From Geminocystis sp. NIES-3709 (GTDB taxonomy: Bacteria > Cyanobacteriota > Cyanobacteriia > Cyanobacteriales > Cyanobacteriaceae): 64,000 nucleotides of DNA. A model generated the notes under the pieces. It was not told the DNA's origin. It searched no databases and worked only from the letters and a program-made list of their open reading frames with translations. Shown piece by piece: positions 1-64,000 of this stretch (position 1 is its first letter; each line of letters begins with the position of its first letter). The DNA lies in the NCBI RefSeq assembly GCF_001548115.1, contig NZ_AP014821.1:3661262-3725261 (forward strand), in the 5' to 3' direction. A program made the position numbers and the translations under genes.

Positions 1-1
1 A

Positions 2-169
2 AAAGAATGGGAATCGACTAAACAAGGTTATGACTTTAAGATACAGTCTTTGGACGCAAAAATTCAACAACAAAATCACCAAATAGAAGAAATTATTACT
101 CAGTTAAAAGAAGTGACAAATCAAGCTCAAAACTTAGCTTTAAGAGCTTTTCAACCTAATAATAACTAA
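2..169 (+). CDS. 3' end of a coiled-coil protein (partial)
   Basis: An open frame runs from the window edge to a TAA at 167-169 and encodes the last 55 residues of a protein whose start lies outside the window. The peptide is rich in Q, E, K and N and looks like a coiled coil. Its end (QAQNLALRAF) resembles the end of the next protein (QVQDLAIKAI), so the two are probably tandem paralogues. Function unknown. Confidence 0.6.
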   Translation, partial: KEWESTKQGYDFKIQSLDAKIQQQNHQIEEIITQLKEVTNQAQNLALRAFQPNNN

Positions 170-209
170 GGGTAATTTTCACTAAATATTAATAATTTTG
201 AGGTAAAAT

Positions 210-1331
210 ATGACCAGAGTTAATTCAAAAAGTACCAAAGCAGAAATTTTAGCGGCTTATCAAGAATTAGAGCAAGAAAAAACTAATTTAGAAAAGCAAG
301 TAAATTTAGCTCAAAAACAAGCTCAAGTTCAACAAAAAGCTCTTGAAAATGCTCAAACTATAGTAGCTAATTCATCAGTACAACCACCAGTAAAAGCACC
401 GGTAAAACCTCCTGAAAATTCTCCTGTTAAATCTATGAATAATATTGAGCAAATCATCCACAGTTTAGAACAATTACAAATTGGTTTTGGTAGTGCAGTT
501 AGTCAACTTTCAGAACAATTAATTACAGAGGCTTCTAGCTTAGAAAAATTGGAAGGTGATATTCAAGGAGAAATAAATCAACTTGAAGAATTACACAGTT
601 TAGACACTATTGAAGAAGATACTTTAGTTAATTTATTAGCTACCTATGAAGAAAGTCAAAAAACTTTTTTTGATGAGTATAATCAAAGACATGAGACTTT
701 AGGAGAAGAATTAGAAAATTTAAAAAAAGATTGGTTAAAAGAGCAGGAAAATAAACAACGAGAAATTAAACAACGGAATGAAGTTTATGGAAAAAATAAA
801 CAACGAGAAAATGAAGAATATCAATATAATTTACAACTAACTAGACAACTCGATCGAGAAAATTATGAGCAAGAATTAAATCAATTATACAAAGACTTAG
901 AAGAAGGGAAAAAACAACAAGAAAAAATCTGGGAAGAAAGAGAAAAAACTATTAGTGAGAAAGAAAAAGAATATGCAGAAGCGAAACAAAAAGTAGCAGA
1001 ATTTGAAACAAAACTTGAAAACGAAATCAAAAAAGCTAAAGAAGAAGGTAAGGGAATTGGTAATTATCAAGCAAAAATAAAAGCAGATTTAAGACAGAAA
1101 GAAATTAATGGAGAAAGTCAAAATTATCAGTTAAGAATACAGGCTTTAGAATCAACTATTCTTAGTAATGAAAATCGGATTAATTCCCTTTCTCAACAAC
1201 TAGATTCTGCCTTAAAACAAGTTCAGGATTTAGCCATAAAAGCCATTGAAGGAACCTCAAATCGTAACTCTTTTGAAGCGATGAAAGAAGTAGCTTTAGA
1301 ACAAGCTAAAAATCAACAAAAAGGGAAATAA
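210..1331 (+). CDS. Coiled-coil protein of unknown function
   Basis: This 373-residue protein is almost entirely predicted coiled coil. A short N-terminal helix and heptads (about residues 1-50) are followed by a proline- and valine-rich linker (about 55-75), a helical block, and a long charged K/E/Q/R stretch from about 150 to the end. There is no signal peptide, membrane segment or recognised catalytic motif. It lies 40 bp after the end of a related gene in the same direction, so the two are probably co-transcribed. A structural or scaffold role is possible, but I do not recognise the family. Confidence 0.75.
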   Translation: MTRVNSKSTKAEILAAYQELEQEKTNLEKQVNLAQKQAQVQQKALENAQTIVANSSVQPPVKAPVKPPENSPVKSMNNIEQIIHSLEQLQIGFGSAVSQLSEQLITEASSLEKLEGDIQGEINQLEELHSLDTIEEDTLVNLLATYEESQKTFFDEYNQRHETLGEELENLKKDWLKEQENKQREIKQRNEVYGKNKQRENEEYQYNLQLTRQLDRENYEQELNQLYKDLEEGKKQQEKIWEEREKTISEKEKEYAEAKQKVAEFETKLENEIKKAKEEGKGIGNYQAKIKADLRQKEINGESQNYQLRIQALESTILSNENRINSLSQQLDSALKQVQDLAIKAIEGTSNRNSFEAMKEVALEQAKNQQKGK

Positions 1332-1332
1332 T

Positions 1333-1359
1333 AATTAGGAATTAGGAATTAGGAATTGG
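1333..1359. repeat. AATTAGG heptamer tandem repeat
   Basis: Three consecutive AATTAGG heptamers plus a degenerate fourth lie just after the coiled-coil gene. The same TTAGG-centred heptamer type recurs at many intergenic sites in this window, resembling the short tandemly repeated repetitive (STRR) sequences known from cyanobacteria. Confidence 0.6.
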
Positions 1360-1475
1360 AAATTAAGAATAAATTTGACTCTTATACAGTAATTATGACA
1401 AATTGTTAATAAATAATTAATAAAACTATTTATATATAATGATTATAGAATTATAAAAATACAATTGTTTTAATT

Positions 1476-1511
1476 TAACCTAACATCTACTACCTAATAC
1501 CTTTTTCACGG
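1476..1511. repeat. Dispersed CCTAATACCT-type intergenic repeat, copy 1
   Basis: A stretch of AACCTAACATC...CCTAATACC followed by TTTTTCA and then GGAATAATTT lies directly before the SDR gene. Near-copies occur at 11717-11770 in the same orientation and at about 4245-4300 in reverse complement, the latter sharing the flanking AT-rich sequence as well. Confidence 0.5.
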
Positions 1512-1524
1512 AATAATTTTTATC

Positions 1525-2310
1525 ATGAAAACAGCACTAATTACAGGGGCATCATCAGGAATCGGAAAGGCTTTTGCACAAGAATTAGCCCAAAGAAATT
1601 ATAATTTAATAATGGTTGCTCGATCGAAATCTTTATTATTAGAACTTCAAGAAAAATTGCAATCTGAATATTCGATAAAAGTTAAAGTTATTTGTCAAGA
1701 CTTAAGTATTTCTCATGCAGGAGAAGCCATTTTTAAAGAAGTCAAACAAGATAATATTTTTGTAGATTTATTAATTAATAATGCTGGTTTTGGTGATTAT
1801 GGTAGGTTTATCGATCGAGATTTACAAAAGCAGTTAAATATGATACAGGTTAACATTAGTGCGTTAGTAGAATTAACTCATTTGTTTCTGACGGAAATGA
1901 AACAAGAAGGTAAAGGAGAAATCATTAATGTCAGTTCGATCGCAGGTTATCAGCCACTACCCTATTTATCTGTATATGCCGCTACTAAAGCCTTTGTGTT
2001 GTCTTTTTCTGAAGCATTGTGGGCAGAATACAAGTCTTATGGTATCAAAATTTTAGCTCTTTGTCCCGGTCCTACGGAATCAAAATTTCCTGAAGTTGCT
2101 GAATTTACCAATTTTCCGGGTATGGAAGGAAATCAAAATGGCATTGCGAAAGCTGAAGATGTTGTCAAAAATGCCCTTTCTGCCTTAGAAAAATCTCAAG
2201 CTAATGTAGTAACAGGAGGTATTGGGAATCAAATTGTTGTCAATCTCAGTCGATTTTTTCCCAGGGAATTAATTGTTAAGGGAATAGAAAAACAATTTCG
2301 TCAAAATTAG
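1525..2310 (+). CDS. Short-chain dehydrogenase/reductase (SDR)
   Basis: The 261-residue protein is a classical SDR. It has the nucleotide-binding TGASSGIG motif at residues 7-14, NNAG at 85-88, and the catalytic triad Ser138, Tyr151 and Lys155 in the YAATK motif. Length is typical of the family. It should catalyse an NAD(P)(H)-dependent oxidation or reduction in the cytoplasm; the substrate cannot be told from sequence. The ATG is the first in-frame start after a repeat-rich spacer. The PG motif after the triad is also typical. It appears to be a single-gene unit. Confidence 0.9.
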   Translation: MKTALITGASSGIGKAFAQELAQRNYNLIMVARSKSLLLELQEKLQSEYSIKVKVICQDLSISHAGEAIFKEVKQDNIFVDLLINNAGFGDYGRFIDRDLQKQLNMIQVNISALVELTHLFLTEMKQEGKGEIINVSSIAGYQPLPYLSVYAATKAFVLSFSEALWAEYKSYGIKILALCPGPTESKFPEVAEFTNFPGMEGNQNGIAKAEDVVKNALSALEKSQANVVTGGIGNQIVVNLSRFFPRELIVKGIEKQFRQN

Positions 2311-2614
2311 ACTATTTCAGTTTTACGCAGTTTTCATTTCTTTAAATCACACTTTGCGTCTTTGCGAGACATAAAAAATGCGGTTTATTCATTGCAAAAA
2401 CGGTGTAAGCTAAAACCCATAAAAGTTGTTTTTTTGAAATTACTGAAAATACCTCAAACTATTATCCTGTAAGTAGTTGCTCATTCCACTCCCCCTATTC
2501 TTCCCTAAAGTCATTGTACTTAGGTGCGTCTTACATTGACTGAAAATAGTTAGATCAAGTAACCAAAATCAGTGTTAAAATTGCTTTGTAATTGGAAGAC
2601 TATCAGGATTCATC
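2311..2614. other. Intergenic region with a 31-bp dispersed repeat
   Basis: No gene is seen here. Positions 2360-2390 hold a CTTTGCGAGA...GGTTTATTC sequence that matches the reverse complement of 10923-10953 at 29 of 31 positions. The rest probably carries the promoter of the helicase gene, but I could not assign boxes with confidence. Confidence 0.6.
2360..2390. repeat. 31-bp dispersed repeat, copy A
   Basis: The sequence begins CTTTGCGAGAC and ends CGGTTTATTC. A reverse-complement copy with two mismatches is at 10923-10953. Both copies are between genes, which suggests a small dispersed element rather than coding sequence. Confidence 0.6.
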
Positions 2615-4210
2615 ATGAACGATCGATCTAACTTGTATCAAATTCGAGAGTTACCTTCTGATACTGCCCATAATACCCCAGTGAGAGTAATTTGCTACTT
2701 ACAATCACAATTAACAGAATTAGATGCCCAACAAAAAGAAATTGCTCATAAATATTATGATGGTGCGCAAAGAATTCGAGGGTTAGCTGGTGCAGGAAAA
2801 ACCATCACTTTCGCTCAACGATCAGCACAAATACATTATGATCATCCAGAGTGGAAAATTGCCTTTATCTTTTTTACTCGTTCATTATACCAACAAGTAA
2901 TTCAAGAGCGAATTAGTCAATATTATCATCAACTATCTCCAGAAAAAAAGCCAAACTGGGAAAATTTAAAAGTTTTTCACGCTTGGGGTGCAAAAGATAA
3001 AGAAGGTTTTTATCGTCATCTTTGCTTATTTTATCAATCTCGTTGCCAAGTAACTTGTCAAAAGTGTCATTTTCCCTTAAGGCAATGTCAATTCAGCTCA
3101 CAAAGTGTCGATAATGTCAAGGAAAAATTAGGAAAAAATATCTCTCCGGGTAAAGGTTTTCAATATGTTTGTGATGATTTAGAGAAAAAAATTACCGAGT
3201 TTGTGGAATTGTATGATGTCATTTTAATCGATGAAGGCCAAGATTTACCTCCCTCATTTTATCGTTTAGCTAGAAATAGTCTTCATGAACCAAAACGCTT
3301 ATATTGGGCTTATGATGAAGCTCAAAGTATTGGTTCTTTGATTGTACCTCAGCCAAGTACTATTTTCGGTAAAAATCCTGATGGTTCGTTAGTGGTAGAT
3401 TTGAGAGGTAGAGCTGAAAATTGGAATAAATCTTATCGTACCCCAAGTTTATTATTAACGATCGCCCATGCAGTGAATATGGGATTATTAAGAAAAAAAG
3501 GTGTTTTACAGGGAGTTAGCAATCAAAAACAGTGGGAAAACTTAGGCTATGAAGTTGTAGAGGGAGATTTTAGTCAAAATAGTGTTAAAGAGGGAAAATT
3601 AGTCAAAATTACGAGAAAACCTGAAAATAATCCTCATCCCGTAGATAATGTTAATTTTCCTCATCGAGAGGCATTAGGAGAGATTTTGACCATTAAAATA
3701 TTAAACAATGAAGTAGAAGAAAAAATTTGGATTGCACAACAAATTAAACAAGATTTACAACAAGGTTTACAACCCCATGATATTTTAATTACTGCTTTAG
3801 GAGGTAAAAAAAATAAACAATATTTAGAAGGTTTAAAACAAGAATTATTTAAGCATAATATTCCTAGTTTTATCGTAGGAGAAAAAGCCTCGATCGATCA
3901 GTTTTATAAACAAGGATTTGTTACTATTTCTAACATTTATAGAGCCAAAGGTAATGAGGCTTGGAAAGTTTATGCCTGTCGTTTTCATTATGCAACTCAA
4001 CCTTTAGAATATAAACAAGAAACAGAATTACATAAACGAAATGAAGCCCTAGTTGCTTTAACTCGTAGTCGAGTTTGGTGTGTAGTAACAGGATTAAAAA
4101 GTCCTATTTTTGAAGAATTAGAACAAGCAAAAAAACAATTTCCTTACCTAAATTTTCCAGCATTTAATAGTAAATTACTACAAAGAGTTACAGATAATAA
4201 TGAAGAATAA
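2615..4210 (+). CDS. Superfamily I (UvrD/Rep-like) DNA helicase
   Basis: This 531-residue protein has a Walker A motif GAGKT (residues 59-63), a Walker B-like IDEGQD motif near residue 205, a motif III-like YWAYDEAQ segment, and a C-terminal AKGNEAWKVYA/ALTRSR region matching motifs V-VI of UvrD-family helicases. It should be an ATP-dependent 3'-5' DNA translocase or helicase acting in repair. An insertion near residues 145-170 has several cysteines (CQVTCQKC, then another CxxC-like group), possibly a metal site. No nuclease domain is seen. The next gene, AlkB-like, is also a nucleic-acid repair protein, so a functional link is plausible but not shown. Confidence 0.85.
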   Translation: MNDRSNLYQIRELPSDTAHNTPVRVICYLQSQLTELDAQQKEIAHKYYDGAQRIRGLAGAGKTITFAQRSAQIHYDHPEWKIAFIFFTRSLYQQVIQERISQYYHQLSPEKKPNWENLKVFHAWGAKDKEGFYRHLCLFYQSRCQVTCQKCHFPLRQCQFSSQSVDNVKEKLGKNISPGKGFQYVCDDLEKKITEFVELYDVILIDEGQDLPPSFYRLARNSLHEPKRLYWAYDEAQSIGSLIVPQPSTIFGKNPDGSLVVDLRGRAENWNKSYRTPSLLLTIAHAVNMGLLRKKGVLQGVSNQKQWENLGYEVVEGDFSQNSVKEGKLVKITRKPENNPHPVDNVNFPHREALGEILTIKILNNEVEEKIWIAQQIKQDLQQGLQPHDILITALGGKKNKQYLEGLKQELFKHNIPSFIVGEKASIDQFYKQGFVTISNIYRAKGNEAWKVYACRFHYATQPLEYKQETELHKRNEALVALTRSRVWCVVTGLKSPIFEELEQAKKQFPYLNFPAFNSKLLQRVTDNNEE

Positions 4211-4257
4211 ATTAGGCTATCTTACTTTGAGGACGATAAATTTTTTCTTGAAAAAAG

Positions 4258-4287
4258 TATTAGGTTTTAGGTAATAGTAGTTAGGTT
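4258..4287. repeat. TTAGG-type intergenic repeat (inverted copy)
   Basis: TATTAGGTTTTAGGTAATAGTAG-like sequence. Read in reverse complement, this stretch and its AT-rich flank match the repeat before the SDR gene at about 1455-1510, including a shared TTTTAATTTAACCTAAC segment. Confidence 0.5.
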
Positions 4288-4388
4288 AAATTAAAACTGT
4301 TAATTTATAATAATTGCATTTTTATAATTCTATATTACCAATTTTTCATAACTACTGTAGAACAGCCATAAATTATAAAAGAATTAAA

Positions 4389-4976
4389 ATGTTAAAACTA
4401 GATTTACCCAATAGCGATATAGTTTATTATCCTAATTTATGGTCATTAAAAGAAGCTAATGTTTTATTGCAAAAATTAGAAAATAATATCCAGTGGCAAC
4501 AAGATTATATAACTTTGTTCGGAAAAACTCATCTTCAACCTCGTTTAACTGCATGGTATGGCGATCGAGGTAAAATATATAGTTATTCTGGCATTACCAT
4601 GTATCCTCATGATTGGATTAGGCCATTATTAACTATCAAAGAAACAATTGAACCCATAGCAAAAGTAAATTTTAATAGTGTTTTATTGAATTTTTATCGT
4701 AATGGACAAGATAGCATGGGATGGCATAGTGACAATGAGAAAGAATTAGGTAAAAAACCGATTATTGCTTCGGTGAGTTTCGGTGGTGAAAGACAATTTT
4801 TGTTAAAACCTAGAGACAAAAATGTCACTACCAGAGGAGAAATTCTTTTAAATCATGGTAGTTTATTAATTATGGCGGGAAATACTCAAAAATACTGGTT
4901 ACATCAAATTCCCAAAACCACTAAATTCGTTTCATCGAGAATCAATCTGACTTTTCGAGTTATCGTTACTCCTTAA
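4389..4976 (+). CDS. AlkB-like Fe(II)/2-oxoglutarate-dependent dioxygenase
   Basis: The 195-residue protein matches the AlkB/ALKBH2-3 type of dioxygenase, which oxidatively removes alkyl groups from DNA or RNA bases. It has the iron-binding HSD motif (about His113 and Asp115), a later histidine in YWLHQIPK (about His172), and the 2-oxoglutarate-binding SSRINLTFR motif near the end. NFYRNGQDSMGWH is a family signature. The frame is open to an ATG at 4314, but the intervening residues look like translated AT-rich spacer, so I prefer the ATG at 4389. It follows the helicase by about 180 bp. Confidence 0.88.
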   Translation: MLKLDLPNSDIVYYPNLWSLKEANVLLQKLENNIQWQQDYITLFGKTHLQPRLTAWYGDRGKIYSYSGITMYPHDWIRPLLTIKETIEPIAKVNFNSVLLNFYRNGQDSMGWHSDNEKELGKKPIIASVSFGGERQFLLKPRDKNVTTRGEILLNHGSLLIMAGNTQKYWLHQIPKTTKFVSSRINLTFRVIVTP

Positions 4977-5162
4977 TCCTGTTTTACATTTAAGATAGAC
5001 TTTCCGTAACGATCGAGATAAAATTTACTAAGCAAACAAGATAATGGGCATTTTTAATGACAATTTGTTACTGTTTGTTGATTGTGTAACTTTTTCTCCA
5101 TTCAATCACTGTAATCATCATCAATTTTCATTCTTGAAAAGTCTATTTAATTAATAATTCAG

Positions 5163-5918
5163 ATGAGTGTAAAGCAAAGTTTTATAGAATTACCTTTGGA
5201 TTTAGATCAGCAACGGATTCCTCGTCATGTAGCGGTGATTATGGATGGTAACGGACGTTGGGCAAAAAGTCGAGGTTTTCCCCGTATTATTGGTCATCAG
5301 AAAGGAGTTGATGCTTTAAAAAATCTACTTCGTTGCTGTGATGATTGGGGTATTGAAGTTTTAACTGCTTATGCTTTTTCTACAGAAAACTGGGGAAGGC
5401 CTAGTCATGAGGTAGAATTTCTTATGACTCTTTTTGAACGAGTTTTGCGCAAAGAATTGGCAGAAATGATGGCGGAAAATGTCAAAATTCGTTTTGTGGG
5501 TGATTTATCCGCTTTACCAACTTCTTTACAGGCAGAAATCGCCTATTCTATGGAAAAAACAGCTAATAATAAAGGTATTCAATTCAATATCGCTACTAAC
5601 TACGGCAGTCGTCAAGAAATTATCCATGCTTGTAAGTCGATCGCATCTCAAGTACAACAAGGAAAAATGGAATTAGAAGATATTGACGAAAAATTATTTG
5701 AAAATCATCTTTATACAGAAGGGTTAATCAGTCCTGATTTATTAATTCGTACTAGTGGAGAAATGCGTTTAAGTAACTTTTTGTTATGGCAAATGGCTTA
5801 CGCAGAAATTTATGTTACTCCTACTCTGTGGCCTGATTTTAACCGTGAGGAATTTCATCAAGCCTTATTAAATTATCAACAGCGCGATCGACGTTTCGGC
5901 AAATTAAGTAAAACCTGA
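5163..5918 (+). CDS. uppS: Isoprenyl (undecaprenyl) diphosphate synthase
   Basis: The 251-residue protein is a cis-prenyltransferase. It condenses isopentenyl diphosphate units to make the long-chain polyprenyl diphosphate carrier for peptidoglycan and other envelope glycans. Signatures are [12 protein letters not shown] (residues 27-38, with the catalytic Asp), [18 protein letters not shown], and the C-terminal [15 protein letters not shown] motif. The length is standard. A second polyprenyl-linked function in cyanobacteria is possible. It stands alone, convergent with ftn2. Confidence 0.95.
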
Positions 5919-6049
5919 TTATATAGGAAACAGCCATAAAATTATTGGGAAGACAGGGAAAAGTCACAAGAATTGATTTTAAAACTCCTAAAATTGATTT
6001 TTCCCATTTTCTCTAGCTAATATTATTGTACTGGTGCAACATCTGAGTT

Positions 6050-6080
6050 TAACCTAACACCCAATACCTACCCCCTACCG
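6050..6080. repeat. CCTAACACC/CCAATACC intergenic repeat
   Basis: AACCTAACACCCAATACC-like repeats lie between the convergent uppS and ftn2 genes. They belong to the same heptamer-based dispersed family found throughout the window. Confidence 0.45.
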
Positions 6081-6113
6081 AAAAACTTTTTTAGCAGACC
6101 CTAATTAAAATTC

Positions 6114-8348
6114 CTAATTCTTCATTATTTTCACATCCTTTATCAACCACTGATTATTTTCTTTAATAAGATCGTATTTTATTAATAAATTATCTTGATA
6201 AGATAAACTAGGAACTAAAGCACCATTACGATAATACTGAGATTTTTCTTCCACTCTGGCAGTAATAATTCCTTCAGTTAAATTTTGAGGATTGACTTGT
6301 GCAGATTCGATCGAAACCTTATGTTCATAACGACGATAAGCATTACGACTACGCAAATCTCGACTATTTCCCACCCATTTGGATAGCATTGGTTCTGTTA
6401 ATATTTTGGTTAACTCACCGGGATTATACTCTGGTCCTGTAGCAGTAGCTTTAGCTTTTAACCACTGATTAATAATTTCCAAAGCATTACTATTATCCAA
6501 TTTATCAATTAAATCCTCTGGTGGCAGATTTTTAACAGGTAACTCGATTAGTGGCTCGGATAAAGAGATTTCTAATTTATTTTTTTCTTCATTAAATAAA
6601 ATTCTTGAAGCAAAAACAGCGATCGTACCGAATAACAAAAGTAAAACAATTAAAGGTATCAGGAAAAATTTACTATTCTTTTTCTTTGAATCCGAGATTT
6701 TTTCTGGGGGAATCTCATCCTCCTTATCCTTAACAGAAGGAGAAAGATTTGTGGTGGTGGTAGAGTGACTGGAGGAATGATCTTCTTCTGCTTCTGAGGA
6801 AAGAAAATCATCAAATCCCACTAAATCCTCATCATTTTGTACAATCTCATTTTCTACTAATAAAGACACATTCTGATTTTCTAACTCATTCCCAGAAACC
6901 TCTATTTCTGAACTGGGAGTCACATTTTCGCCGTAATTTTCATTAATAATTTGTTCTTCATAGTCGGTTTGTTCTTTTAAAGCATTAAATTGAGTAAAGG
7001 AGTAAGAAGATTCATTTTTGTTATCCATCGGTAATTCTAACTCTGGGGAGGAAGAATCGTCTTTTAATGGAGGATTAGTAATAGTTTCTAAGTAACTTTG
7101 TACTCGATCGTCTTCAAAATAATTCTGTAAAGAAGGATTTTCACCATTCAAATTTTTAAATTGAGGAAAAACTTCTGTTTGTAACCATTTTTCCGTATAA
7201 GCACACAATCCAGGCAACAAATCTGGAGATTCCTGAGATACTTCTTGGATATAGCTTATTACGCCCTTTTCTCGGCTCTGACTCAAAGAAAATTCGGCTT
7301 CCGCAGTTTGTCCTAAAAGTAACGCACAAATAGATTGTTCTAAATAAACATCTTGATGAATTGTTAAAGAAATAAGACTATTTTTTGCCCTAATAATAAA
7401 CTCTGGTTTTCTTTCAGTAAATCCTCTCGCAATCCCCGCATAAGCCGCTAAATAACCTGCCGCAGGAGATGGTCTTTGGGCTTCTTCTTCAAAGAGATTT
7501 TGTTGTTCTTCTGCACTTAAATAAACTCTAATTTGTTGAATAAATCGTAAAAAACTATCAATATTTAACCCTGAGTCATCAATTTTATGACTTTCGATTC
7601 CTCCTCTTGCCTTCAACATAGACTTGAGTAAATCGATCGCTTTTTGTCTTTCAGAAATACTATTATTTTCTCTTGTTAATAACTCTAATATTTCATAGGG
7701 CATCAATTTACCTAAATCTTGTTTAATTTCTTTTCTTAAATCAGAAAATAAGTCTTCCTTAAACAATAAATCATAGGCTTTTTTGAGGGAATTAGAGGCC
7801 GCTTCATATTCTTTTTCTTGCCATTGTTCCCTTGCTAATTCTAAATATGCCAACACGATCGTTAACACTAAATCTTGTAAAACTTGATTAACTTCTTCTT
7901 CTTTTTCTGCAAAAATATTGAGACTATATCGATCGTTTAAATAGGGTTGAGCTAGAGTTAAAATTAACTCGTATTCCCCTAAATCTAACAAAACAATTAA
8001 TGCACCTATAAATAAATTTTCTTCAATCTCAATATTAATCTCTGGAAGTATATCTAAATCCGTATCCAATAAGTTTTGTGATTGTACTGTTTCCTCTAAT
8101 TCTCCCGTCAATTCTTCTGTTTCTAAAGAAGATGGTAGAAAAGATGACTCATATTCTAAACGAGATTCTTCTTGACTTAAAACATCGTATGCTAGTTGAA
8201 TTATTTTTTTACGAGAATTGATGGCATATTCCGTATAACCTTTATGGGGTAATTGAATAATACGATCGTTATAGGCTTGTTCAATCAATTCTGAATCAGC
8301 CTCAAGGGGAACACCGAGAATACGATAATAATCTAAAGAAATTTGCAC
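6114..8348 (-). CDS. ftn2: Cell division protein Ftn2/ZipN (ARC6 homologue)
   Basis: The 744-residue protein matches the cyanobacterial ancestor of plastid ARC6. It starts with a J-domain-like region (DYYRILGVPLEADS, residues 6-19), continues with a helical cytoplasmic region to about residue 430 and a low-complexity acidic/serine linker, then one membrane helix (about 570-590, FLIPLIVLLLLFG). The C-terminal periplasmic domain ends with the IMS/DUF4101-type fold (KAKATATGPEY ... IKDVKIMKN). It anchors FtsZ to the membrane and organises the divisome. The HPD motif of true J domains is absent, as expected for this family. It is divergent from speD. Confidence 0.92.
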   Translation of the reverse strand: MQISLDYYRILGVPLEADSELIEQAYNDRIIQLPHKGYTEYAINSRKKIIQLAYDVLSQEESRLEYESSFLPSSLETEELTGELEETVQSQNLLDTDLDILPEINIEIEENLFIGALIVLLDLGEYELILTLAQPYLNDRYSLNIFAEKEEEVNQVLQDLVLTIVLAYLELAREQWQEKEYEAASNSLKKAYDLLFKEDLFSDLRKEIKQDLGKLMPYEILELLTRENNSISERQKAIDLLKSMLKARGGIESHKIDDSGLNIDSFLRFIQQIRVYLSAEEQQNLFEEEAQRPSPAAGYLAAYAGIARGFTERKPEFIIRAKNSLISLTIHQDVYLEQSICALLLGQTAEAEFSLSQSREKGVISYIQEVSQESPDLLPGLCAYTEKWLQTEVFPQFKNLNGENPSLQNYFEDDRVQSYLETITNPPLKDDSSSPELELPMDNKNESSYSFTQFNALKEQTDYEEQIINENYGENVTPSSEIEVSGNELENQNVSLLVENEIVQNDEDLVGFDDFLSSEAEEDHSSSHSTTTTNLSPSVKDKEDEIPPEKISDSKKKNSKFFLIPLIVLLLLFGTIAVFASRILFNEEKNKLEISLSEPLIELPVKNLPPEDLIDKLDNSNALEIINQWLKAKATATGPEYNPGELTKILTEPMLSKWVGNSRDLRSRNAYRRYEHKVSIESAQVNPQNLTEGIITARVEEKSQYYRNGALVPSLSYQDNLLIKYDLIKENNQWLIKDVKIMKN

Positions 8349-8563
8349 GACTGAGTTTATTTGAGATTGCAGGAAAATAGTGTTTACTTATTAGAAATCT
8401 TACCATTGAGTCAGTGATAGACAAGAAAATTCTAACTTATATTTCCCATAACTGCCGTGAAAAGAGTAAGTAAAAGAAAAATTGATTGATAAAGTGAAGA
8501 AGTAACAGGAGAGGATTGGTTATTTTCTTCAAAAATGTATAAAAAGATTTTTTCACAAAGTAC

Positions 8564-8593
8564 TTGACAAAGATGGATTAATTTGTATATGAT
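8564..8593 (+). promoter_or_regulatory. Sigma70-type promoter for speD
   Basis: A perfect -35 box TTGACA at 8564-8569 is followed after 18 bp by TATGAT at 8588-8593. It points towards speD and predicts a leader of roughly 160 bases before the ATG at 8764. Confidence 0.65.
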
Positions 8594-8637
8594 GATTGTT
8601 TGGATGATTTTTGTCTTTACTTTATCTTAACCTTACT

Positions 8638-8694
8638 ATGAACAGTCAAGTATTACTACAACTGAAAAGAAAACATAAACTAGGTTTTGGATGA
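8638..8694 (+). other. Possible 18-codon upstream ORF in the speD leader
   Basis: Within the predicted speD leader an ATG at 8638 opens 18 codons (MNSQVLLQLKRKHKLGFG) ending with TGA at 8692-8694. No Shine-Dalgarno sequence is evident before it. It may be a chance ORF or a leader peptide; there is no conservation evidence available here. Confidence 0.25.
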
Positions 8695-8763
8695 GCGGAC
8701 AGAAATATCTGTTAAAATCAATTGTCCCTATTAGCAAACACAATATGGAGTGAGTTGACAAGA

Positions 8764-9177
8764 ATGAACAAAGTGGGTACACATTTAGTGGTAGATGCTT
8801 GGCAAGCACCGGCAGATCTTTTGAACAATCCAGAAAGAATCCGTCAAGGCTTGTTAGATGCTATTAAAGCTGGAAAAGCTACTTTAATAGATATGTGTGT
8901 ACACCAATTTAGTCCCCACGGGGTAACAGCTACCGTTACTTTAGCGGAATCTCACATTGCAATTCATACTTGGCCTGAATATGGTTACTTTGCCGCCGAT
9001 TTATTTTTTTGCGGTGCTGGGCAACCTAAAGAAGCTATGAAAGTATTACAAGTTGCACTTCAAGCTAAACAGGCAACCATGAGAGAAATCGATCGAGGTT
9101 TTCCTGAAGCGTTCGTCCATCAAAATACGACTACAATGAGAGAGGAGTATATTCCTATTCTTCAAGGTGTAGCTTAG
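8764..9177 (+). CDS. speD: S-adenosylmethionine decarboxylase proenzyme
   Basis: The enzyme decarboxylates S-adenosylmethionine to provide aminopropyl groups for spermidine-type polyamines. The 137-residue product has the self-cleavage site LAE-SHIAIHTWPE, where Ser63 becomes the pyruvoyl group, and the conserved CVHQFSPHGVTAT and FFCG motifs with the catalytic cysteine. The frame is open upstream to a TTG at 8722, which would add 14 residues. I prefer the ATG at 8764 because family members begin close to GTHLVVDAWQAP. A GGAG lies at 8746-8749, somewhat far from it. Confidence 0.93.
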   Translation: MNKVGTHLVVDAWQAPADLLNNPERIRQGLLDAIKAGKATLIDMCVHQFSPHGVTATVTLAESHIAIHTWPEYGYFAADLFFCGAGQPKEAMKVLQVALQAKQATMREIDRGFPEAFVHQNTTTMREEYIPILQGVA

Positions 9178-9417
9178 TGTGAAAACTTGTTTGCCCTCAA
9201 ATATTTGTTCTTAGAATCCTAATAATTTTTTATGAGCCTTAACTTTCAGAACTATCCTAATTTGAGGGGTATTGAATCAGCAATTAGACATAAATAGATA
9301 CAATTTTCGTTATTAATTTTATGTCTAATTCAGGAATAAATTATCATCCGATTATCATTATTTCTCGTTAACCGCCACAAAATAAACTAAGAAATAAAAA
9401 ACAAAAAAATAAATTTA

Positions 9418-9584
9418 TAGATACCTACCTTGTAATTACAAATGTTACTTGGTCAAATTTTCAAACGATCGAAGCAACTTTTAATCAGATTGATTTAGGT
9501 GTAAGATTTATTTATTGTGATGGTATTTTAGAAATTGTGACTCTTAGTCAAGAACATGAAGATATTAAAAGTACGATCGATTAA
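9418..9584 (+). pseudogene. Uma2/DUF820-family remnant
   Basis: An open stretch without a usable start encodes NVTWSNFQTIEATFNQ and RFIYCDGILEIVTLS then EHEDIKS, which matches the N-terminal part of cyanobacterial Uma2 (DUF820) nuclease-like proteins. It stops at a TAA at 9582-9584, far short of the roughly 190-residue family length. This is most likely a decayed gene copy. Confidence 0.6.
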
Positions 9585-9738
9585 GTCATGGTTTATTGAT
9601 ACCAGATGCTTTTATTGCACTTACCGGTATAATTAATAATTTTTCTTTATTAACAATAACAAAAAATCAAAGTGATTATAGATTTATTCCCAAAATAAAT
9701 TTACTTATTTATTCATAAAAATTTTAAATTATAAAAAT
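9585..9738. other. Spacer before the permease gene
   Basis: An open stretch ending at 9718 (reading LLIPDAFIALTG and ending in KINLLIYS) might be a further out-of-frame gene remnant. I cannot assign it to a family. No terminator or promoter is clear. The permease ATG lacks an obvious Shine-Dalgarno sequence. Confidence 0.35.
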
Positions 9739-10854
9739 ATGAATTGGTGGCGAAAACTTAAAAATAATCCTCTGGCAAAGTTGGGGGCAATTATTCTGAT
9801 ATTTTTTTATGTAACGGTTTTAGGCGCAGATTTTATCGCCCCCTATAATCCTTATTCTGCTCAAGATAATGGCTCTTTATTACCACCAACAACCATTTAT
9901 TGGCGTACTCAACAAAAACAATTTATCGGCCCTCATGTTTATCCTACGACACAAGGTAAAACTGATATACAAACCGGCGATCGATTTTTAGAAATTGACT
10001 ATACAAAACCCTCTCCTATTCGCTTATTTGTTAAAGGTGAACCTTATCAATTTTTACAGATAAAATTACCTTTACCCCCTACATTTGAGGAAGTAGAAAT
10101 TTTCTCAGGCTTTCAATTAAATAGACGTTTATTTGGTACTCTTGGGGAAGGAAAAATTAATCTTTTAGGCACTGATGAACAGGGGAGAGATCAGCTTAGT
10201 CGTATATTATTTGGTGGAAGAATTAGCCTTTTTATTGGCTTAGTTGGAATTTTAATTTCTTTTCCATTGGGAATGATAATTGGAGGTGTTGCTGGTTATT
10301 TTGGTGGGATTTTAGACAATATTTTAATGCGACTGGTAGAAGTTTTAATGACAATTCCGGGTATTTATTTATTAGTAGCATTTGCCGCCATTTTACCCCC
10401 TAGTTTAAGCAGTGCTCAAAGGTTTTTATTAATTGTTTTAATTACTTCTTTTATTGGTTGGTCAGGTTTAGCTAGAGTCATTAGAGGACAGGTTTTAACC
10501 CTTAAGGAGCAAGAATTTGTCCAATCTGCTAAAGCGATCGGGGCAAGTTCATTTTATATTATTATTAAACATATTTTGCCTCAAACAGCAACTTATATTA
10601 TTATTTCTGCTACTTTATCAATACCAAGTTTTATAGTAGCTGAATCTGTTTTAAGTTTAATTGGTTTAGGTATTCAACAACCTGATCCGAGTTGGGGAAA
10701 TTTATTATCTTTAGCTAGTAATGCTTCTATATTAGTTTTACAACCTTGGTTAATTTTTCCTCCTGCTATTTTAATTATTTTGACAGTTTTATCTTTCAAT
10801 TTATTAGGTGATGGTTTAAGAGATGCGATCGATCCAAAAACTATTAATAATTAG
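9739..10854 (+). CDS. ABC transporter permease, DppC/OppC family
   Basis: The 371-residue protein is an inner-membrane permease of the peptide/nickel (DppC/OppC) class. It has the OppC N-terminal segment (NPLAKLGAIIL then IAPYNPYS), about six membrane helices, and the cytoplasmic EAA loop (EQEFVQSAKAIGASSFYIIIKH) that contacts the ATPase. A roughly 90-residue periplasmic stretch after the first helix is longer than usual but common in cyanobacteria. No partner permease, ATPase or binding protein lies nearby, so the transporter is assembled from dispersed genes, and its substrate is unknown. Confidence 0.88.
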   Translation: MNWWRKLKNNPLAKLGAIILIFFYVTVLGADFIAPYNPYSAQDNGSLLPPTTIYWRTQQKQFIGPHVYPTTQGKTDIQTGDRFLEIDYTKPSPIRLFVKGEPYQFLQIKLPLPPTFEEVEIFSGFQLNRRLFGTLGEGKINLLGTDEQGRDQLSRILFGGRISLFIGLVGILISFPLGMIIGGVAGYFGGILDNILMRLVEVLMTIPGIYLLVAFAAILPPSLSSAQRFLLIVLITSFIGWSGLARVIRGQVLTLKEQEFVQSAKAIGASSFYIIIKHILPQTATYIIISATLSIPSFIVAESVLSLIGLGIQQPDPSWGNLLSLASNASILVLQPWLIFPPAILIILTVLSFNLLGDGLRDAIDPKTINN

Positions 10855-10883
10855 GATGAGATGAAAAAGTCTTTTGAGGAGAA

Positions 10884-10910
10884 GTAGGTATTAGGTATTA
10901 AGTATTAGGC
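10884..10910. repeat. TAGGTAT heptamer repeat
   Basis: GTAGGTATTAGGTATTAAG then TATTAGGC: three imperfect seven-base units between the convergent permease and TerD genes, of the same family as other heptamer repeats here. Confidence 0.55.
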
Positions 10911-10922
10911 TACTTTTCCAAG

Positions 10923-10953
10923 GAATAAACCACATTTTTTATCTCTCGCAAAG
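10923..10953. repeat. 31-bp dispersed repeat, copy B (inverted)
   Basis: The reverse complement of this stretch matches 2360-2390 with two mismatches. It lies between convergent genes. Confidence 0.6.
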
Positions 10954-10973
10954 TCGTAAAGAAGGATGCAAAG

Positions 10974-11567
10974 TTAAGAATAAAATTTAACAATATCACC
11001 TAAACTTTTGGCTTGAAAACCATCTCCTTTTGCCATCATTTCCCAATCATCTTCCACTCGAATTAACTCTGCCATAATCATACCTGTTTTTCCTTGATAA
11101 CCATTTCCTGACAAGGTATAACGAGCAATTTCTTGATTATTAGTCACATTCACTAGACGAACAAAAGCATTTTGAACTTGTGCAAAATCTTGACTTCTTT
11201 CAGAGGCATTATAAATATTAACGACAAAAACTAACTTATTAATATTCTTAGGAATTAGTGGTAAATTTACCATAATTTCTTCATCATCACCAGTTCCAGC
11301 TCCCGTTAAGTTATCACCTAAATGGTTGATAGCAGAAGAATAATGACGTAAGTTGCCAAAATAAACTATTTCACTATTATTTTTGATTTTTCCCTTAGAA
11401 TCTAAGCATAAAACAGAAGCATCTAAATCAAAATTTGCTGTAAATAAACTACCTAAAAAACCACCTTTTTTTGTGACATCCCAACCTAAACCGCACATTA
11501 ATTGTTGTAATTTTGGTGCTTCTTTTTTTAGAGAAATTCGCTGTCCTTTTTGTAAATTAATAGCCAT
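10974..11567 (-). CDS. TerD family protein (first copy)
   Basis: The 197-residue protein is a TerD-domain protein. It has the LQKGQRISL start, GLGWDVTKKG, FDLDASVLCLD and the acidic GTGDDEEIMVNL motif, which in the family forms a Ca2+-binding site. These proteins are linked to tellurite resistance and wider envelope or chemical stress responses; the biochemical role is not settled. A second TerD gene lies about 235 bp upstream on the same strand. No terB or terC is seen nearby. Confidence 0.9.
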   Translation of the reverse strand: MAINLQKGQRISLKKEAPKLQQLMCGLGWDVTKKGGFLGSLFTANFDLDASVLCLDSKGKIKNNSEIVYFGNLRHYSSAINHLGDNLTGAGTGDDEEIMVNLPLIPKNINKLVFVVNIYNASERSQDFAQVQNAFVRLVNVTNNQEIARYTLSGNGYQGKTGMIMAELIRVEDDWEMMAKGDGFQAKSLGDIVKFYS

Positions 11568-11716
11568 AATAATAAATAATTGATAGTGAATAATTGATAA
11601 TTAATTTTGGTTCTTCTACAGTCGTTATGATAAATTCAGATAAAATAAACGTTACAAGGTTTGCATTATCAAAATTATAAGAATTGAAAAATGAATTTGT
11701 GATAAATTAACAGTTT

Positions 11717-11770
11717 GCATTTAAACTAACACCTAATACCTAACACCTTTTTCAAGGAATAATTTATCAT
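11717..11770. repeat. Dispersed CCTAATACCT-type intergenic repeat, copy 2
   Basis: Contains ACACCTAATACCTAACACC, then TTTTTCAAGGAATAATTTATC. It closely matches the repeat before the SDR gene (1476-1525), including the AAGGAATAATTT tail, and lies between the two TerD genes. Confidence 0.5.
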
Positions 11771-11802
11771 ACTGAAACTAAGAGAGCCTTAATTTTTATT
11801 AT

Positions 11803-12378
11803 TTATTGATAACGATCGACTAAAGCCTGTAAACCGCCTTGATAACCAGCTCCTACCGCATTCATGCGCCATTCTCCATCTTTACGGTAAATTTCAGCCA
11901 TAATTAAAGCAGTTTCGATCGAGAAATCTTCCTCTAAGTCATATCGTAGTACTTCTTGTTTTGTTTCTACATCTACTAATCTGACAAAAGCGTTTTTTAC
12001 CTGTCCAAAATTTTGTCCTCTTTTGTGAGCGTCATGAATAGTGACAGTTATAGCGATACGAGCAACTTCTGGAGGAACTTTTCGTAAATTGACAATAATA
12101 ACCTCATCATCGCCATCTCCTTCCCCAGTTAAGTTATCTCCCATGTGTTTGACAGATTTTTCGACATCTGGGCTAGTAAGATTGTTGTAAAAAATAAAAT
12201 GGGATTCAGAAATTAATTTTTCATTGGAGTTTAAAAGAAATATAGAAGCATCTAAGTCAAAATCAACTCCAGTGTCAGTAACGTTAACATCCCACCCTAA
12301 ACCGATAAATGCGGCATTTAATCCGGGGGCTATTTTATCGAGTGAGACTCTTTGCCCTTTTTGTAATGATATAGCCAT
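11803..12378 (-). CDS. TerD family protein (second copy)
   Basis: The 191-residue product has the canonical TerD layout: LQKGQRVSL, GLGWDV, VDFDLDASIFLLN, and GEGDGDDEVIIVNL with the Ca2+-binding acidic residues. It is closer to the TerD/TerZ consensus than the neighbouring copy. The two share the same order of motifs and probably arose by tandem duplication. They are divergent from the YqiJ-like/flotillin pair about 210 bp away, so shared control of an envelope-stress region is possible but inferred. Confidence 0.92.
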   Translation of the reverse strand: MAISLQKGQRVSLDKIAPGLNAAFIGLGWDVNVTDTGVDFDLDASIFLLNSNEKLISESHFIFYNNLTSPDVEKSVKHMGDNLTGEGDGDDEVIIVNLRKVPPEVARIAITVTIHDAHKRGQNFGQVKNAFVRLVDVETKQEVLRYDLEEDFSIETALIMAEIYRKDGEWRMNAVGAGYQGGLQALVDRYQ

Positions 12379-12586
12379 GATTCTTAATCTTATATTTTGT
12401 CGTCTATTTACTTATCAGTCTGACTTTTCTATTTTATGCACAGATGTTAAAGTTAATTGTGAAGTTTTGAAACTGATATTCTTAAGATTTATAAAAACTT
12501 TCTTTACATTTTTCAATCTGATTTTAAATCTAAGAGTAAGCTAGTAAATAGGAGCTAGTCGGCAATTAATTTCTTGCCCTAAAACC

Positions 12587-13321
12587 ATGCTTTTCGATAT
12601 AGCTAATTTAACTTATTGGATTTTTCTCGGTATCGGTGTTTTTCTGTTTCTCCTCGTGATTGTTTCTGGGGGTGGAGAAGATCAAGATTTGGATACTGAT
12701 ATGGATGTGGATGTTGATACAGACGTTGATACAGACGTTGATACAGATGTTGACAGTGATGTAGAAGGAAATGTTAATGCAGATGTAGAAACGGATAATG
12801 ATCTTAGTTTCCTCTTTTTTTTATCGTGGTTTGGGGTGGGAAGATGCCCTCTTTTAATCTTGTTAGCCATTGATTTTTCAGTTTGGGGAGTGTCTGGTTG
12901 GTTTTTAAATGTTACGATCGCAGGTTTTTTTAATGCCATACCTCAAGGTTTTTTTGCTTTCTGCATTTTTGTTACTTCTTTCCTTTTTAGCATCTCGATT
13001 GGACGATTATTGGCTAATCCTATCGGTAAAATTTTCGCCAATTTTGGTGAAGAAGTAGAAGGCGATCGTCTGATTGGTTGTATTGGTTCTGTCACTTCTA
13101 AACAAGTCCCTTATCTAGTCGAAGGCAGAATTGCCCAAGCCGATGTGTTGGATAATGCTCGTAACTTAGTCACGATCGAGGTATGTTTACCAGACTGGGC
13201 AAAGGTTGTACCCCATCGAGGACAAGATGTTCTCATTATTGATCGACAAAAACACTGTTTTATTGCGATCGCTAAAGACAGTTCTGATGAGGATAAATGG
13301 CTTAATTCAATTAGGAATTAG
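12587..13321 (+). CDS. YqiJ/NfeD-like membrane protein with Asp-rich repeat
   Basis: The 244-residue protein has three predicted membrane helices (about residues 9-26, 75-110 and 120-142) and a C-terminal beta-rich OB-fold-like domain (about 155-235, GCIGSVTSKQVPYLVEGRIAQ). This layout matches the YqiJ/DUF1449 partners of flotillins. Between helix 1 and helix 2 is an acidic run of DxDxD and TDVD units (about residues 30-68). It sits 81 bp upstream of the flotillin gene, so the pair is probably an operon. The acidic run could bind divalent cations, which is inference. Confidence 0.8.
   Translation: MLFDIANLTYWIFLGIGVFLFLLVIVSGGGEDQDLDTDMDVDVDTDVDTDVDTDVDSDVEGNVNADVETDNDLSFLFFLSWFGVGRCPLLILLAIDFSVWGVSGWFLNVTIAGFFNAIPQGFFAFCIFVTSFLFSISIGRLLANPIGKIFANFGEEVEGDRLIGCIGSVTSKQVPYLVEGRIAQADVLDNARNLVTIEVCLPDWAKVVPHRGQDVLIIDRQKHCFIAIAKDSSDEDKWLNSIRN
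12713..12760 (+). repeat. 12-bp in-frame tandem repeat encoding VDTD
   Basis: Four consecutive units of GTTGATACAGAC or close variants lie inside the YqiJ-like gene and encode repeated Val-Asp-Thr-Asp. Units 1 and 2 are identical and units 3 and 4 have drifted, indicating recent expansion. Confidence 0.8.
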
Positions 13322-13350
13322 CTGTTAGGAATTAGGAATTAGCTGTTAGG
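13309..13350. repeat. 21-bp tandem repeat (two exact copies)
   Basis: AATTAGGAATTAGCTGTTAGG occurs twice back to back. The first copy overlaps the end of the YqiJ-like gene (its stop codon TAG at 13319-13321 lies inside). It consists of three heptamers of the TTAGG family. Confidence 0.8.
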
Positions 13351-13402
13351 AATTAGGAAGTAAAAAATTGTTCATTGTCTATTATAAAAAAAGAGTAAAA
13401 TT

Positions 13403-15505
13403 ATGAATTTTTGGTTGCAGTTTATTCAATCTTTACCCATTAGTAATTTAGAAAATATTGAGATTGATCATTTCAATATATTTAATACAAATTCACCTGA
13501 AAATAATAATAGCTTAACTAGCAGTTTAATTACTGATATTCCTATTAATTCTAATCCAAATTTAGCTCAATTAAATATAGGAAGTATGAGCTTTTTTGGC
13601 GGATTAATTGGGGGTTTAGTTTTACTTTTAATTCTAGCTATTTGGGGTTATACAAGGGTTTATGTTGTTACTCCTAATAACGAGGCTTTTGTACGCAATG
13701 GAGGCTTTTTTGCTAAGGATAAAAAAGTTATTCTTAATGGTGGTTGTATCGTGATTCCGGGTATTCATGAATTAACTAGAGTTCCCCTGCGAGAAATTTC
13801 GATCGATGTGGTTCGACAAGGTAATTTAGCGGTTCGTACAAAAGACTATTTACGAGCTAATATGAGGGTGACATTTTATGTGTGTATTAGTGCTGATAAA
13901 GATGCTGTTTTAACCGCCGCTCAAAGGTTATCAAAAGTGGGTAAAATTTCCGCAGAAGATATAAAAGATGCTCTAGAAAAACGTGCAGATGATGCGATTC
14001 GAGCAGCCGCAAAAAAGAAAAGTATTGCAGAAATTGACTCTGATAAATTAGGTTTTGCAGAAGAAGTTTTAAATTTAATTCAACATGATTTAAGAAAAGT
14101 TGGTTTAACCTTAAATAACATTGCCATTTCTGAGATTGAAGAAAGCGATACCTATGATGAAAATAATTATTTTGATGCCCAAGGTGTTCGTTTACGCACG
14201 GAAACAATTCAAGAATCTATCAAACAAAAATTGGGAGTAGAGCTTGATAATCAACGGGAAAAAAGAGAAATTGAACTCAATACTCAAGTTGCTATTCAAC
14301 AACAAGAATTAGCGGCAGAAAAACAGTCTTTAACTATTAATAAACAAAAAGAAGAAGCTAAATTAACTCAAATGAAAGAAATTGAATTTCTCAAAGTTCA
14401 ACGAGAAAGAGAAGTTCAAGAAGCTAGAGATCAAGAACAAGCTAAAATTGAACGCAATAAAATCCTACAACAACAAGCGATCGAGGAAGAAAGAATTAAG
14501 CAACAATTAGCAGTACAACAAAGTCAAATTGAGGCAAATATTGCCTTAGAAGAAAGAAATAAACAGTTTAAAGTAGCTCAAATTTCTCAAGCACAAGAAG
14601 CTGAAGTCGCAGAAATCGATCGACAACGCACGGTTGAAGCCACTCGTTTATTAGCTCAAATTGCCATTGCAGAAGCAGATCAACAATCACAAATTGCTCA
14701 AAAAGAAGCTGCGATCGCCATTACCGATAAAGAAAAAGAAAGATTTGTCGCTGAAGCACAAAAAGCCAAAGCGGAAGAAGCGGTTAAAACTGCACGACAA
14801 GTAGAAAATGCTGAGAGAGAAAAACAATTATCATTAATCGTAGCGGAAAGAGAAGCGGCAGAAAAACGAATTACCGATCAAAACGTAGTAGAAATTGATG
14901 TTTTCCGTCGTCGCCGTCAAGCAGAAATTGCTCGTCAAGCAGCAGAGTTAGAAGCAGAATCTATCCGCACTTTAGCCGATGCTGAAAAGTATAGATTATT
15001 GGCTGAAGCCCAAGGTAAATTAGCCGCTATCCGAGCGGAAAATAACCTTAACAATGCGAATCGGACTGCTGACCTCATAAAAGTCATTTTCCCGATTATT
15101 GCTCCCCAATTACCTGAAATTCTCAAATCTTTATCACCCCAACCCGGAGTTTTAGGAGATGCTCGAATTTATGCTTTTCCGGGGTTAAATGGCAACGGTA
15201 CAAATAGTAGTAATGATATTAATAAAATTCTACTTTCCACTAGCGGATTATCCTTAATTAATACTTTATTAGATGAGGGAAAATTAGGTAATATTATTGG
15301 TCAAATCAAAGGTTTATTACAGTCCAATGAACCTGTTAACAATAAGACTCAATTAATTAGTGATTTTAATTATCAACCAAATATTAATTCAGAAATCAAC
15401 TCTTCTGAAAATATCTCAGAATCTATGGACGAAATGGAGGAATCTATGACAGAATCAGAGGAATCGGATTTCTCTCCTTGGACGGATGAAGTCGTTAACA
15501 ATTAA
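13403..15505 (+). CDS. Flotillin-like SPFH/band 7 protein
   Basis: The 700-residue protein has a membrane helix at about residues 54-76 (LIGGLVLLLILAIWGY), an SPFH/band 7 domain (about 80-250, with TRVPLREISIDV), and a long alanine/glutamate-rich flotillin coiled coil (about 270-560, with repeated EAE and AEA runs). An acidic C-terminal tail follows. Flotillins oligomerise on membranes and organise membrane microdomains. It resembles YqiK, and the gene before it encodes the matching YqiJ/NfeD-like partner. The first 50 residues before the helix are low complexity; a later start is possible. Confidence 0.9.
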   Translation: MNFWLQFIQSLPISNLENIEIDHFNIFNTNSPENNNSLTSSLITDIPINSNPNLAQLNIGSMSFFGGLIGGLVLLLILAIWGYTRVYVVTPNNEAFVRNGGFFAKDKKVILNGGCIVIPGIHELTRVPLREISIDVVRQGNLAVRTKDYLRANMRVTFYVCISADKDAVLTAAQRLSKVGKISAEDIKDALEKRADDAIRAAAKKKSIAEIDSDKLGFAEEVLNLIQHDLRKVGLTLNNIAISEIEESDTYDENNYFDAQGVRLRTETIQESIKQKLGVELDNQREKREIELNTQVAIQQQELAAEKQSLTINKQKEEAKLTQMKEIEFLKVQREREVQEARDQEQAKIERNKILQQQAIEEERIKQQLAVQQSQIEANIALEERNKQFKVAQISQAQEAEVAEIDRQRTVEATRLLAQIAIAEADQQSQIAQKEAAIAITDKEKERFVAEAQKAKAEEAVKTARQVENAEREKQLSLIVAEREAAEKRITDQNVVEIDVFRRRRQAEIARQAAELEAESIRTLADAEKYRLLAEAQGKLAAIRAENNLNNANRTADLIKVIFPIIAPQLPEILKSLSPQPGVLGDARIYAFPGLNGNGTNSSNDINKILLSTSGLSLINTLLDEGKLGNIIGQIKGLLQSNEPVNNKTQLISDFNYQPNINSEINSSENISESMDEMEESMTESEESDFSPWTDEVVNN

Positions 15506-15549
15506 TTGAAAACCAGATTATAATTATTCATTATCAATTATTCAAACTT

Positions 15550-15849
15550 ATGTCAGATTCAAAAGATTACAATAATCGTAAAAAATTAGAAGAATTGGAA
15601 GCAGAAATTTTAAATTCAGTTCCTAATTCGATCAAACCCAAAACTTTGAGCGGCGCAATTACTTCAGTAAAAAATTGGTTTTTAACTTTACCGCCTACGG
15701 GGAAAATTTTTGTTGGAGTATTTGGTTTAATAATCGCTTTTTCTTTGTTAAGAACAGTTTTATCGATCGTGCAATTAGCTTTTAGTTTAACTATTTTAGG
15801 GGTTATTTTTTATATAGTTTTCCAATTTGTTTTGAAACAAAAAGATTGA
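15550..15849 (+). CDS. Small membrane protein downstream of flotillin
   Basis: The 99-residue product has a charged N-terminus and two closely spaced hydrophobic helices (about residues 53-72 and 75-95). It has no recognised domain. It starts 44 bp after the flotillin gene in the same direction, so it may be a third member of that operon. Function unknown. Confidence 0.65.
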   Translation: MSDSKDYNNRKKLEELEAEILNSVPNSIKPKTLSGAITSVKNWFLTLPPTGKIFVGVFGLIIAFSLLRTVLSIVQLAFSLTILGVIFYIVFQFVLKQKD

Positions 15850-15957
15850 GATTTTTCCTATATCAAAACCTTATTTATTGTTGACTTATTATAAAAAAAT
15901 AGCTCATAATACTATAGATTAGATAAGTTTTTATAAGCTAAGCATCAGTAAAGAATC

Positions 15958-16440
15958 ATGATTAGAATTGGCAATGGTTACGATTTACACAGATTAGTTG
16001 AGGGTAGAAAACTTATTTTAGGCGGTGTAGAAATTGATCATCATCTTGGTTTATTAGGCCATAGTGATGCTGATGTTCTCACTCATTCTATTATGGATGC
16101 TTTACTTGGTGCTTTGAGTTTAGGTGATATTGGTCATTATTTTCCCCCCACCGATCCCAAATGGGCAGGAGCGAATAGTATTAAATTACTATCTCAAGTT
16201 CATCAATTAATACTCGATCGAGGTTGGACTATTGGTAATATAGATAATGTTATTGTGGCAGAACGTCCGAAACTTAAGCCTCATTTGTCGGCAATGATCC
16301 ATTCTTTAGCTGAAACCTTATCGATCGAACCTGATAGAATTAGTATTAAAGCCACCACCAATGAAAAATTAGGTACTGTCGGTAGAGAAGAAGCTATTTG
16401 TGTCTATAGCGTAGTTTTGCTGTGTCAACAAAATACTTAA
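15958..16440 (+). CDS. ispF: 2-C-methyl-D-erythritol 2,4-cyclodiphosphate synthase
   Basis: IspF cyclises CDP-methylerythritol phosphate in the non-mevalonate (MEP) isoprenoid pathway and works as a trimer with divalent metal. The 160-residue protein has the start [10 protein letters not shown] with metal ligands Asp9 and His11, the [11 protein letters not shown] signature, and the C-terminal [16 protein letters not shown] motif. Length is standard. It supplies the same isoprenoid precursors used by uppS at 5.2 kb. Confidence 0.95.
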
Positions 16441-16480
16441 TTCCCATTGATAAAAGAAAGGAAAATCTAACAAAAAATTG

Positions 16481-17779
16481 TCAAATATTAATTTTTCCTT
16501 GAGAATTACGAGGAATAACATCTAATTTATGCCAAATTTTAGGAATTTTATAGTTAGCAATTAAAGAAGTTAATTTTAGTTTTAGATCTTTTTCACAAAT
16601 ATTATTATTAATAGGCACATAAAAAGCAGTAATTACTTCTCCCCAATAATTATCTTTTTTCCCAGTTATATAAATATCTTTAACTAATCCCGTTGCTAAA
16701 ATAGCTGTCTCAATTTCTAAGGGAAAAACATTTTCTCCCCCCGTAATAATTTTGTTACTATTTCTTCCTAAAATATATAAAAATCTATCTTCATCTAAAT
16801 AACCTATATCATCAGTTGTAAAAATATTCATATCTTTAAAATTAGGATAATATCCTTTAAAAAGAGACAACGATTTAATTTGAATTAATCCTTCTTTTTT
16901 ATCCTCAATAATAACTTGAGCATGAGGTAAAATTTGCCCATTACTACTATTATCCTGTCTTAAATCATTAGGTTTTAAGATAGTAATTCCTGACGCAGTT
17001 TCTGTCATACCATAGGTTAAGGCAACGGATAAATTATATCTTTTTATTAACTCAATTTGTTGTGGATAAATAGAGGCACCACCAACTAAAATAATTTTAA
17101 ATTGTTGTAAATATTCTGGTTTTCGATCGAGAAAAAACTGTAACTGAGTTGGTACTAAAGAGATAAAATAATCGTGATAATCTTCAATAATATCTAAATT
17201 ATTTTTAATATTTTCAAAACTATTAACAACTAAATTACCTCTACTAATAAAACATCTAATTACCTGCATTAAACCGCTAACATGATAAAGAGGAAGACAA
17301 CAATAACAATTAATTGGTACAGAATTAAAATATTGATAAAAACCTTTAGCCGATGCCATGAGAGTTTCCCATGTATGAATCGCAAATTTTATCTTACCAG
17401 ATGTGCCACCAGTAGGAATCATAATTCCTTCAAATCTTGGTAATTTTTTTTGTGTCGAATTGAAACTATAATTAATTTTTCCAAAAATTATATCCGGTGT
17501 CGCTAATTTTTCTATTTGTTGCCATTCTTTTTCTTGCCAAGATGAATTAATTAAAAATAGACAAGACTTACTTATAATTCCTGCAAAAAAAACAGCAATA
17601 AAATTAATAGAATTTTTCTCACTTATAAAAATTATAAGATTTTTTTCTTTTACTTTATATACGTTAATTTTTTCTAAATAATCTCTAACTAATTCAGATA
17701 ATTTTTTTTCTTGATTATTAAAAGACCATTTTTTACAAACTAATTCTAAATCTTCTAATATATCCAAATTTTTATTCAT
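16481..17779 (-). CDS. menE: 2-succinylbenzoate-CoA ligase (MenE-like)
   Basis: The 432-residue protein is an AMP-forming acyl-CoA ligase. It has the P-loop-like PTGGTSGKIKFAIHTW, the YGMTETAS adenine-binding motif, the TTDDIGYLDEDRFLYILGR hinge motif, and a C-terminal Lys in NSQGKINI. Its short length and neighbours fit MenE, which activates o-succinylbenzoate for phylloquinone/menaquinone synthesis. The assignment to MenE over other acyl-CoA ligases is by overall pattern. Its ATG overlaps the stop of the upstream Slr1339-like gene by four bases (ATGA), indicating translational coupling. Confidence 0.82.
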   Translation of the reverse strand: MNKNLDILEDLELVCKKWSFNNQEKKLSELVRDYLEKINVYKVKEKNLIIFISEKNSINFIAVFFAGIISKSCLFLINSSWQEKEWQQIEKLATPDIIFGKINYSFNSTQKKLPRFEGIMIPTGGTSGKIKFAIHTWETLMASAKGFYQYFNSVPINCYCCLPLYHVSGLMQVIRCFISRGNLVVNSFENIKNNLDIIEDYHDYFISLVPTQLQFFLDRKPEYLQQFKIILVGGASIYPQQIELIKRYNLSVALTYGMTETASGITILKPNDLRQDNSSNGQILPHAQVIIEDKKEGLIQIKSLSLFKGYYPNFKDMNIFTTDDIGYLDEDRFLYILGRNSNKIITGGENVFPLEIETAILATGLVKDIYITGKKDNYWGEVITAFYVPINNNICEKDLKLKLTSLIANYKIPKIWHKLDVIPRNSQGKINI

Positions 17780-18474
17780 TCACTTTGTTGTAAAGCTCTA
17801 AGATAATCGATCGCTGCATCTAATTTAGAAGGATAAGATAGAGAAAATTGTTCAAACCAAAAACCTTCATCTGAATAAGGATCTAATTTTTTTAACCAAA
17901 GTTCTGCTTTGCGAATTAGTTGTTTTTCCCGTCGTTGCTTTTCTAATTCCTGTTTTCTAATTTCTTCTAAATTATCGATTTTATTGTGTTGTTTAATTTC
18001 AGCTTGTTTTTTGCTAAAACTTTCTGCAATATTCTCTAAATTTTCTTCTGCTAAACTAGATTTTTGATTCGATTTAGATGATTTTTTTTGTTGCTTAAAT
18101 TTGCTTTCAAGATCTCCTAATACATCATGAGGAGAATTGTTTTTATCTTGAGATGAAACTTTTTTTTGTTGAAAATTACTTTCAATTTCTGTTAATAAGT
18201 TCAGGGAATTATTATTCCTCTTGACATCTTTAGATTTTTCTTTTTGAAATTTTGTCTCTATTTCCAATAATAAATCATCCTTTTTAGTCTCTATTTTTTT
18301 ACTTTGTTTATTACTTTCTAAACTAGATAAAAAAAAGTCGATCGAGTCATTATTCTTTGAATTAGTCACCTTATTAGAATGTTTAATATTATTATTAACA
18401 GAGTTTAATTGTTGATCTTTTTCTTGGTGTTTTTTCGCTATATCTTCAAGTAATTTCTCAATATTATCCATCAT
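17776..18474 (-). CDS. Slr1339-like protein, coiled coil with conserved C-terminus
   Basis: The 232-residue protein has a low-complexity, lysine/asparagine/serine-rich region with repeated SLLxEIExxFQxxK-like units (about residues 50-140), followed by a conserved C-terminal segment (EIRKQELEKQ ... WLKKLDPYSDEGFWFEQFS). The C-terminal pattern fits a cyanobacterial family annotated as salt-stress protein Slr1339; the exact role is unknown. It overlaps menE by four bases. Family assignment is from memory. Confidence 0.7.
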   Translation of the reverse strand: MMDNIEKLLEDIAKKHQEKDQQLNSVNNNIKHSNKVTNSKNNDSIDFFLSSLESNKQSKKIETKKDDLLLEIETKFQKEKSKDVKRNNNSLNLLTEIESNFQQKKVSSQDKNNSPHDVLGDLESKFKQQKKSSKSNQKSSLAEENLENIAESFSKKQAEIKQHNKIDNLEEIRKQELEKQRREKQLIRKAELWLKKLDPYSDEGFWFEQFSLSYPSKLDAAIDYLRALQQSE

Positions 18475-18585
18475 TATCTATCAAAATATTTTACTCAAAT
18501 AAAATCTAATTCTCCCCTTATTACAAAATATTTAAAGTAAAATTAAGGGAGATTATTTAGTATTAATTATTAAGCTAAAAAATAT

Positions 18586-19065
18586 CTAAGCAGCTACATT
18601 TAATAAACTTTCAAGAGATTGCCAACGAAAATAACGATCGCCACCTAATTCTAAAACAATTTTAATTTTAGGTTGTTGTTTTGTTAAAGTAATTAAATAC
18701 TCTTTTTCTTGATTAGAAAGAACAAAACCCTCAATAATCCACAATACTAGACCTTTAGAAGAAGAAGGTAAATTTTCTAATTGAGAAAGAGCAATGGGAG
18801 GAACAAAATAAGTAAGTCCTACTGCACTTTCTTGACCAATATTTTTTTTACCTAAATGAGGAGGACGTACCCCATGAAATCCCATTAAATAAGCACTTAA
18901 ATCGCCTAATCCTCTAGCAGAAAGATTAAAAGTATGATAACCGGAGTTTCTTAATCTTCTTTGATAACGTCCTTCAAAACCGCCTTCAAGAGGTGCATAT
19001 ACGGCTAAAATACTCGATTTTTCTAAGTCTCGAATAAAACTTTTTCCAGTAGTTAATAATGCCAT
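18586..19065 (-). CDS. ndhN: NAD(P)H-quinone oxidoreductase subunit N
   Basis: The 159-residue product matches NdhN, a subunit specific to cyanobacterial and plastid NDH-1. Characteristic segments are MALLTTGKSFIRDLEKS, GRYQRRLRNSGYHT, ARGLGDLSAYLMGFHGVRPP and a C-terminal ELGGDRYFRWQSLESL. It belongs to the peripheral arm of the complex on the cytoplasmic face of the thylakoid membrane, serving respiration and cyclic electron flow. Length is normal. It is transcribed in the same direction as the two genes after it, with a 111-bp gap. Confidence 0.95.
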   Translation of the reverse strand: MALLTTGKSFIRDLEKSSILAVYAPLEGGFEGRYQRRLRNSGYHTFNLSARGLGDLSAYLMGFHGVRPPHLGKKNIGQESAVGLTYFVPPIALSQLENLPSSSKGLVLWIIEGFVLSNQEKEYLITLTKQQPKIKIVLELGGDRYFRWQSLESLLNVAA

Positions 19066-19598
19066 AAATTTTGTTGATTATTACTAATAATATCGATACC
19101 AATTTCCTTGATTATACTTGAGGTCGATTACTTTGAACACCCATTGAGAAGTAACTGATTAGGTTATCTCAACAACAATCACAAAAACCATCAAAGCTAA
19201 ATATTAAGCTAGGACGCATTTAAATAGAATGGTAAAGGTAGGCAACAGGTAGGAATTTTATCAGTCATTCAAATAATAATCTAACAACTATTCAAGAGAT
19301 ATATCAAGAAATCATGACATATTTTAAATTTTTTCCAATTCTTTGTTCTAAATGTTAAAAAATCATGACATTATGATCTCTATAACCCTTGTTTTTGGTT
19401 TATAAAGAATAAATAAATCGTTATACCTCTTGACAAATCAGGGTTAGATTTTGTTACATAAAGTTAAGTAATTGATCCCCAGAGAGGTTAAAACTAATTT
19501 TAAGCCTAGAAAGGTGTATTTGAACCCAATCTATTTAGTAACAAAATACTATTACGATTCTGATGATTAAAAACTAAAAGCAACCAAGATATAATGTT
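19066..19598. other. Long spacer between divergent ndhN and DUF4912 genes
   Basis: No gene is seen. AAATCATGACAT occurs twice, near 19308 and 19363, about 55 bp apart. A TTGACA lies at 19430-19435, with weak -10 candidates around 19453-19460, and may drive the DUF4912 gene. The spacer should hold promoters for both divergent genes. Confidence 0.45.
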
Positions 19599-20945
19599 AT
19601 GTCCAAGCAACGACCGCCTATAGAGGAAATGACTTTAAGGCAACTCCGAAAAGTTGCTAGTGTTCTAAACATCCCTCGTTACAGTCGAATGCGCAAGGCA
19701 CAATTGTTGAGCGTCATTCAAGAAAAAGAAAATCAATTTATTTCTACAAATAATATCAATTCTGATAATCAAATAAATCTATCAAATCAAGTTAATACTC
19801 AGGAGGAGCAGAAAATGGAAGCATCGAAATTTGAAGTAGGGCAAGATGATTTAGTTGGAGGCCCTCTCGCTGACGTGGATCAGGGTTTTGGAGAGTTACC
19901 GGGTGGTTACGGTGAAAGTCGTATCGTGTTAATGCCTCGTGATCCCCAATGGGCTTATACTTATTGGGATATACCCCAAGAAAGAAAAGAAGATTTACGT
20001 CGTCAAGGTGGACAACAATTAGCTTTAAGATTATATGATGTCACAGATATTGATTTAAACTATCAAAGTCCCCACAATATTCAAGAATATCTTTGCGATG
20101 AATTAGCTCGTGAGTGGTATTTACCTATCCCTGTCAGCGATCGAGATTATGTAATTGACATCGGTTATCGTTGTTTTGATGGTCGTTGGTTAGTGTTAGC
20201 TAGGTCTGTACCTGTAAGAGTCCCCCCCGTTTATCCTAGTGACTGGGTAGAAGATGTTTTCGTAACCATTCCTTGGGAAGAAGATTTAAAAACCAAAACA
20301 GTTTATAAACTCACTCCTCCTGCGAAAAAAGCGGCATTGGCGGCACAACAACAGCAAAATAGCTATCATAATCAAATCCATGACGAGATCTTCGGTTTAG
20401 CTCACGGTGTAGAAGCTCAAAGAGTCGCTGGTTCTTTATACGGCAGTATGCAACAAGTACCTAGTTCCATGATTCCCGAAAATGCTCTTAGTTCTTATGT
20501 ATTTCCTTCAGGGGCAGGACTATGGGCAGGAGCATCAAGTATCGCATCTGGTTCAGGTGTTGGCTTAGGCTTTGCTTCTGGTTCTGGTATTGGCTTAGGT
20601 TTAGGTTTAGGTTCTGGTTCTGGTGCGGGATTCTCTGCTGATGCGATTCCCAACAAAGCTCGTAAATTCTGGTTAATTGCTGATGCAGAATTAATCGTTT
20701 ATGGAGCTACTGAACCTGATGCAAAAGTCACCATCGGCGGACGAGAAATCAAGTTAAATCCTGACGGTACTTTCCGCTTCCAGATGTCTTTCCAAGACGG
20801 TAATATTGATTATCCTATTGTGGCGGTGGCTTCTGATGGTGAACAAACTCGATCGGTTCACATGACTTTCGATCGTCACACTCCTTCTCGTAATACCAAT
20901 ACGAAGGAAGAAGCTGTTTTAGAGTGGTTTCCTCCTGTTCGTTAA
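19599..20945 (+). CDS. DUF4912 protein with Rho-N/SAP-like N-terminus
   Basis: The 448-residue protein starts with a helical Rho N-terminal/SAP-like segment (residues 8-45, LRQLRKVASVLNIPRYSRMRKAQLL), which often binds nucleic acid. A DUF4912 domain (about 100-235, RIVLMPRDPQWAYTYWDI) follows. Residues about 320-345 form a Gly/Ser/Leu-rich run (SGVGLGFASGSG and similar), then a C-terminal region (about 355-430) with an Ig-like or carbohydrate-binding look (GATEPDAKVTIGG). DUF4912 proteins are widespread in cyanobacteria; their function is not established. It is a single-gene unit with a strong terminator. Confidence 0.82.
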   Translation: MSKQRPPIEEMTLRQLRKVASVLNIPRYSRMRKAQLLSVIQEKENQFISTNNINSDNQINLSNQVNTQEEQKMEASKFEVGQDDLVGGPLADVDQGFGELPGGYGESRIVLMPRDPQWAYTYWDIPQERKEDLRRQGGQQLALRLYDVTDIDLNYQSPHNIQEYLCDELAREWYLPIPVSDRDYVIDIGYRCFDGRWLVLARSVPVRVPPVYPSDWVEDVFVTIPWEEDLKTKTVYKLTPPAKKAALAAQQQQNSYHNQIHDEIFGLAHGVEAQRVAGSLYGSMQQVPSSMIPENALSSYVFPSGAGLWAGASSIASGSGVGLGFASGSGIGLGLGLGSGSGAGFSADAIPNKARKFWLIADAELIVYGATEPDAKVTIGGREIKLNPDGTFRFQMSFQDGNIDYPIVAVASDGEQTRSVHMTFDRHTPSRNTNTKEEAVLEWFPPVR

Positions 20946-20985
20946 ATAGTTGGGTTGAATAATTAACCTAGTACAAAAATTGTAG

Positions 20986-21009
20986 GGTGGGCAATGCCCA
21001 CCATTTTTT
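20986..21009 (+). terminator. Rho-independent terminator after the DUF4912 gene
   Basis: A perfect seven-base-pair stem GGTGGGC-AAT-GCCCACC at 20986-21002 is followed by ATTTTTT. The same hairpin with one wobble occurs at 35976-35992. Confidence 0.8.
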
Positions 21010-21078
21010 ATGATAATATTTGACAGAATTCATTAATTAGATTGAAACTTAATTTACCTTTACTCACTACTTATAAAC

Positions 21079-21738
21079 TTGTCTGAATTTGCGATCGAAA
21101 TAGAAAACTTAAATTTTGGCTGGAATCTACAAACTCCCGTCTTACAATCTTGTAGCCTCAACGTACCAAGAGGGGAATTGTGGATGTTACTAGGTAATAA
21201 TGGTTGTGGAAAATCAACTTTATTACGATTATTGGCAGGTTTACTAACTCCCGAAAGTGGCAAATTAACAACAGATAAACCATTAGGATTTGTTTTTCAA
21301 AACCCCGATCATCAGTTAGTAATGCCTACTGTAGCCGCTGACATTGCTTTTGGATTAGTAGAAGAAAAGCTCAACCTTTCTCAAGTCCAATATAGAGTAA
21401 GAGAAGCTCTTACCGCCGTCAATCTCTTAGAATTAGAACGTCGCCCTATTTATGCCCTTAGTGGCGGACAAAAACAACGAATAGCCATTGCTGGTGCGAT
21501 CGCTCGTCATTGTCAAGTATTATTACTAGATGAACCTACAGCATTACTAGATCCAGATACTCAAATAGAATTAGTAATCTTAGTGCAAAAATTGGTAAAA
21601 GAAAGAGGAATAACGGCTCTTTGGGTAACACACCGTCTGGAAGAATTGAACTATGCTGATGGTTACTTTCTCCTCAAACAAGGGCAAGTGGTGAGTCAAG
21701 GAAAACCAGCAGAACTATTTGAAAGTTTGTGGCAATAA
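21079..21738 (+). CDS. Energy-coupling-factor-type ABC transporter ATPase
   Basis: The 219-residue protein is an ABC ATPase with Walker A GNNGCGKST, Q-loop FQNPDHQLV, signature ALSGGQKQR and Walker B VLLLDEPTALLD. The PDHQLVMPTVAADIAFGL pattern is typical of CbiO/EcfA-type ATPases that energise vitamin or metal uptake. No ATG is available before the Walker A region. An in-frame stop lies at 21043-21045, so translation most likely starts at the TTG at 21079, which gives the expected SEFAIEIENLNFGW beginning. No T or S subunit is adjacent. Confidence 0.87.
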   Translation: MSEFAIEIENLNFGWNLQTPVLQSCSLNVPRGELWMLLGNNGCGKSTLLRLLAGLLTPESGKLTTDKPLGFVFQNPDHQLVMPTVAADIAFGLVEEKLNLSQVQYRVREALTAVNLLELERRPIYALSGGQKQRIAIAGAIARHCQVLLLDEPTALLDPDTQIELVILVQKLVKERGITALWVTHRLEELNYADGYFLLKQGQVVSQGKPAELFESLWQ

Positions 21739-21823
21739 ATACAGCTAAGATCTTAAATTTTTGTTAAAATTTACCATTATGACATCATGAATATGACCTT
21801 TAGTAAAATAAATATGCAAGAAA

Positions 21824-22369
21824 ATGGTTTCTACAATTTCTCAAGCTATCTTGTTGGTAGATGGCTACAACATAATCGGGACATGGCATTGGCTTAAAAA
21901 CATTAGAGATAAAAATGGTTTAGAACACGCCAGAGAATCTTTAATTGAAAGTTTAGTTAATTATACAGGTTACAAGGGATTAGAAGCAAAAATTGTTTTT
22001 GATGCCCATTATCAAAAAACCCCTTGTTACGAAGAAAAATTTAGTCAAAGCGTTTGCGTACACTATACATCCTACGCTGAAACGGCTGATACTTATATAG
22101 AAAAATTTTGTGCCTCTTTTCCTCGCCGTAATCCAGAAACCGATACAAGGATTATTGTTGCTACGTCTGATCAAGCACAACGTCATACTGTTGTAGGGTA
22201 TGGAGCGGAATGGCTATCAGCTCATGGATTAGCAAAAGAAGTAGATTCCACTAAAAATAAAAGTAAGCGTAATTTTCGCCCTCGACAGAAATCTCAGGGG
22301 CGTTTTCTTTTTAATTCTTTAGATAGTAAAACTCAACAGGCTTTAACCCAAATGCGTTTTGGTAGTTAA
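21824..22369 (+). CDS. NYN-domain RNase-like protein (YacP/Rae1 type)
   Basis: The 181-residue protein has the NYN/PIN-like fold signatures of YacP: ILLVDGYNIIG with the first acidic residue, KIVFDAHY, and ATSDQAQR followed by GAEWLSAHGL. In Bacillus the related Rae1 cleaves mRNA at the ribosome. The homologous role here is inference. The C-terminus is basic, which may aid RNA binding. The IS630 element lies 73 bp downstream and does not disrupt the gene. Confidence 0.85.
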   Translation: MVSTISQAILLVDGYNIIGTWHWLKNIRDKNGLEHARESLIESLVNYTGYKGLEAKIVFDAHYQKTPCYEEKFSQSVCVHYTSYAETADTYIEKFCASFPRRNPETDTRIIVATSDQAQRHTVVGYGAEWLSAHGLAKEVDSTKNKSKRNFRPRQKSQGRFLFNSLDSKTQQALTQMRFGS

Positions 22370-22442
22370 TAATGAAAAGTGAATAATTAGGGTTTGCTGA
22401 AAGATTTTTGGAGAATCAATTTTGTTATCTGAAGAAATGCTA

Positions 22443-23473
22443 TAGCGTTTCTTACAATGATGAGGTACAATTTTGAGATGAAAAAATGTAGACGATATTA
22501 ACATTAATCTAATGCGTCCCTACTCTTTGGATTTAAGACAAAAGATTATTCATGCTCGTGAAAAGCAACAATGCTCCATTCGTCAATTAGCTAAGAATTT
22601 TGGTGTGGCAAAAAGTTTTGTACAAAAGATAATCAAGCAGTATCAAGAAACTGGGGATCTCAAACCTCGTCATTCAGGGGGAAGACCCCCCAAAATAAAT
22701 CCTGAACAAACGGTTGTCCTGTTAGAAATTATCAACGAAAATAATGATGCTACTCTCTGGGAATTAGCCGAGTTATTTGAGAAAAAAACTGGACTTAAAC
22801 TCAGTACATCGACTATTGACAGAATCAGTCGTAAATTTGACGATACTGTCAAAAAAAAACACTGTATGCCACAGAAAAACATAGTGAGAGAGTTCAACAA
22901 AAAAGATCTGAATATTGGGATAAAGTGAGAGAAATTAATGAAGAGGACTTAATTTTTGTGGACGAATCGGGAAGTAATTTAGCAATGCTTCGCCTTTATG
23001 GTAGGGCAAAAAAAGGGTACAGAGTCAGAGGAGAAAAACCCCAGAAAAGAGGGGGTAATGTTTCTATAGTGACGGCAATATCCTTAAAGGAAGTAGTAGC
23101 ATCAAGAAATATTTATGGTTCTGTAGATGGATTAACTTTTGAGGCTTTTGTGATCAGAGATTTAGTGCCCAAATTATGGGTGGGAGCTTGTGTAGTTATG
23201 GATAATGCAAAAATTCATTTAGGAGAAACAATTAGAAAGGAAATAGAGAAAGTGGGGGCATCATTGGTGTATTTATCACCCTATTCCCCAGATTTTTCAC
23301 CCATTGAAAATTTTTGGTCGAAAGTCAAAAATCAGATCAGAAAACTAAAACCGAGAAATTATCATGATCTAGTAGAGGCGATTGGAAAAGCCATGGAGCA
23401 AGTAACACAGTTAGATATGCACAATTGGTTCACCCATTGCTGTTACTGTACCTCATCATTCTGATAAATGCTA
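22443..23473 (+). mobile_element. IS630-family insertion sequence
   Basis: A 1031-bp element is bounded by 26-bp imperfect inverted repeats (22443-22468 starting TAGCGTTTC; 23448-23473 ending AAATGCTA), which share ATGATGAGGTAC at their inner end. TA lies on both sides (22441-22442 and 23474-23475), as expected for IS630 target duplication. The inside carries one transposase gene in two frames. The transposase stop codon lies within the right inverted repeat. Confidence 0.88.
22512..23464 (+). CDS. IS630 transposase, two frames joined by -1 frameshift
   Basis: Frame A (22512-22928) encodes an N-terminal HTH domain (YSLDLRQKII ... IRQLAKNFGVAKS). Frame B carries the DDE catalytic domain with VDESGSN, VMDNAKIHLG and SPDFSPIENFWSKVK. 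At a run of nine A residues (22851-22859) a shift by -1 continues KKTLYATEKHSERVQQKRSE directly into frame B, with no loss of homologous residues. The joined product is 317 residues, standard for IS630. Programmed slippage on A runs is known in this family, so the gene is probably functional, not broken. Confidence 0.88.
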
Positions 23474-23491
23474 TATTATGTTGTTTTGTAA

Positions 23492-25027
23492 TTAATAAGG
23501 ATTAGTTTGTTTGCTATCAGATAAATCAAAAGAATATCGATCGGAATTATTTTTTTGGTGAGATTGTTTTTCTACATCAATTATTTCGGGATTTTTTCTT
23601 GCATTATATAAAACATTTTTATTAAGAAGGATATTACCTTCTTTTTGTAATAATAAAGATAAAGAATTTTGATTATGTATTGCTTGGGTAAAATTAGGAT
23701 TGATTTTTAAGATTATTTGATAAGTATTAATAGACTGTTGATACAAACCTAAATTAGCTTGTAAAATAGCTAAATTATAATAAGATTTTAGATACATAGA
23801 ATCAGCTTTAATAGCTAATCTATAACTTTTTAAGGATTGTTGAAACTCTCCTATTTCTTGATAAATTATTCCTAAATTATAATAAGCCTCTACTAAATTT
23901 GGTTGTAGTTTAATGACGTGAATATAATCATCGATCGAGCTTTCTTTATCTCCCAATAGATAATATATATTCGCTCGATTAAAAAATCCTTGAAAAATAC
24001 TATTATTAATTTGAATAGCCATTGTATAATCTTCAATCGCTTTTATTAATTGTTTTAATTTAGTATAAGTAATAGCTCGATTAAAATAAGCAAAATAATT
24101 TAATGGATTAATTAATATTTCCTGATTATAGTTAGTTAATGCCTCTGAATAATTGTGTAGTTGTTGATGGAGATAACCTCGCCAATGATAGGCTAAATCA
24201 TCTCGATCGTTCAAAGTAATTGCTTGAGAAAAATCAATTAATGCTCCTTGTATATCCCGTAATTTATATTTACAAATTCCTCTTAAAAAGTAATTTTTTG
24301 AATTATTGGGATTATGGGAGATCGATTTATTGTATAAAGAAATAGATTCTTTATAATTTCCTTTTTTAATATAAAATTTAGCCGATTTTTGTAAAAAATA
24401 ATTTAAAGGTAAAACATCATTAATATAAAAATTTAAACCACTAATATATAGTAAATGGGATAAATTTATATTTGTTTTTTCTTTTTTAGTAGATAACAAT
24501 TCAACGGGAATAAAACCCAAAAAAACAACAGAGTATTCTTTGAGACTAACTTTAAATTTTTTCGGGCAAATGACAAAAATGATAATACGATTATTGCTGA
24601 TTTCTTCCTGAGAAATAGACCACTGAATATTATTAATATCACCTTGATTAGTTTTGACTAAAATCTTAATATTTGTGGCTTGTTTCAGTATAAAATAGCT
24701 ATTGACTAAACTAGCTTCACAATCTTCATAATATTTATGATTATCTAACCAAGTTAAATGACCAAATTTTGATAAAAAAGCCTCTATACCTAATTTACGA
24801 TAAAAAACTATTTCTAATATTTCTTTTAGTGGATAAGTTAAATTATATTTATTCGCAATTTCTTCTGATTCTAAAATAGATTCAACTTTAATTTTTTCGA
24901 TCGTTTCTTCATTAATAAACACGACTTCACTATGGAGATATTTTTCCTGACAAACCAATAACTGTCCCAAATTAAGACGGGAGCAAAAATCCTGTTGTTG
25001 TGCCTTTAATGGTGTTGTCCAATCCAT
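23492..25027 (-). CDS. TPR-repeat protein
   Basis: The 511-residue protein has an N-terminal region without clear homology (about residues 1-215) followed by about seven tetratricopeptide repeats (about 220-460) with the W/Y-A-P pattern (for example NYFLRGICKYKLRDIQGALIDFSQAI and AYYNLGIIYQEIGEFQQSLKSY). TPRs form protein-binding superhelices. There is no signal peptide. Its partner is unknown. The C-terminal 45 residues are polar and disordered. Confidence 0.85.
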   Translation of the reverse strand: MDWTTPLKAQQQDFCSRLNLGQLLVCQEKYLHSEVVFINEETIEKIKVESILESEEIANKYNLTYPLKEILEIVFYRKLGIEAFLSKFGHLTWLDNHKYYEDCEASLVNSYFILKQATNIKILVKTNQGDINNIQWSISQEEISNNRIIIFVICPKKFKVSLKEYSVVFLGFIPVELLSTKKEKTNINLSHLLYISGLNFYINDVLPLNYFLQKSAKFYIKKGNYKESISLYNKSISHNPNNSKNYFLRGICKYKLRDIQGALIDFSQAITLNDRDDLAYHWRGYLHQQLHNYSEALTNYNQEILINPLNYFAYFNRAITYTKLKQLIKAIEDYTMAIQINNSIFQGFFNRANIYYLLGDKESSIDDYIHVIKLQPNLVEAYYNLGIIYQEIGEFQQSLKSYRLAIKADSMYLKSYYNLAILQANLGLYQQSINTYQIILKINPNFTQAIHNQNSLSLLLQKEGNILLNKNVLYNARKNPEIIDVEKQSHQKNNSDRYSFDLSDSKQTNPY

Positions 25028-25105
25028 TATAATTTTGGGAAAAGTGATAAGTAATAGTTAATCGGGAATAAACTTTTCAGATAATTATTTGTATTTAATT
25101 TCTAA

Positions 25106-25663
25106 CTAATTATTTCTAATATCTGCGAGAGTAAAAAGACTTTCAAATTCTAAACCTTGAGACTGATAAAATTCTGCACCTCCTGCCTGACGATCGATCA
25201 TTGATATAATTTTATCAACGTGATAACCGGCACCTCTTAATCTTTCTACTGCTAACATAGCAGATTTACCTGTAGTAACAACATCTTCCAAAACAACAAC
25301 ATTAGAACCCGATGGTAAACTGGGGCCTTCTATATAAGCCTGAGTACCATGACCTTTTGCTTCTTTACGCACTATTAAAGCAGGAATAGGTTTATTTTCC
25401 AATGCGGAGACTAAACTTACTGCGGTGACAATGGGATCTGCCCCTAAAGTTAAACCAGCTACAGCAGTAGTATTTTTTGTTAAAAGAGAAAAAATTAATT
25501 TACCGACTAATAAAGCACCTTCTGCTCTCAATGTCACCTGTTTGCAGTTAAGATAAAAATTACTTTTTTGTCCAGAAGAAAGAGTAAAATCTCCTTCCTG
25601 ATAAGCATATTTGACCAACAAATTTAATAATTCTTGTTTAAGAACAGTGCTATTATTTTCCAT
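25106..25663 (-). CDS. pyrE: Orotate phosphoribosyltransferase
   Basis: The enzyme transfers phosphoribose from PRPP to orotate in pyrimidine synthesis. The 185-residue product has the PRPP-binding VVLEDVVTTGKSA motif, the catalytic loop RKEAKGHGTQ and the DRQAGG segment. Length is normal for the bacterial enzyme acting as a homodimer. It is divergent from the secreted-protein gene at 25724, with only 60 bp between them. Confidence 0.94.
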   Translation of the reverse strand: MENNSTVLKQELLNLLVKYAYQEGDFTLSSGQKSNFYLNCKQVTLRAEGALLVGKLIFSLLTKNTTAVAGLTLGADPIVTAVSLVSALENKPIPALIVRKEAKGHGTQAYIEGPSLPSGSNVVVLEDVVTTGKSAMLAVERLRGAGYHVDKIISMIDRQAGGAEFYQSQGLEFESLFTLADIRNN

Positions 25664-25723
25664 AAATCTTTTTCAATAAATCAGTTACAATTGACAGTAA
25701 CATGATCTTACCAAATATCAATT

Positions 25724-26143
25724 ATGTTATCAAAATTATCTCGTTTTGTAGCGATCGCAACTTTAACAACTTTAACTTGTGTAATTGCAAATCCAACTTC
25801 AGCAAAACCTGTTAGTGATTCTAAAGCAACAGAAACGGAAGTGATAGATCCAGTTCCCCCTCTTTCTATGAATGTATTAGTCAATCAAGCCTTTTTTACC
25901 CATAGTGGTACTTTTTTTGAAGATTCGAGCATAGCGGGTCAATTGAATCTTATCTTAGGTTTCCGCAGTTTTCCCATGGGATCTTTTCCCGAAAATAATG
26001 TTGCTAGTGATGCCTTATTAGTAAATGCGATCGTCGTAGACTATTTCAGACAGTTAAAGGAAAAAGATCCGACTATTCGCACCTATGATTTACCGAATCC
26101 TTTTGATACCTCTTTAAAAGAAGGCTTAGATTATAGAAGATAG
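25724..26143 (+). CDS. Small secreted protein of unknown function
   Basis: The 139-residue protein has a signal peptide (about residues 1-27, hydrophobic core VAIATLTTLTCVIA, cleavage after TSA). The mature part contains PPLSMNVLVNQAFFTHSGTF and ends with NPFDTSLKEGLDYRR. No domain is recognised. It is probably periplasmic. Confidence 0.7.
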   Translation: MLSKLSRFVAIATLTTLTCVIANPTSAKPVSDSKATETEVIDPVPPLSMNVLVNQAFFTHSGTFFEDSSIAGQLNLILGFRSFPMGSFPENNVASDALLVNAIVVDYFRQLKEKDPTIRTYDLPNPFDTSLKEGLDYRR

Positions 26144-26160
26144 TTCTTTTTGTGTGTCTA

Positions 26161-26233
26161 TCCAGGGTACAGGAGTTGAACCTGTCTTGGGCGAATTATG
26201 AGTTCGCTGCCTCAACCGCTCGGCCAACCCTGG
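26161..26233 (-). tRNA. tRNA with CAT anticodon (Ile2 or elongator Met)
   Basis: A full 73-base cloverleaf lies on the minus strand: seven-pair acceptor stem CCAGGGT/ACCCTGG, D-arm GGCCGAGCGGTTGAGGC, anticodon stem GCGAA/TTCGC with loop CTCATAA, a short variable loop and T-arm ACAGG-TTCAACT-CCTGT. CCA is not encoded. The D-arm and the flanks of the anticodon loop resemble chloroplast trnI-CAU, so lysidine-modified tRNA-Ile is favoured over elongator tRNA-Met. The initiator is unlikely because the anticodon stem lacks the three G-C pairs. Confidence 0.85.
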
Positions 26234-26297
26234 TATTTTTAACCTTCACTATTATAGAATATATCTTTGTCCTTTTGCCAAATTAATTTTTGTATTT

Positions 26298-26600
26298 ATG
26301 AAAACAAATACTTCTGTCCTTTTATCTCCTACAGCAATTGCTAGTATTTTAGTAGTGTTGAGTAGTTTGTCGATCGGTTTGGCTACAGGGTTTTTGTCTT
26401 TTTATTTAGGAGCAGAATCTTTAACAGGAGTTACATCTCCAGAAGAAAATCCCACTCAGAAAATTAACAATAAGTCAGATAATGAAGGACAAGGCACAAA
26501 TTTTCAATTAATTTCTGAACAAAAAATTCTTGTCAAAGTCTATGATCAAATTCATAAAGCTAGAGAAGAAAGTAAAGTCAAAGAACAACAAAAACAATAA
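26298..26600 (+). CDS. Small single-span membrane protein
   Basis: The 100-residue product has one hydrophobic helix (about residues 12-38, AIASILVVLSSLSIGLATGFLSFYLG) and a polar, lysine-rich tail. No domain is recognised. It precedes the CNNM transporter by 112 bp in the same direction. Confidence 0.65.
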   Translation: MKTNTSVLLSPTAIASILVVLSSLSIGLATGFLSFYLGAESLTGVTSPEENPTQKINNKSDNEGQGTNFQLISEQKILVKVYDQIHKAREESKVKEQQKQ

Positions 26601-26712
26601 AAAAAGAGTATTGATTAAATTTTTTCATTTTTACAAAATTCGTTGTTAAGTTTTTTTATCCTCAATTATTCATCCTTCGTTCATTGTCATTCGCAATTCG
26701 TCATTTAATATA

Positions 26713-28041
26713 ATGACTTGGCAAAAAATATTATTTAGAGTCTCAGCAATTTTTCTTTTAATCGCTATCAATGCTTTTTTTGTTACCGCAGAATTTGCTA
26801 TTGTTTCCGTCAGAAAATCTCGTATTGATCATTTAGTTATTGATGGTGACATACCTGCTCAAACAGTACAATCTTTACAAAAAAGTTTAGATCGTCTTCT
26901 ATCTAGTACCCAATTAGGTATTACTCTCTCCAGTTTAGCATTGGGTTGGATTGGCGAAGATGCTCTGGCGATGTCTATACAATATCTAATCTATTTATTA
27001 CCCTTTCCTCAACAATTTATTTATCCTCTGAGTCATTCTATTTCTATTCCGATCGCTTTTTTATCTTTGGTATATTTACAAATAGTTTTAGGGGAACTTT
27101 GTCCAAAATCTTTAGCATTATTATATCCGGAACAATTAGCTCGTTTTTTAGCCCCCCCAATCAGTGTTATTGGTAAAATATTTAAGCCTTTTATTGATAT
27201 TCTTAATCAGTCCACTCGTTTTTTATTAAAGTTAGTGGGAGTAGAATATAAAGGACAAGGTTGGTATAAACAAGTTACTCCAGAAGAATTACAATTAATT
27301 ATTAGAACTGAGAGAGATTCATCGGGATTAGAGGCAGAAGAAAGAGAATTATTGAGCAATGTTTTTGAATTTGGAGACGTAGAGGCTTTGGAAGTCATGA
27401 CTCCTAGAGTTAATATTAAAGCCTTAGATTTGTCTGCTACTTATCAAGATTTATGGCTAGAAATATCAGAAACAAAGCATTCTCGTTACCCTGTCATGGG
27501 AGATTCTTTAGATGATATTCGAGGAATTGTTGATTTTAAGGATTGTTTAAATATTTTGGGAGAAAATCCTCTTAATCTTGATATTTCGATCAAAGAATTA
27601 ATTAAACCAGTTCGTTTTTTACCCGAATCGACTTATTTGAGTGAATTATTGACGATAATGCAACAATCTCGCCTAAAAATGGTCATTATTGTCGATGAAT
27701 ATGGGGGCACTTCAGGATTAGTAACGATGCAGGATTTAATTAACGAAATTTTAGGGGGAGACGAAAACCAATTGGACGATGATAATTCTCATATTACAGT
27801 GATCGATGAGCAAAATTTTTTAATTCCAGCACAAATAAATTTAGAGGAATTAAATGATTTATTAGACTTTAATTTACCCTTAATTGATGATTATCAAACT
27901 TTAGGAGGATTTTTAGTTTATCACTGGCAAAAAATACCAAAACCTTATGAGGTGTTTAATTTTGATTCCTATCAATTTACCGTAACTGATATGGATGGCC
28001 CTCGAATTAATCAGATTAAAATTACTATTCGAGAGAATTAA
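26713..28041 (+). CDS. CNNM/CorC-family membrane protein (hemolysin-like)
   Basis: The 442-residue protein has an N-terminal DUF21 (CNNM) membrane domain with about four helices (residues 1-185, starting FFVTAEFAIVSVRKSRID), a CBS-domain pair (about 215-345, with VMTPRVNI and DEYGGTSGLVTMQDL), and a C-terminal CorC_HlyC domain (about 360-440). Relatives function in Mg2+ or Co2+ export or homeostasis. The older name hemolysin is misleading. It ends 66 bp before the convergent barrel gene. Confidence 0.9.
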   Translation: MTWQKILFRVSAIFLLIAINAFFVTAEFAIVSVRKSRIDHLVIDGDIPAQTVQSLQKSLDRLLSSTQLGITLSSLALGWIGEDALAMSIQYLIYLLPFPQQFIYPLSHSISIPIAFLSLVYLQIVLGELCPKSLALLYPEQLARFLAPPISVIGKIFKPFIDILNQSTRFLLKLVGVEYKGQGWYKQVTPEELQLIIRTERDSSGLEAEERELLSNVFEFGDVEALEVMTPRVNIKALDLSATYQDLWLEISETKHSRYPVMGDSLDDIRGIVDFKDCLNILGENPLNLDISIKELIKPVRFLPESTYLSELLTIMQQSRLKMVIIVDEYGGTSGLVTMQDLINEILGGDENQLDDDNSHITVIDEQNFLIPAQINLEELNDLLDFNLPLIDDYQTLGGFLVYHWQKIPKPYEVFNFDSYQFTVTDMDGPRINQIKITIREN

Positions 28042-28107
28042 GGCAGGGAAAAATCTGCAAAGAAAATCACGTTATAATGTATAATTATCAATTGGTAAAT
28101 TATACCA

Positions 28108-31100
28108 CTAAAAACGAATATCCCCTTTTACACTTCCAATAAAATTACCACTTTCACTCGAACCTAACTCAACTCTCATGGAGATAGGTGTATCGGGTAG
28201 TTTATACTCAATAATACCACCATAGCTAGTTTCTAATTCTCGGCTATTAAATCCTAAATTCAAATCAATATAGTTGCGTAGATAAGGACCGATCGAAATA
28301 TTGAGACCCATTTTTTGTAACACTTCCACACCATAATAAATCTGTGTTCCTAATTCAACATTACCTTTAAAAATAGGGCCATCAATTAAACTAAATCGAC
28401 CATTAAATAAACCAATAACACTACCATTACTATATTGAGGAATAATACCCAAAGAACTGGTTAAAGATAAACCATAGCCTTTAGTTTGACGGGAATAAGT
28501 ATAAGCGAGGGTAACTTGCCAAGGATTATTGCTATTATTGGCACTATTCCAACTGAACCGCAAAAAAGGTACATGGGTATTAATAGCAGATAATTGTTTA
28601 TTATCATCAAACTCCACATTGGTTGAAGTAGTGCTAACTACAGCATTGACATATACGCCTACACTTGGTTCATAAATACCAAAATCATTACGCTTCACTT
28701 CTCCAGCCGCCTGATTATCGATATTAAACCAAACTCCAGAGTTAACGGTATAATTCCAATCATCGGATGTTCCAGCATACACTAATTCCACGCTAGGGAG
28801 GAAAAGATAACCGTTGTAATACTTATTTTCGATCGTCCTTACATCAGTTTTTTGTAATACCAGTCGATCGAAAGCTAAATCAAAAGTTGCGATGGGAGTG
28901 GGAATAGCCGTTAAATCCCTAGAATTAAATTCTTGCACAAATTTCTTACCTTCGGGACTAATTAAAACAACTTGACTAGCAGAAGATTCATTGATTGGTT
29001 GTCCATTATTTTCAAAGGCAATGGGTTGTATTGGTAAAGTGTTACCTAAAAAAGTCAAAGGGCCTAAACTGCGATTAGATAACCTTGCTGATTGAACAGT
29101 GGTTTCTCCTTCTCGCCACTCTCCGACATCACTTTGAATAAATTGTACTGCCCGTTGAATATTACCAGTTTTGATTTGAAAAATGCTGGAATTTGTAGGA
29201 GTAATCTTACTAGGAAAAGTTACATAACCAGAAACTTGGTTTAAACTACTAGCTAAATTAGCATAGGCTAAAGTTGTATTTAGTCGTAAATTAATATTTC
29301 TTCTTTCTTCAGAAGTCGCCTTAGTATTTAAGGGTTTAAATAATTCATTGTTATTTCGTTGTTTTTTCGCCTCCTTAATACTATCGTTTAATTTTTCCAT
29401 ATTAAACACATCAAAAAAACCTCCCATTAACATCCCAATGGTAGAGTTAATACTCTGTACTTCATCTAATCGACCTCCACCTTCTAAGGGTACTGTTAAA
29501 GAAAATCCTGGATTGGCGAATAAATTATAAAAAGTCGCCTCTACATCCTCTTTAGAATATTGAAGAACAAAGCGATTATTTAACGCACTAACATAAATAC
29601 GATACCAGTCATATTGATTTTCATCGATGTTAAAAGTATTAATTTCCGGCGGTTGAATACCTAATCCTAACCATAACAAAGAGTTCCAATAGTGATAATT
29701 TTTTTGTTTTTCATCTAAAAAAGGATTAACTAAAATCGTCAATAAATCTTTATTATCAAACTTTCCTTCTTGAGCAATTTTAATACCGGGAGCGGAAGTA
29801 ATATCTGGATTAAAAATAGTAGCACGTTCTCCTGTAACAGTATTATTCCAAGAAATCCCCAGACTTTCCAAAATTTGTGGTGATATTGTTGCTCCTTCTT
29901 TTATATCTATGTCTGCTAAAGCTCGTAAATCGGAAGTGGGGAAACCTTGTAAGATTAAAGGTGCATTTTCAATATCCAAATTAGCAAATAAAGCCCCTCC
30001 TCCTCTGGGATTAAAAGTTGAAGCAACACCTATTTGATTATCATTAATAGCTGTAGGAGAAGGCAAAATTACTACCTCATTATTGCCTTGAGTTAAACTA
30101 TCGGTATTTAATTCTACATCTCCGGCGGACACTCCTTCAGGATTTCTCAATTGTCCAGCAGTACTAATAACTCGATAATTTGATAAATCATCTATTTTAA
30201 ACAACCGTTGTAAATCATTAGGAATTACCCACACAGCTTGATAACCACTAAAACTTTGTCTTTGGGTTAAAGTTTGGGCTAAGGTTTGATTCGTTTGTTT
30301 TCCTTGATAAACAATCCCCGCTAACCCTCCTCCTATTTCTCCTACGATAACATTATCTTCCAGTACCCAATATAGTTGATGACGATGGGAAAAAGCACCT
30401 ATACCAACTTTATTCAATACGGGGTTATTGTCTGATTGTCTTAAATCTAGGTTTATATATAATTCTTCTGTTCTCGGTTTAAAAATTAGAGGGGAAAAAG
30501 TTAAGTTATCTGAACCATTTACAATCCAAGGATAACGAACAGCAGTATTACTCATGGCATTAGTTATCAATTCCTCTACGATTTGATAGGTTATCTTTGG
30601 AGGTTCGGTGGTGTCTGGTATTTTTTCGATCGTAGGATCTGGTTTTTCTTCTTCTATTGGTTCTTTTACTGGAGGTTGAGGATCAAGAATACGATCGATA
30701 GGAGCAACTTCTGCAATGGTATCATCGAGAATAAAATTATTATCTAGTTGAGCAATAAAAGGATTAATATTCACCCCTTCCACAAAACAATTCTCATCAC
30801 AAAGTAAAGGATTAGACGGTACTGTTTCGATCGCCACTTGGGGTGTAGGATTAGGGAGAAATAGTTGCGCCAGATCCCAATTTTCTCGTTGTGCCATCAA
30901 AAAAGGAGTTAAATTCACCCCTTCCACAAAACAATTCTCATCACAAAGTAAAGGATTAGACGGTACTGTCTCGATCGCCACTTGGGGTGTAGGATTAGGG
31001 AGAAATAGTTGCGCCAGATCCCAATTTTCTCGTTGTGCCATCAAAAAAGGAGTTAAATTCACCCCTTCCACAAAACAATTCTCATCACAAAGTAAAGGAT

Positions 31101-31785
31101 TAGACGGTACTGTCTCGATCGCCACTTGAGGTGTAGGATTAGGGAGAAATAGTTGCGCCAGATCCCAATTTTCTCGTTGTGCCATCAAAAAAGGAGTTAA
31201 ATTCACCCCTTCCACAAAACAATTCTCATCACAAAGTAAAGGATTAGACGGTACTGTCTCGATCGCCACTTGAGGAGTAGGATTAGGTAGAAATAGTTGC
31301 GCCAGATCCCAATTTTCTCGTTGTGCCATCAAAAAAGGAGTTAAATTCACCCCTTCCACAAAACAATTCTCATCACAAAGTAAAGGATTAGACGGTACTG
31401 TTTCGATCGCTACTTGAGGAGTAGGATTAGGTAAAAATAGTTGGGCAATATTTTCTTCTTCATCTAACTGAGCAATAACAGGAAATTCAACAGGTAAAGT
31501 TTCGTGCGCGTAGCGTGCCTTTGGCATCGATTTATCTTCAATATTTTGTGTTGTAATAGGAGGAGAGGGGATTTTCGTTTCGGTTTCGGTTTCGGTTTCG
31601 GTTTCGGTTTCGGTTAATTTTTGGGATAAAACAATAGACTTAGTGTCTCTGTTGGACTCCTTATCAGGAGATATCATTGCTGAAGTATTTTTATTAGTAC
31701 CACAAAATACACCACTCAGTATCAATATTATCAAGAGTATTTTATTGATTAATTTATTATTAATAATTATGTTTTTTAACTTCAT
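28108..31785 (-). CDS. Large repeat-bearing outer-membrane protein (predicted beta-barrel)
   Basis: This 1225-residue protein begins with a lysine-rich signal sequence (about residues 1-36, core ILLIILILSGVFCG). A TE-dipeptide run (about 57-70) and five 48-residue repeats (about 113-345, each with PNPTPQVAIETVPSNPLLCD and CFVEGVN) follow, then a proline/glutamate linker. The rest (about 390-1225) is beta-rich, with many short alternating strands in the final 250 residues and a terminal Phe (KGDIRF), as in outer-membrane barrels. It has no recognised family. Each repeat has two cysteines (CDENC), a possible disulfide. It is divergent from the two module proteins. Confidence 0.75.
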   Translation of the reverse strand: MKLKNIIINNKLINKILLIILILSGVFCGTNKNTSAMISPDKESNRDTKSIVLSQKLTETETETETETETKIPSPPITTQNIEDKSMPKARYAHETLPVEFPVIAQLDEEENIAQLFLPNPTPQVAIETVPSNPLLCDENCFVEGVNLTPFLMAQRENWDLAQLFLPNPTPQVAIETVPSNPLLCDENCFVEGVNLTPFLMAQRENWDLAQLFLPNPTPQVAIETVPSNPLLCDENCFVEGVNLTPFLMAQRENWDLAQLFLPNPTPQVAIETVPSNPLLCDENCFVEGVNLTPFLMAQRENWDLAQLFLPNPTPQVAIETVPSNPLLCDENCFVEGVNINPFIAQLDNNFILDDTIAEVAPIDRILDPQPPVKEPIEEEKPDPTIEKIPDTTEPPKITYQIVEELITNAMSNTAVRYPWIVNGSDNLTFSPLIFKPRTEELYINLDLRQSDNNPVLNKVGIGAFSHRHQLYWVLEDNVIVGEIGGGLAGIVYQGKQTNQTLAQTLTQRQSFSGYQAVWVIPNDLQRLFKIDDLSNYRVISTAGQLRNPEGVSAGDVELNTDSLTQGNNEVVILPSPTAINDNQIGVASTFNPRGGGALFANLDIENAPLILQGFPTSDLRALADIDIKEGATISPQILESLGISWNNTVTGERATIFNPDITSAPGIKIAQEGKFDNKDLLTILVNPFLDEKQKNYHYWNSLLWLGLGIQPPEINTFNIDENQYDWYRIYVSALNNRFVLQYSKEDVEATFYNLFANPGFSLTVPLEGGGRLDEVQSINSTIGMLMGGFFDVFNMEKLNDSIKEAKKQRNNNELFKPLNTKATSEERRNINLRLNTTLAYANLASSLNQVSGYVTFPSKITPTNSSIFQIKTGNIQRAVQFIQSDVGEWREGETTVQSARLSNRSLGPLTFLGNTLPIQPIAFENNGQPINESSASQVVLISPEGKKFVQEFNSRDLTAIPTPIATFDLAFDRLVLQKTDVRTIENKYYNGYLFLPSVELVYAGTSDDWNYTVNSGVWFNIDNQAAGEVKRNDFGIYEPSVGVYVNAVVSTTSTNVEFDDNKQLSAINTHVPFLRFSWNSANNSNNPWQVTLAYTYSRQTKGYGLSLTSSLGIIPQYSNGSVIGLFNGRFSLIDGPIFKGNVELGTQIYYGVEVLQKMGLNISIGPYLRNYIDLNLGFNSRELETSYGGIIEYKLPDTPISMRVELGSSESGNFIGSVKGDIRF
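30770..31448 (-). repeat. 144-bp tandem repeat inside the barrel gene
   Basis: Unit boundaries fall at 30770, 30914, 31058, 31202 and 31346, exactly 144 bp apart. The inner copies are almost identical in DNA with only scattered silent changes, and the outer copies diverge. In protein this is five 48-residue units. The near-identity shows recent duplication and makes the number of units likely to vary among strains. Confidence 0.9.
31502..31530. repeat. Short dispersed-type repeat inserted in frame
   Basis: TCGTGCGCGTAGCGTGCC and the palindrome TGCCTTTGGCA (31516-31526) stand out as G+C-rich in this AT-rich gene. Similar GCGTAGCGTGCC words are dispersed through many cyanobacterial genomes. 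Here it adds the peptide KARYAHET in frame. Confidence 0.45.
31577..31615. repeat. TTTCGG hexanucleotide tandem repeat
   Basis: About six consecutive TTTCGG units lie near the 5' end of the barrel gene and encode Thr-Glu dipeptides on the minus strand. Changes by whole units keep the reading frame. Confidence 0.8.
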
Positions 31786-32562
31786 GAATCAATTTTTAAA
31801 AGTGCCATATATGTGAGTGTATTCGTACAAATTTTAATACAAAAAATAAGTAGAAATATCAAAAAAAGTTATTACATTAACTTTCCATAGTAATGATATT
31901 ATCTTTCGATTATCTTAAAATAATAACTTAATTATAAGTAATTTCACTGAGTTTTTTTCCTATAACTTTCATAATTTATGATTTATTCGATCGAATTTAA
32001 CTTCCTTCTCATTAACTACATAAGCTGAACTTACACAAAAAGATCTAAGCATATTATAAGTATTATCTTTATTAACTCCATATATGGCATTTTCTATATT
32101 TATTTGCGAAACTTGTCATAAAATAAAGAAGAAGTAATGTTGTTGTTAAAATTTATAGATAAAAGAGCTTAAACACTTTTTGAGGTTAAACCTCTCACTA
32201 ATATATCAATAATTGTGTATAGATAAATGAAAGATTAAAAATTTGTATTAAATATTTAAGTGTTAGATTTTACTTCTTAAAAAGAAATTATGTGGATTAT
32301 TTATATAAGTTTTTCATGTATCAATTTATTTTGATATATCTTTTGTAAAAATCAATTATTAAAAAATTTTTCAAAAAAAAAGTTCAAAATATCAAATTGC
32401 GAATATAATGAGTATAGCACTTAAGATTTATAGAAATAATTATTAGTTGTCAAAATTGATTTTCCTTAAAATATAGTTATAAGGAAATCTAGCACAATTT
32501 ACAAATATTTCTATAAACCTAAAAGTGACTAATCTCATAAAAAGTCAAAATAACTTAGAATT
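31786..32562. other. 777-bp AT-rich divergent regulatory region
   Basis: No ORF with family features is seen on either strand. A perfect hairpin-like GAGGTT-A-AACCTC lies at 32182-32194. Close to the downstream gene are TTGTCA (32447-32452), TATAGT (32472-32477) and a seven-base inverted repeat (32461-32487). It is unusually long and probably holds the promoters of both the barrel gene and the single-module gene. Confidence 0.5.
32461..32487. promoter_or_regulatory. Inverted repeat over the putative -10 of the single-module gene
   Basis: TTTCCTT (32461-32467) and AAGGAAA (32481-32487) are perfect inverted arms with centres 20 bp apart, about two helical turns. They flank a TATAGT at 32472-32477. 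This is the geometry of a dimeric repressor or activator site; the protein is unknown. Confidence 0.35.
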
Positions 32563-33009
32563 ATGAACAATTTTCGTAAGACCTTACTAACCCTCGGTGT
32601 AATTGGTTTAGGTTCTGTTGTCGCTCCTTCCGCATTTGCTCAAAGTTATGCTTCCGGTAGTTCCACCATCGTTTTAATGAACGGTGCTAGTCAATCAGTA
32701 GGTGCAGAAATTTCTATTCCTAGTGGTCTTACCTTTCTTGGTACTGCTGGTAATGGAGAAGTAACAGTAACCCCTACTTTGGGAGTACCCGGTGACGGTA
32801 CTGCTGATACTGGTTTAGCTATCAACGAACAAGAGATTACGACTTTAGTTGTTGATCCTGGTCTTCCAGATGCGAGTATCTTATCAGCAACACCGACTAC
32901 ATTTACTGCTGCTGCTGCTGCTGCTCTTGTTGCTGCTACTACGGCGGCAGATCTTCAAGCACAAGTATCCATTATCCGTGCTGGTGCTGGTGTTGACGGT
33001 TTAGAATAA
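32563..33009 (+). CDS. Secreted single-module protein (IRAG-type module)
   Basis: The 148-residue protein has a clear signal peptide (about residues 1-26, cleavage after AFA-Q). The mature part is one module: a Ser/Thr-rich beta-like start (SGSSTIVLMNGASQSVGAEI), LPSGL-like LTFLG, a turn-rich centre, an LVVDPG element, an alanine-rich helix (TAAAAAALVAATT) and a C-terminal QVSIIRAGAGVDGLE. The same module occurs four times in the protein at 34315-35949, ending in almost the same residues. I do not recognise the family. It is probably extracellular or periplasmic. Confidence 0.75.
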   Translation: MNNFRKTLLTLGVIGLGSVVAPSAFAQSYASGSSTIVLMNGASQSVGAEISIPSGLTFLGTAGNGEVTVTPTLGVPGDGTADTGLAINEQEITTLVVDPGLPDASILSATPTTFTAAAAAALVAATTAADLQAQVSIIRAGAGVDGLE

Positions 33010-33033
33010 TCTTAGTTTTAAACCTTTCTAAAT

Positions 33034-33120
33034 AAATCTCCCTTTTTGTTGAATAAGGGTTTTCCCTCCTCTTATCATACTCCTGTTAATAAAAGGAGGT
33101 AGAGGGGGATTTTGTTTTTT
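33034..33120 (+). terminator. Rho-independent terminator after the single-module gene
   Basis: AAATCTCCC (33034-33042) can pair with GGGGGATTT (33105-33113, overlapping the T-run start), with an inner stem CTCCT/AGGAG at 33080-33098. A T-rich stretch to 33120 follows. Confidence 0.5.
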
Positions 33121-33229
33121 TATGAACTATTATCTCACAATGAAATTTATACTCAGATCTTGCACCTCGTTTAAAATGGACTGATGAGGGGAAGCAAAAG
33201 TAATAAGAATTGATGTTAACAGTATAAAA

Positions 33230-33277
33230 ATTGATTTTCTTATTTTTGTCTATATTGATTTTCTTATTTTTGTCTAT
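33230..33277. repeat. 24-bp exact tandem duplication
   Basis: ATTGATTTTCTTATTTTTGT plus CTAT occurs twice in a row at 33230-33253 and 33254-33277. Confidence 0.85.
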
Positions 33278-33334
33278 TAAGTATTTATGTTCTAATGCAA
33301 GATCTCAGTTATAGCAATTTGATCGAACTCAGGA

Positions 33335-33412
33335 CTCGATCGAACTTTATAAACTCTTATCTCGATAGAATTTTATGAATCGTTAGCTCGATCGAAATTG
33401 ATTAATCTTTAA
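33335..33412. repeat. 26-bp direct repeats, left array (three units)
   Basis: Units start at 33335, 33361 and 33387, each beginning CTCGAT and followed by GAACTTTATAAACTCTTA or variants. They have drifted more than those at 34124-34228 but keep the 26-bp period. The two arrays lie on either side of the toxin-antitoxin genes. Confidence 0.75.
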
Positions 33413-33547
33413 TACTTACGCATTTGTACCAAAAAGAAAGGTTTGGGAGATTGCATCGTGCCTCGCAATGACGGAATAACGATATTATTGAGTAAATTCT
33501 GATCTTTGAACTCGATCGATTTATAATCTGAGATAGATTAATAGTTA

Positions 33548-33775
33548 ATGGTTATCGGTATGTATCAATTATCTTTAAATTTAGAACAGATATTAGAGTT
33601 AGTTAAGCAATTACCTGAAGGAGAAAAAATTAGATTAAATCGTGAATTGGAAAAAGATATTATTCAAAGCCAAAAACAAGATCGAGAAATAACGGCAGTT
33701 TATACAAAAATGTCCGAACAGGCATTTTATCAAATTTGGGACAATCCAGATGATGCTGATTATGACAACTTATAG
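33548..33775 (+). CDS. Antitoxin of a MazF/PemK-type pair
   Basis: The 75-residue protein has an N-terminal helical region (LEQILELVKQLPEGEKIRL) and ends with YQIWDNPDDADYDNL, an ending typical of cyanobacterial antitoxins paired with MazF/PemK toxins. A second ATG at 33560 would remove four residues. Its end overlaps the toxin start, so translation of the two is coupled. It is expected to neutralise the toxin and repress their promoter; the DNA-binding part is not obvious. Confidence 0.75.
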   Translation: MVIGMYQLSLNLEQILELVKQLPEGEKIRLNRELEKDIIQSQKQDREITAVYTKMSEQAFYQIWDNPDDADYDNL

Positions 33776-34055
33776 TTTTGGTGAGATACTCCTTCTGCCT
33801 TTCCCTTTTACTGATCAAACTTCCCATAAAAAAAGACCTACTGCTGTTATTAGTTCTAATACTTATAATCAACACAAACCCGATATAATTATTATTGCCA
33901 TTACCAGTCAAATAAATACTCCTTTAACTGATGGTGAATTATCTATCATAAAATTTCGTGAGGCAGGTTTACTCAAACCCTCGATAATAAAGCCCGTTAT
34001 CACAACCATTGATAAAAATTTAGTGATTAAGAAATTAGGACAATTACAGATATAA
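33762..34055 (+). CDS. MazF/PemK-family mRNA interferase toxin
   Basis: The product is 97 residues from the ATG at 33762 (101 from the ATG at 33750). It has the MazF/PemK core: FGEILLLPFPFTDQ, HKKRPTAVISS with the conserved Arg-Pro, and AITSQI. Such toxins are sequence-specific ribosome-independent RNases. The start at 33762 overlaps the antitoxin gene by 14 bases. The length is a little shorter than usual (about 110) but all core motifs are present. Confidence 0.85.
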   Translation: MTTYSFGEILLLPFPFTDQTSHKKRPTAVISSNTYNQHKPDIIIIAITSQINTPLTDGELSIIKFREAGLLKPSIIKPVITTIDKNLVIKKLGQLQI

Positions 34056-34123
34056 GATTGTCGTAACTTACAAAATTTAATTCAAAAAATTATTGGTTAA
34101 AATTTAAGTCGTAATTTATTATC

Positions 34124-34228
34124 ACCGATCAAACTTTATAAATCATTAACTCGATCAAACTTTATAAATCATTAACTCGATCAAACTTTATAAATCATTA
34201 ACTCGATCGAATTATTTAAAATCATTAT
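34124..34228. repeat. 26-bp direct repeats, right array (about four units)
   Basis: Units of CTCGATCAAACTTTATAAAT plus CATTAA begin at 34124, 34150 and 34176 and are nearly identical. A fourth, degenerate unit starts at 34202, and the start of a fifth is at 34229. There are no spacers, so this is not a CRISPR. The same period and sequence occur at 33335-33412. Confidence 0.85.
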
Positions 34229-34314
34229 CTTGATCGAAAGTCTCAAAACCTTTATTTCATTATATTTTTAATAACCCCTAGGGGAAAATTATAATTTCTA
34301 GACAGGCTATTAAT

Positions 34315-35949
34315 ATGAATAAATATAAAACAATAATTTTATCGCTTCTTAGTACTATTACCATGATTTCCGCTACAGGTAAAAGTGTAATGGCTCAAGC
34401 CACCGCCACAGGTGCGATCGTGGAATTTAATCCCGTAACCGGTTATACTCAGTCCGTTAGTGGCGAAATAACTTTACCTACTGGTGCATTTAATGGCCCA
34501 TTAAATATTACTCCAGTGGTATCTGGTAGTGCAAGTCCTCTGGATCCGATAATTCCTTTTTTAATTATTAATCCGGGTGGGATTGATTTTTCTATTCCCC
34601 CAACTACTTTAAATGCTCAAGCGGCAGAAATTCTTTTAAATGCTTTTGATTTATCGGATATTGTCTCAATTTTGAGAGCTAATACTAATTTCCTTAGTAA
34701 TGGTACAGCAAATCAAGCGATCGCCACAGGTCAAACTACTTTACTTTATCCCGATGGCTCAACCCAATCCGTTAGCGGAGAAATTTCCTTACCGACAGGA
34801 CTTTATTATGAAGGAGCTAGTTCTCCCCAAGATGGTGGGGGAAATGACATAGATCCTACCTGTGGAATTGGTTCAGGTTGTTTAGTCATAGGTACTGTTT
34901 TTGATGAAGCACAAGATGTCCTGGCTAATCCTACTGGAGTGCCTCGTATTAAAGAATTGATTATTGATCCGGGTGTACCCAATATTGCTGGTTCAGGTTA
35001 TGATTTTAATGCCGCCGCTGCTTTCAAATTAACCGCAATTCCCCTAGCAGATCTTTCTGATATTGTTTCAGTTATTCGAGCAGGTAGTGGGATAAATGGC
35101 CCATTTTCCACTCAACTTCAAGCAAGGGCAATGGGTATGGTTATGGTAGGCACTCCTGATGGTACAACCCTATCGGTAAGTGGAGAAATAACCCTCCCCG
35201 CAGGATTATATTTTGATGGTACTTTATTTGATATTCCTGGTGGTGGTGTGGCTAATGTCGATAATGATTATTGTCCGGGTAGTAGTTGTTTAGCCGTTTT
35301 ACCTGATATTCGATGGAGGGATTCTCTTGATTCCAACTCAGCTTTTATTAATCAGTTGACGATTAACCCCGGTTTCGTCTCCCCCGGAGATCCAGCCAAT
35401 TTAACGGGGCTTTTCTCTCCTAGTTCTTTTGATTTTAATGCAGCTGTGGCAGGAAAACTATACGAATATATAGAACAAGATCAATTGACTCAAGATCAAT
35501 TAGCAAATATTGTTTCCGTAATCCGTGCCGGTGCCGGTAGTCGTGGTTTATCCCCCGAAAATCGACCTATAGCTAGAGCTTCCGGTAGTGCCACGATCGT
35601 TCTTCCTAACGGCTCTACTCAGTCTGTTTCCGCAGAATTAAGTCTTCCAACTTCTCTTTATTTTCTCGGTGCAGATCCTGCAAATATTCAAGATACTGAT
35701 GCTAGTACAGGATGTACTAATGGAACGGCTTGTTTTCTCCTTACCCCCAGTTTTGAACCGATTGATCCACTAAATCCCAATTTAGTAACTATTAGTCAAT
35801 TATCGATCGATCCCGGAAGTCCAAACGATCCTAGTACTATTCGAGGATGGGATTTTGATGCCGCCGCAGCCGATGCGTTAACCAAAGCAACAACTTTAGA
35901 GGCTCAGGTTTCCATTATTAGAGCAGGTGCTGGCAGTGGTTTAGAGTAA
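34315..35949 (+). CDS. Secreted protein with four IRAG-type modules
   Basis: The 544-residue protein has a signal peptide (about residues 1-28, cleavage after VMA-Q) followed by four tandem modules (about 29-132, 133-265, 266-420 and 421-544). Each runs from a beta-like segment with TQSVSGEITLPTG or similar, through a turn-rich centre, an (I/L)xIDPG element and FDFNAA(A) helix, to IVSVIRAGAG. Modules 2-4 contain a close cysteine pair (CGIGSGC, CPGSSC, CTNGTAC). The last module is most similar to the single-module protein at 32563. Function unknown; surface or matrix protein is inferred. Confidence 0.78.
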   Translation: MNKYKTIILSLLSTITMISATGKSVMAQATATGAIVEFNPVTGYTQSVSGEITLPTGAFNGPLNITPVVSGSASPLDPIIPFLIINPGGIDFSIPPTTLNAQAAEILLNAFDLSDIVSILRANTNFLSNGTANQAIATGQTTLLYPDGSTQSVSGEISLPTGLYYEGASSPQDGGGNDIDPTCGIGSGCLVIGTVFDEAQDVLANPTGVPRIKELIIDPGVPNIAGSGYDFNAAAAFKLTAIPLADLSDIVSVIRAGSGINGPFSTQLQARAMGMVMVGTPDGTTLSVSGEITLPAGLYFDGTLFDIPGGGVANVDNDYCPGSSCLAVLPDIRWRDSLDSNSAFINQLTINPGFVSPGDPANLTGLFSPSSFDFNAAVAGKLYEYIEQDQLTQDQLANIVSVIRAGAGSRGLSPENRPIARASGSATIVLPNGSTQSVSAELSLPTSLYFLGADPANIQDTDASTGCTNGTACFLLTPSFEPIDPLNPNLVTISQLSIDPGSPNDPSTIRGWDFDAAAADALTKATTLEAQVSIIRAGAGSGLE

Positions 35950-35975
35950 TAAAAATGATGAAAAAGAGAACCTAG

Positions 35976-36000
35976 GGTGGGCAATGCTCACCTTTTTTTT
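35976..36000 (+). terminator. Rho-independent terminator after the four-module gene
   Basis: GGTGGGC-AAT-GCTCACC (35976-35992, one G-T wobble) is followed by eight T residues. It is a variant of the hairpin at 20986-21002. Confidence 0.85.
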
Positions 36001-36130
36001 ATGTATAGCAACAAGATGGATAAATCAGATAATTGTCAATTGTACATTATTCATTGTTGAACTTCTGCTATAAATGACAATGCACAAGATCAATACTGTA
36101 AATGTATTTTTTACAAATTTTAAAAATTTT

Positions 36131-36144
36131 GTTACGAAACATAC
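36131..36144 (+). promoter_or_regulatory. Possible NtcA site upstream of nrtA
   Basis: GTTACGAAACATAC fits the relaxed NtcA pattern GT-N10-AC (consensus GTA-N8-TAC). It lies about 80 bp before the nrtA start with an AT-rich TTTAAATAT near 36167 in the place expected for a -10 box. NtcA control of nrt operons is well known, but one half-site is imperfect. Confidence 0.45.
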
Positions 36145-36224
36145 AAACCTAACTAGAGTAAACCTTTTAAATATGTACATCAAACTTAACAAATACTCAA
36201 ATCAGTTAAAAAAGTTATCAATCT

Positions 36225-37553
36225 ATGTCCCAAGTATCAAGACGTAAATTTATCTTCACCGCCGGAGTCACCGCAGTTGGTAGCGCCATTCTTCATGGTT
36301 GTACTAGCGGAGGAAATAATCAAACCACTACAGAAAACAATACCCCTGATACTACAACAACTCCTGTTTCTGGGGATGGTCCTGAAGTTACCACTGCTAA
36401 GTTAGGTTTTATTGCTTTAACTGATTCCGCACCTTTAATTATTGCCAAAGAAAAGGGATTTTTTGATAAATATGGCATGACGGGAGTAGAAATATTAAAA
36501 CAAGCATCATGGCCTGTTACTAGAGATAATATTGAATTGGGTTCGGCTGGTGGAGGTATTGATGGAGCACATATTCTTTCTCCCATGCCTTACTTGATGA
36601 CATTAGGTACTATTACCAAAAGTAAACAACCCTTGCCAATGTATCTCTTAGCTAGATTAAACGTCAATGGCCAAGCTATATCTGTGAGTAACACCTATAA
36701 AGATTTAAAAGTAGGACTGGATAGTTCTCCTCTCAAAGATACTTTTGCTAAAGCCAAAGCCGATGGTAAAGAGGTAAAGTGTGCCGTAACATTTCCCGGT
36801 GGTACTCATGATTTATGGATGCGTTATTGGTTAGCCGCTGGTGGCATTGATCCCAATAAAGATGTATCTGTTATTCCTGTACCTCCTCCGCAAATGGTAG
36901 CAAATATGAAAGTAGGTAACATGGAGGCTTTCTGTGTAGGTGAACCTTGGAATGCTCAATTAGTAAATCAAGACATTGGTTTTAGTGCATTAGTTACAGG
37001 TGAATTATGGAAAGATCATCCAGAAAAAGCTCTTAGCTTAAGAAAAGATTGGGTTGACACTAATCCTAAAGCTGCCAAAGCCTTATTAATGGCAGTATTA
37101 GAAGCTCAACAATGGTGTGATAAGCCTGAAAATATTGAAGAAATGTGTACGATCGTATCTCAAGATAAATGGTTTAAAGTGCCTGTTGATGATATTATCG
37201 GACGTTCTAAAGGCACGATCGACTTTGGCAATGGTAGAGTAGAAGAAAACTTCCCTCAAGCGATGAAATTTTGGAAAGATAACGCTTCCTATCCCTTCAA
37301 GAGTCACGATTTATGGTTTTTAACAGAAGATATTCGTTGGGGTTATATTCCTGCCGATACGGATACAAAAGCCCTTGTTGATCAAGTTAACCGTGAAGAT
37401 TTATGGAAAGAAGCCGCTAAAGCCTTAAGTGTGCCAGAAGCTGAAATTCCTACAAGTACATCTCGTGGAGTTGAAACTTTCTTTGATGGTACAAAATTTG
37501 ATCCTGAAAATCCTCAAGCCTATTTGGATGGATTAAAAATTAAAAAAATTTAG
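36225..37553 (+). CDS. nrtA: Nitrate ABC transporter, substrate-binding lipoprotein NrtA
   Basis: The 442-residue protein is the periplasmic nitrate/nitrite-binding component. It has an SRRKF twin-arginine-like start and a lipobox ending at Cys26 (AILHGC), then a Thr/Asn-rich linker and the NrtA/SsuA-type binding domain (from LGFIALTDSAPLI). WMRYWLAAGGIDP and VGEPWNAQ are shared with the C-terminal half of NrtC in this operon. It heads nrtABCD. Nitrate and nitrite specificity is by family. Confidence 0.95.
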   Translation: MSQVSRRKFIFTAGVTAVGSAILHGCTSGGNNQTTTENNTPDTTTTPVSGDGPEVTTAKLGFIALTDSAPLIIAKEKGFFDKYGMTGVEILKQASWPVTRDNIELGSAGGGIDGAHILSPMPYLMTLGTITKSKQPLPMYLLARLNVNGQAISVSNTYKDLKVGLDSSPLKDTFAKAKADGKEVKCAVTFPGGTHDLWMRYWLAAGGIDPNKDVSVIPVPPPQMVANMKVGNMEAFCVGEPWNAQLVNQDIGFSALVTGELWKDHPEKALSLRKDWVDTNPKAAKALLMAVLEAQQWCDKPENIEEMCTIVSQDKWFKVPVDDIIGRSKGTIDFGNGRVEENFPQAMKFWKDNASYPFKSHDLWFLTEDIRWGYIPADTDTKALVDQVNREDLWKEAAKALSVPEAEIPTSTSRGVETFFDGTKFDPENPQAYLDGLKIKKI

Positions 37554-37712
37554 GAAAATAAACTATTATAAAGGTTAAATAATTATTGTAAAATTCTGAC
37601 AAAAACATAAAAATATAAAGTTTTTTCTCAATATTTTTAACCTAATATAGTCTAAATAAATTTTTAGCTTCATTATTTTATAAACTATCAATTATTTTTA
37701 TTAATTAAAATC

Positions 37713-38549
37713 ATGACTGCAAGACTTCAAAAAACCTCTAAAGATTCCAATATTTTAAACTCTATTCTTTATTCTCAAAATCTTAGAAAGGTTGTTGCTC
37801 CTCTTATTGCTTTGTTTGTTATATTGGCAATTTGGCAAATTTTATGCTCAGGAGAAAAGCCCAATTTACCGTCTCCGATTACTGTCATCAAAGATACTTG
37901 GGATCCCTATATTATCAATCCATTTTTTCACAATGGTGGTACGGATGTTGGGTTATTTTGGCAACTTTTAGCCAGTTTAAAAAGAGTTGCGATCGGGTTT
38001 TCTTTAGCCACAGTAGTGGGCATTGCATTAGGAATTTTAATCGGTGCAAATCGCCTAGTTTATCAGGCTTTAGATCCTATTTTTCAGGTATTAAGAACGA
38101 TTCCTCCTTTAGCTTGGTTGCCTATATCCCTAGCCGCTTTAAGACAAGCTGATCCTTCTGCTATTTTCGTTATTTTTATTACAGCAATCTGGCCTATTAT
38201 CATTAATACAACAGTAGGAGTTCAACAAATTCCCCAAGATTATAATAACGTTTCTAGGGTGTTAAAACTGACAAAAATTGAGTACTTTTTTAACATCTTA
38301 TTTCCTTCCACAGTTCCCTATATTTTCACAGGTTTAAAAATTGGTATTGGTTTATCTTGGTTAGCAATTATTGCCGCTGAAATGTTAGTGGGCGGTGTGG
38401 GTATTGGTTTCTTTATTTGGGATGCTTATAATAGCTCCGAAATGAGTCAAATTATTCTTGCTTTAATCTATGTAGGAATTATCGGTTTATTGTTAGATAG
38501 ATTAGTTAGTTTTGTTGCTACTTTAGTTGTACCTGAAGAACAAAAATAA
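37713..38549 (+). CDS. nrtB: Nitrate ABC transporter permease NrtB
   Basis: The 278-residue permease has about six membrane helices and the conserved cytoplasmic loop (DYNNVSRVLKLTKIEYFFNILFP). It forms the dimeric channel with NrtC and NrtD. It is 159 bp after nrtA and just 34 bp before the chosen start of nrtC. The C-terminus (VPEEQK) is short, as expected. Confidence 0.95.
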   Translation: MTARLQKTSKDSNILNSILYSQNLRKVVAPLIALFVILAIWQILCSGEKPNLPSPITVIKDTWDPYIINPFFHNGGTDVGLFWQLLASLKRVAIGFSLATVVGIALGILIGANRLVYQALDPIFQVLRTIPPLAWLPISLAALRQADPSAIFVIFITAIWPIIINTTVGVQQIPQDYNNVSRVLKLTKIEYFFNILFPSTVPYIFTGLKIGIGLSWLAIIAAEMLVGGVGIGFFIWDAYNSSEMSQIILALIYVGIIGLLLDRLVSFVATLVVPEEQK

Positions 38550-38583
38550 GTTCTTAATTCCTAATTTTTTACTACTTATTACT

Positions 38584-40590
38584 ATGCAAAATTTTATTGA
38601 AATTGATCACGTTGATAAAATTTTCCCCCTCGCCAATGGGGGAGAATATATAGCTTTACGCAATATTAATTTGAAAATTGATCAAGGAGAATTTATTTCT
38701 TTGATTGGTCATTCTGGTTGTGGTAAATCGACTCTTTTAAATATGGTTGCTGGTTTGTCTAATGCAACTCATGGCGGTGTTATTCTCGAAGGTAGAGAGG
38801 TAACTGAACCTGGCCCTGATCGAATGGTAGTATTTCAAAACTATTCTTTATTACCTTGGTTGACAGTAAGACAAAACATCGCTTTAGCCGTTAATAGGGT
38901 GATGAATCACTATCCCGAAGCGGAAAGAAAAGCCATCGTTGACGAAAATATCTCTATTGTTGGCTTAAAACACGCTGCCAATAAGAAACCGGGACAACTT
39001 TCAGGAGGCATGAAACAAAGAGTGGCGATCGCTCGGGCTTTAGCTACAAAACCAAAAGTACTACTTTTAGATGAACCTTTTGGAGCATTAGATGCTTTAA
39101 CTAGAGGTAATTTACAAGAAAATTTGATGCGTATTGTTCAAGAAAATCAAGTTACTTGTATTATGGTTACTCATGATGTGGATGAAGCCTTATTATTGTC
39201 CGATCGCATCGTTATGTTAACCACAGGGCCAGAGGCTCATATTGGACAAATATTAGAAGTTCCCATCCCCCGTCCACGACAACGATTAGAAGTAGTTAAT
39301 CACCCCAGTTACTACGCTCTGCGTAACGAAATGGTTTACTTCCTCAATCAACAAAAACGCTCTAAAAAAGTTGGTCAAATCACTGTTGGAAAAGAAGTTG
39401 TCGCCGGTAATGGTTTGGAGAAAATTAACCTCGATATTGGTTTTATCCCTTTAACAGACTGTGCGCCTTTAGTGGTAGCCAAAGAAAAAGGATTTTTCGC
39501 TAAACATGGCTTAGAGCAAGTGAACCTAGTCCGTGAACCGTCATGGCAAGAATTGGCTAGAGGTATCGCTGATAAACGATTGGATGCGGCACAAATGGTG
39601 GCAGGAATGCCTTTAAGTATGACTTTAGGAGCAGGAGATAAGCCTTCTATTCCCATGATTACCTCAATGATACTAAGTCGTAATGGTAACGCTATTACTT
39701 TGTCAAAAAAATTCCAAGAAATGGGAGTTACTAACCTTTCTGAATTGAAAGAAGCGATCTTAAAAACTCCTGATGCAGTCCACACTTTTGGCATTGTACA
39801 TCCAGCATCCATGCACAATTTACTATTGCGTTACTGGTTAGCTTCAGGAGGTATTGATCCCGATGAAGATGTTAATTTAATGGTAATTCCACCTCCTCAG
39901 ATGGTGGCAAATCTTAAAGCTGATCACATTGATGGTTATTGTGTGGGAGAACCTTGGAATGCTCGAACAGTACAAGAAGATTTAGGCTTTGTAATTGCTA
40001 CGGATTTGGATATTTGGCCAGGCCATCCCGAAAAAGTTTTAGGAGTAAGAGAAGATTGGTTAGAAAAACATCCTCAAACCCATATAGCTTTAGTTAAGGC
40101 ATTGATTGAGGCTTGTGAATATTGCGACGATCGACGTAACCGAGAAGAAATTGTGGAGTTACTCACTAAACCCGAATATCTAAATATGTCTGCCAAATAT
40201 ATCCGCCCCGGATTTATTGATGACTATAATTACGGCACAAAAACCGAGTCTTTACTAAGATTTAATCAGTTTTTTGTGGATGGTGCTAGTTACCCGTCAA
40301 GAGTTGAAGCATTATGGATTTTAACTCAGTTAGCTAGATGGGGTTATACTCCTTTTCCTCGTAATTGGATAGAAATAGTCGAAAGAGTACGCCGTCCAGA
40401 TTTATTTGGTGAGGCTTGTAGGCAATTAGGTTTATCTGATATTGACAGCGAACGTCATAACTTACAATTGTTCGACAAAATGGTGTTTAATCCTGATGAT
40501 CCCGTTGGGTATTTAGAAAGATTAACGATTCGTCGTGATTACAAAGTTTCAGAGATATTAATTGATAATTTTAATGTTGTCAATAAATAG
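38584..40590 (+). CDS. nrtC: Nitrate ABC transporter ATPase NrtC with NrtA-like domain
   Basis: The 668-residue protein joins an ABC ATPase (residues about 1-260; Walker [10 protein letters not shown], signature QLSGGMKQR, Walker [12 protein letters not shown]) to an NrtA-like binding domain (about 280-665; [20 protein letters not shown]). In known NrtC proteins the C-terminal domain senses cytoplasmic nitrate and mediates ammonium inhibition. The frame is open upstream to 38527, overlapping nrtB, but the ATG at 38584 gives the normal NrtC start, [10 protein letters not shown]. Confidence 0.95.
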
Positions 40591-40702
40591 CACCTTACCC
40601 CAATTCTGGGGAAAAGATAGAATAAAAGTTCCCAAGTATGGGGATTTAGTGGCTTTATTGAGAAACTGAATTTACGGTTTATTAACAAATATAGTAAAGA
40701 TT

Positions 40703-41701
40703 ATGCAAACTTTAATGAATACAGAAAATAGCACTAGTACTTTAGAAAAAACTGATTTTTTAACTATTCAAAAAGTATCAAAGGTTTATTCCACAGCCAA
40801 TGGTGATTATACAGTTTTAGATAATGTTAATTTAACCGTTAAAGAAGGTGAATTTATCTGTGTTATTGGTCACTCCGGTTGTGGTAAATCTACCTTATTA
40901 AACATGATTTCTGGTTTTAATCAACCCACCACTGGGACAGTTAAACTTAAAGATAAAATTATCGCAGAACCCGGACCCGATCGTATGATGGTATTTCAAA
41001 ATTACTGTCTGTTACCTTGGAAAACTGCTTTTGATAATGTTTATCTTGCCGTTAGTGCCGTTTATCCGAATAAAAATAAACAAGAAAAACTAGCCCTTGT
41101 AGAAGAACATTTAGCGATGGTGGGTTTAACAGAAGCCGCTAAAAAGAAACCGAACCAATTATCTGGAGGTATGAAACAAAGAGTAGCTATTGCTCGTGCT
41201 TTGGCAATTCGTCCTGAAGTATTGATTTTAGATGAACCTTTTGGCGCACTGGATGCTATTACTAAAGAAGAATTACAAGAGGAATTATTAGAAATTTGGC
41301 GCAACCATCAATTAACCGTCATGATGATTACCCATGATATAGATGAAGCCTTGTTTTTAGCCGATCGACTTGTTATGATGACCAATGGCCCTAGTGCAAA
41401 AATTGGCGAAGTTCTTGATATTCCCTTTTCTCGTCCTCGTAATCGGGCGCAAATTACTGAAGATCCTCGTTACTATGAATTGCGTAACTATGCTTTAGAT
41501 TTCTTATTTCATCGTCATGCTCATTCTGAAGATCCCACCGATGATGTTATGCAACCTGAAATCAAGAATAATAAGTTAAAAATTGCAGGTATTATTGGCG
41601 GTTTAGTGGCGGCTACGATCGCCGGCTTTACCCTATTTCAATCTTTTAACGGGAATAATGGACAATCACCTACTACAAACACAGAACAGATTAGTAATTA
41701 A
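40703..41701 (+). CDS. nrtD: Nitrate ABC transporter ATPase NrtD
   Basis: The 332-residue protein is the second ATPase of the transporter, with Walker [10 protein letters not shown], signature QLSGGMKQR and Walker [12 protein letters not shown]. It pairs with NrtC. After the usual ATPase (ending about residue 275) there is an extra tail with a predicted membrane helix (about 292-310, IAGIIGGLVAATIAGFTLF) and a polar end. A helix there is unusual for an ABC ATPase. Narrow context: no narB or nirA follows in this window. Confidence 0.95.
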   Translation: MQTLMNTENSTSTLEKTDFLTIQKVSKVYSTANGDYTVLDNVNLTVKEGEFICVIGHSGCGKSTLLNMISGFNQPTTGTVKLKDKIIAEPGPDRMMVFQNYCLLPWKTAFDNVYLAVSAVYPNKNKQEKLALVEEHLAMVGLTEAAKKKPNQLSGGMKQRVAIARALAIRPEVLILDEPFGALDAITKEELQEELLEIWRNHQLTVMMITHDIDEALFLADRLVMMTNGPSAKIGEVLDIPFSRPRNRAQITEDPRYYELRNYALDFLFHRHAHSEDPTDDVMQPEIKNNKLKIAGIIGGLVAATIAGFTLFQSFNGNNGQSPTTNTEQISN

Positions 41702-42005
41702 CCTGAGTTCGAGAAAAAATCCTTGATGTAGGTAGGCTTTAGGTTTTAGGTTTTAGGTTCTAAAAATACCAAATCTGATTGAATTATTTCATTAAATTAA
41801 TCTAAGTAAAATCAATTATTAACAGTTTTTCATCAATTATTTACCTAATACCTTGCTATTATCCATACATTTTGCATCGAACTGAGGTAGTAATTAGAGT
41901 CTGGTGTGCCAATTTTTTATCTTGTCTATTCATTACTGAGAAATAATAAATAACGGTTTATGATAAAACAAAACTATAAAAAACAAAAATAGTCAAGTTT
42001 TAGTC
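41702..42005. other. Spacer with TAGGTTT heptamer repeats
   Basis: GTAGGTAGGCTTTAGG, then TTTTAGG units (41729-41760), follow nrtD. The rest, including a further CCTAATACC near 41842, has no gene. A promoter for aas is likely but not resolved. Confidence 0.5.
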
Positions 42006-43925
42006 ATGAATCAAGTTATTAATAATCAGTATTTTCAGCTCAATTCTCTGGGTGAAATGTGGGATTTGGTAGTGTCACAGTTTGGAGATATTATTGCTTT
42101 ATCAGATCCTCACAGTCAAACCCCTGTAGAGTTAAGTTATCGAGAAGTCGATCGAAATATTAAACAATTTGCCGCAGGTTTACAATCTTTAGCCATAGAA
42201 TCAGGGGAAAAAATCGCCCTGTTTGCAGATAATAGTCCTCGTTGGTTAATAGCAGATCAAGGTATAATTCGTAATGGTTGTGTTGATGCCGTTCGATCTT
42301 CCCAAGCCGATCGAGAAGAATTATTATATATTTTAGGTCATAGTGATAGTACTGTCCTCGTCATCGAAAATTTAACTATCCTGAAAAAGTTACAACCCGA
42401 ATTAAGTCAATTTAATTTAAAATCAATTATTTTACTCTCTGATGAAGCCATAGAAACCGAATTTTCTCAACCTATCTACAATTTTGAGCAATTTATGGTT
42501 TTAGGGAAAAATCATACTTTTACTCCCGTGTCTAAAAATCTCGATGATTTAGCAACTTTAATCTATACATCAGGTACGACAGGACAACCAAAAGGCGTTA
42601 TGTTAAGTCATGGTAACTTATTACATCAAGTACGCTATTTAGAAACTGTCATTAAACCCTTACCCGGCGATCGTATTTTAAGTATTTTACCAAGTTGGCA
42701 CTCTTACGAAAGAGCAGCTGAGTATTTTTTACTCTCAAGGGGTACAACCTTAATTTATACTAATATTCGGTATTTTAAAGCAGATTTAAAAGAATATCGC
42801 CCTCATTTTATGGTAGGAGTACCTCGCTTATGGGAATCTATTTATGAAGGTATCCAAAAACAATTCCGAGATGGCAGTAAAACTCAACAAAAACTCGTCT
42901 TCTTCTTCCTCTCAATGTCAGAAAAATATCTGGAGGCGACAAGGATTTCAAAAGGTTTAACCCTCGATAATCTTAATCCTTCTCCCCTAGAAAAAATTAC
43001 TGCCCAAGTTACAGCATTATTATTTTTACCTCTGCACAAATTGGGGGATAAATTAGTGTATCAAAAAGTACGAGACGGCGTTGGCAGTTGTGTTAAAACG
43101 TGGATTAGTGGAGGTGGTTCATTACCTAAACATATTGATAATTTCTTTCAAATTGTAGGTATTTCTCTAATTGTTGGCTATGGCTTAACGGAAACTTCTC
43201 CCGTCACCAATGCCAGAAGATTTGATCGTAATATTGTTGGTGCATCAGGACAACCTATCCCTGAAACAGAAATTAAAATTATTGATTTAGAAACCAAAGA
43301 AACTCTACCTCAAGGCAAAATTGGCTTAGTTTATATTCGTGGTAGTCAGGTGATGCAAGGTTACTATAAAAACCCTTCTGCTACGGCTAAAGCCATTGAT
43401 AGTGACGGTTGGTTTGATAGTGGGGATTTGGGCTGGGTAACACCTGAAAATGATTTAGTAATTACAGGGAGAGCAAAAGATACGATCGTACTAAGTAACG
43501 GTGAAAATATTGAACCTCAACCCTTGGAAGATGCCTGTGTTCGTAGTCCTTACATTGATCAAATTATGGTAGTAGGACAAGATCAAAAATACTTAGGAGC
43601 TTTAATTGTACCAAATTTAGATGCTTTGCGAAAATGGACACAATCTCAAAATTTGAGTTTAACTTTTCCTGATGTTTCTGCTGATTTATCTATGATCGAA
43701 AATAGTGATCTTTACGCCAAAGAGGTTATAAGCCTTTATAAACAAGAGTTAAATCGAGAGGTCAAAAATAGAGCAGGATACCGTCCAGACGATCGTATCA
43801 GTGTTTTTAAGTTCATTGTAGAGCCTTTTTCCATGGACAATGGTATGATGACTCAAACCCTAAAAATTAAACGCCCTGTCATAACAAGTCATTATCAGGA
43901 TATGATTAATTCGATGTTCCTTTAA
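42006..43925 (+). CDS. aas: Acyl-ACP synthetase / long-chain fatty acid CoA ligase
   Basis: The 639-residue protein is an AMP-forming synthetase of the FadD/Aas class that reactivates free fatty acids to acyl-ACP in cyanobacteria. It has the P-loop TLIYTSGTTGQPKGVML, the motif VGYGLTETSP, the hinge DSGDLGW and ITGRAKDTIV, and the catalytic Lys near the end. The length matches cyanobacterial Aas (such as Slr1609 by family). A single-gene unit is likely; the role in recycling membrane lipids is established for this family. Confidence 0.9.
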   Translation: MNQVINNQYFQLNSLGEMWDLVVSQFGDIIALSDPHSQTPVELSYREVDRNIKQFAAGLQSLAIESGEKIALFADNSPRWLIADQGIIRNGCVDAVRSSQADREELLYILGHSDSTVLVIENLTILKKLQPELSQFNLKSIILLSDEAIETEFSQPIYNFEQFMVLGKNHTFTPVSKNLDDLATLIYTSGTTGQPKGVMLSHGNLLHQVRYLETVIKPLPGDRILSILPSWHSYERAAEYFLLSRGTTLIYTNIRYFKADLKEYRPHFMVGVPRLWESIYEGIQKQFRDGSKTQQKLVFFFLSMSEKYLEATRISKGLTLDNLNPSPLEKITAQVTALLFLPLHKLGDKLVYQKVRDGVGSCVKTWISGGGSLPKHIDNFFQIVGISLIVGYGLTETSPVTNARRFDRNIVGASGQPIPETEIKIIDLETKETLPQGKIGLVYIRGSQVMQGYYKNPSATAKAIDSDGWFDSGDLGWVTPENDLVITGRAKDTIVLSNGENIEPQPLEDACVRSPYIDQIMVVGQDQKYLGALIVPNLDALRKWTQSQNLSLTFPDVSADLSMIENSDLYAKEVISLYKQELNREVKNRAGYRPDDRISVFKFIVEPFSMDNGMMTQTLKIKRPVITSHYQDMINSMFL

Positions 43926-44094
43926 GAATAAGGAATGACTAATCGATAATTATTAATTATTGAGTCGCAAAGAGAGACTTTTGCTATTCGCCGTGAAATT
44001 TATTTTGCGGTGGGTTATTATTAACACCGAACACTGAAAACCTAAAACAAACTTAACATCTAACACCTTTAAAAGTGGAGAAAATTTATTTACT

Positions 44095-44523
44095 ATGGCA
44101 TCAAAATTAACTTTAAAACGTCCCGTCAATGTGAAAGTAATTGTTACGCCTGCATGGCAAGATGAAGCTCAAAAACAACTACAAGCTCAAATTGCACAAA
44201 TCGATCAACAAATGTTACAGTTAGATCAACAAGGACAAAGTGCGATCGCAGAAATTAGAAAACAAGGCAGTTTACAAGCACCTCAACAAATAGAAAATAT
44301 CCAAGGACAAGTTAATCAGAAAAAAGGAGAAATGTTGCAACAAAAAAGTCAGTTTTTACAACAGATGCAACAGGTTCAATTATTAGAGTTAGGACAAGAA
44401 GTATTTCAAGCGCAAATGGAAAGTTTTTTTGATGTTCAAGAAGGAGATAATTTAGTAGAAAAACTCAATATTGAAATTATTTTAAGAGATGGAGTAATAG
44501 AAGAAATTAGAGGAAAAATTTAG
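44095..44523 (+). CDS. YlqD family protein
   Basis: The 142-residue protein starts KLTLKRPVNVKVIVTPAWQDEA and continues with glutamine-rich coiled-coil helices (about residues 28-105) and ends with a short beta-rich segment (LNIEIILRDGVIEEIRGKI). It matches the YlqD family found in Firmicutes and cyanobacteria. The function of YlqD is not established; no signal or membrane segment is seen. Confidence 0.85.
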   Translation: MASKLTLKRPVNVKVIVTPAWQDEAQKQLQAQIAQIDQQMLQLDQQGQSAIAEIRKQGSLQAPQQIENIQGQVNQKKGEMLQQKSQFLQQMQQVQLLELGQEVFQAQMESFFDVQEGDNLVEKLNIEIILRDGVIEEIRGKI

Positions 44524-44691
44524 GAATTACTTAGGCGGTGCTGAAAAAGTATTTCAACAATGGACAATCAACAATGTACAATTAATTATCAATTGATTTT
44601 GATAGTCTTCTGACTCCCAACAGCAAACTCTACCCTAATTCCTAATACCTTTTTTATCATACTCAAAGTAACAGAACCATAATTTTTTGAT

Positions 44692-45672
44692 TTACTGACT
44701 TGAAGTTATACCTCTGTCTTGTAATTGACGAATAAAGTATTCTTCTAAAGAATCTCTACTTAAATTCATGCTGATTAGTTTAGCAGAAGTATTCTGTAAA
44801 TAGTTTAAAAAACCATCAAGATTACCACTTAATTCACCACTAATAAAATCATTTTCTTTTTTGATATGAGTTAACCATTCTTGAAGTTTATCTTCTTCTG
44901 TTGCTTGTATTACTACATGATAAGTTTCTCTTGTGCCTAAAATCTCGTCTAACGAACCAATATTTAATAACTCTCCTCGTGCTAGAATGGCGATTCGATC
45001 GCAAATTTTTTCCACATCAGATAATACATGAGAATTAAAAAAAATCGTTTTGCCTTGTTCTTTAAGAGATAGTATAATTTGTCTAACTTGATAACGTCCC
45101 ATAGGATCTAAACCAGACATTGGTTCATCAAAAAAAACAATTTCAGGATCATTAATTAAGGCTTGTGCCATACCTATTCTTTGCAACATTCCTTTAGAAT
45201 ATTGTCTTAATTGCTTTTTTTTAGCCGTATTTTTCGCTAAACCAACTAAGTCTAATAACTGTAAAATTTTCTGATTTTGTTGAGACTTAGGAATTTGAAA
45301 TATATCAGCAATAAATCCTAAAAACTCCCAAGCTGTTAAAAAATCATAATAATAAGCATTTTCTGGTAAATAACCAACTCTTTGTTTAACAGTTTTATCT
45401 CCCAAAGGTTTTCCTAATAATAATGCTTTTCCTGAAGTTGGACGAATAATACCAAGCAGAGTTTTTAATAAGGTAGTTTTTCCCGCACCATTAGGTCCTA
45501 ATAATCCAAAAGTCTCTCCCCGATAAACTTTCAATGTACAATCTTTTAAGGAAGGAACTTTAGTATTCATCCAAAAACCTGTGCGATACACTTTACTTAA
45601 TTGATAGGTTTCCACTACCACAGATTTATCAACGGTATCTGTTAAAGAAGGTATGTCAAGACTAGAAATCAT
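44692..45672 (-). CDS. ABC transporter ATP-binding protein (ABC-2 type)
   Basis: The 326-residue ATPase has Walker A GPNGAGKTT, the modified signature QYSKGMLQR, Walker B IVFFDEPMSGLDP and a C-terminal extension typical of drug or polysaccharide exporter ATPases of the CcmA/NatA class. The KGMLQRIGMAQALINDPE segment supports this class. No permease gene is adjacent, so the transported substrate is unknown. The first ATG is used. Confidence 0.88.
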   Translation of the reverse strand: MISSLDIPSLTDTVDKSVVVETYQLSKVYRTGFWMNTKVPSLKDCTLKVYRGETFGLLGPNGAGKTTLLKTLLGIIRPTSGKALLLGKPLGDKTVKQRVGYLPENAYYYDFLTAWEFLGFIADIFQIPKSQQNQKILQLLDLVGLAKNTAKKKQLRQYSKGMLQRIGMAQALINDPEIVFFDEPMSGLDPMGRYQVRQIILSLKEQGKTIFFNSHVLSDVEKICDRIAILARGELLNIGSLDEILGTRETYHVVIQATEEDKLQEWLTHIKKENDFISGELSGNLDGFLNYLQNTSAKLISMNLSRDSLEEYFIRQLQDRGITSSQ

Positions 45673-45875
45673 GGGAATAATTGATAATGGATAATAGATT
45701 ATTATTAACTATTAACGTCTTGTTGGTTTATTTTAGTTCAAGTTACCTTAGATAAGCTAAAACGCATTTAACTTGCATAGTTTAATATTACTAAAAATTG
45801 ACGAACTCTTATTTGTTGCCTCTTGCCTATTCCCTCTCTTTAGTATAATACAAGGTTAAATAGGTTAATAATTTT

Positions 45876-46817
45876 TCAGGAGATTTTATTTGTTTTTTTC
45901 CATGCTTGAATCCCAATTAAAGCTAAAGCAACAATTAAGGGAATGAAAAAATAAACAATGCGATAGGCTATTAATCCTCCTAACATATCTGATGAGGATA
46001 CAGATTGGGGACGTAAATATAACATAATTGTTTCAAATACTCCCAAGCCTCCGGGTACAGTGCTAATTAATCCGGCTGTTAAGGCTATAATATAAATGCC
46101 AAAAAAGCTAATATAAGACATCGCACTATTAACTGGTAATAATAGATATAGTACTCCTGCCGCTAATCCCCAATCTAAAGCGGCGATAATTATTGTACCG
46201 ACAGAAATTTTGGGTTTAGGAAAGGTAATTTCTTCTTCTCCTAAATTGAAAGAGTGTTTGATGGTGACACTGACGATAAAATAGATAATTACAAGGGATA
46301 GAAAAATATAACCTAAAGGATGAATCGACTTAAAGGGTAATTTTATTACACTAGGTAAAGTTAAAGGATCTAATAAGGATACCACTCCACTGATAGTTAA
46401 TAATCCTAACCAAAAAGTTAGGTGAGTGAAAATAATTAATTCTCCTATTTTTATTTTTGAGATACCCCATAAACCATAGTAATGATAACGAATAGCTGTA
46501 CCAGAAAAAGCGGTAAAACCAATAGTATTGCCGACCGCGTAACTAACAAAAGCAGTAAAGGCGATTTTGAAAGGGGATAGTTTTTGGCGAATATGACTAA
46601 ATCCGAGTAAGTCATACCCTGTCATTAATCCATAGCCTAAGATTGTCATAACTAAGGCGACTACTTTATGCCAATGGGGAATATTTTTGAGATATAACCA
46701 CACTGATTCTATACTATCCTTTTTCAGCTCAGACACGATCGCCATTATGGAAATAGAGAATAAAATAATGACGAAAAGAATCGGTATGATTTGACGAAAA
46801 TTTTTAATCATTGTCAT
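45876..46817 (-). CDS. LPG synthase/YbhN-like integral membrane protein
   Basis: The 313-residue protein has about eight membrane helices and matches the lysylphosphatidylglycerol synthase transmembrane (UPF0104/YbhN) family, with SYAVGNTIGFTAFSGTAIRYHYY and TAGLISTVPGGLGVFE motifs. The cytoplasmic aminoacyl-transfer domain of MprF is absent, so it may be a flippase-like or lipid transport protein. Its ATG overlaps the nblS stop by four bases, indicating co-translation with the sensor kinase gene. Confidence 0.85.
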   Translation of the reverse strand: MTMIKNFRQIIPILFVIILFSISIMAIVSELKKDSIESVWLYLKNIPHWHKVVALVMTILGYGLMTGYDLLGFSHIRQKLSPFKIAFTAFVSYAVGNTIGFTAFSGTAIRYHYYGLWGISKIKIGELIIFTHLTFWLGLLTISGVVSLLDPLTLPSVIKLPFKSIHPLGYIFLSLVIIYFIVSVTIKHSFNLGEEEITFPKPKISVGTIIIAALDWGLAAGVLYLLLPVNSAMSYISFFGIYIIALTAGLISTVPGGLGVFETIMLYLRPQSVSSSDMLGGLIAYRIVYFFIPLIVALALIGIQAWKKTNKIS

Positions 46818-48736
46818 TTTCCGTTGCTATAAATTTGTAAATCAAACCAAAAAGTTGTACCCACTCCTACTTCACTGGTTAAATGAATACGACTGTTGTG
46901 TTTTTCTGTAATATTTTTGACGATCGATAACCCCAAACCGGTACCCTCTAAGGTGTGAACTCTATTTTCTACTCGAAAAAATCGATCAAATATAGCCTCT
47001 TGGTCTTCTGGTGCAATACCGATTCCTGTATCAGAAATTTCTACTCTCACATGAGAAAATTCTTCTGAGTTTTCAGGATTAGCTTTAACGGGATAGGCTT
47101 TAACCGTTACGCTACCCCCTTCCAAAGTGAATTTTAAAGCATTGCCTACCAAATTAGTAAAAACTTGTAAAAGAAGATCATAATGTCCCCAAATAGGTGG
47201 TAATTCAGTAGCTATTTCTGAAAATAATTTAATATTTTTATCCTTAGCATTTAGTTGATAAGTTCTTAAAGTTTGTTCGATAGGTTGTCCTAAATCTAAT
47301 GGTGTAAATTCATAACTTCTCGAAGATTCTAAACGAGATAAATCTAATACATCATTAACTAATCTAGTAAGTCGATCGGTTTCATTATTAGCTGTTTGTA
47401 AAAACTCTAATTTTTCTGTTTCTGTTAAGTCCTCACCGTACTCAAATAGAGTTTCTATAAAAGATTTAATATTAAATAATGGAGTTCTTAATTCATGGGA
47501 AACATTACTAATAAATTGACTTTTAGCTTCATTTAATTCAGCCTCTTTTGTTATATCTTGTACTGTCATCACAATTCCTTTGATGTTTTCCCTATTTTGA
47601 TCTAATACCTGAGTAAGTAAAATTCTAAAAATACGTTGATTAGGATTACTTAAAGCGATCGTAAACTCTCCTCTAGTAGGTAAAATATCATGGCTATCTT
47701 TTTCTTCATCAGAATCTTGTCCATGAGAAATATTAGTAAGAGGAGTTTTTAATTGTTGAGTTACTTCCAGTGGTAAATATTCTAGTAAATCTTCTCCAAT
47801 AATATGAGTATTTTCCCAATTAAACATTCTTCTAGCGGCTGGATTTACTAAAATCAATTTAAGTTGAGAATCCAATAAAATTGCCCCGTCAGCAATGGTT
47901 GAAACAAGGGTTTCTAATTTCGCTTTTTCTGCAGTTAATTCTTCTATATTTTGTTCTTCATATTTTTCTAAAATTTCTGCCATATCATTAAAACTTAAAA
48001 TCAATTCTCCCAATTCTCCTCCGAGGGGTAAATCAATTCTCTGTTTAAAATTACCCGCCGCAATATTTTTAACTCCTAACAATAATTCTTTGATAGGTTG
48101 AGTAATAGTTAAGGCATTAAATACACCCCCTAAAATAACCATCGCCCAAATAGAGATAAATACCGCAATAGTGACATCTCTGGTAAGATTAGAAGAAGCC
48201 ACAACAGTGGGATTCGGATTAATACCGATAGCCAACACCCCTAAATATTGCTTATCAACCGATAAAGGTACAAAAACATCCGTTACTTTACCGTCTGGGG
48301 TGAAGTGTTGTCTAACCACAGGAATTTTAGCTTTCGGATTATAATCTTCGGGTAACTCTAGTTTTCTTTGAATAGTAAGAGAATTTTTAACTTCATTTTG
48401 AGAAAAAGGAATACCGAAAAAAATCTGCCCTTCTTCATTAGCATAAATAATATATCTGACGCTTGATGTACTATTGAAAAAGCGTCCTGAAAATCTGGCG
48501 ACTTCAGTTAAATTATCTTCGGCAACTAAAGGCGCAACATTACTAGCTAACAGTAACCCTAAATCTCTACCAAAACGAGTATCATTTATTTGAGCATCCT
48601 GTTGAATGGAATTGACAGCCCAAAATGTTAAACTACTCATTACTAATGATACCACGAAGGTAGCGATCGCCATTAATTTAGTTTGGAGGGTAAATTCAGA
48701 CCACCAACGCGCGATAATATCCTTAAAAACTTGCAC
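46814..48736 (-). CDS. nblS: Sensor histidine kinase NblS/Hik33
   Basis: The 640-residue protein has a short cytoplasmic N-terminus, two membrane helices (about residues 21-45 and 190-210) around a periplasmic sensor region, a HAMP domain (about 210-265), a PAS-like region (about 275-395), the HisKA H-box SHELRTPLFNIK and a HATPase domain (N-box VGNALKFTLEGG and DTGIGI, GTGLGL). This matches NblS/Hik33/DspA, the conserved cyanobacterial kinase for high light, cold and nutrient stress, which works with RpaB. It is followed by a four-base overlap with the YbhN-like gene. Confidence 0.93.
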   Translation of the reverse strand: MQVFKDIIARWWSEFTLQTKLMAIATFVVSLVMSSLTFWAVNSIQQDAQINDTRFGRDLGLLLASNVAPLVAEDNLTEVARFSGRFFNSTSSVRYIIYANEEGQIFFGIPFSQNEVKNSLTIQRKLELPEDYNPKAKIPVVRQHFTPDGKVTDVFVPLSVDKQYLGVLAIGINPNPTVVASSNLTRDVTIAVFISIWAMVILGGVFNALTITQPIKELLLGVKNIAAGNFKQRIDLPLGGELGELILSFNDMAEILEKYEEQNIEELTAEKAKLETLVSTIADGAILLDSQLKLILVNPAARRMFNWENTHIIGEDLLEYLPLEVTQQLKTPLTNISHGQDSDEEKDSHDILPTRGEFTIALSNPNQRIFRILLTQVLDQNRENIKGIVMTVQDITKEAELNEAKSQFISNVSHELRTPLFNIKSFIETLFEYGEDLTETEKLEFLQTANNETDRLTRLVNDVLDLSRLESSRSYEFTPLDLGQPIEQTLRTYQLNAKDKNIKLFSEIATELPPIWGHYDLLLQVFTNLVGNALKFTLEGGSVTVKAYPVKANPENSEEFSHVRVEISDTGIGIAPEDQEAIFDRFFRVENRVHTLEGTGLGLSIVKNITEKHNSRIHLTSEVGVGTTFWFDLQIYSNGK

Positions 48737-48824
48737 GGTTTATATAGTGAATAATAAATAATGGATAATGGATAATGAATAAATATCATTCGTAGTTTGT
48801 AATTCGCAATTCGTCATTTTTAAG

Positions 48825-49397
48825 ATGAAATTTAATCGTACAACAATATCATTGGTAATTTTAGCATTAGGTTTAACGGGGTTTGTTTATTTTAGCGAAA
48901 TCAAAAATCAAGGATTGGATATTAGTTCTAAGATAGAAGAAAAAGAAGACAAAAAAGAGAATATTTTTAGTTTTGACTCTAAAGATATTAAAGGAATTGT
49001 TATTGAGGTGAATAACCAGAAAATTAGTTTCGAGAAAACAGATAAAGATATTTGGGAAATGATACAACCAGAAAAGTTAACGGCTAGTGATGCGGCTATT
49101 TCTTTTTTGGTAAATTTATTTAATCAAGCGGAAAATAAAATACAAATTCCCTTGACGGAAGAAAAAAGACAAGAATATGGTTTAGTGCAGTCAAGTTATA
49201 AAATTCAGTGGAGATTGAAAAATGATGAACAATATCAAATGATTTTAGGGAAACCTAACTTCGATGATACCCAAATTTATGCAGAAGTTAAATTTCCTGA
49301 TTCTGTAAAAACAAAACAAAATATTTTCTTAGTCTCTAAAAGTTTTCAATATGCCATTGAAAGAGATTTTAATGAGTGGAAAGCAGTGGATAAGTAA
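48825..49397 (+). CDS. DUF4340-domain protein
   Basis: The 190-residue protein has an N-terminal membrane helix or signal (about residues 7-25, TISLVILALGLTGFVYF) and a lysine/glutamate linker, then a DUF4340-like domain (about 45-185, KGIVIEVNNQKISFEK, WEMIQPEKLTASD). DUF4340 occurs next to gliding or ABC exporters in other bacteria; here it stands alone and is convergent with the PHP gene, with stops only 2 bp apart. Function unknown. Confidence 0.78.
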   Translation: MKFNRTTISLVILALGLTGFVYFSEIKNQGLDISSKIEEKEDKKENIFSFDSKDIKGIVIEVNNQKISFEKTDKDIWEMIQPEKLTASDAAISFLVNLFNQAENKIQIPLTEEKRQEYGLVQSSYKIQWRLKNDEQYQMILGKPNFDDTQIYAEVKFPDSVKTKQNIFLVSKSFQYAIERDFNEWKAVDK

Positions 49398-49399
49398 AC

Positions 49400-50104
49400 T
49401 TAAAGACGCACTAAGATATTACTACCATGAGTATCAGTGCCACAAGTAGTGTATAAATTGTATTTTTTGGCCATACTTTTCACGATCGAAGTTTGATTTT
49501 TGCTAGGTTGCCAAGGGTTAGGATTAGTGTAGGCATAATAAGTTTCCACCCCATCTATTCCTAAACTATAGGCTTCGGTAATTAACTCTTCTGCACTACG
49601 ACGATAACGAGCAGGGTGTGCTAATACGACTAATCCTCCTGCTTGGTGGAGGGTTTTAATCACATTTTTTGCTTGAGCATCTTTCCCGACAGGAGCGTTT
49701 CCTGTTAAGTACTTTTGTAAATTATGGACTTCGGGATTAAATCCATAACCTAGTATATGAACATTAGTACCGTTTAATTCTGAGGTAATTTCAATACCTG
49801 TCCATAGATGAGGTAGCCCAGTATGATGATGAGATTTTTCACGGAGGTAATTTCTAGCTCGATCGAATCCTTTAACGCTATGATGATCAGTAATAGCGAA
49901 TCCTTGTAAACCGATAGATAGTGCTTGTTCTACTAATAATTCTGGGGTTAATTGTCCGTCAGAACAACTGGTGTGTAGATGAAAGTTGTAATTATGAGGG
50001 CAACTAAAATAGTTAATATTTTTCCATACTGCTCTTAATTTTATCGTATCTTGCTCCCGATCGTCACTGGATAAAGGACGAGTTTTTTTTGTTGTTAGTA
50101 GCAT
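49400..50104 (-). CDS. PHP-domain phosphoesterase
   Basis: The 234-residue protein has the PHP metal-binding motifs: FHLHTSCSDG, ITDHHSVKGF, a central GIEITSELNGTNVHILGYG, VLAHPARYRR and a C-terminal CGTDTHGS. It should hydrolyse phosphate esters with a trinuclear metal centre; relatives act on nucleotides such as 3'-phosphoadenosine 5'-phosphate or on pNPP. The exact substrate is unknown. Confidence 0.88.
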   Translation of the reverse strand: MLLTTKKTRPLSSDDREQDTIKLRAVWKNINYFSCPHNYNFHLHTSCSDGQLTPELLVEQALSIGLQGFAITDHHSVKGFDRARNYLREKSHHHTGLPHLWTGIEITSELNGTNVHILGYGFNPEVHNLQKYLTGNAPVGKDAQAKNVIKTLHQAGGLVVLAHPARYRRSAEELITEAYSLGIDGVETYYAYTNPNPWQPSKNQTSIVKSMAKKYNLYTTCGTDTHGSNILVRL

Positions 50105-50454
50105 ATTTTGCTCAACTATTGCGAACTGTTAACTTCAATGTAACAAAAATTTAGAGATCTTGACGGGTAAATCTTAAAAAAATCTTAAGAATTTTGTTAT
50201 GAGTGTAATATGCTTTCTTTATATAAGAAAAAATACTGAGACTTTCTTCAAAAGTATTCCCGTTAACATAGGTTATCAGGTATAGTTTTCCGTTAATTGA
50301 TTAGATAATTTCTAAAAAGTTTTACTCATATTTCATTGTCCAAAAATTTAGTTTTTGAACCAAATTCATCTAAAATTTGACCTCAGTTCGATGAAAAAAT
50401 ATTATCAAAAGGTTAGCGATCAGGTATTATTAAGTTAAATTTCTGGTCAACATT
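50105..50454. other. Spacer upstream of the PHP gene
   Basis: No gene is seen. The PHP promoter should be here on the minus strand. No clear terminator or box is assigned. The MITE-like element starts at 50455. Confidence 0.45.
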
Positions 50455-50653
50455 AGTAATTAACGGGACTTAAACTAAAAATATTAAACTATGAGTCTCA
50501 AATCGTTATAAATCAAAGATTTTACATAGATCGATAACTTTTCCTTTTATACCAAGAGTTTCAGCCGTTTTTATGACGTTTACCTAAATCTCTTACTCTG
50601 ACTGTATTTGAAGCTATTTTTGCACCAAAATTTTTCAAAGTACCGTTAATTAC
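50455..50653. mobile_element. MITE-like element sharing ends with the IS701-type element
   Basis: A 199-bp segment starts AGTAATTAACGGGACTT and ends AAGTACCGTTAATTACT, an inverted repeat with one mismatch in the first 17 bases. The same AGTAATTAACGGTACTT occurs at the left end of the IS701-family element (52108-52124). The segment has no ORF. It looks like a non-autonomous derivative. Confidence 0.6.
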
Positions 50654-50740
50654 TTATTCTTGAATTGAAAAAAAGCTAAAAGCTAATCCTTAACAGCTAA
50701 TTACTAACTCACGTTAAATTTTGACAGATCAATTCTTCAA

Positions 50741-51439
50741 TTAAACAAATAAAAGGGGTTTATCTTTTAGGGGTGCAAAAGCATGGGTATCGAAACGATA
50801 AAGAGTTGCAGGTCTTCCAGCACCCTTATAAGCCTTTTCTCCTGTGTCTATTAAAAAACCTAATTTCAATAAACGAGAACGAAAATTTGAGTAATCAGTA
50901 AAGTTTTCCCCTAAAACAGTAATATAAAGTTGATAAAGGTCATAAAGGGTAAATAATTCTGGTAAAACGTCAAATGCGATCGGACTATATTCAAGTTTAT
51001 TTCTAAGTCTTTGATAACCATATTCCACAATACAATTATGATTAAAAGCAAGAGTAGGAATAGCATCTAAGGTAATCCATGTAACGGTTTTGATATTTTT
51101 AGTTATTTTAGCATCTTCATATCTTACTAAAGCAAAGTAACTAATGGATAGATAACGATCGTCATAATCACGACTATCAAAGGTATATAACTGTTCTAAA
51201 TAAAGGTTATTAACTTTAATTTTTTCAGCTAAAGTGCGGTAGGCGGCGGACTCTAAAGATTCTCCTTGTTTAACTAAAGTTGCGGGTAAACTCCAAAATT
51301 CTTTAAAGGGTTCTTTTTCTCGTTTTACTAATAGTATTAGTAACTTATTCTTGATAGTATCAACGGAAAAAATAACATTATCTACTCCCACGTTAAAATC
51401 TGCTAGATTGTGTTTCACTTTAACAACTTTTTTCGTCAT
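50741..51439 (-). CDS. NrtR-type NUDIX transcriptional regulator
   Basis: The protein (232 residues from the ATG at 51439) has an N-terminal NUDIX domain (about residues 15-140; GESLESAAYRTLAEKI replaces the catalytic REUxEE glutamates, so hydrolase activity is doubtful) and a C-terminal winged-helix domain (about 155-225; FRSRLLKLGFLID and KGAGRPATLYRF). This is the layout of NrtR regulators of NAD metabolism that bind ADP-ribose. It overlaps the end of nadD by 20 bases, fitting the role. An upstream ATG at 51463 is less likely. Confidence 0.85.
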   Translation of the reverse strand: MTKKVVKVKHNLADFNVGVDNVIFSVDTIKNKLLILLVKREKEPFKEFWSLPATLVKQGESLESAAYRTLAEKIKVNNLYLEQLYTFDSRDYDDRYLSISYFALVRYEDAKITKNIKTVTWITLDAIPTLAFNHNCIVEYGYQRLRNKLEYSPIAFDVLPELFTLYDLYQLYITVLGENFTDYSNFRSRLLKLGFLIDTGEKAYKGAGRPATLYRFDTHAFAPLKDKPLLFV

Positions 51440-51995
51440 CCAAATATAAACGATTTTCTTCAATATAAACCTTTACTTTATCAGTTAACACTACCGAATC
51501 ATGTTTATGGCGATAATCTGTAGAAGAAAAAGGCGGTATTTGACAGGGAGCGATCGAACATCCTAAACTATGATGATTAATTTTGTCGATGACTTCCTGC
51601 TTGATAGTATAACCTTCTCTGGGTACTAATAAAACTTTCAACTGTGTCCACAATTTTTCTGCTTGATACCATGTAAAAATCTGTTCTGCTAAATCACTCC
51701 CTATTACCATTGTTAAATCAATGTTTTCCCCCCATTTTATCCTTGCTTTTTCTACTGTATTGATAGTGCGTCGATCGCTAATTTCTTGACAATGAGTAAT
51801 ATTAGATAAATTGAGTTCTTGAGTTAGTAATTTTAACATTTGACTACGATGAAATAAATTACTCCCATGACTTTTAAAGGGATTATCTGAAGCATAGACT
51901 CCCACTATATCATAATTATTACTTAGGTAAGTTAATATATTTTTATGGGCGATCGTAGGTGGATCAGCACTCGTACCAAAAATAGCGATAATCAT
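51420..51995 (-). CDS. nadD: Nicotinate-nucleotide adenylyltransferase
   Basis: The 191-residue protein has the nucleotidyltransferase N-terminal motif (IFGTSADPPTIAHKNIL) with the HxGH-type signature, and the FSSTDYRHK (ISSTxxR-like) motif near the end. It makes deamido-NAD from NaMN and ATP. Together with the overlapping NrtR-type gene it forms a NAD-biosynthesis and control pair. The start is the first ATG, immediately before the conserved IFGTS. Confidence 0.87.
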   Translation of the reverse strand: MIIAIFGTSADPPTIAHKNILTYLSNNYDIVGVYASDNPFKSHGSNLFHRSQMLKLLTQELNLSNITHCQEISDRRTINTVEKARIKWGENIDLTMVIGSDLAEQIFTWYQAEKLWTQLKVLLVPREGYTIKQEVIDKINHHSLGCSIAPCQIPPFSSTDYRHKHDSVVLTDKVKVYIEENRLYLDDEKSC

Positions 51996-52112
51996 ATAAC
52001 AGTAAACAAATTGATTTAAGTTTAGGATTAGACTGGTTAAATTTACCTAGTCATCATAAAGCTAGTACCCTGTGTAGTTATGACTTCAACTTAACTTTTC
52101 TCAGAGAAGTAA

Positions 52113-53471
52113 TTAACGGTACTTAGACAAAACAATAACAACAATTAAGCTATAATTTTTACATCATATTGCTTTTAGGTCAAAATGAAAGAAATTACTT
52201 CTTCATCAATGCCCCCATGTTTCAATCGCTGGTGTGAAAAAATAGACCCAGTCTTAAAAACAAAGGCACAAAAACGAGAGTTTAGAAATTATTTGGGCGG
52301 TTTATTAGGAGATTCTCAAAGAAAAAATATAACTCAAATTGCCCATAATAATCTTGATATTACTTATCATAAATTACACCATTTCTTAACAGAGTCCACT
52401 TGGAATTATGATGAGGTAAATGATAAAAGATTAGAAATTATTGCATCCTGTCGTCAAACAAAAATTAGTCGATGTTTCTCCTTAATTATAGACGATTCAG
52501 GTCATCGTAAAAGTGGAAACTTTACTGACTGTGTGGGAAGACAATATATTGGTGAAATTGGCAAAACTGATAATGGTAATGTTATAGTCACTACTCACAT
52601 TTATGATGGTGTGAGAAGTTTTCCTTTAGACGTTGAATTATATGAAAAAGCCGAAAATTTCCCTGAAGGAAAAGACGCTCCACAATTTCAGAAAAAACCA
52701 GACATTGCCTTTAATTTAATTGAAAAATGTTTAAATCGAAATTATTGTCCCCAAATAATTTTAATGGATGGTGGTTATGGAAACAATACTAATTTATTAG
52801 GCAAACTAGAAAAAAAGAATTTAAAATATATAGGAATTATTGCTAAAAATAGATTAGTAAAATTGGTAAAACAAGATTTTATCGAGTCTGAAAAAACCAT
52901 AGCTGAAATAGCAAAATCATTACCCCAAGATAGTTTTGAAAAAATAAGAATAGGAAAAAATCGAGAAAAAACTCTTTGGGTAGCAACGATAAATATTGAA
53001 TTATCAGCTTTGTCGGGAATAAAAACTGTAGCTATCGTCATGAATGCAGATACTTTTGAAAATTCCACAGATATTGATTATTTAATGACTAATGAAATAG
53101 GAGAAAAAGTGTGTGGAAATTGGATAGTAGAAACTTATACACAAAGAAATTGGATAGAAGTATTTTACCGTGAAATCAAGGGATGGTTAGGGTTATCACA
53201 ATACCAAGTGAGAAATAAAAGAAGTTTAATGAGACATTTTATCTTGGTATTTTGTGCCTACACTTTTATTCAATGGCATCGTTTGACAGGAGGTTTAAGA
53301 AGACAATGGGGGAATAAACCGTTAAATACTTTTGCTGAGGCATTGGAAGCGTTTCGTAATGCTGTGTCTTTTCGCTTTTTTCAATGGTTAAAAGACAATG
53401 TGGAAGTATTTAGTTTATATAAAGCTAGTTTAGGGTTTATTTGGGCATAATTTTTGTCTAAGTACCGTTAA
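52113..53471 (+). mobile_element. IS701-family insertion sequence
   Basis: A 1359-bp element is bounded by perfect 20-bp inverted repeats TTAACGGTACTTAGACAAAA (52113-52132) and its reverse complement (53452-53471). The outermost TTAA may be the target duplication instead of terminal repeat. It carries one intact transposase gene, with about 70 bp at the left and 20 bp at the right outside it. It appears complete and recent. Confidence 0.88.
52185..53450 (+). CDS. IS701-family DDE transposase
   Basis: The 421-residue protein has the DDE acidic residues in SLIIDDSGHRKSG (Asp), ILMDGGYGNN (Asp) and NWIEVFYREIKGWLGLSQYQVR (Glu with the YREK-like motif). Family length is about 400 residues, and the frame is intact. 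It is likely active or recently active, since the terminal repeats are perfect. Confidence 0.92.
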   Translation: MKEITSSSMPPCFNRWCEKIDPVLKTKAQKREFRNYLGGLLGDSQRKNITQIAHNNLDITYHKLHHFLTESTWNYDEVNDKRLEIIASCRQTKISRCFSLIIDDSGHRKSGNFTDCVGRQYIGEIGKTDNGNVIVTTHIYDGVRSFPLDVELYEKAENFPEGKDAPQFQKKPDIAFNLIEKCLNRNYCPQIILMDGGYGNNTNLLGKLEKKNLKYIGIIAKNRLVKLVKQDFIESEKTIAEIAKSLPQDSFEKIRIGKNREKTLWVATINIELSALSGIKTVAIVMNADTFENSTDIDYLMTNEIGEKVCGNWIVETYTQRNWIEVFYREIKGWLGLSQYQVRNKRSLMRHFILVFCAYTFIQWHRLTGGLRRQWGNKPLNTFAEALEAFRNAVSFRFFQWLKDNVEVFSLYKASLGFIWA

Positions 53472-53529
53472 CCCAACGGTGAATAATCTATTTTGTGAGT
53501 TATCCAAAGTTTAAAATACTCTAAATTAT

Positions 53530-54630
53530 TTATTGGAATTGTTGTAATTTATCGTTAGCAGATTTTAAGAGTTTTTGAGACTGATTGTAAGAAGTTGTAC
53601 CAGATTGCACTTTCTCTAATTGATTAATGATTCCCTGAAGTTGACTGGCAACTAATTTACTCTCTGTATTATCTACTTCAAGTAACTTTTCTATTCTCCT
53701 TTCTGCTTCTGTAAAATATTGAGCCGATTCGGTTTCAACTTGTTTCCGAATTTGAATTGTTGCTAAGTTCGTTGTGTAGTTAGCTAATAGTTTTTGTGCT
53801 TCTAAATATCCTGTATCTTCTAAGGGAATAGATTTAAGATGATCGATCGACTGTTGCCATAGGTTTTCACATTGTTCCCAAATAATAGCAGAATGAGGGG
53901 GCTTATTACATAATTTAGATGCTGAAGTGGCAAACTCTTGAGCCGCACTAATCCTGATATTGGTTCGCTCTCCTCCTGCAATAATTCCTGAAACTTCCTG
54001 AAAATCTCTTTGATAAGCCAATAGCTTACTATCACTTATTCTTTTTGCCAAAGTATTAGACGGTAATTCTATTAGTTTATCGATCGAACTTTGCCAATTA
54101 TTAACACTTTTTTGTTTATCTGCATCATTTTTGGCATTTTGATAACTTTCTTTCGCAGAATCAATGGACTTTTGAGCTTTTTCTAATTCATTTAAAGCAT
54201 TAATTTCTTGAAAAACAACCGCTTCCATGCGTCCAATTTGTTTTCTTGCCCTCTCAAACTCATCAAAAGTAAATTTCCAACTGCAAGTAAAAAAACTACA
54301 ATAAAATTGAGGCTCATATCCTAAAAACCAAACAGGTAATTGATTTAGATGATTTTGAGCAAGTTTAACTTTTTCATTTCCTAATTCAATATCTGCACGA
54401 CTGGTAGAATTGTTAACCAGTTGATCTGCTTGTTCTACATTAGCGATCGCATTTTTATAATTATTATCCATAGCGATATAACTAGGGAGTAGCACGATCG
54501 GAGCCACACTAGCAACAGGGCGACGAATCATAGGATAAGGTAAATTAGCAATCCAAATCAATCCTGCACCACCTGCTATAGTTAAAATCCCTAAAGAAAC
54601 AATTTTTAATTTTTTATTCAACCCAGACAT
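53530..54630 (-). CDS. Membrane-anchored helical protein of unknown function
   Basis: The 366-residue protein has an N-terminal membrane helix (about residues 8-28, KIVSLGILTIAGGAGLIWIA), then a mostly alpha-helical and coiled-coil extracytoplasmic region with heptads (SAKESYQNAKN, SYNQSQKLLKSANDKL). A possible disulfide pair CSFFTC occurs near residue 112 and another Cys pair near 240. I do not recognise a domain. It is convergent with the IS701 element. Confidence 0.72.
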   Translation of the reverse strand: MSGLNKKLKIVSLGILTIAGGAGLIWIANLPYPMIRRPVASVAPIVLLPSYIAMDNNYKNAIANVEQADQLVNNSTSRADIELGNEKVKLAQNHLNQLPVWFLGYEPQFYCSFFTCSWKFTFDEFERARKQIGRMEAVVFQEINALNELEKAQKSIDSAKESYQNAKNDADKQKSVNNWQSSIDKLIELPSNTLAKRISDSKLLAYQRDFQEVSGIIAGGERTNIRISAAQEFATSASKLCNKPPHSAIIWEQCENLWQQSIDHLKSIPLEDTGYLEAQKLLANYTTNLATIQIRKQVETESAQYFTEAERRIEKLLEVDNTESKLVASQLQGIINQLEKVQSGTTSYNQSQKLLKSANDKLQQFQ

Positions 54631-55061
54631 TACTTAACAATATTTTTTCTATTTGATTACACTTTTCTGATTCACAATTGGTTACAACTCATTGCTATGA
54701 AATTTTATCTGTAGAAAACTGTTGATGAGTTGTATATTTGTCTAAGATTACCTAAAAAGCAATAAGAGACAATCTTTTAATGGTACACTTTTCTTTTTAA
54801 TCACGAATTACTATGTAAACTCCAAAAGTTTTGCCCATAGAATTTATTATCATTTGATTATAACTTGTGACTTATCGTCTTAAATCAAATTGCAAAAAAA
54901 AGTAAAATTAACTTAACAATTGTTTTAATTTATACATAAAACATATTAACAGGTTAAAATTCTCGATATTTCTACCTCTCCATAATATAATAATTTGTCT
55001 GCCAATTAGTTGGATATTTATTTATAAAATCAATAATTATTACTCTAAATTAATTAGTTAA
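54631..55061. other. Divergent spacer without a recognised gene
   Basis: The 431-bp AT-rich spacer lies between the helical-protein gene and the glycosyltransferase gene. No ORF, hairpin or promoter could be assigned with confidence. Confidence 0.5.
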
Positions 55062-57638
55062 ATGATATTGCAAAAAATCTCGCAAGATAATCCTAAATCA
55101 ATCGATCGAGTTTCCCCAATTTTTATTATTGTATGTCTAATATTAATTTGGAGCTTAGGTTTTGTAATTGATAGAATTTGGTTTAGTTTAGATAATACGA
55201 TACCTGCTTGGGATCCTGCGGAATATCTCAATGGGGTAATGTTGTATAAAGAAGCCTTTAAAACGCCTCATTTTTTTGATGGTTCTTGGTGGCGACAATT
55301 GTGGTTATTATCAAATAAAGTTCCCCCTTTAATGTATATTATTACATCTCCATTTTTCTTAACTTTAGAACCAAGTGTTGATCATGGAAATCTAGTTTTA
55401 TCTTTATTTAGTTTAATTTTATTAATTTCTATATTTTTTCTGGGAGTCTTATTTTTTAATTCAAAAATTGCTCTATTTGCTTGTTTATTAGTCCAATTAA
55501 TCCCTGCTTTATATCGTTATCGTCTTGAATTTTTATTAGATTATCCCCTCACTGTAATTGTTACTTTTAGTTTCACTTGTTTAACTTACTGGTATTTTAC
55601 TAAACCTCAATCCTCATGGTGGTTTGCTATTTTATCAGGAATTTCTTTTGGGTTAGGAGTAATGTTAAAACAAACTTTTGCATTTTTCCTTTTTTTACCT
55701 GTTATTTTTGCTTTTATCTCTCTTTTTATATATAAAAAGTGGTATAAATTAACGCAATTAATTGCTAGTTTTGTTGTTTCTATTTTTATCTTTTTTCCTT
55801 GGTATCGGACTAATTGGTTATTAATTTTTACTTCTGGAAAACGAGCCACGATAGATTCTGCTATTTTAGAAGGGGATCCACCATTAAATACTCTAAAGGC
55901 TTGGACTTTTTACGGAGAAGTCTTACCCTATTTATTATCATGGCATTTACTAATTATACCTTTAATTTGTTTAATCTATTTACTTCTTAAATTTTATACA
56001 AATAGAAACAATAAATATAAAAATATTTGGGCTTATATTCAAGATAATTTTTACCAAAATAAAAATAATATAAAATCTAAAAATAAATACTCATTAACAA
56101 TTTTAATTACAATTTGGTTAGGGATGTTTTTACTAGGAGGCTATTTATTATCATCTTTAAATATGAATAAAGATGCTCGTTATATTTTACCATTATTACC
56201 CGTATTAAGTTTAATTTTATCTGCATTAACTTTTAGTTATCAAAATATTGGAGCAACTATTTTTAAAATATTTACACTGTTATTAGCTTTATTATTAATG
56301 ATATTTAATTTATTTCCTTTAGGTGGTGAATTTTTAACGAAAAAACTTAGTCCTGAAATGCAAAATTTTCCCTATATGGGAGAAAAATGGGCAACTCCGA
56401 TGGTTATTCCTAGCACGATCGAAATTACTCCTTATCTAAGATCTAATATTGGTGTTTTGCCTTCAACTCCAGAAATTAATCAACATAATATTTCTTTTTA
56501 TGGTGCAATTCCTAATTTTCAAGTATTCGGAAGACAAGTAGGAGTTAGAGAAAAAGAAGTGAGTAAAGATGTTCATTCTATGGAATGGTTTTTATTGAAA
56601 ACTGGTATTCAAGGTTCAATTCCTGAAGCCCAAAAAAAGACTGTCGAATTAGTTGAAAATAGCGAAAATTTTTATATTGTTAATCAATGGCTATTGCCAG
56701 ATAATAGTGAATTAAACTTATATCGCCGCAAACTACCTTTTAATGAAGTTTTAACTTTAAATACTAACAATAGTAAAGTTAAATTAGATGAAATAACTGT
56801 CCCAGAAATCTTCCCATCAGGTCAACCTATTCCTATTACTTATAAATGGTCTGGCTCGTGGGAAAATTTATATAATGGAATCGTAATTTTAGATTGGCAA
56901 TCTTTAGAAAATCAAGATAAATGGACTCATGATCATCATATTGCGATGGGAAATTTACACCCTAATAATGTTTCTTTAGAGCAAATTAATCAAGATTTTC
57001 AAGTTATCGAAAATACTGCTATGTTTCCGCCTAATTCTCTCACAGAAGGAGATTATATTTTAGAAGCTAAATATCTCAACTATGGCACTGGAGAAACTGA
57101 AAAAATTATTATTCCAGAAATAAAAGTGACGATCGATAATGAAGCAGAAATTACCGTAAAAAGAGAATTAGATTTAGTCTCTCAAATTAGTCAATTTGCT
57201 CCTAATTTATCTCAAGGAATTGAAGGTTTAACTCCTGTATTTGCAGAAGTTACTCGTATCAATCAATATGATCCCACTCAAGACTATCTCAAAGTAACAC
57301 AAAAGGTGATGGAATATCGTCTGCAAACGGAAACTAACTTAGACTATCTCTATACGTTACTTTTATCTCAAGTGTTACAACAAAAAGTTGATAATGCGAT
57401 CGAGACTGCTCAAAAATTGGTATCGCTAAATCCAGAAAATCCTTTTAACCACGCCTATTTGAGTTTTCTGTATCTCTACGACTGGAAAGGAAAAGAAGGA
57501 GAAAAAGCCTTACAACCAGCCTTAGAAATTAAACCAGATGTAATTGAGTTTCAATATCTTAAAGGAGTTAGTGCCTTGATGCAGGGTAATTTATGGCAAG
57601 TATGGAAATTTTATAGGCAATTATATATAACTGACTAG
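55062..57638 (+). CDS. GT-C (family 39-like) glycosyltransferase with C-terminal TPRs
   Basis: The 858-residue protein has about 10-12 membrane helices (residues about 20-425) of the PMT/ArnT-type GT-C fold. The first loop has PAWDPAEYLNG, where the acidic residue is the likely catalytic base. A beta-rich extracytoplasmic domain (about 430-720) and short C-terminal TPR-like helices (about 730-850) follow. It should transfer sugar from a polyprenyl-phosphate donor outside the membrane. Acceptor and sugar are unknown. The TPR tail is unusual. Confidence 0.78.
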   Translation: MILQKISQDNPKSIDRVSPIFIIVCLILIWSLGFVIDRIWFSLDNTIPAWDPAEYLNGVMLYKEAFKTPHFFDGSWWRQLWLLSNKVPPLMYIITSPFFLTLEPSVDHGNLVLSLFSLILLISIFFLGVLFFNSKIALFACLLVQLIPALYRYRLEFLLDYPLTVIVTFSFTCLTYWYFTKPQSSWWFAILSGISFGLGVMLKQTFAFFLFLPVIFAFISLFIYKKWYKLTQLIASFVVSIFIFFPWYRTNWLLIFTSGKRATIDSAILEGDPPLNTLKAWTFYGEVLPYLLSWHLLIIPLICLIYLLLKFYTNRNNKYKNIWAYIQDNFYQNKNNIKSKNKYSLTILITIWLGMFLLGGYLLSSLNMNKDARYILPLLPVLSLILSALTFSYQNIGATIFKIFTLLLALLLMIFNLFPLGGEFLTKKLSPEMQNFPYMGEKWATPMVIPSTIEITPYLRSNIGVLPSTPEINQHNISFYGAIPNFQVFGRQVGVREKEVSKDVHSMEWFLLKTGIQGSIPEAQKKTVELVENSENFYIVNQWLLPDNSELNLYRRKLPFNEVLTLNTNNSKVKLDEITVPEIFPSGQPIPITYKWSGSWENLYNGIVILDWQSLENQDKWTHDHHIAMGNLHPNNVSLEQINQDFQVIENTAMFPPNSLTEGDYILEAKYLNYGTGETEKIIIPEIKVTIDNEAEITVKRELDLVSQISQFAPNLSQGIEGLTPVFAEVTRINQYDPTQDYLKVTQKVMEYRLQTETNLDYLYTLLLSQVLQQKVDNAIETAQKLVSLNPENPFNHAYLSFLYLYDWKGKEGEKALQPALEIKPDVIEFQYLKGVSALMQGNLWQVWKFYRQLYITD

Positions 57639-57662
57639 GTGTTAGGTTTTAGGTATCAGGTT
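57637..57662. repeat. Left inverted repeat beside the four-helix-bundle gene
   Basis: AGGTGTTAGGTTTTAGGTAT plus CAGGTT. Its reverse complement starts AACCTGATACC and ends AACACCT, matching the right repeat at 58081-58113 at both ends. Confidence 0.65.
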
Positions 57663-57664
57663 GA

Positions 57665-58042
57665 ATGAAAATGATTGAAGTAAAAAGTTATCGAGATTTA
57701 ACAGTTTGGCAAAAATCAATGGATTTGGTGGTGAGATGTTATCAATTAACTTCTCAATTTCCCAAAACTGAAATTTATGGGTTAAGTAGTCAAATACAAA
57801 GAGCGGCGGTTTCAATTCCTGCAAACATTGCAGAAGGAAAAGGAAGAAATCATTTGGGAGATTATATCCGTCATCTTTCAATTGAGAATGGTTCACTCAA
57901 AGAACTAGAAACTCATTTGATGATTGTTGGGCGATTAGGCTATATCAAACAGGAAGAATTAAAAATCCTATTAAACAAATGTGAAGAAATTGGCAGAATG
58001 TTACATAGTTTAATGTCAAAACTAAGTCAAAAGAAAAAATAG
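57665..58042 (+). CDS. Four-helix-bundle protein (S23/IVP family)
   Basis: The 125-residue protein matches the four-helix-bundle family linked to 23S rRNA intervening sequences (SYRDLTVWQKSMDLVV, RAAVSIPANIAEGKGR, ENGSLKELETHL). Its relatives also include Avd of diversity-generating retroelements. There is no known enzyme activity; nucleic-acid binding is inferred. It is bracketed by inverted repeats (57637-57662 and 58081-58113), which suggests a mobile cassette. Confidence 0.9.
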   Translation: MKMIEVKSYRDLTVWQKSMDLVVRCYQLTSQFPKTEIYGLSSQIQRAAVSIPANIAEGKGRNHLGDYIRHLSIENGSLKELETHLMIVGRLGYIKQEELKILLNKCEEIGRMLHSLMSKLSQKKK

Positions 58043-58080
58043 TAGTCAAAAGAAAAATAGTGAATTTTTTTTGATTTTTA

Positions 58081-58113
58081 AACCTGATACCCGACACCCG
58101 ATACCTGACACCT
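58081..58113. repeat. Right inverted repeat beside the four-helix-bundle gene
   Basis: AACCTGATACCCGACACCCG followed by ATACCTGACACCT. It is inverted relative to 57637-57662, sharing AACCTGATACC and the ACACCT end. Confidence 0.65.
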
Positions 58114-58199
58114 CAAATCAAATTAACAAAAATTAATATTATCGATCGATCTCATGGTAGAATTTTTAACGGTAATTCCCAGAGAATCTAGCAGTCAAA

Positions 58200-58658
58200 G
58201 TGAGCAATTCCGACTCTACTCCCCTAACCACGATCGATCAACCTAACGAAGTTGAGAGTAATATACCAGAACAAAAAGGAGATTCCATGAAAGAGTTTTA
58301 TCAACTCCGAAATAATCTCTTGATAAGCACTATTTCGATCTCTGTAGTTAGCTTTATCTTAGTATGGTGTTTTTATAGCTTAAATACTAGCCTAAATTAC
58401 CTATTGGGAGCTTGTTTTAGCTTAGTTTATGTGAATATGTTGGCGAGGGAAGTAGAAAAGATAGGTAAATCAAAAAAAAAGATTGGTGCTACACGACTCG
58501 CTATTTTCGTTGGTTTAATTATTGTTGCCACTCAAAGGGAACAATTACAAGTGATTCCGGTTTTTCTCGGTTTCATGACTTACAAAGCCGCTATTCTTTT
58601 TTATATTTTACCCAGTAGTTTATTGGGCAATCTAAATAAATCAGAGAAAAATGGCTAA
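58200..58658 (+). CDS. atp1: ATP synthase subunit I (Atp1)
   Basis: The 152-residue protein heads the ATP synthase operon. It has four predicted membrane helices (from about residue 36), matching the small AtpI-type assembly protein. In other bacteria it helps c-ring assembly. The frame opens with GTG at 58200; an ATG at 58287 would give 123 residues and keep all helices, so the start is uncertain. It lies 50 bp before atpB. Confidence 0.85.
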   Translation: MSNSDSTPLTTIDQPNEVESNIPEQKGDSMKEFYQLRNNLLISTISISVVSFILVWCFYSLNTSLNYLLGACFSLVYVNMLAREVEKIGKSKKKIGATRLAIFVGLIIVATQREQLQVIPVFLGFMTYKAAILFYILPSSLLGNLNKSEKNG

Positions 58659-58708
58659 TTTTATGATAAATTGTCAAAGATTCCTAAAATCAGGAAAAAT
58701 CTTGTTCA

Positions 58709-59464
58709 ATGGAACTTGCAAACACAATAAACTTACTCAACTCTGTTAACTTAGCGGCTATCGAAGTTGGAGAACATTTTTACTGGGAGATCGGTAAATA
58801 CAAAGTACACGGACAAGTATTTCTCGTCTCTTGGTTCGTAATCGGTGTTCTTCTTGTCGCTTCGATCGCAGCTACTCGAAATATCCAAAGAATCCCCACT
58901 GGTTTCCAAAATTTCATGGAATATGTGTTGGACTTCTTGCGCGGTTTAGCTAAAGATCAAATCGGTGAAAAAGAATATCGTCCTTGGGTACCCTTTATCG
59001 GCACATTATTTTTATTCATATTTGTGTCTAATTGGTCAGGTGCGTTAATTCCTTGGAAGTTGATCGAAATCCCCGAAGGAGAATTGTCCGCTCCTACTGT
59101 TGACATCAACACCACCGTAGCATTTGCTTTATTAACATCCTTAGCGTACTTTTATGCCGGTATTAGTAAAAAAGGCTTAGGTTACTTTGCTGACTATGCT
59201 CAACCTTCACCTATCATGGTACCATTCCGTGCTATTGAAGACTTTACTCGCCCTCTTTCCCTAAGTTTCCGTTTATTCGGTAACATCTTAGCGGATGAAT
59301 TGGCGGTAGGAGTATTAGTTTTCCTCGTACCTCTAATTGTTCCTTTACCCTTAATGATCCTAGGGTTATTTACTAGCGGTATCCAAGCGTTAATCTTCGC
59401 TACCCTAGCGGCTTCTTATATCGGAGAAGCAATGGAAGGTCACGGAGAAGAACACCACGACTAA
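58709..59464 (+). CDS. atpB: ATP synthase F0 subunit a
   Basis: The 251-residue subunit a (also called atpI in cyanobacteria) forms the proton half-channels. The essential arginine is in [15 protein letters not shown]. It has about five membrane helices, and the final region is [25 protein letters not shown]. Standard length. Confidence 0.96.
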
Positions 59465-60008
<544 letters not shown>

Positions 60009-60060
60009 TAAGTTAATTAGAACTAGGATAACCCAAAGCAAAAGATTCAGGTATTAGGTA

Positions 60061-60104
60061 TTAGGTTTTTAATGGAGTTATTAACAACCCCTCCTAAAAC
60101 CTAA
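60061..60104. repeat. Nine-base inverted repeat between c and b' genes
   Basis: TTAGGTTTT (60061-60069) and AAAACCTAA (60096-60104) can pair. The left arm belongs to a TAGGTAT/TAGGTTT heptamer array (60048-60069). No T run follows, so it may be an mRNA processing or attenuation structure instead of a full terminator. Confidence 0.5.
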
Positions 60105-60198
60105 ACGCTGAATAAAATAGACAATTGCAGTAATACTCCTAAGCATAATTGCAGATTAGAAAAACGGAACAAATAAATTCTGCCCCCTGAGTCAAACT

Positions 60199-60678
60199 AT
60201 GATGACACAATGGATTTTATTAGCGGCGGAAACCGCAGAAGGAGGCTTATTTGATTTTGATGCTACTTTGCCTTTAATGGCAATCCAGTTTTTACTGTTA
60301 GCAACCATACTCAATGCCCTTTTATACAAACCTTTAGGTCAAGCCATTGACGATCGAGCTACTTACGTTCAAGATCAATTGGTTCAAGCCAAAAATAAAA
60401 AAGAAGAGGCTTTAGCCCTCGCTCAACAATATCAACAAGAATTAAAAGAAGTCCGTAAACAATCCCAAAGCATTATCAGTACCGCTCAATCTGAAGCCCA
60501 AAAAATTGTATCTGATCAAGTTCAGAAGGCACAGCAAGAAGTAATTGCTGAACGTCAAAAAGCATCAGAACAAATTGAAGGAGAAAGAGTAGCGGCTTTG
60601 AGTGCTTTAGAGCAAGAAGTGACGGTTTTAAGCCGACAAATTCTTGAGAAAGTGATCGGACTTGAATTCGTTAAATAA
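60199..60678 (+). CDS. atpG: ATP synthase F0 subunit b'
   Basis: The 159-residue b' subunit (atpG or atpF2 in cyanobacteria) has an N-terminal membrane helix (about 22-45, [21 protein letters not shown]) and a long charged coiled coil forming the peripheral stalk with b. The presence of b' beside b is characteristic of photosynthetic bacteria and plastids. Confidence 0.94.
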
Positions 60679-60691
60679 CAAGGTTAACAAG

Positions 60692-60724
60692 AAACAGAGA
60701 GTTATATTTGATTCTCTCTTGTTT
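60692..60724 (+). terminator. Hairpin between b' and b genes
   Basis: AAACAGAGAG (60692-60701) can pair with CTCTCTTGTTT (60714-60724) with one bulge, followed by a short T/C-rich tail. Within an operon this is more likely a partial attenuator or mRNA-end structure than a full stop. Confidence 0.4.
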
Positions 60725-60763
60725 TCCTTCTATGGATAAGCCTAATTCTACTAAAGATTAATT

Positions 60764-61288
60764 ATGGTGACTTTATTTTATCTAGCCACTGAAGAAACTG
60801 CAGGCGGATTTGGTATAACTTCAGATATTCTCGGTTCTAACGTTATTAACCTAGTTGTAATAATTGGGTTGTTATTTGTCTATGGTGGAAAATTCATAAG
60901 TAATTTACTTACAGAAAGACGCAATAGAATTGCTGAGGAAATTCAAGAAGCAGAAAATACAGCCAGTTTGGCTGCAAAGGCTTTAGCTGAGGGAAAAGAA
61001 AACTTAAACAAAGCTCAAGCAACAGCGAAACAAATCAAATCCGATGCAGAGTCCACCGCCGAGAAATTACGGGCGGAAATTTTGGCTCAAGGACAAAAAG
61101 ACATTGAAAGAATGAGAGCTACTGCTGTGCAAGAGTTAGACTCCGAAAGAGCTAAAGTAGTAGCGGGTTTAAGAAAAAGAATTGCTGTATTAGCCTTAGA
61201 AAAAGCAGAACAGCAGTTAAAAGAAACTTTGACTGATGAAGTGCAAGGTAAGCTCATTAGTCGTGCGGTTGACCAATTAGGAGGTTAA
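60764..61288 (+). CDS. atpF: ATP synthase F0 subunit b
   Basis: The 174-residue b subunit has a membrane helix (about 28-48, VINLVVIIGLLFVYGGKFI) and a long coiled coil. It pairs with b' to connect F0 to F1 through the delta subunit. It ends four bases before the delta start. Confidence 0.95.
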   Translation: MVTLFYLATEETAGGFGITSDILGSNVINLVVIIGLLFVYGGKFISNLLTERRNRIAEEIQEAENTASLAAKALAEGKENLNKAQATAKQIKSDAESTAEKLRAEILAQGQKDIERMRATAVQELDSERAKVVAGLRKRIAVLALEKAEQQLKETLTDEVQGKLISRAVDQLGG

Positions 61289-61292
61289 ATTT

Positions 61293-61844
61293 ATGCAAAG
61301 TGCTATTACCGCCGAAGTAGTAGAACCTTATGCTGAAGCCCTAATGTCTCTAGCTCAACAAAAAAATATTACTGATGCGATCGGTGATGATGTCCGTTCT
61401 TTATTGACATTAATCCAAGAATCTCCAGAATTAAAAACTTTTTTAGCTAGTCCATTGGTGAAAGCTGAGGATAAAAAAGCTGTTATTAAACAAGTCGCCG
61501 GAGAGCAAATCAATCCCTTTTTGCTCAACTTTTTACTTTTATTAGTGGATAAAAAACGTATTGGCTTTATCGAAGGAGTTTGTAGTAAATATCTCGAAAT
61601 CCTCCGTAAGTTGAATAATATAGTTTTAGCTGAAGTTACCTCCGCAGTAAGACTGTATGAGGGTGAAGCTGAAAAATTAGTCACTAAAATCAAAAATATT
61701 ACTGGAGCGACAGGGGTTGAAATTCAGACTAAAATCGATCCAGACATCATTGGTGGTGTAATCATCAAAGTCGGTTCTCAAGTTTATGACGCTAGTCTTA
61801 AAGGACAATTACGTCGTATTAGTCTTAATGTACTTGGCATTTAG
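61293..61844 (+). CDS. atpH: ATP synthase F1 subunit delta
   Basis: The 183-residue delta subunit (atpD in cyanobacterial usage) has an N-terminal six-helix domain (YAEALMSLAQQKN) and a C-terminal domain (DPDIIGGVIIKVGSQVYDASLKGQL) that is highly conserved. It links the stalk to F1. It is translated closely after atpF (four-base gap). Confidence 0.95.
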   Translation: MQSAITAEVVEPYAEALMSLAQQKNITDAIGDDVRSLLTLIQESPELKTFLASPLVKAEDKKAVIKQVAGEQINPFLLNFLLLLVDKKRIGFIEGVCSKYLEILRKLNNIVLAEVTSAVRLYEGEAEKLVTKIKNITGATGVEIQTKIDPDIIGGVIIKVGSQVYDASLKGQLRRISLNVLGI

Positions 61845-61997
61845 GTTTCCTAGTATCGACTTTAGTCGTAAAACGTTAAAGCTCTTGAGAGCTAACTACA
61901 AACAATAGTATCTAAAAACAATCAACCCTCAAAGGTTTAGTAAAAACGATCAATTGTATTAACAAGCAAACTTTTAAATATAAGTCGCTAAAAATAA

Positions 61998-63509
<1,512 letters not shown>

Positions 63510-63522
63510 TTTAATGAATTTT

Positions 63523-63545
63523 AGGTGGGTATTTATTGCTCACCT
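63523..63545 (+). repeat. GGTGGG-type hairpin after atpA
   Basis: AGGTGGG (63523-63529) pairs with CTCACCT (63539-63545) with one wobble. It is a diverged copy of the hairpins at 20986 and 35976 but lacks a T run, so it would not stop transcription fully before the gamma gene. Confidence 0.4.
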
Positions 63546-63633
63546 TACTTCTTGAAATATTCAGAATAGGATTAGTTAATGCCGTAATAAATATCATTTG
63601 AGTTCAGAGTTCGATAGATAACATTACGGTTTT

Positions 63634-63669
63634 TAACTGTCAACTGTCAACTGTCAACTATCAACTGTG
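63634..63669. repeat. TCAACTG heptamer tandem repeat
   Basis: About five TCAACTG units with one variant (TCAACTA) lie just upstream of the gamma gene. They are STRR-like short tandem repeats. Confidence 0.8.
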
Positions 63670-63679
63670 AATTAAAATT

Positions 63680-64000
63680 ATGTCTAATTTAAAAGCGATA
63701 CGCGATCGCATTGACTCGGTAAAAAATACAAAAAAAATTACTGAAGCCATGCGGCTAGTGGCGGCGGCGAAAGTTAGAAGAGCTCAAGAACAAGTTACAG
63801 CTACCCGCCCTTTTGCGGATACTTTAGCCCAAGTTCTTTATGGCTTACAAAATCGTCTCCGCTTTGAAGATGTGGACTTACCTTTACTCAAAGAAAGAGA
63901 AGTTAAAACTGTTGGTTTATTCGTCATTACAGGCGATCGTGGTTTATGTGGTGGCTACAATACGAATGTAATAAAAAAAGCTGAACAACGGGCGGCGGAA
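63680..64000 (+). CDS. atpC: ATP synthase F1 subunit gamma (partial, 5' end)
   Basis: The first 107 residues are present (start [21 protein letters not shown], then [13 protein letters not shown]), matching the gamma subunit, the rotating central shaft of F1. The gene runs off the window. In cyanobacterial usage it is atpC; other bacteria use atpG. The reading frame is open to the edge. Confidence 0.95.

Follow-up and report, generated by a model that had tools for sequence, protein, structure and literature searches.

The window (the whole stretch of 64,000 nucleotides of Geminocystis sp. NIES-3709 that was analysed) contains a 182-bp MITE at positions 50464 to 50645, which an IS701-family transposase has probably mobilised in trans. 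We put the probability of this reading at roughly 0.85. The MITE is linked to IS701 because it shares the terminal sequence CGGKACTT with the elements of this family, because it is flanked by 4-bp duplications of the form NTAN and because identical copies occupy different sites. The original prediction, that the element could be mobilised by an IS701-type transposase, is well supported by these sequence comparisons. In the proposed mechanism, an IS701-family transposase made elsewhere would bind the CGGKACTT ends of the MITE, and the bound element would be moved or copied; its insertion at an NTAN sequence would duplicate 4 bp of the target. The ends, the duplications, the copy number, the identical copies, the paralogous empty sites and a split gene are observed directly.

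Boundaries and genomic setting of the MITE

The MITE (forward strand) begins with CGGGACTT and finishes with AAGTACCG; its left end is CGGGACTTAAACTAAA and its right end, read as reverse complement, is CGGTACTTTGAAAAAT. The sequence TTAA is present on each side, at 50460 to 50463 and at 50646 to 50649, and represents the two copies of the target duplication. The element had been predicted at 50455 to 50653 with a length of 199 bp. It is indeed a real repeated element with inverted ends, but these limits are too wide and the TTAA duplication lies outside the MITE. The motifs AGTAA and TTACT, which had been included as its ends, belong to a surrounding repeat that is found uninterrupted elsewhere. 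This pair occurs in none of the 28 other copies of the MITE, and copy L012 displays TTACT on one side only. Since AGTAA and TTACT are sequences of the host repeat, the likeness between the AGTAA beside the MITE and the AGTAA at the left of the neighbouring insertion sequence (IS) is due to chance or to target similarity. The interior contains stops in all six frames, in agreement with the prediction of a non-coding element.

The MITE is localized in an intergenic gap downstream of nrtR, and no gene is visibly disrupted. The gap does adjoin the nadD/nrtR pair, as had been noted, but both genes are on the minus strand and the MITE is therefore downstream of them rather than before them. NadD scores above the cut-off of its model and the match of NrtR is below the cut-off of its own. 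On the other side, the MITE lies upstream of a minus-strand gene (49400 to 50104) that we take to be of PHP type, at about 360 bp from its start.

On the minus strand of 50464 to 50645, an open stretch of 24-25 amino acids (VN.IK.AETLGIKGKVI) is partly conserved across the MITE subfamilies. It bears some resemblance to a HAD-type motif. It matched a Nanoarchaeota record, probably by chance, and nothing in Pfam (5 fragments, limit E 10) or in the PDB sequences (1 fragment). For lack of a Pfam or PDB sequence match, the interior was dropped as a candidate for a captured gene piece.

Copies, target duplications and subfamilies

The genome of NIES-3709 (4.43 Mb, 12 contigs) contains at least 29 near-full-length copies of the MITE, from the best 40 of 97 candidates that were scored. 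All statistics rest on these 29 copies, shorter pieces being left out. Both ends were located in the 29 copies, 23 of which are flanked by perfect 4-bp duplications (six are without). A central TA (NTAN) is present in all 58 flanking 4-mers, compared with a frequency of the TA dinucleotide of about 0.097 in sampled flanks (which include some IS sequence). The terminal octamers of the left and right ends agree at 8/8 positions in 17 copies and at 7/8 in 12. Seven copies, including that of the window, are identical over 182 bp with different bases outside, and six of the seven display perfect duplications (TTAG four times, TTAA and CTAT). Further identical sets consist of groups of three and two copies. 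The search for other copies, which had been proposed as a check of the 199-bp sequence, excludes a unique sequence devoid of target duplication. The element is thus short and non-coding, bounded by terminal inverted repeats and present at many sites with target duplications, as is a MITE.

The copies comprise a young type of 182 bp, another of 203 bp and older subfamilies, in which the identity within the genome falls to about 77%. The 203-bp subfamily (6 copies, L015-L020) carries a G+C-rich insert of 21 nt, GCCAAAGGCACGCAGAGCGCA. This insert was considered as a separate dispersed repeat and rejected, as it was found only in the six MITE copies when the genome was searched with up to 2 mismatches.

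No MITE match was found in the plasmids. Among the 60 genomes searched, matches were detected in six (own genome included), and near-full-length copies only in the genome of NIES-3709 and in G008, which belongs to the same family but to another genus (at most 13 matches scored in each genome). Both ends were recovered for three of the six or more copies of G008. These three share 94.0-95.6% identity with copy L022 of NIES-3709 and 86.3-88.5% with the window copy, and perfect 4-bp duplications flank two of them.

Insertion of the MITE in a host repeat

The MITE of the window interrupts a host repeat that extends from 50380 to about 50740 on the forward strand. Its left outer arm (ACCTCAGTTCGATG...) corresponds to 50380 to 50413. 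It is followed at 50414 to 50463 by the left part of an inner repeat of about 106 bp (TAGC...), whose last four bases are also the target duplication. Beyond the MITE, from 50650, the inner repeat continues to about 50707 and is followed by a degenerate right outer arm, which ends at 50740 beside the stop of nrtR, the right limit being approximate. Elsewhere in the genome, the host repeat is found uninterrupted in 10 copies, which carry the palindrome AGTAATTGATTACT or a near variant. At this position the window reads AGTAA-TTAA-MITE-TTAA-TTACT. As the empty repeats read AGTAATTGATTACT where the MITE stands, the window copy is, by this comparison, a MITE that entered a host repeat at its central palindrome. 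The uninterrupted repeats are paralogous empty sites and thereby bear, as do the copies and duplications, on whether the element has moved. An eleventh matching repeat is adjoined, in its 3' part, by a different copy of the MITE (L002). The target of the window is TTAA, against TTGA in the consensus of uninterrupted host repeats; either the target differed by one base from the consensus before the insertion or the change is common to both copies of the duplication.

These data bear on a reading of the 199-bp stretch as a static intergenic palindrome or a structured RNA, which would not be mobile. The inverted ends and the intergenic position are what such a sequence would display. However, the empty sites, a split gene and the numerous copies flanked by target duplications are at odds with it, no Rfam match at the gathering score was obtained for 4 loci, and the folding is no better than that of shuffled sequences (z of -0.51 and -0.47). 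We regard this reading as extremely improbable and as already refuted by the copies and their duplications.

The host repeat looks layered, with outer arms ACCTCAGTTCGATG.../...CTCAGGT around the inner stretch TAGC...GCTA of about 106 bp. Judging from the extent of the matches, the inner repeat seems also to occur alone. It was found in at least 39 other places in the genome (best 40 of 222 candidates scored). The composite host repeat, present in the window and at L160-L170, is abundant, and related outer ends are present in other genomes of the family. No orthologous empty site was available in the 4 congeners: in two of them a long distance separates the two gene blocks that flank the MITE here, and in the other two these blocks are on separate contigs.

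The IS701 element of the window

An insertion sequence of the IS701 family, hereafter type A, is found at 52117 to 53467 on the forward strand (1351 bp; terminal repeat CGGTACTTAGACAAAA). The complete element announced at 52113 to 53471 was correctly recognized as IS701-type, but its outer 4 bp are the TTAA target duplications (52113 to 52116 and 53468 to 53471). The transposase gene (52185 to 53450, forward strand) encodes 421 amino acids, and the protein matches the NCBIfam model NF033540 with 281.4 bits for a cut-off of 150, which places it in the IS701 family. In the genome, 16 open frames of type-A-like transposases are intact.

The analysis included 28 IS copies with both ends; L031, truncated at the end of a contig, was excluded. 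These copies comprise 15 type A, 12 type B and one (L047) with 94% identity. Among type A, 12 are identical, including the window copy, and three are at 0.999. Perfect duplications flank 23 of the 28 copies (five are without) and a central TA is found in 56 of 56 flanks. Copy L047 is interrupted by an insert of 89 bp, which is flanked by TA, has inverted ends of the AGCTAA..ACGCA type and resembles a small element of the mariner/IS630 type.

The transposase encoded at 52185 to 53450 is a likely trans-acting source for the MITE. The distance of 1.5 kb between the two elements, put forward in the original prediction, has little meaning in this respect, because the genome contains 16 intact IS copies and at least 29 copies of the MITE.

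Comparison of the MITE and IS701 ends

The MITE and the IS701 element have in common the terminal sequence CGG(T/G)ACTT (CGGKACTT), and they are alike in this octamer, in the 4-bp length of the duplication and in the NTAN target. Beyond the octamer the agreement is partial. Over 16 bases, the window MITE agrees with the type-A end at 13/16 positions on the left and 13/16 on the right, i.e. 3 differences on each side. Left ends of the MITE match the window IS at 13-15/16, and the right end matches any of the IS compared at 11-13/16. The left end of the oldest MITE subfamily agrees at 15/16 with type A and at 16/16 with the IS701 elements of two other genomes (G014 and G022). It is also identical over 21/21 bases to the left end of a 78%-identical IS701 element of G014 (L116). 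Of the first 25 bases at the left of type A, 22 agree with this subfamily. More generally, the left ends of the MITE fit the sequence CGG(T/G)ACTTAAACAAAA of other IS701 elements at 14-16/16. The claim that the ends match those of the nearby IS holds insofar as the inverted ends are similar to the left end of this IS and share CGGKACTT, but not for the whole end, since only 13/16 bases agree on each side and related IS701 elements provide a closer fit to the left end. The MITE therefore has the duplication length and the target of the IS, and a left terminal repeat that matches an IS701 element.

The right end of the MITE, CGGTACTTTGAAAAA, was found at 29 places in the genome with at most 1 mismatch. 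On contig 1, 26 of 27 occurrences are at MITE copies or pieces, and the remaining one (2913395) continues, by eye, as the right-end sequence of the MITE; the occurrences on contigs C5 and C12 are at the MITE copies L029 and L009. This right end was thus seen on no IS in the genome (at most 1 mismatch), nor on the IS ends of relatives that were compared. The genome also contains seven more distant IS701-like places. In the stretches fetched around six of them, where only the motif CGGNA(C/A)TT was sought, CGGNACTT is absent.

Origin of the MITE

The shared CGGKACTT ends, and the agreement of the oldest subfamily with the type-A left end at 22 of 25 bases, could suggest that the MITE derives from the window IS by internal deletion. 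The interior does not bear this out. The alignment of the interior with the IS, which had been proposed as a check, gave no convincing match past the ends when two MITE subfamilies were compared by blastn with type A, type B and eight IS loci. The best interior match (MITE 154-177 against L118 2711-2731, E 0.015) is in an A+T-rich stretch, and a tblastn search with the transposase against the MITE gave one hit at E 8.9. A derivation by deletion is thus unsupported and very unlikely.

We consider that the MITE probably arose with an IS701 lineage having CGGTACTTAAACAAAA ends and would now be served by the type-A enzyme, the second step being one that we infer. Since type A provides the only intact close transposase found in the genome, its enzyme is, on balance, the probable current driver of the MITE, although its action on the MITE ends, and at the present time, is deduced. 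A variant of the same mechanism would be that the MITE was driven by the CGGTACTTAAACAAAA-type lineage, now decayed, and that the type-A IS fails to recognize it. The left ends of the MITE are closer to CGG(T/G)ACTTAAACAAAA (14-16/16) than to the type-A end (13-15/16), and isolated ends of that kind were detected among the genome matches listed, two of them beside transposase pieces. Conversely, a recent movement is indicated by the seven MITE copies that are identical, six of which have clean duplications, whereas the relics seen of this lineage are fragments and type A has the only close transposase that is intact. We therefore hold this variant to be rather unlikely, and retain type A as the probable driver.

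Amplification of frame-broken type-B copies

All 12 type-B copies (L048-L059) share the same 1-nt insertion that breaks the frame of the transposase, and this insertion is absent from the 15 type-A copies and from L047. In the type-B copy L051, the extra base ends the first frame after 140 amino acids and the second frame comprises 321 amino acids. The type-B copies are 98.96-100% identical to L051 and eight of the 12 have perfect duplications. Given that these 12 near-identical copies have the frame break in common, with perfect duplications in 8/12, they seem to have spread in trans after the break. In the overlap of the two frames of L051, no homopolymer run longer than 4 was seen by eye, and programmed frameshifting is therefore unlikely. 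The amplification of type B supports, without proving it, the proposal that the intact type-A enzyme moves other elements. It is conceivable, and we advance it tentatively, that one IS701 transposase drives three classes of DNA: its own intact copies, the 12 full-length copies with a broken frame, and a MITE family whose asymmetric right end is present on no IS.

Genes split by other copies of the MITE

When the flanks of the copies were joined, open frames of 505, 665 and 378 amino acids were obtained across L004, L007 and L028, respectively; the frame is of 108 amino acids at L008 and of 0-89 amino acids at the other copies. L004 interrupts a protein of calcium-binding repeats (by eye) and L007 a PAS-domain protein (C-terminal side scanned). 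L028, a copy of an older subfamily, splits the gene of an ACR3 arsenite efflux transporter, the two sides of which match the model positions 1-143 and 146-327. In L028, the MITE and one copy of the duplication add 187 bp, which is not a multiple of three, and the continuity of the frame after removal is thus informative. In L004 and L007 the addition is of 186 bp, so that the continuity of the frame is uninformative.

Comparison with known systems

Among cyanobacterial MITEs, Nezha was reportedly presented in 2008 by Zhou et al. as active. In our limited search of the literature, focused on openly available articles outside ISfinder, no description of a MITE linked to IS701 was found. Members of the IS701 family are said to have repeats of 4 or 5 bp, with 4-9 bp for two of them from Geobacillus (PMC8024623); an IS701 element of Thermus is listed with the figure 4, apparently the length of the repeat (PMC6352166). 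A MITE has been linked to IS1182 in Paracoccus (PMC11578231). A close parallel comes from Microcystis, where a 187-nt MITE was assigned to ISL3 from its ends and the length of its duplication (PMC11448079). Both MITEs are cyanobacterial, of about 185 bp, present in about 30 copies and in some cases inside genes. However, the Microcystis MITE has 8-nt duplications and ISL3-type ends GGCTCTTCG, whereas that of the window has 4-bp NTAN duplications and IS701-type ends (PMC11448079).

With respect to the IS701 family itself, the MITE has the 4-bp NTAN duplications and the terminal CGGKACTT of the window IS, whose DDE transposase scores above the cut-off of the IS701 model of NCBIfam. It differs by the absence of a transposase gene and by a right end that is borne by no IS examined.

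Significance

The MITE is ordinary in kind, a new and well-supported example of a well-known genome parasite; less usual are its nesting inside another repeat and the amplification of IS copies with a broken frame. The analysis corrects the bounds of the element and attaches a MITE family to IS701 by its ends and its duplications. This family can split genes, as illustrated by the ACR3 arsenite transporter, the PAS-domain protein and the calcium-binding-repeat protein. The amplified IS copies with a broken frame constitute a natural test of the action of a transposase in trans. If a single enzyme does act on the three classes of DNA, it would be the MITE, and not the IS, that evolved an end of its own, and the abundant small host repeats would serve as landing sites.
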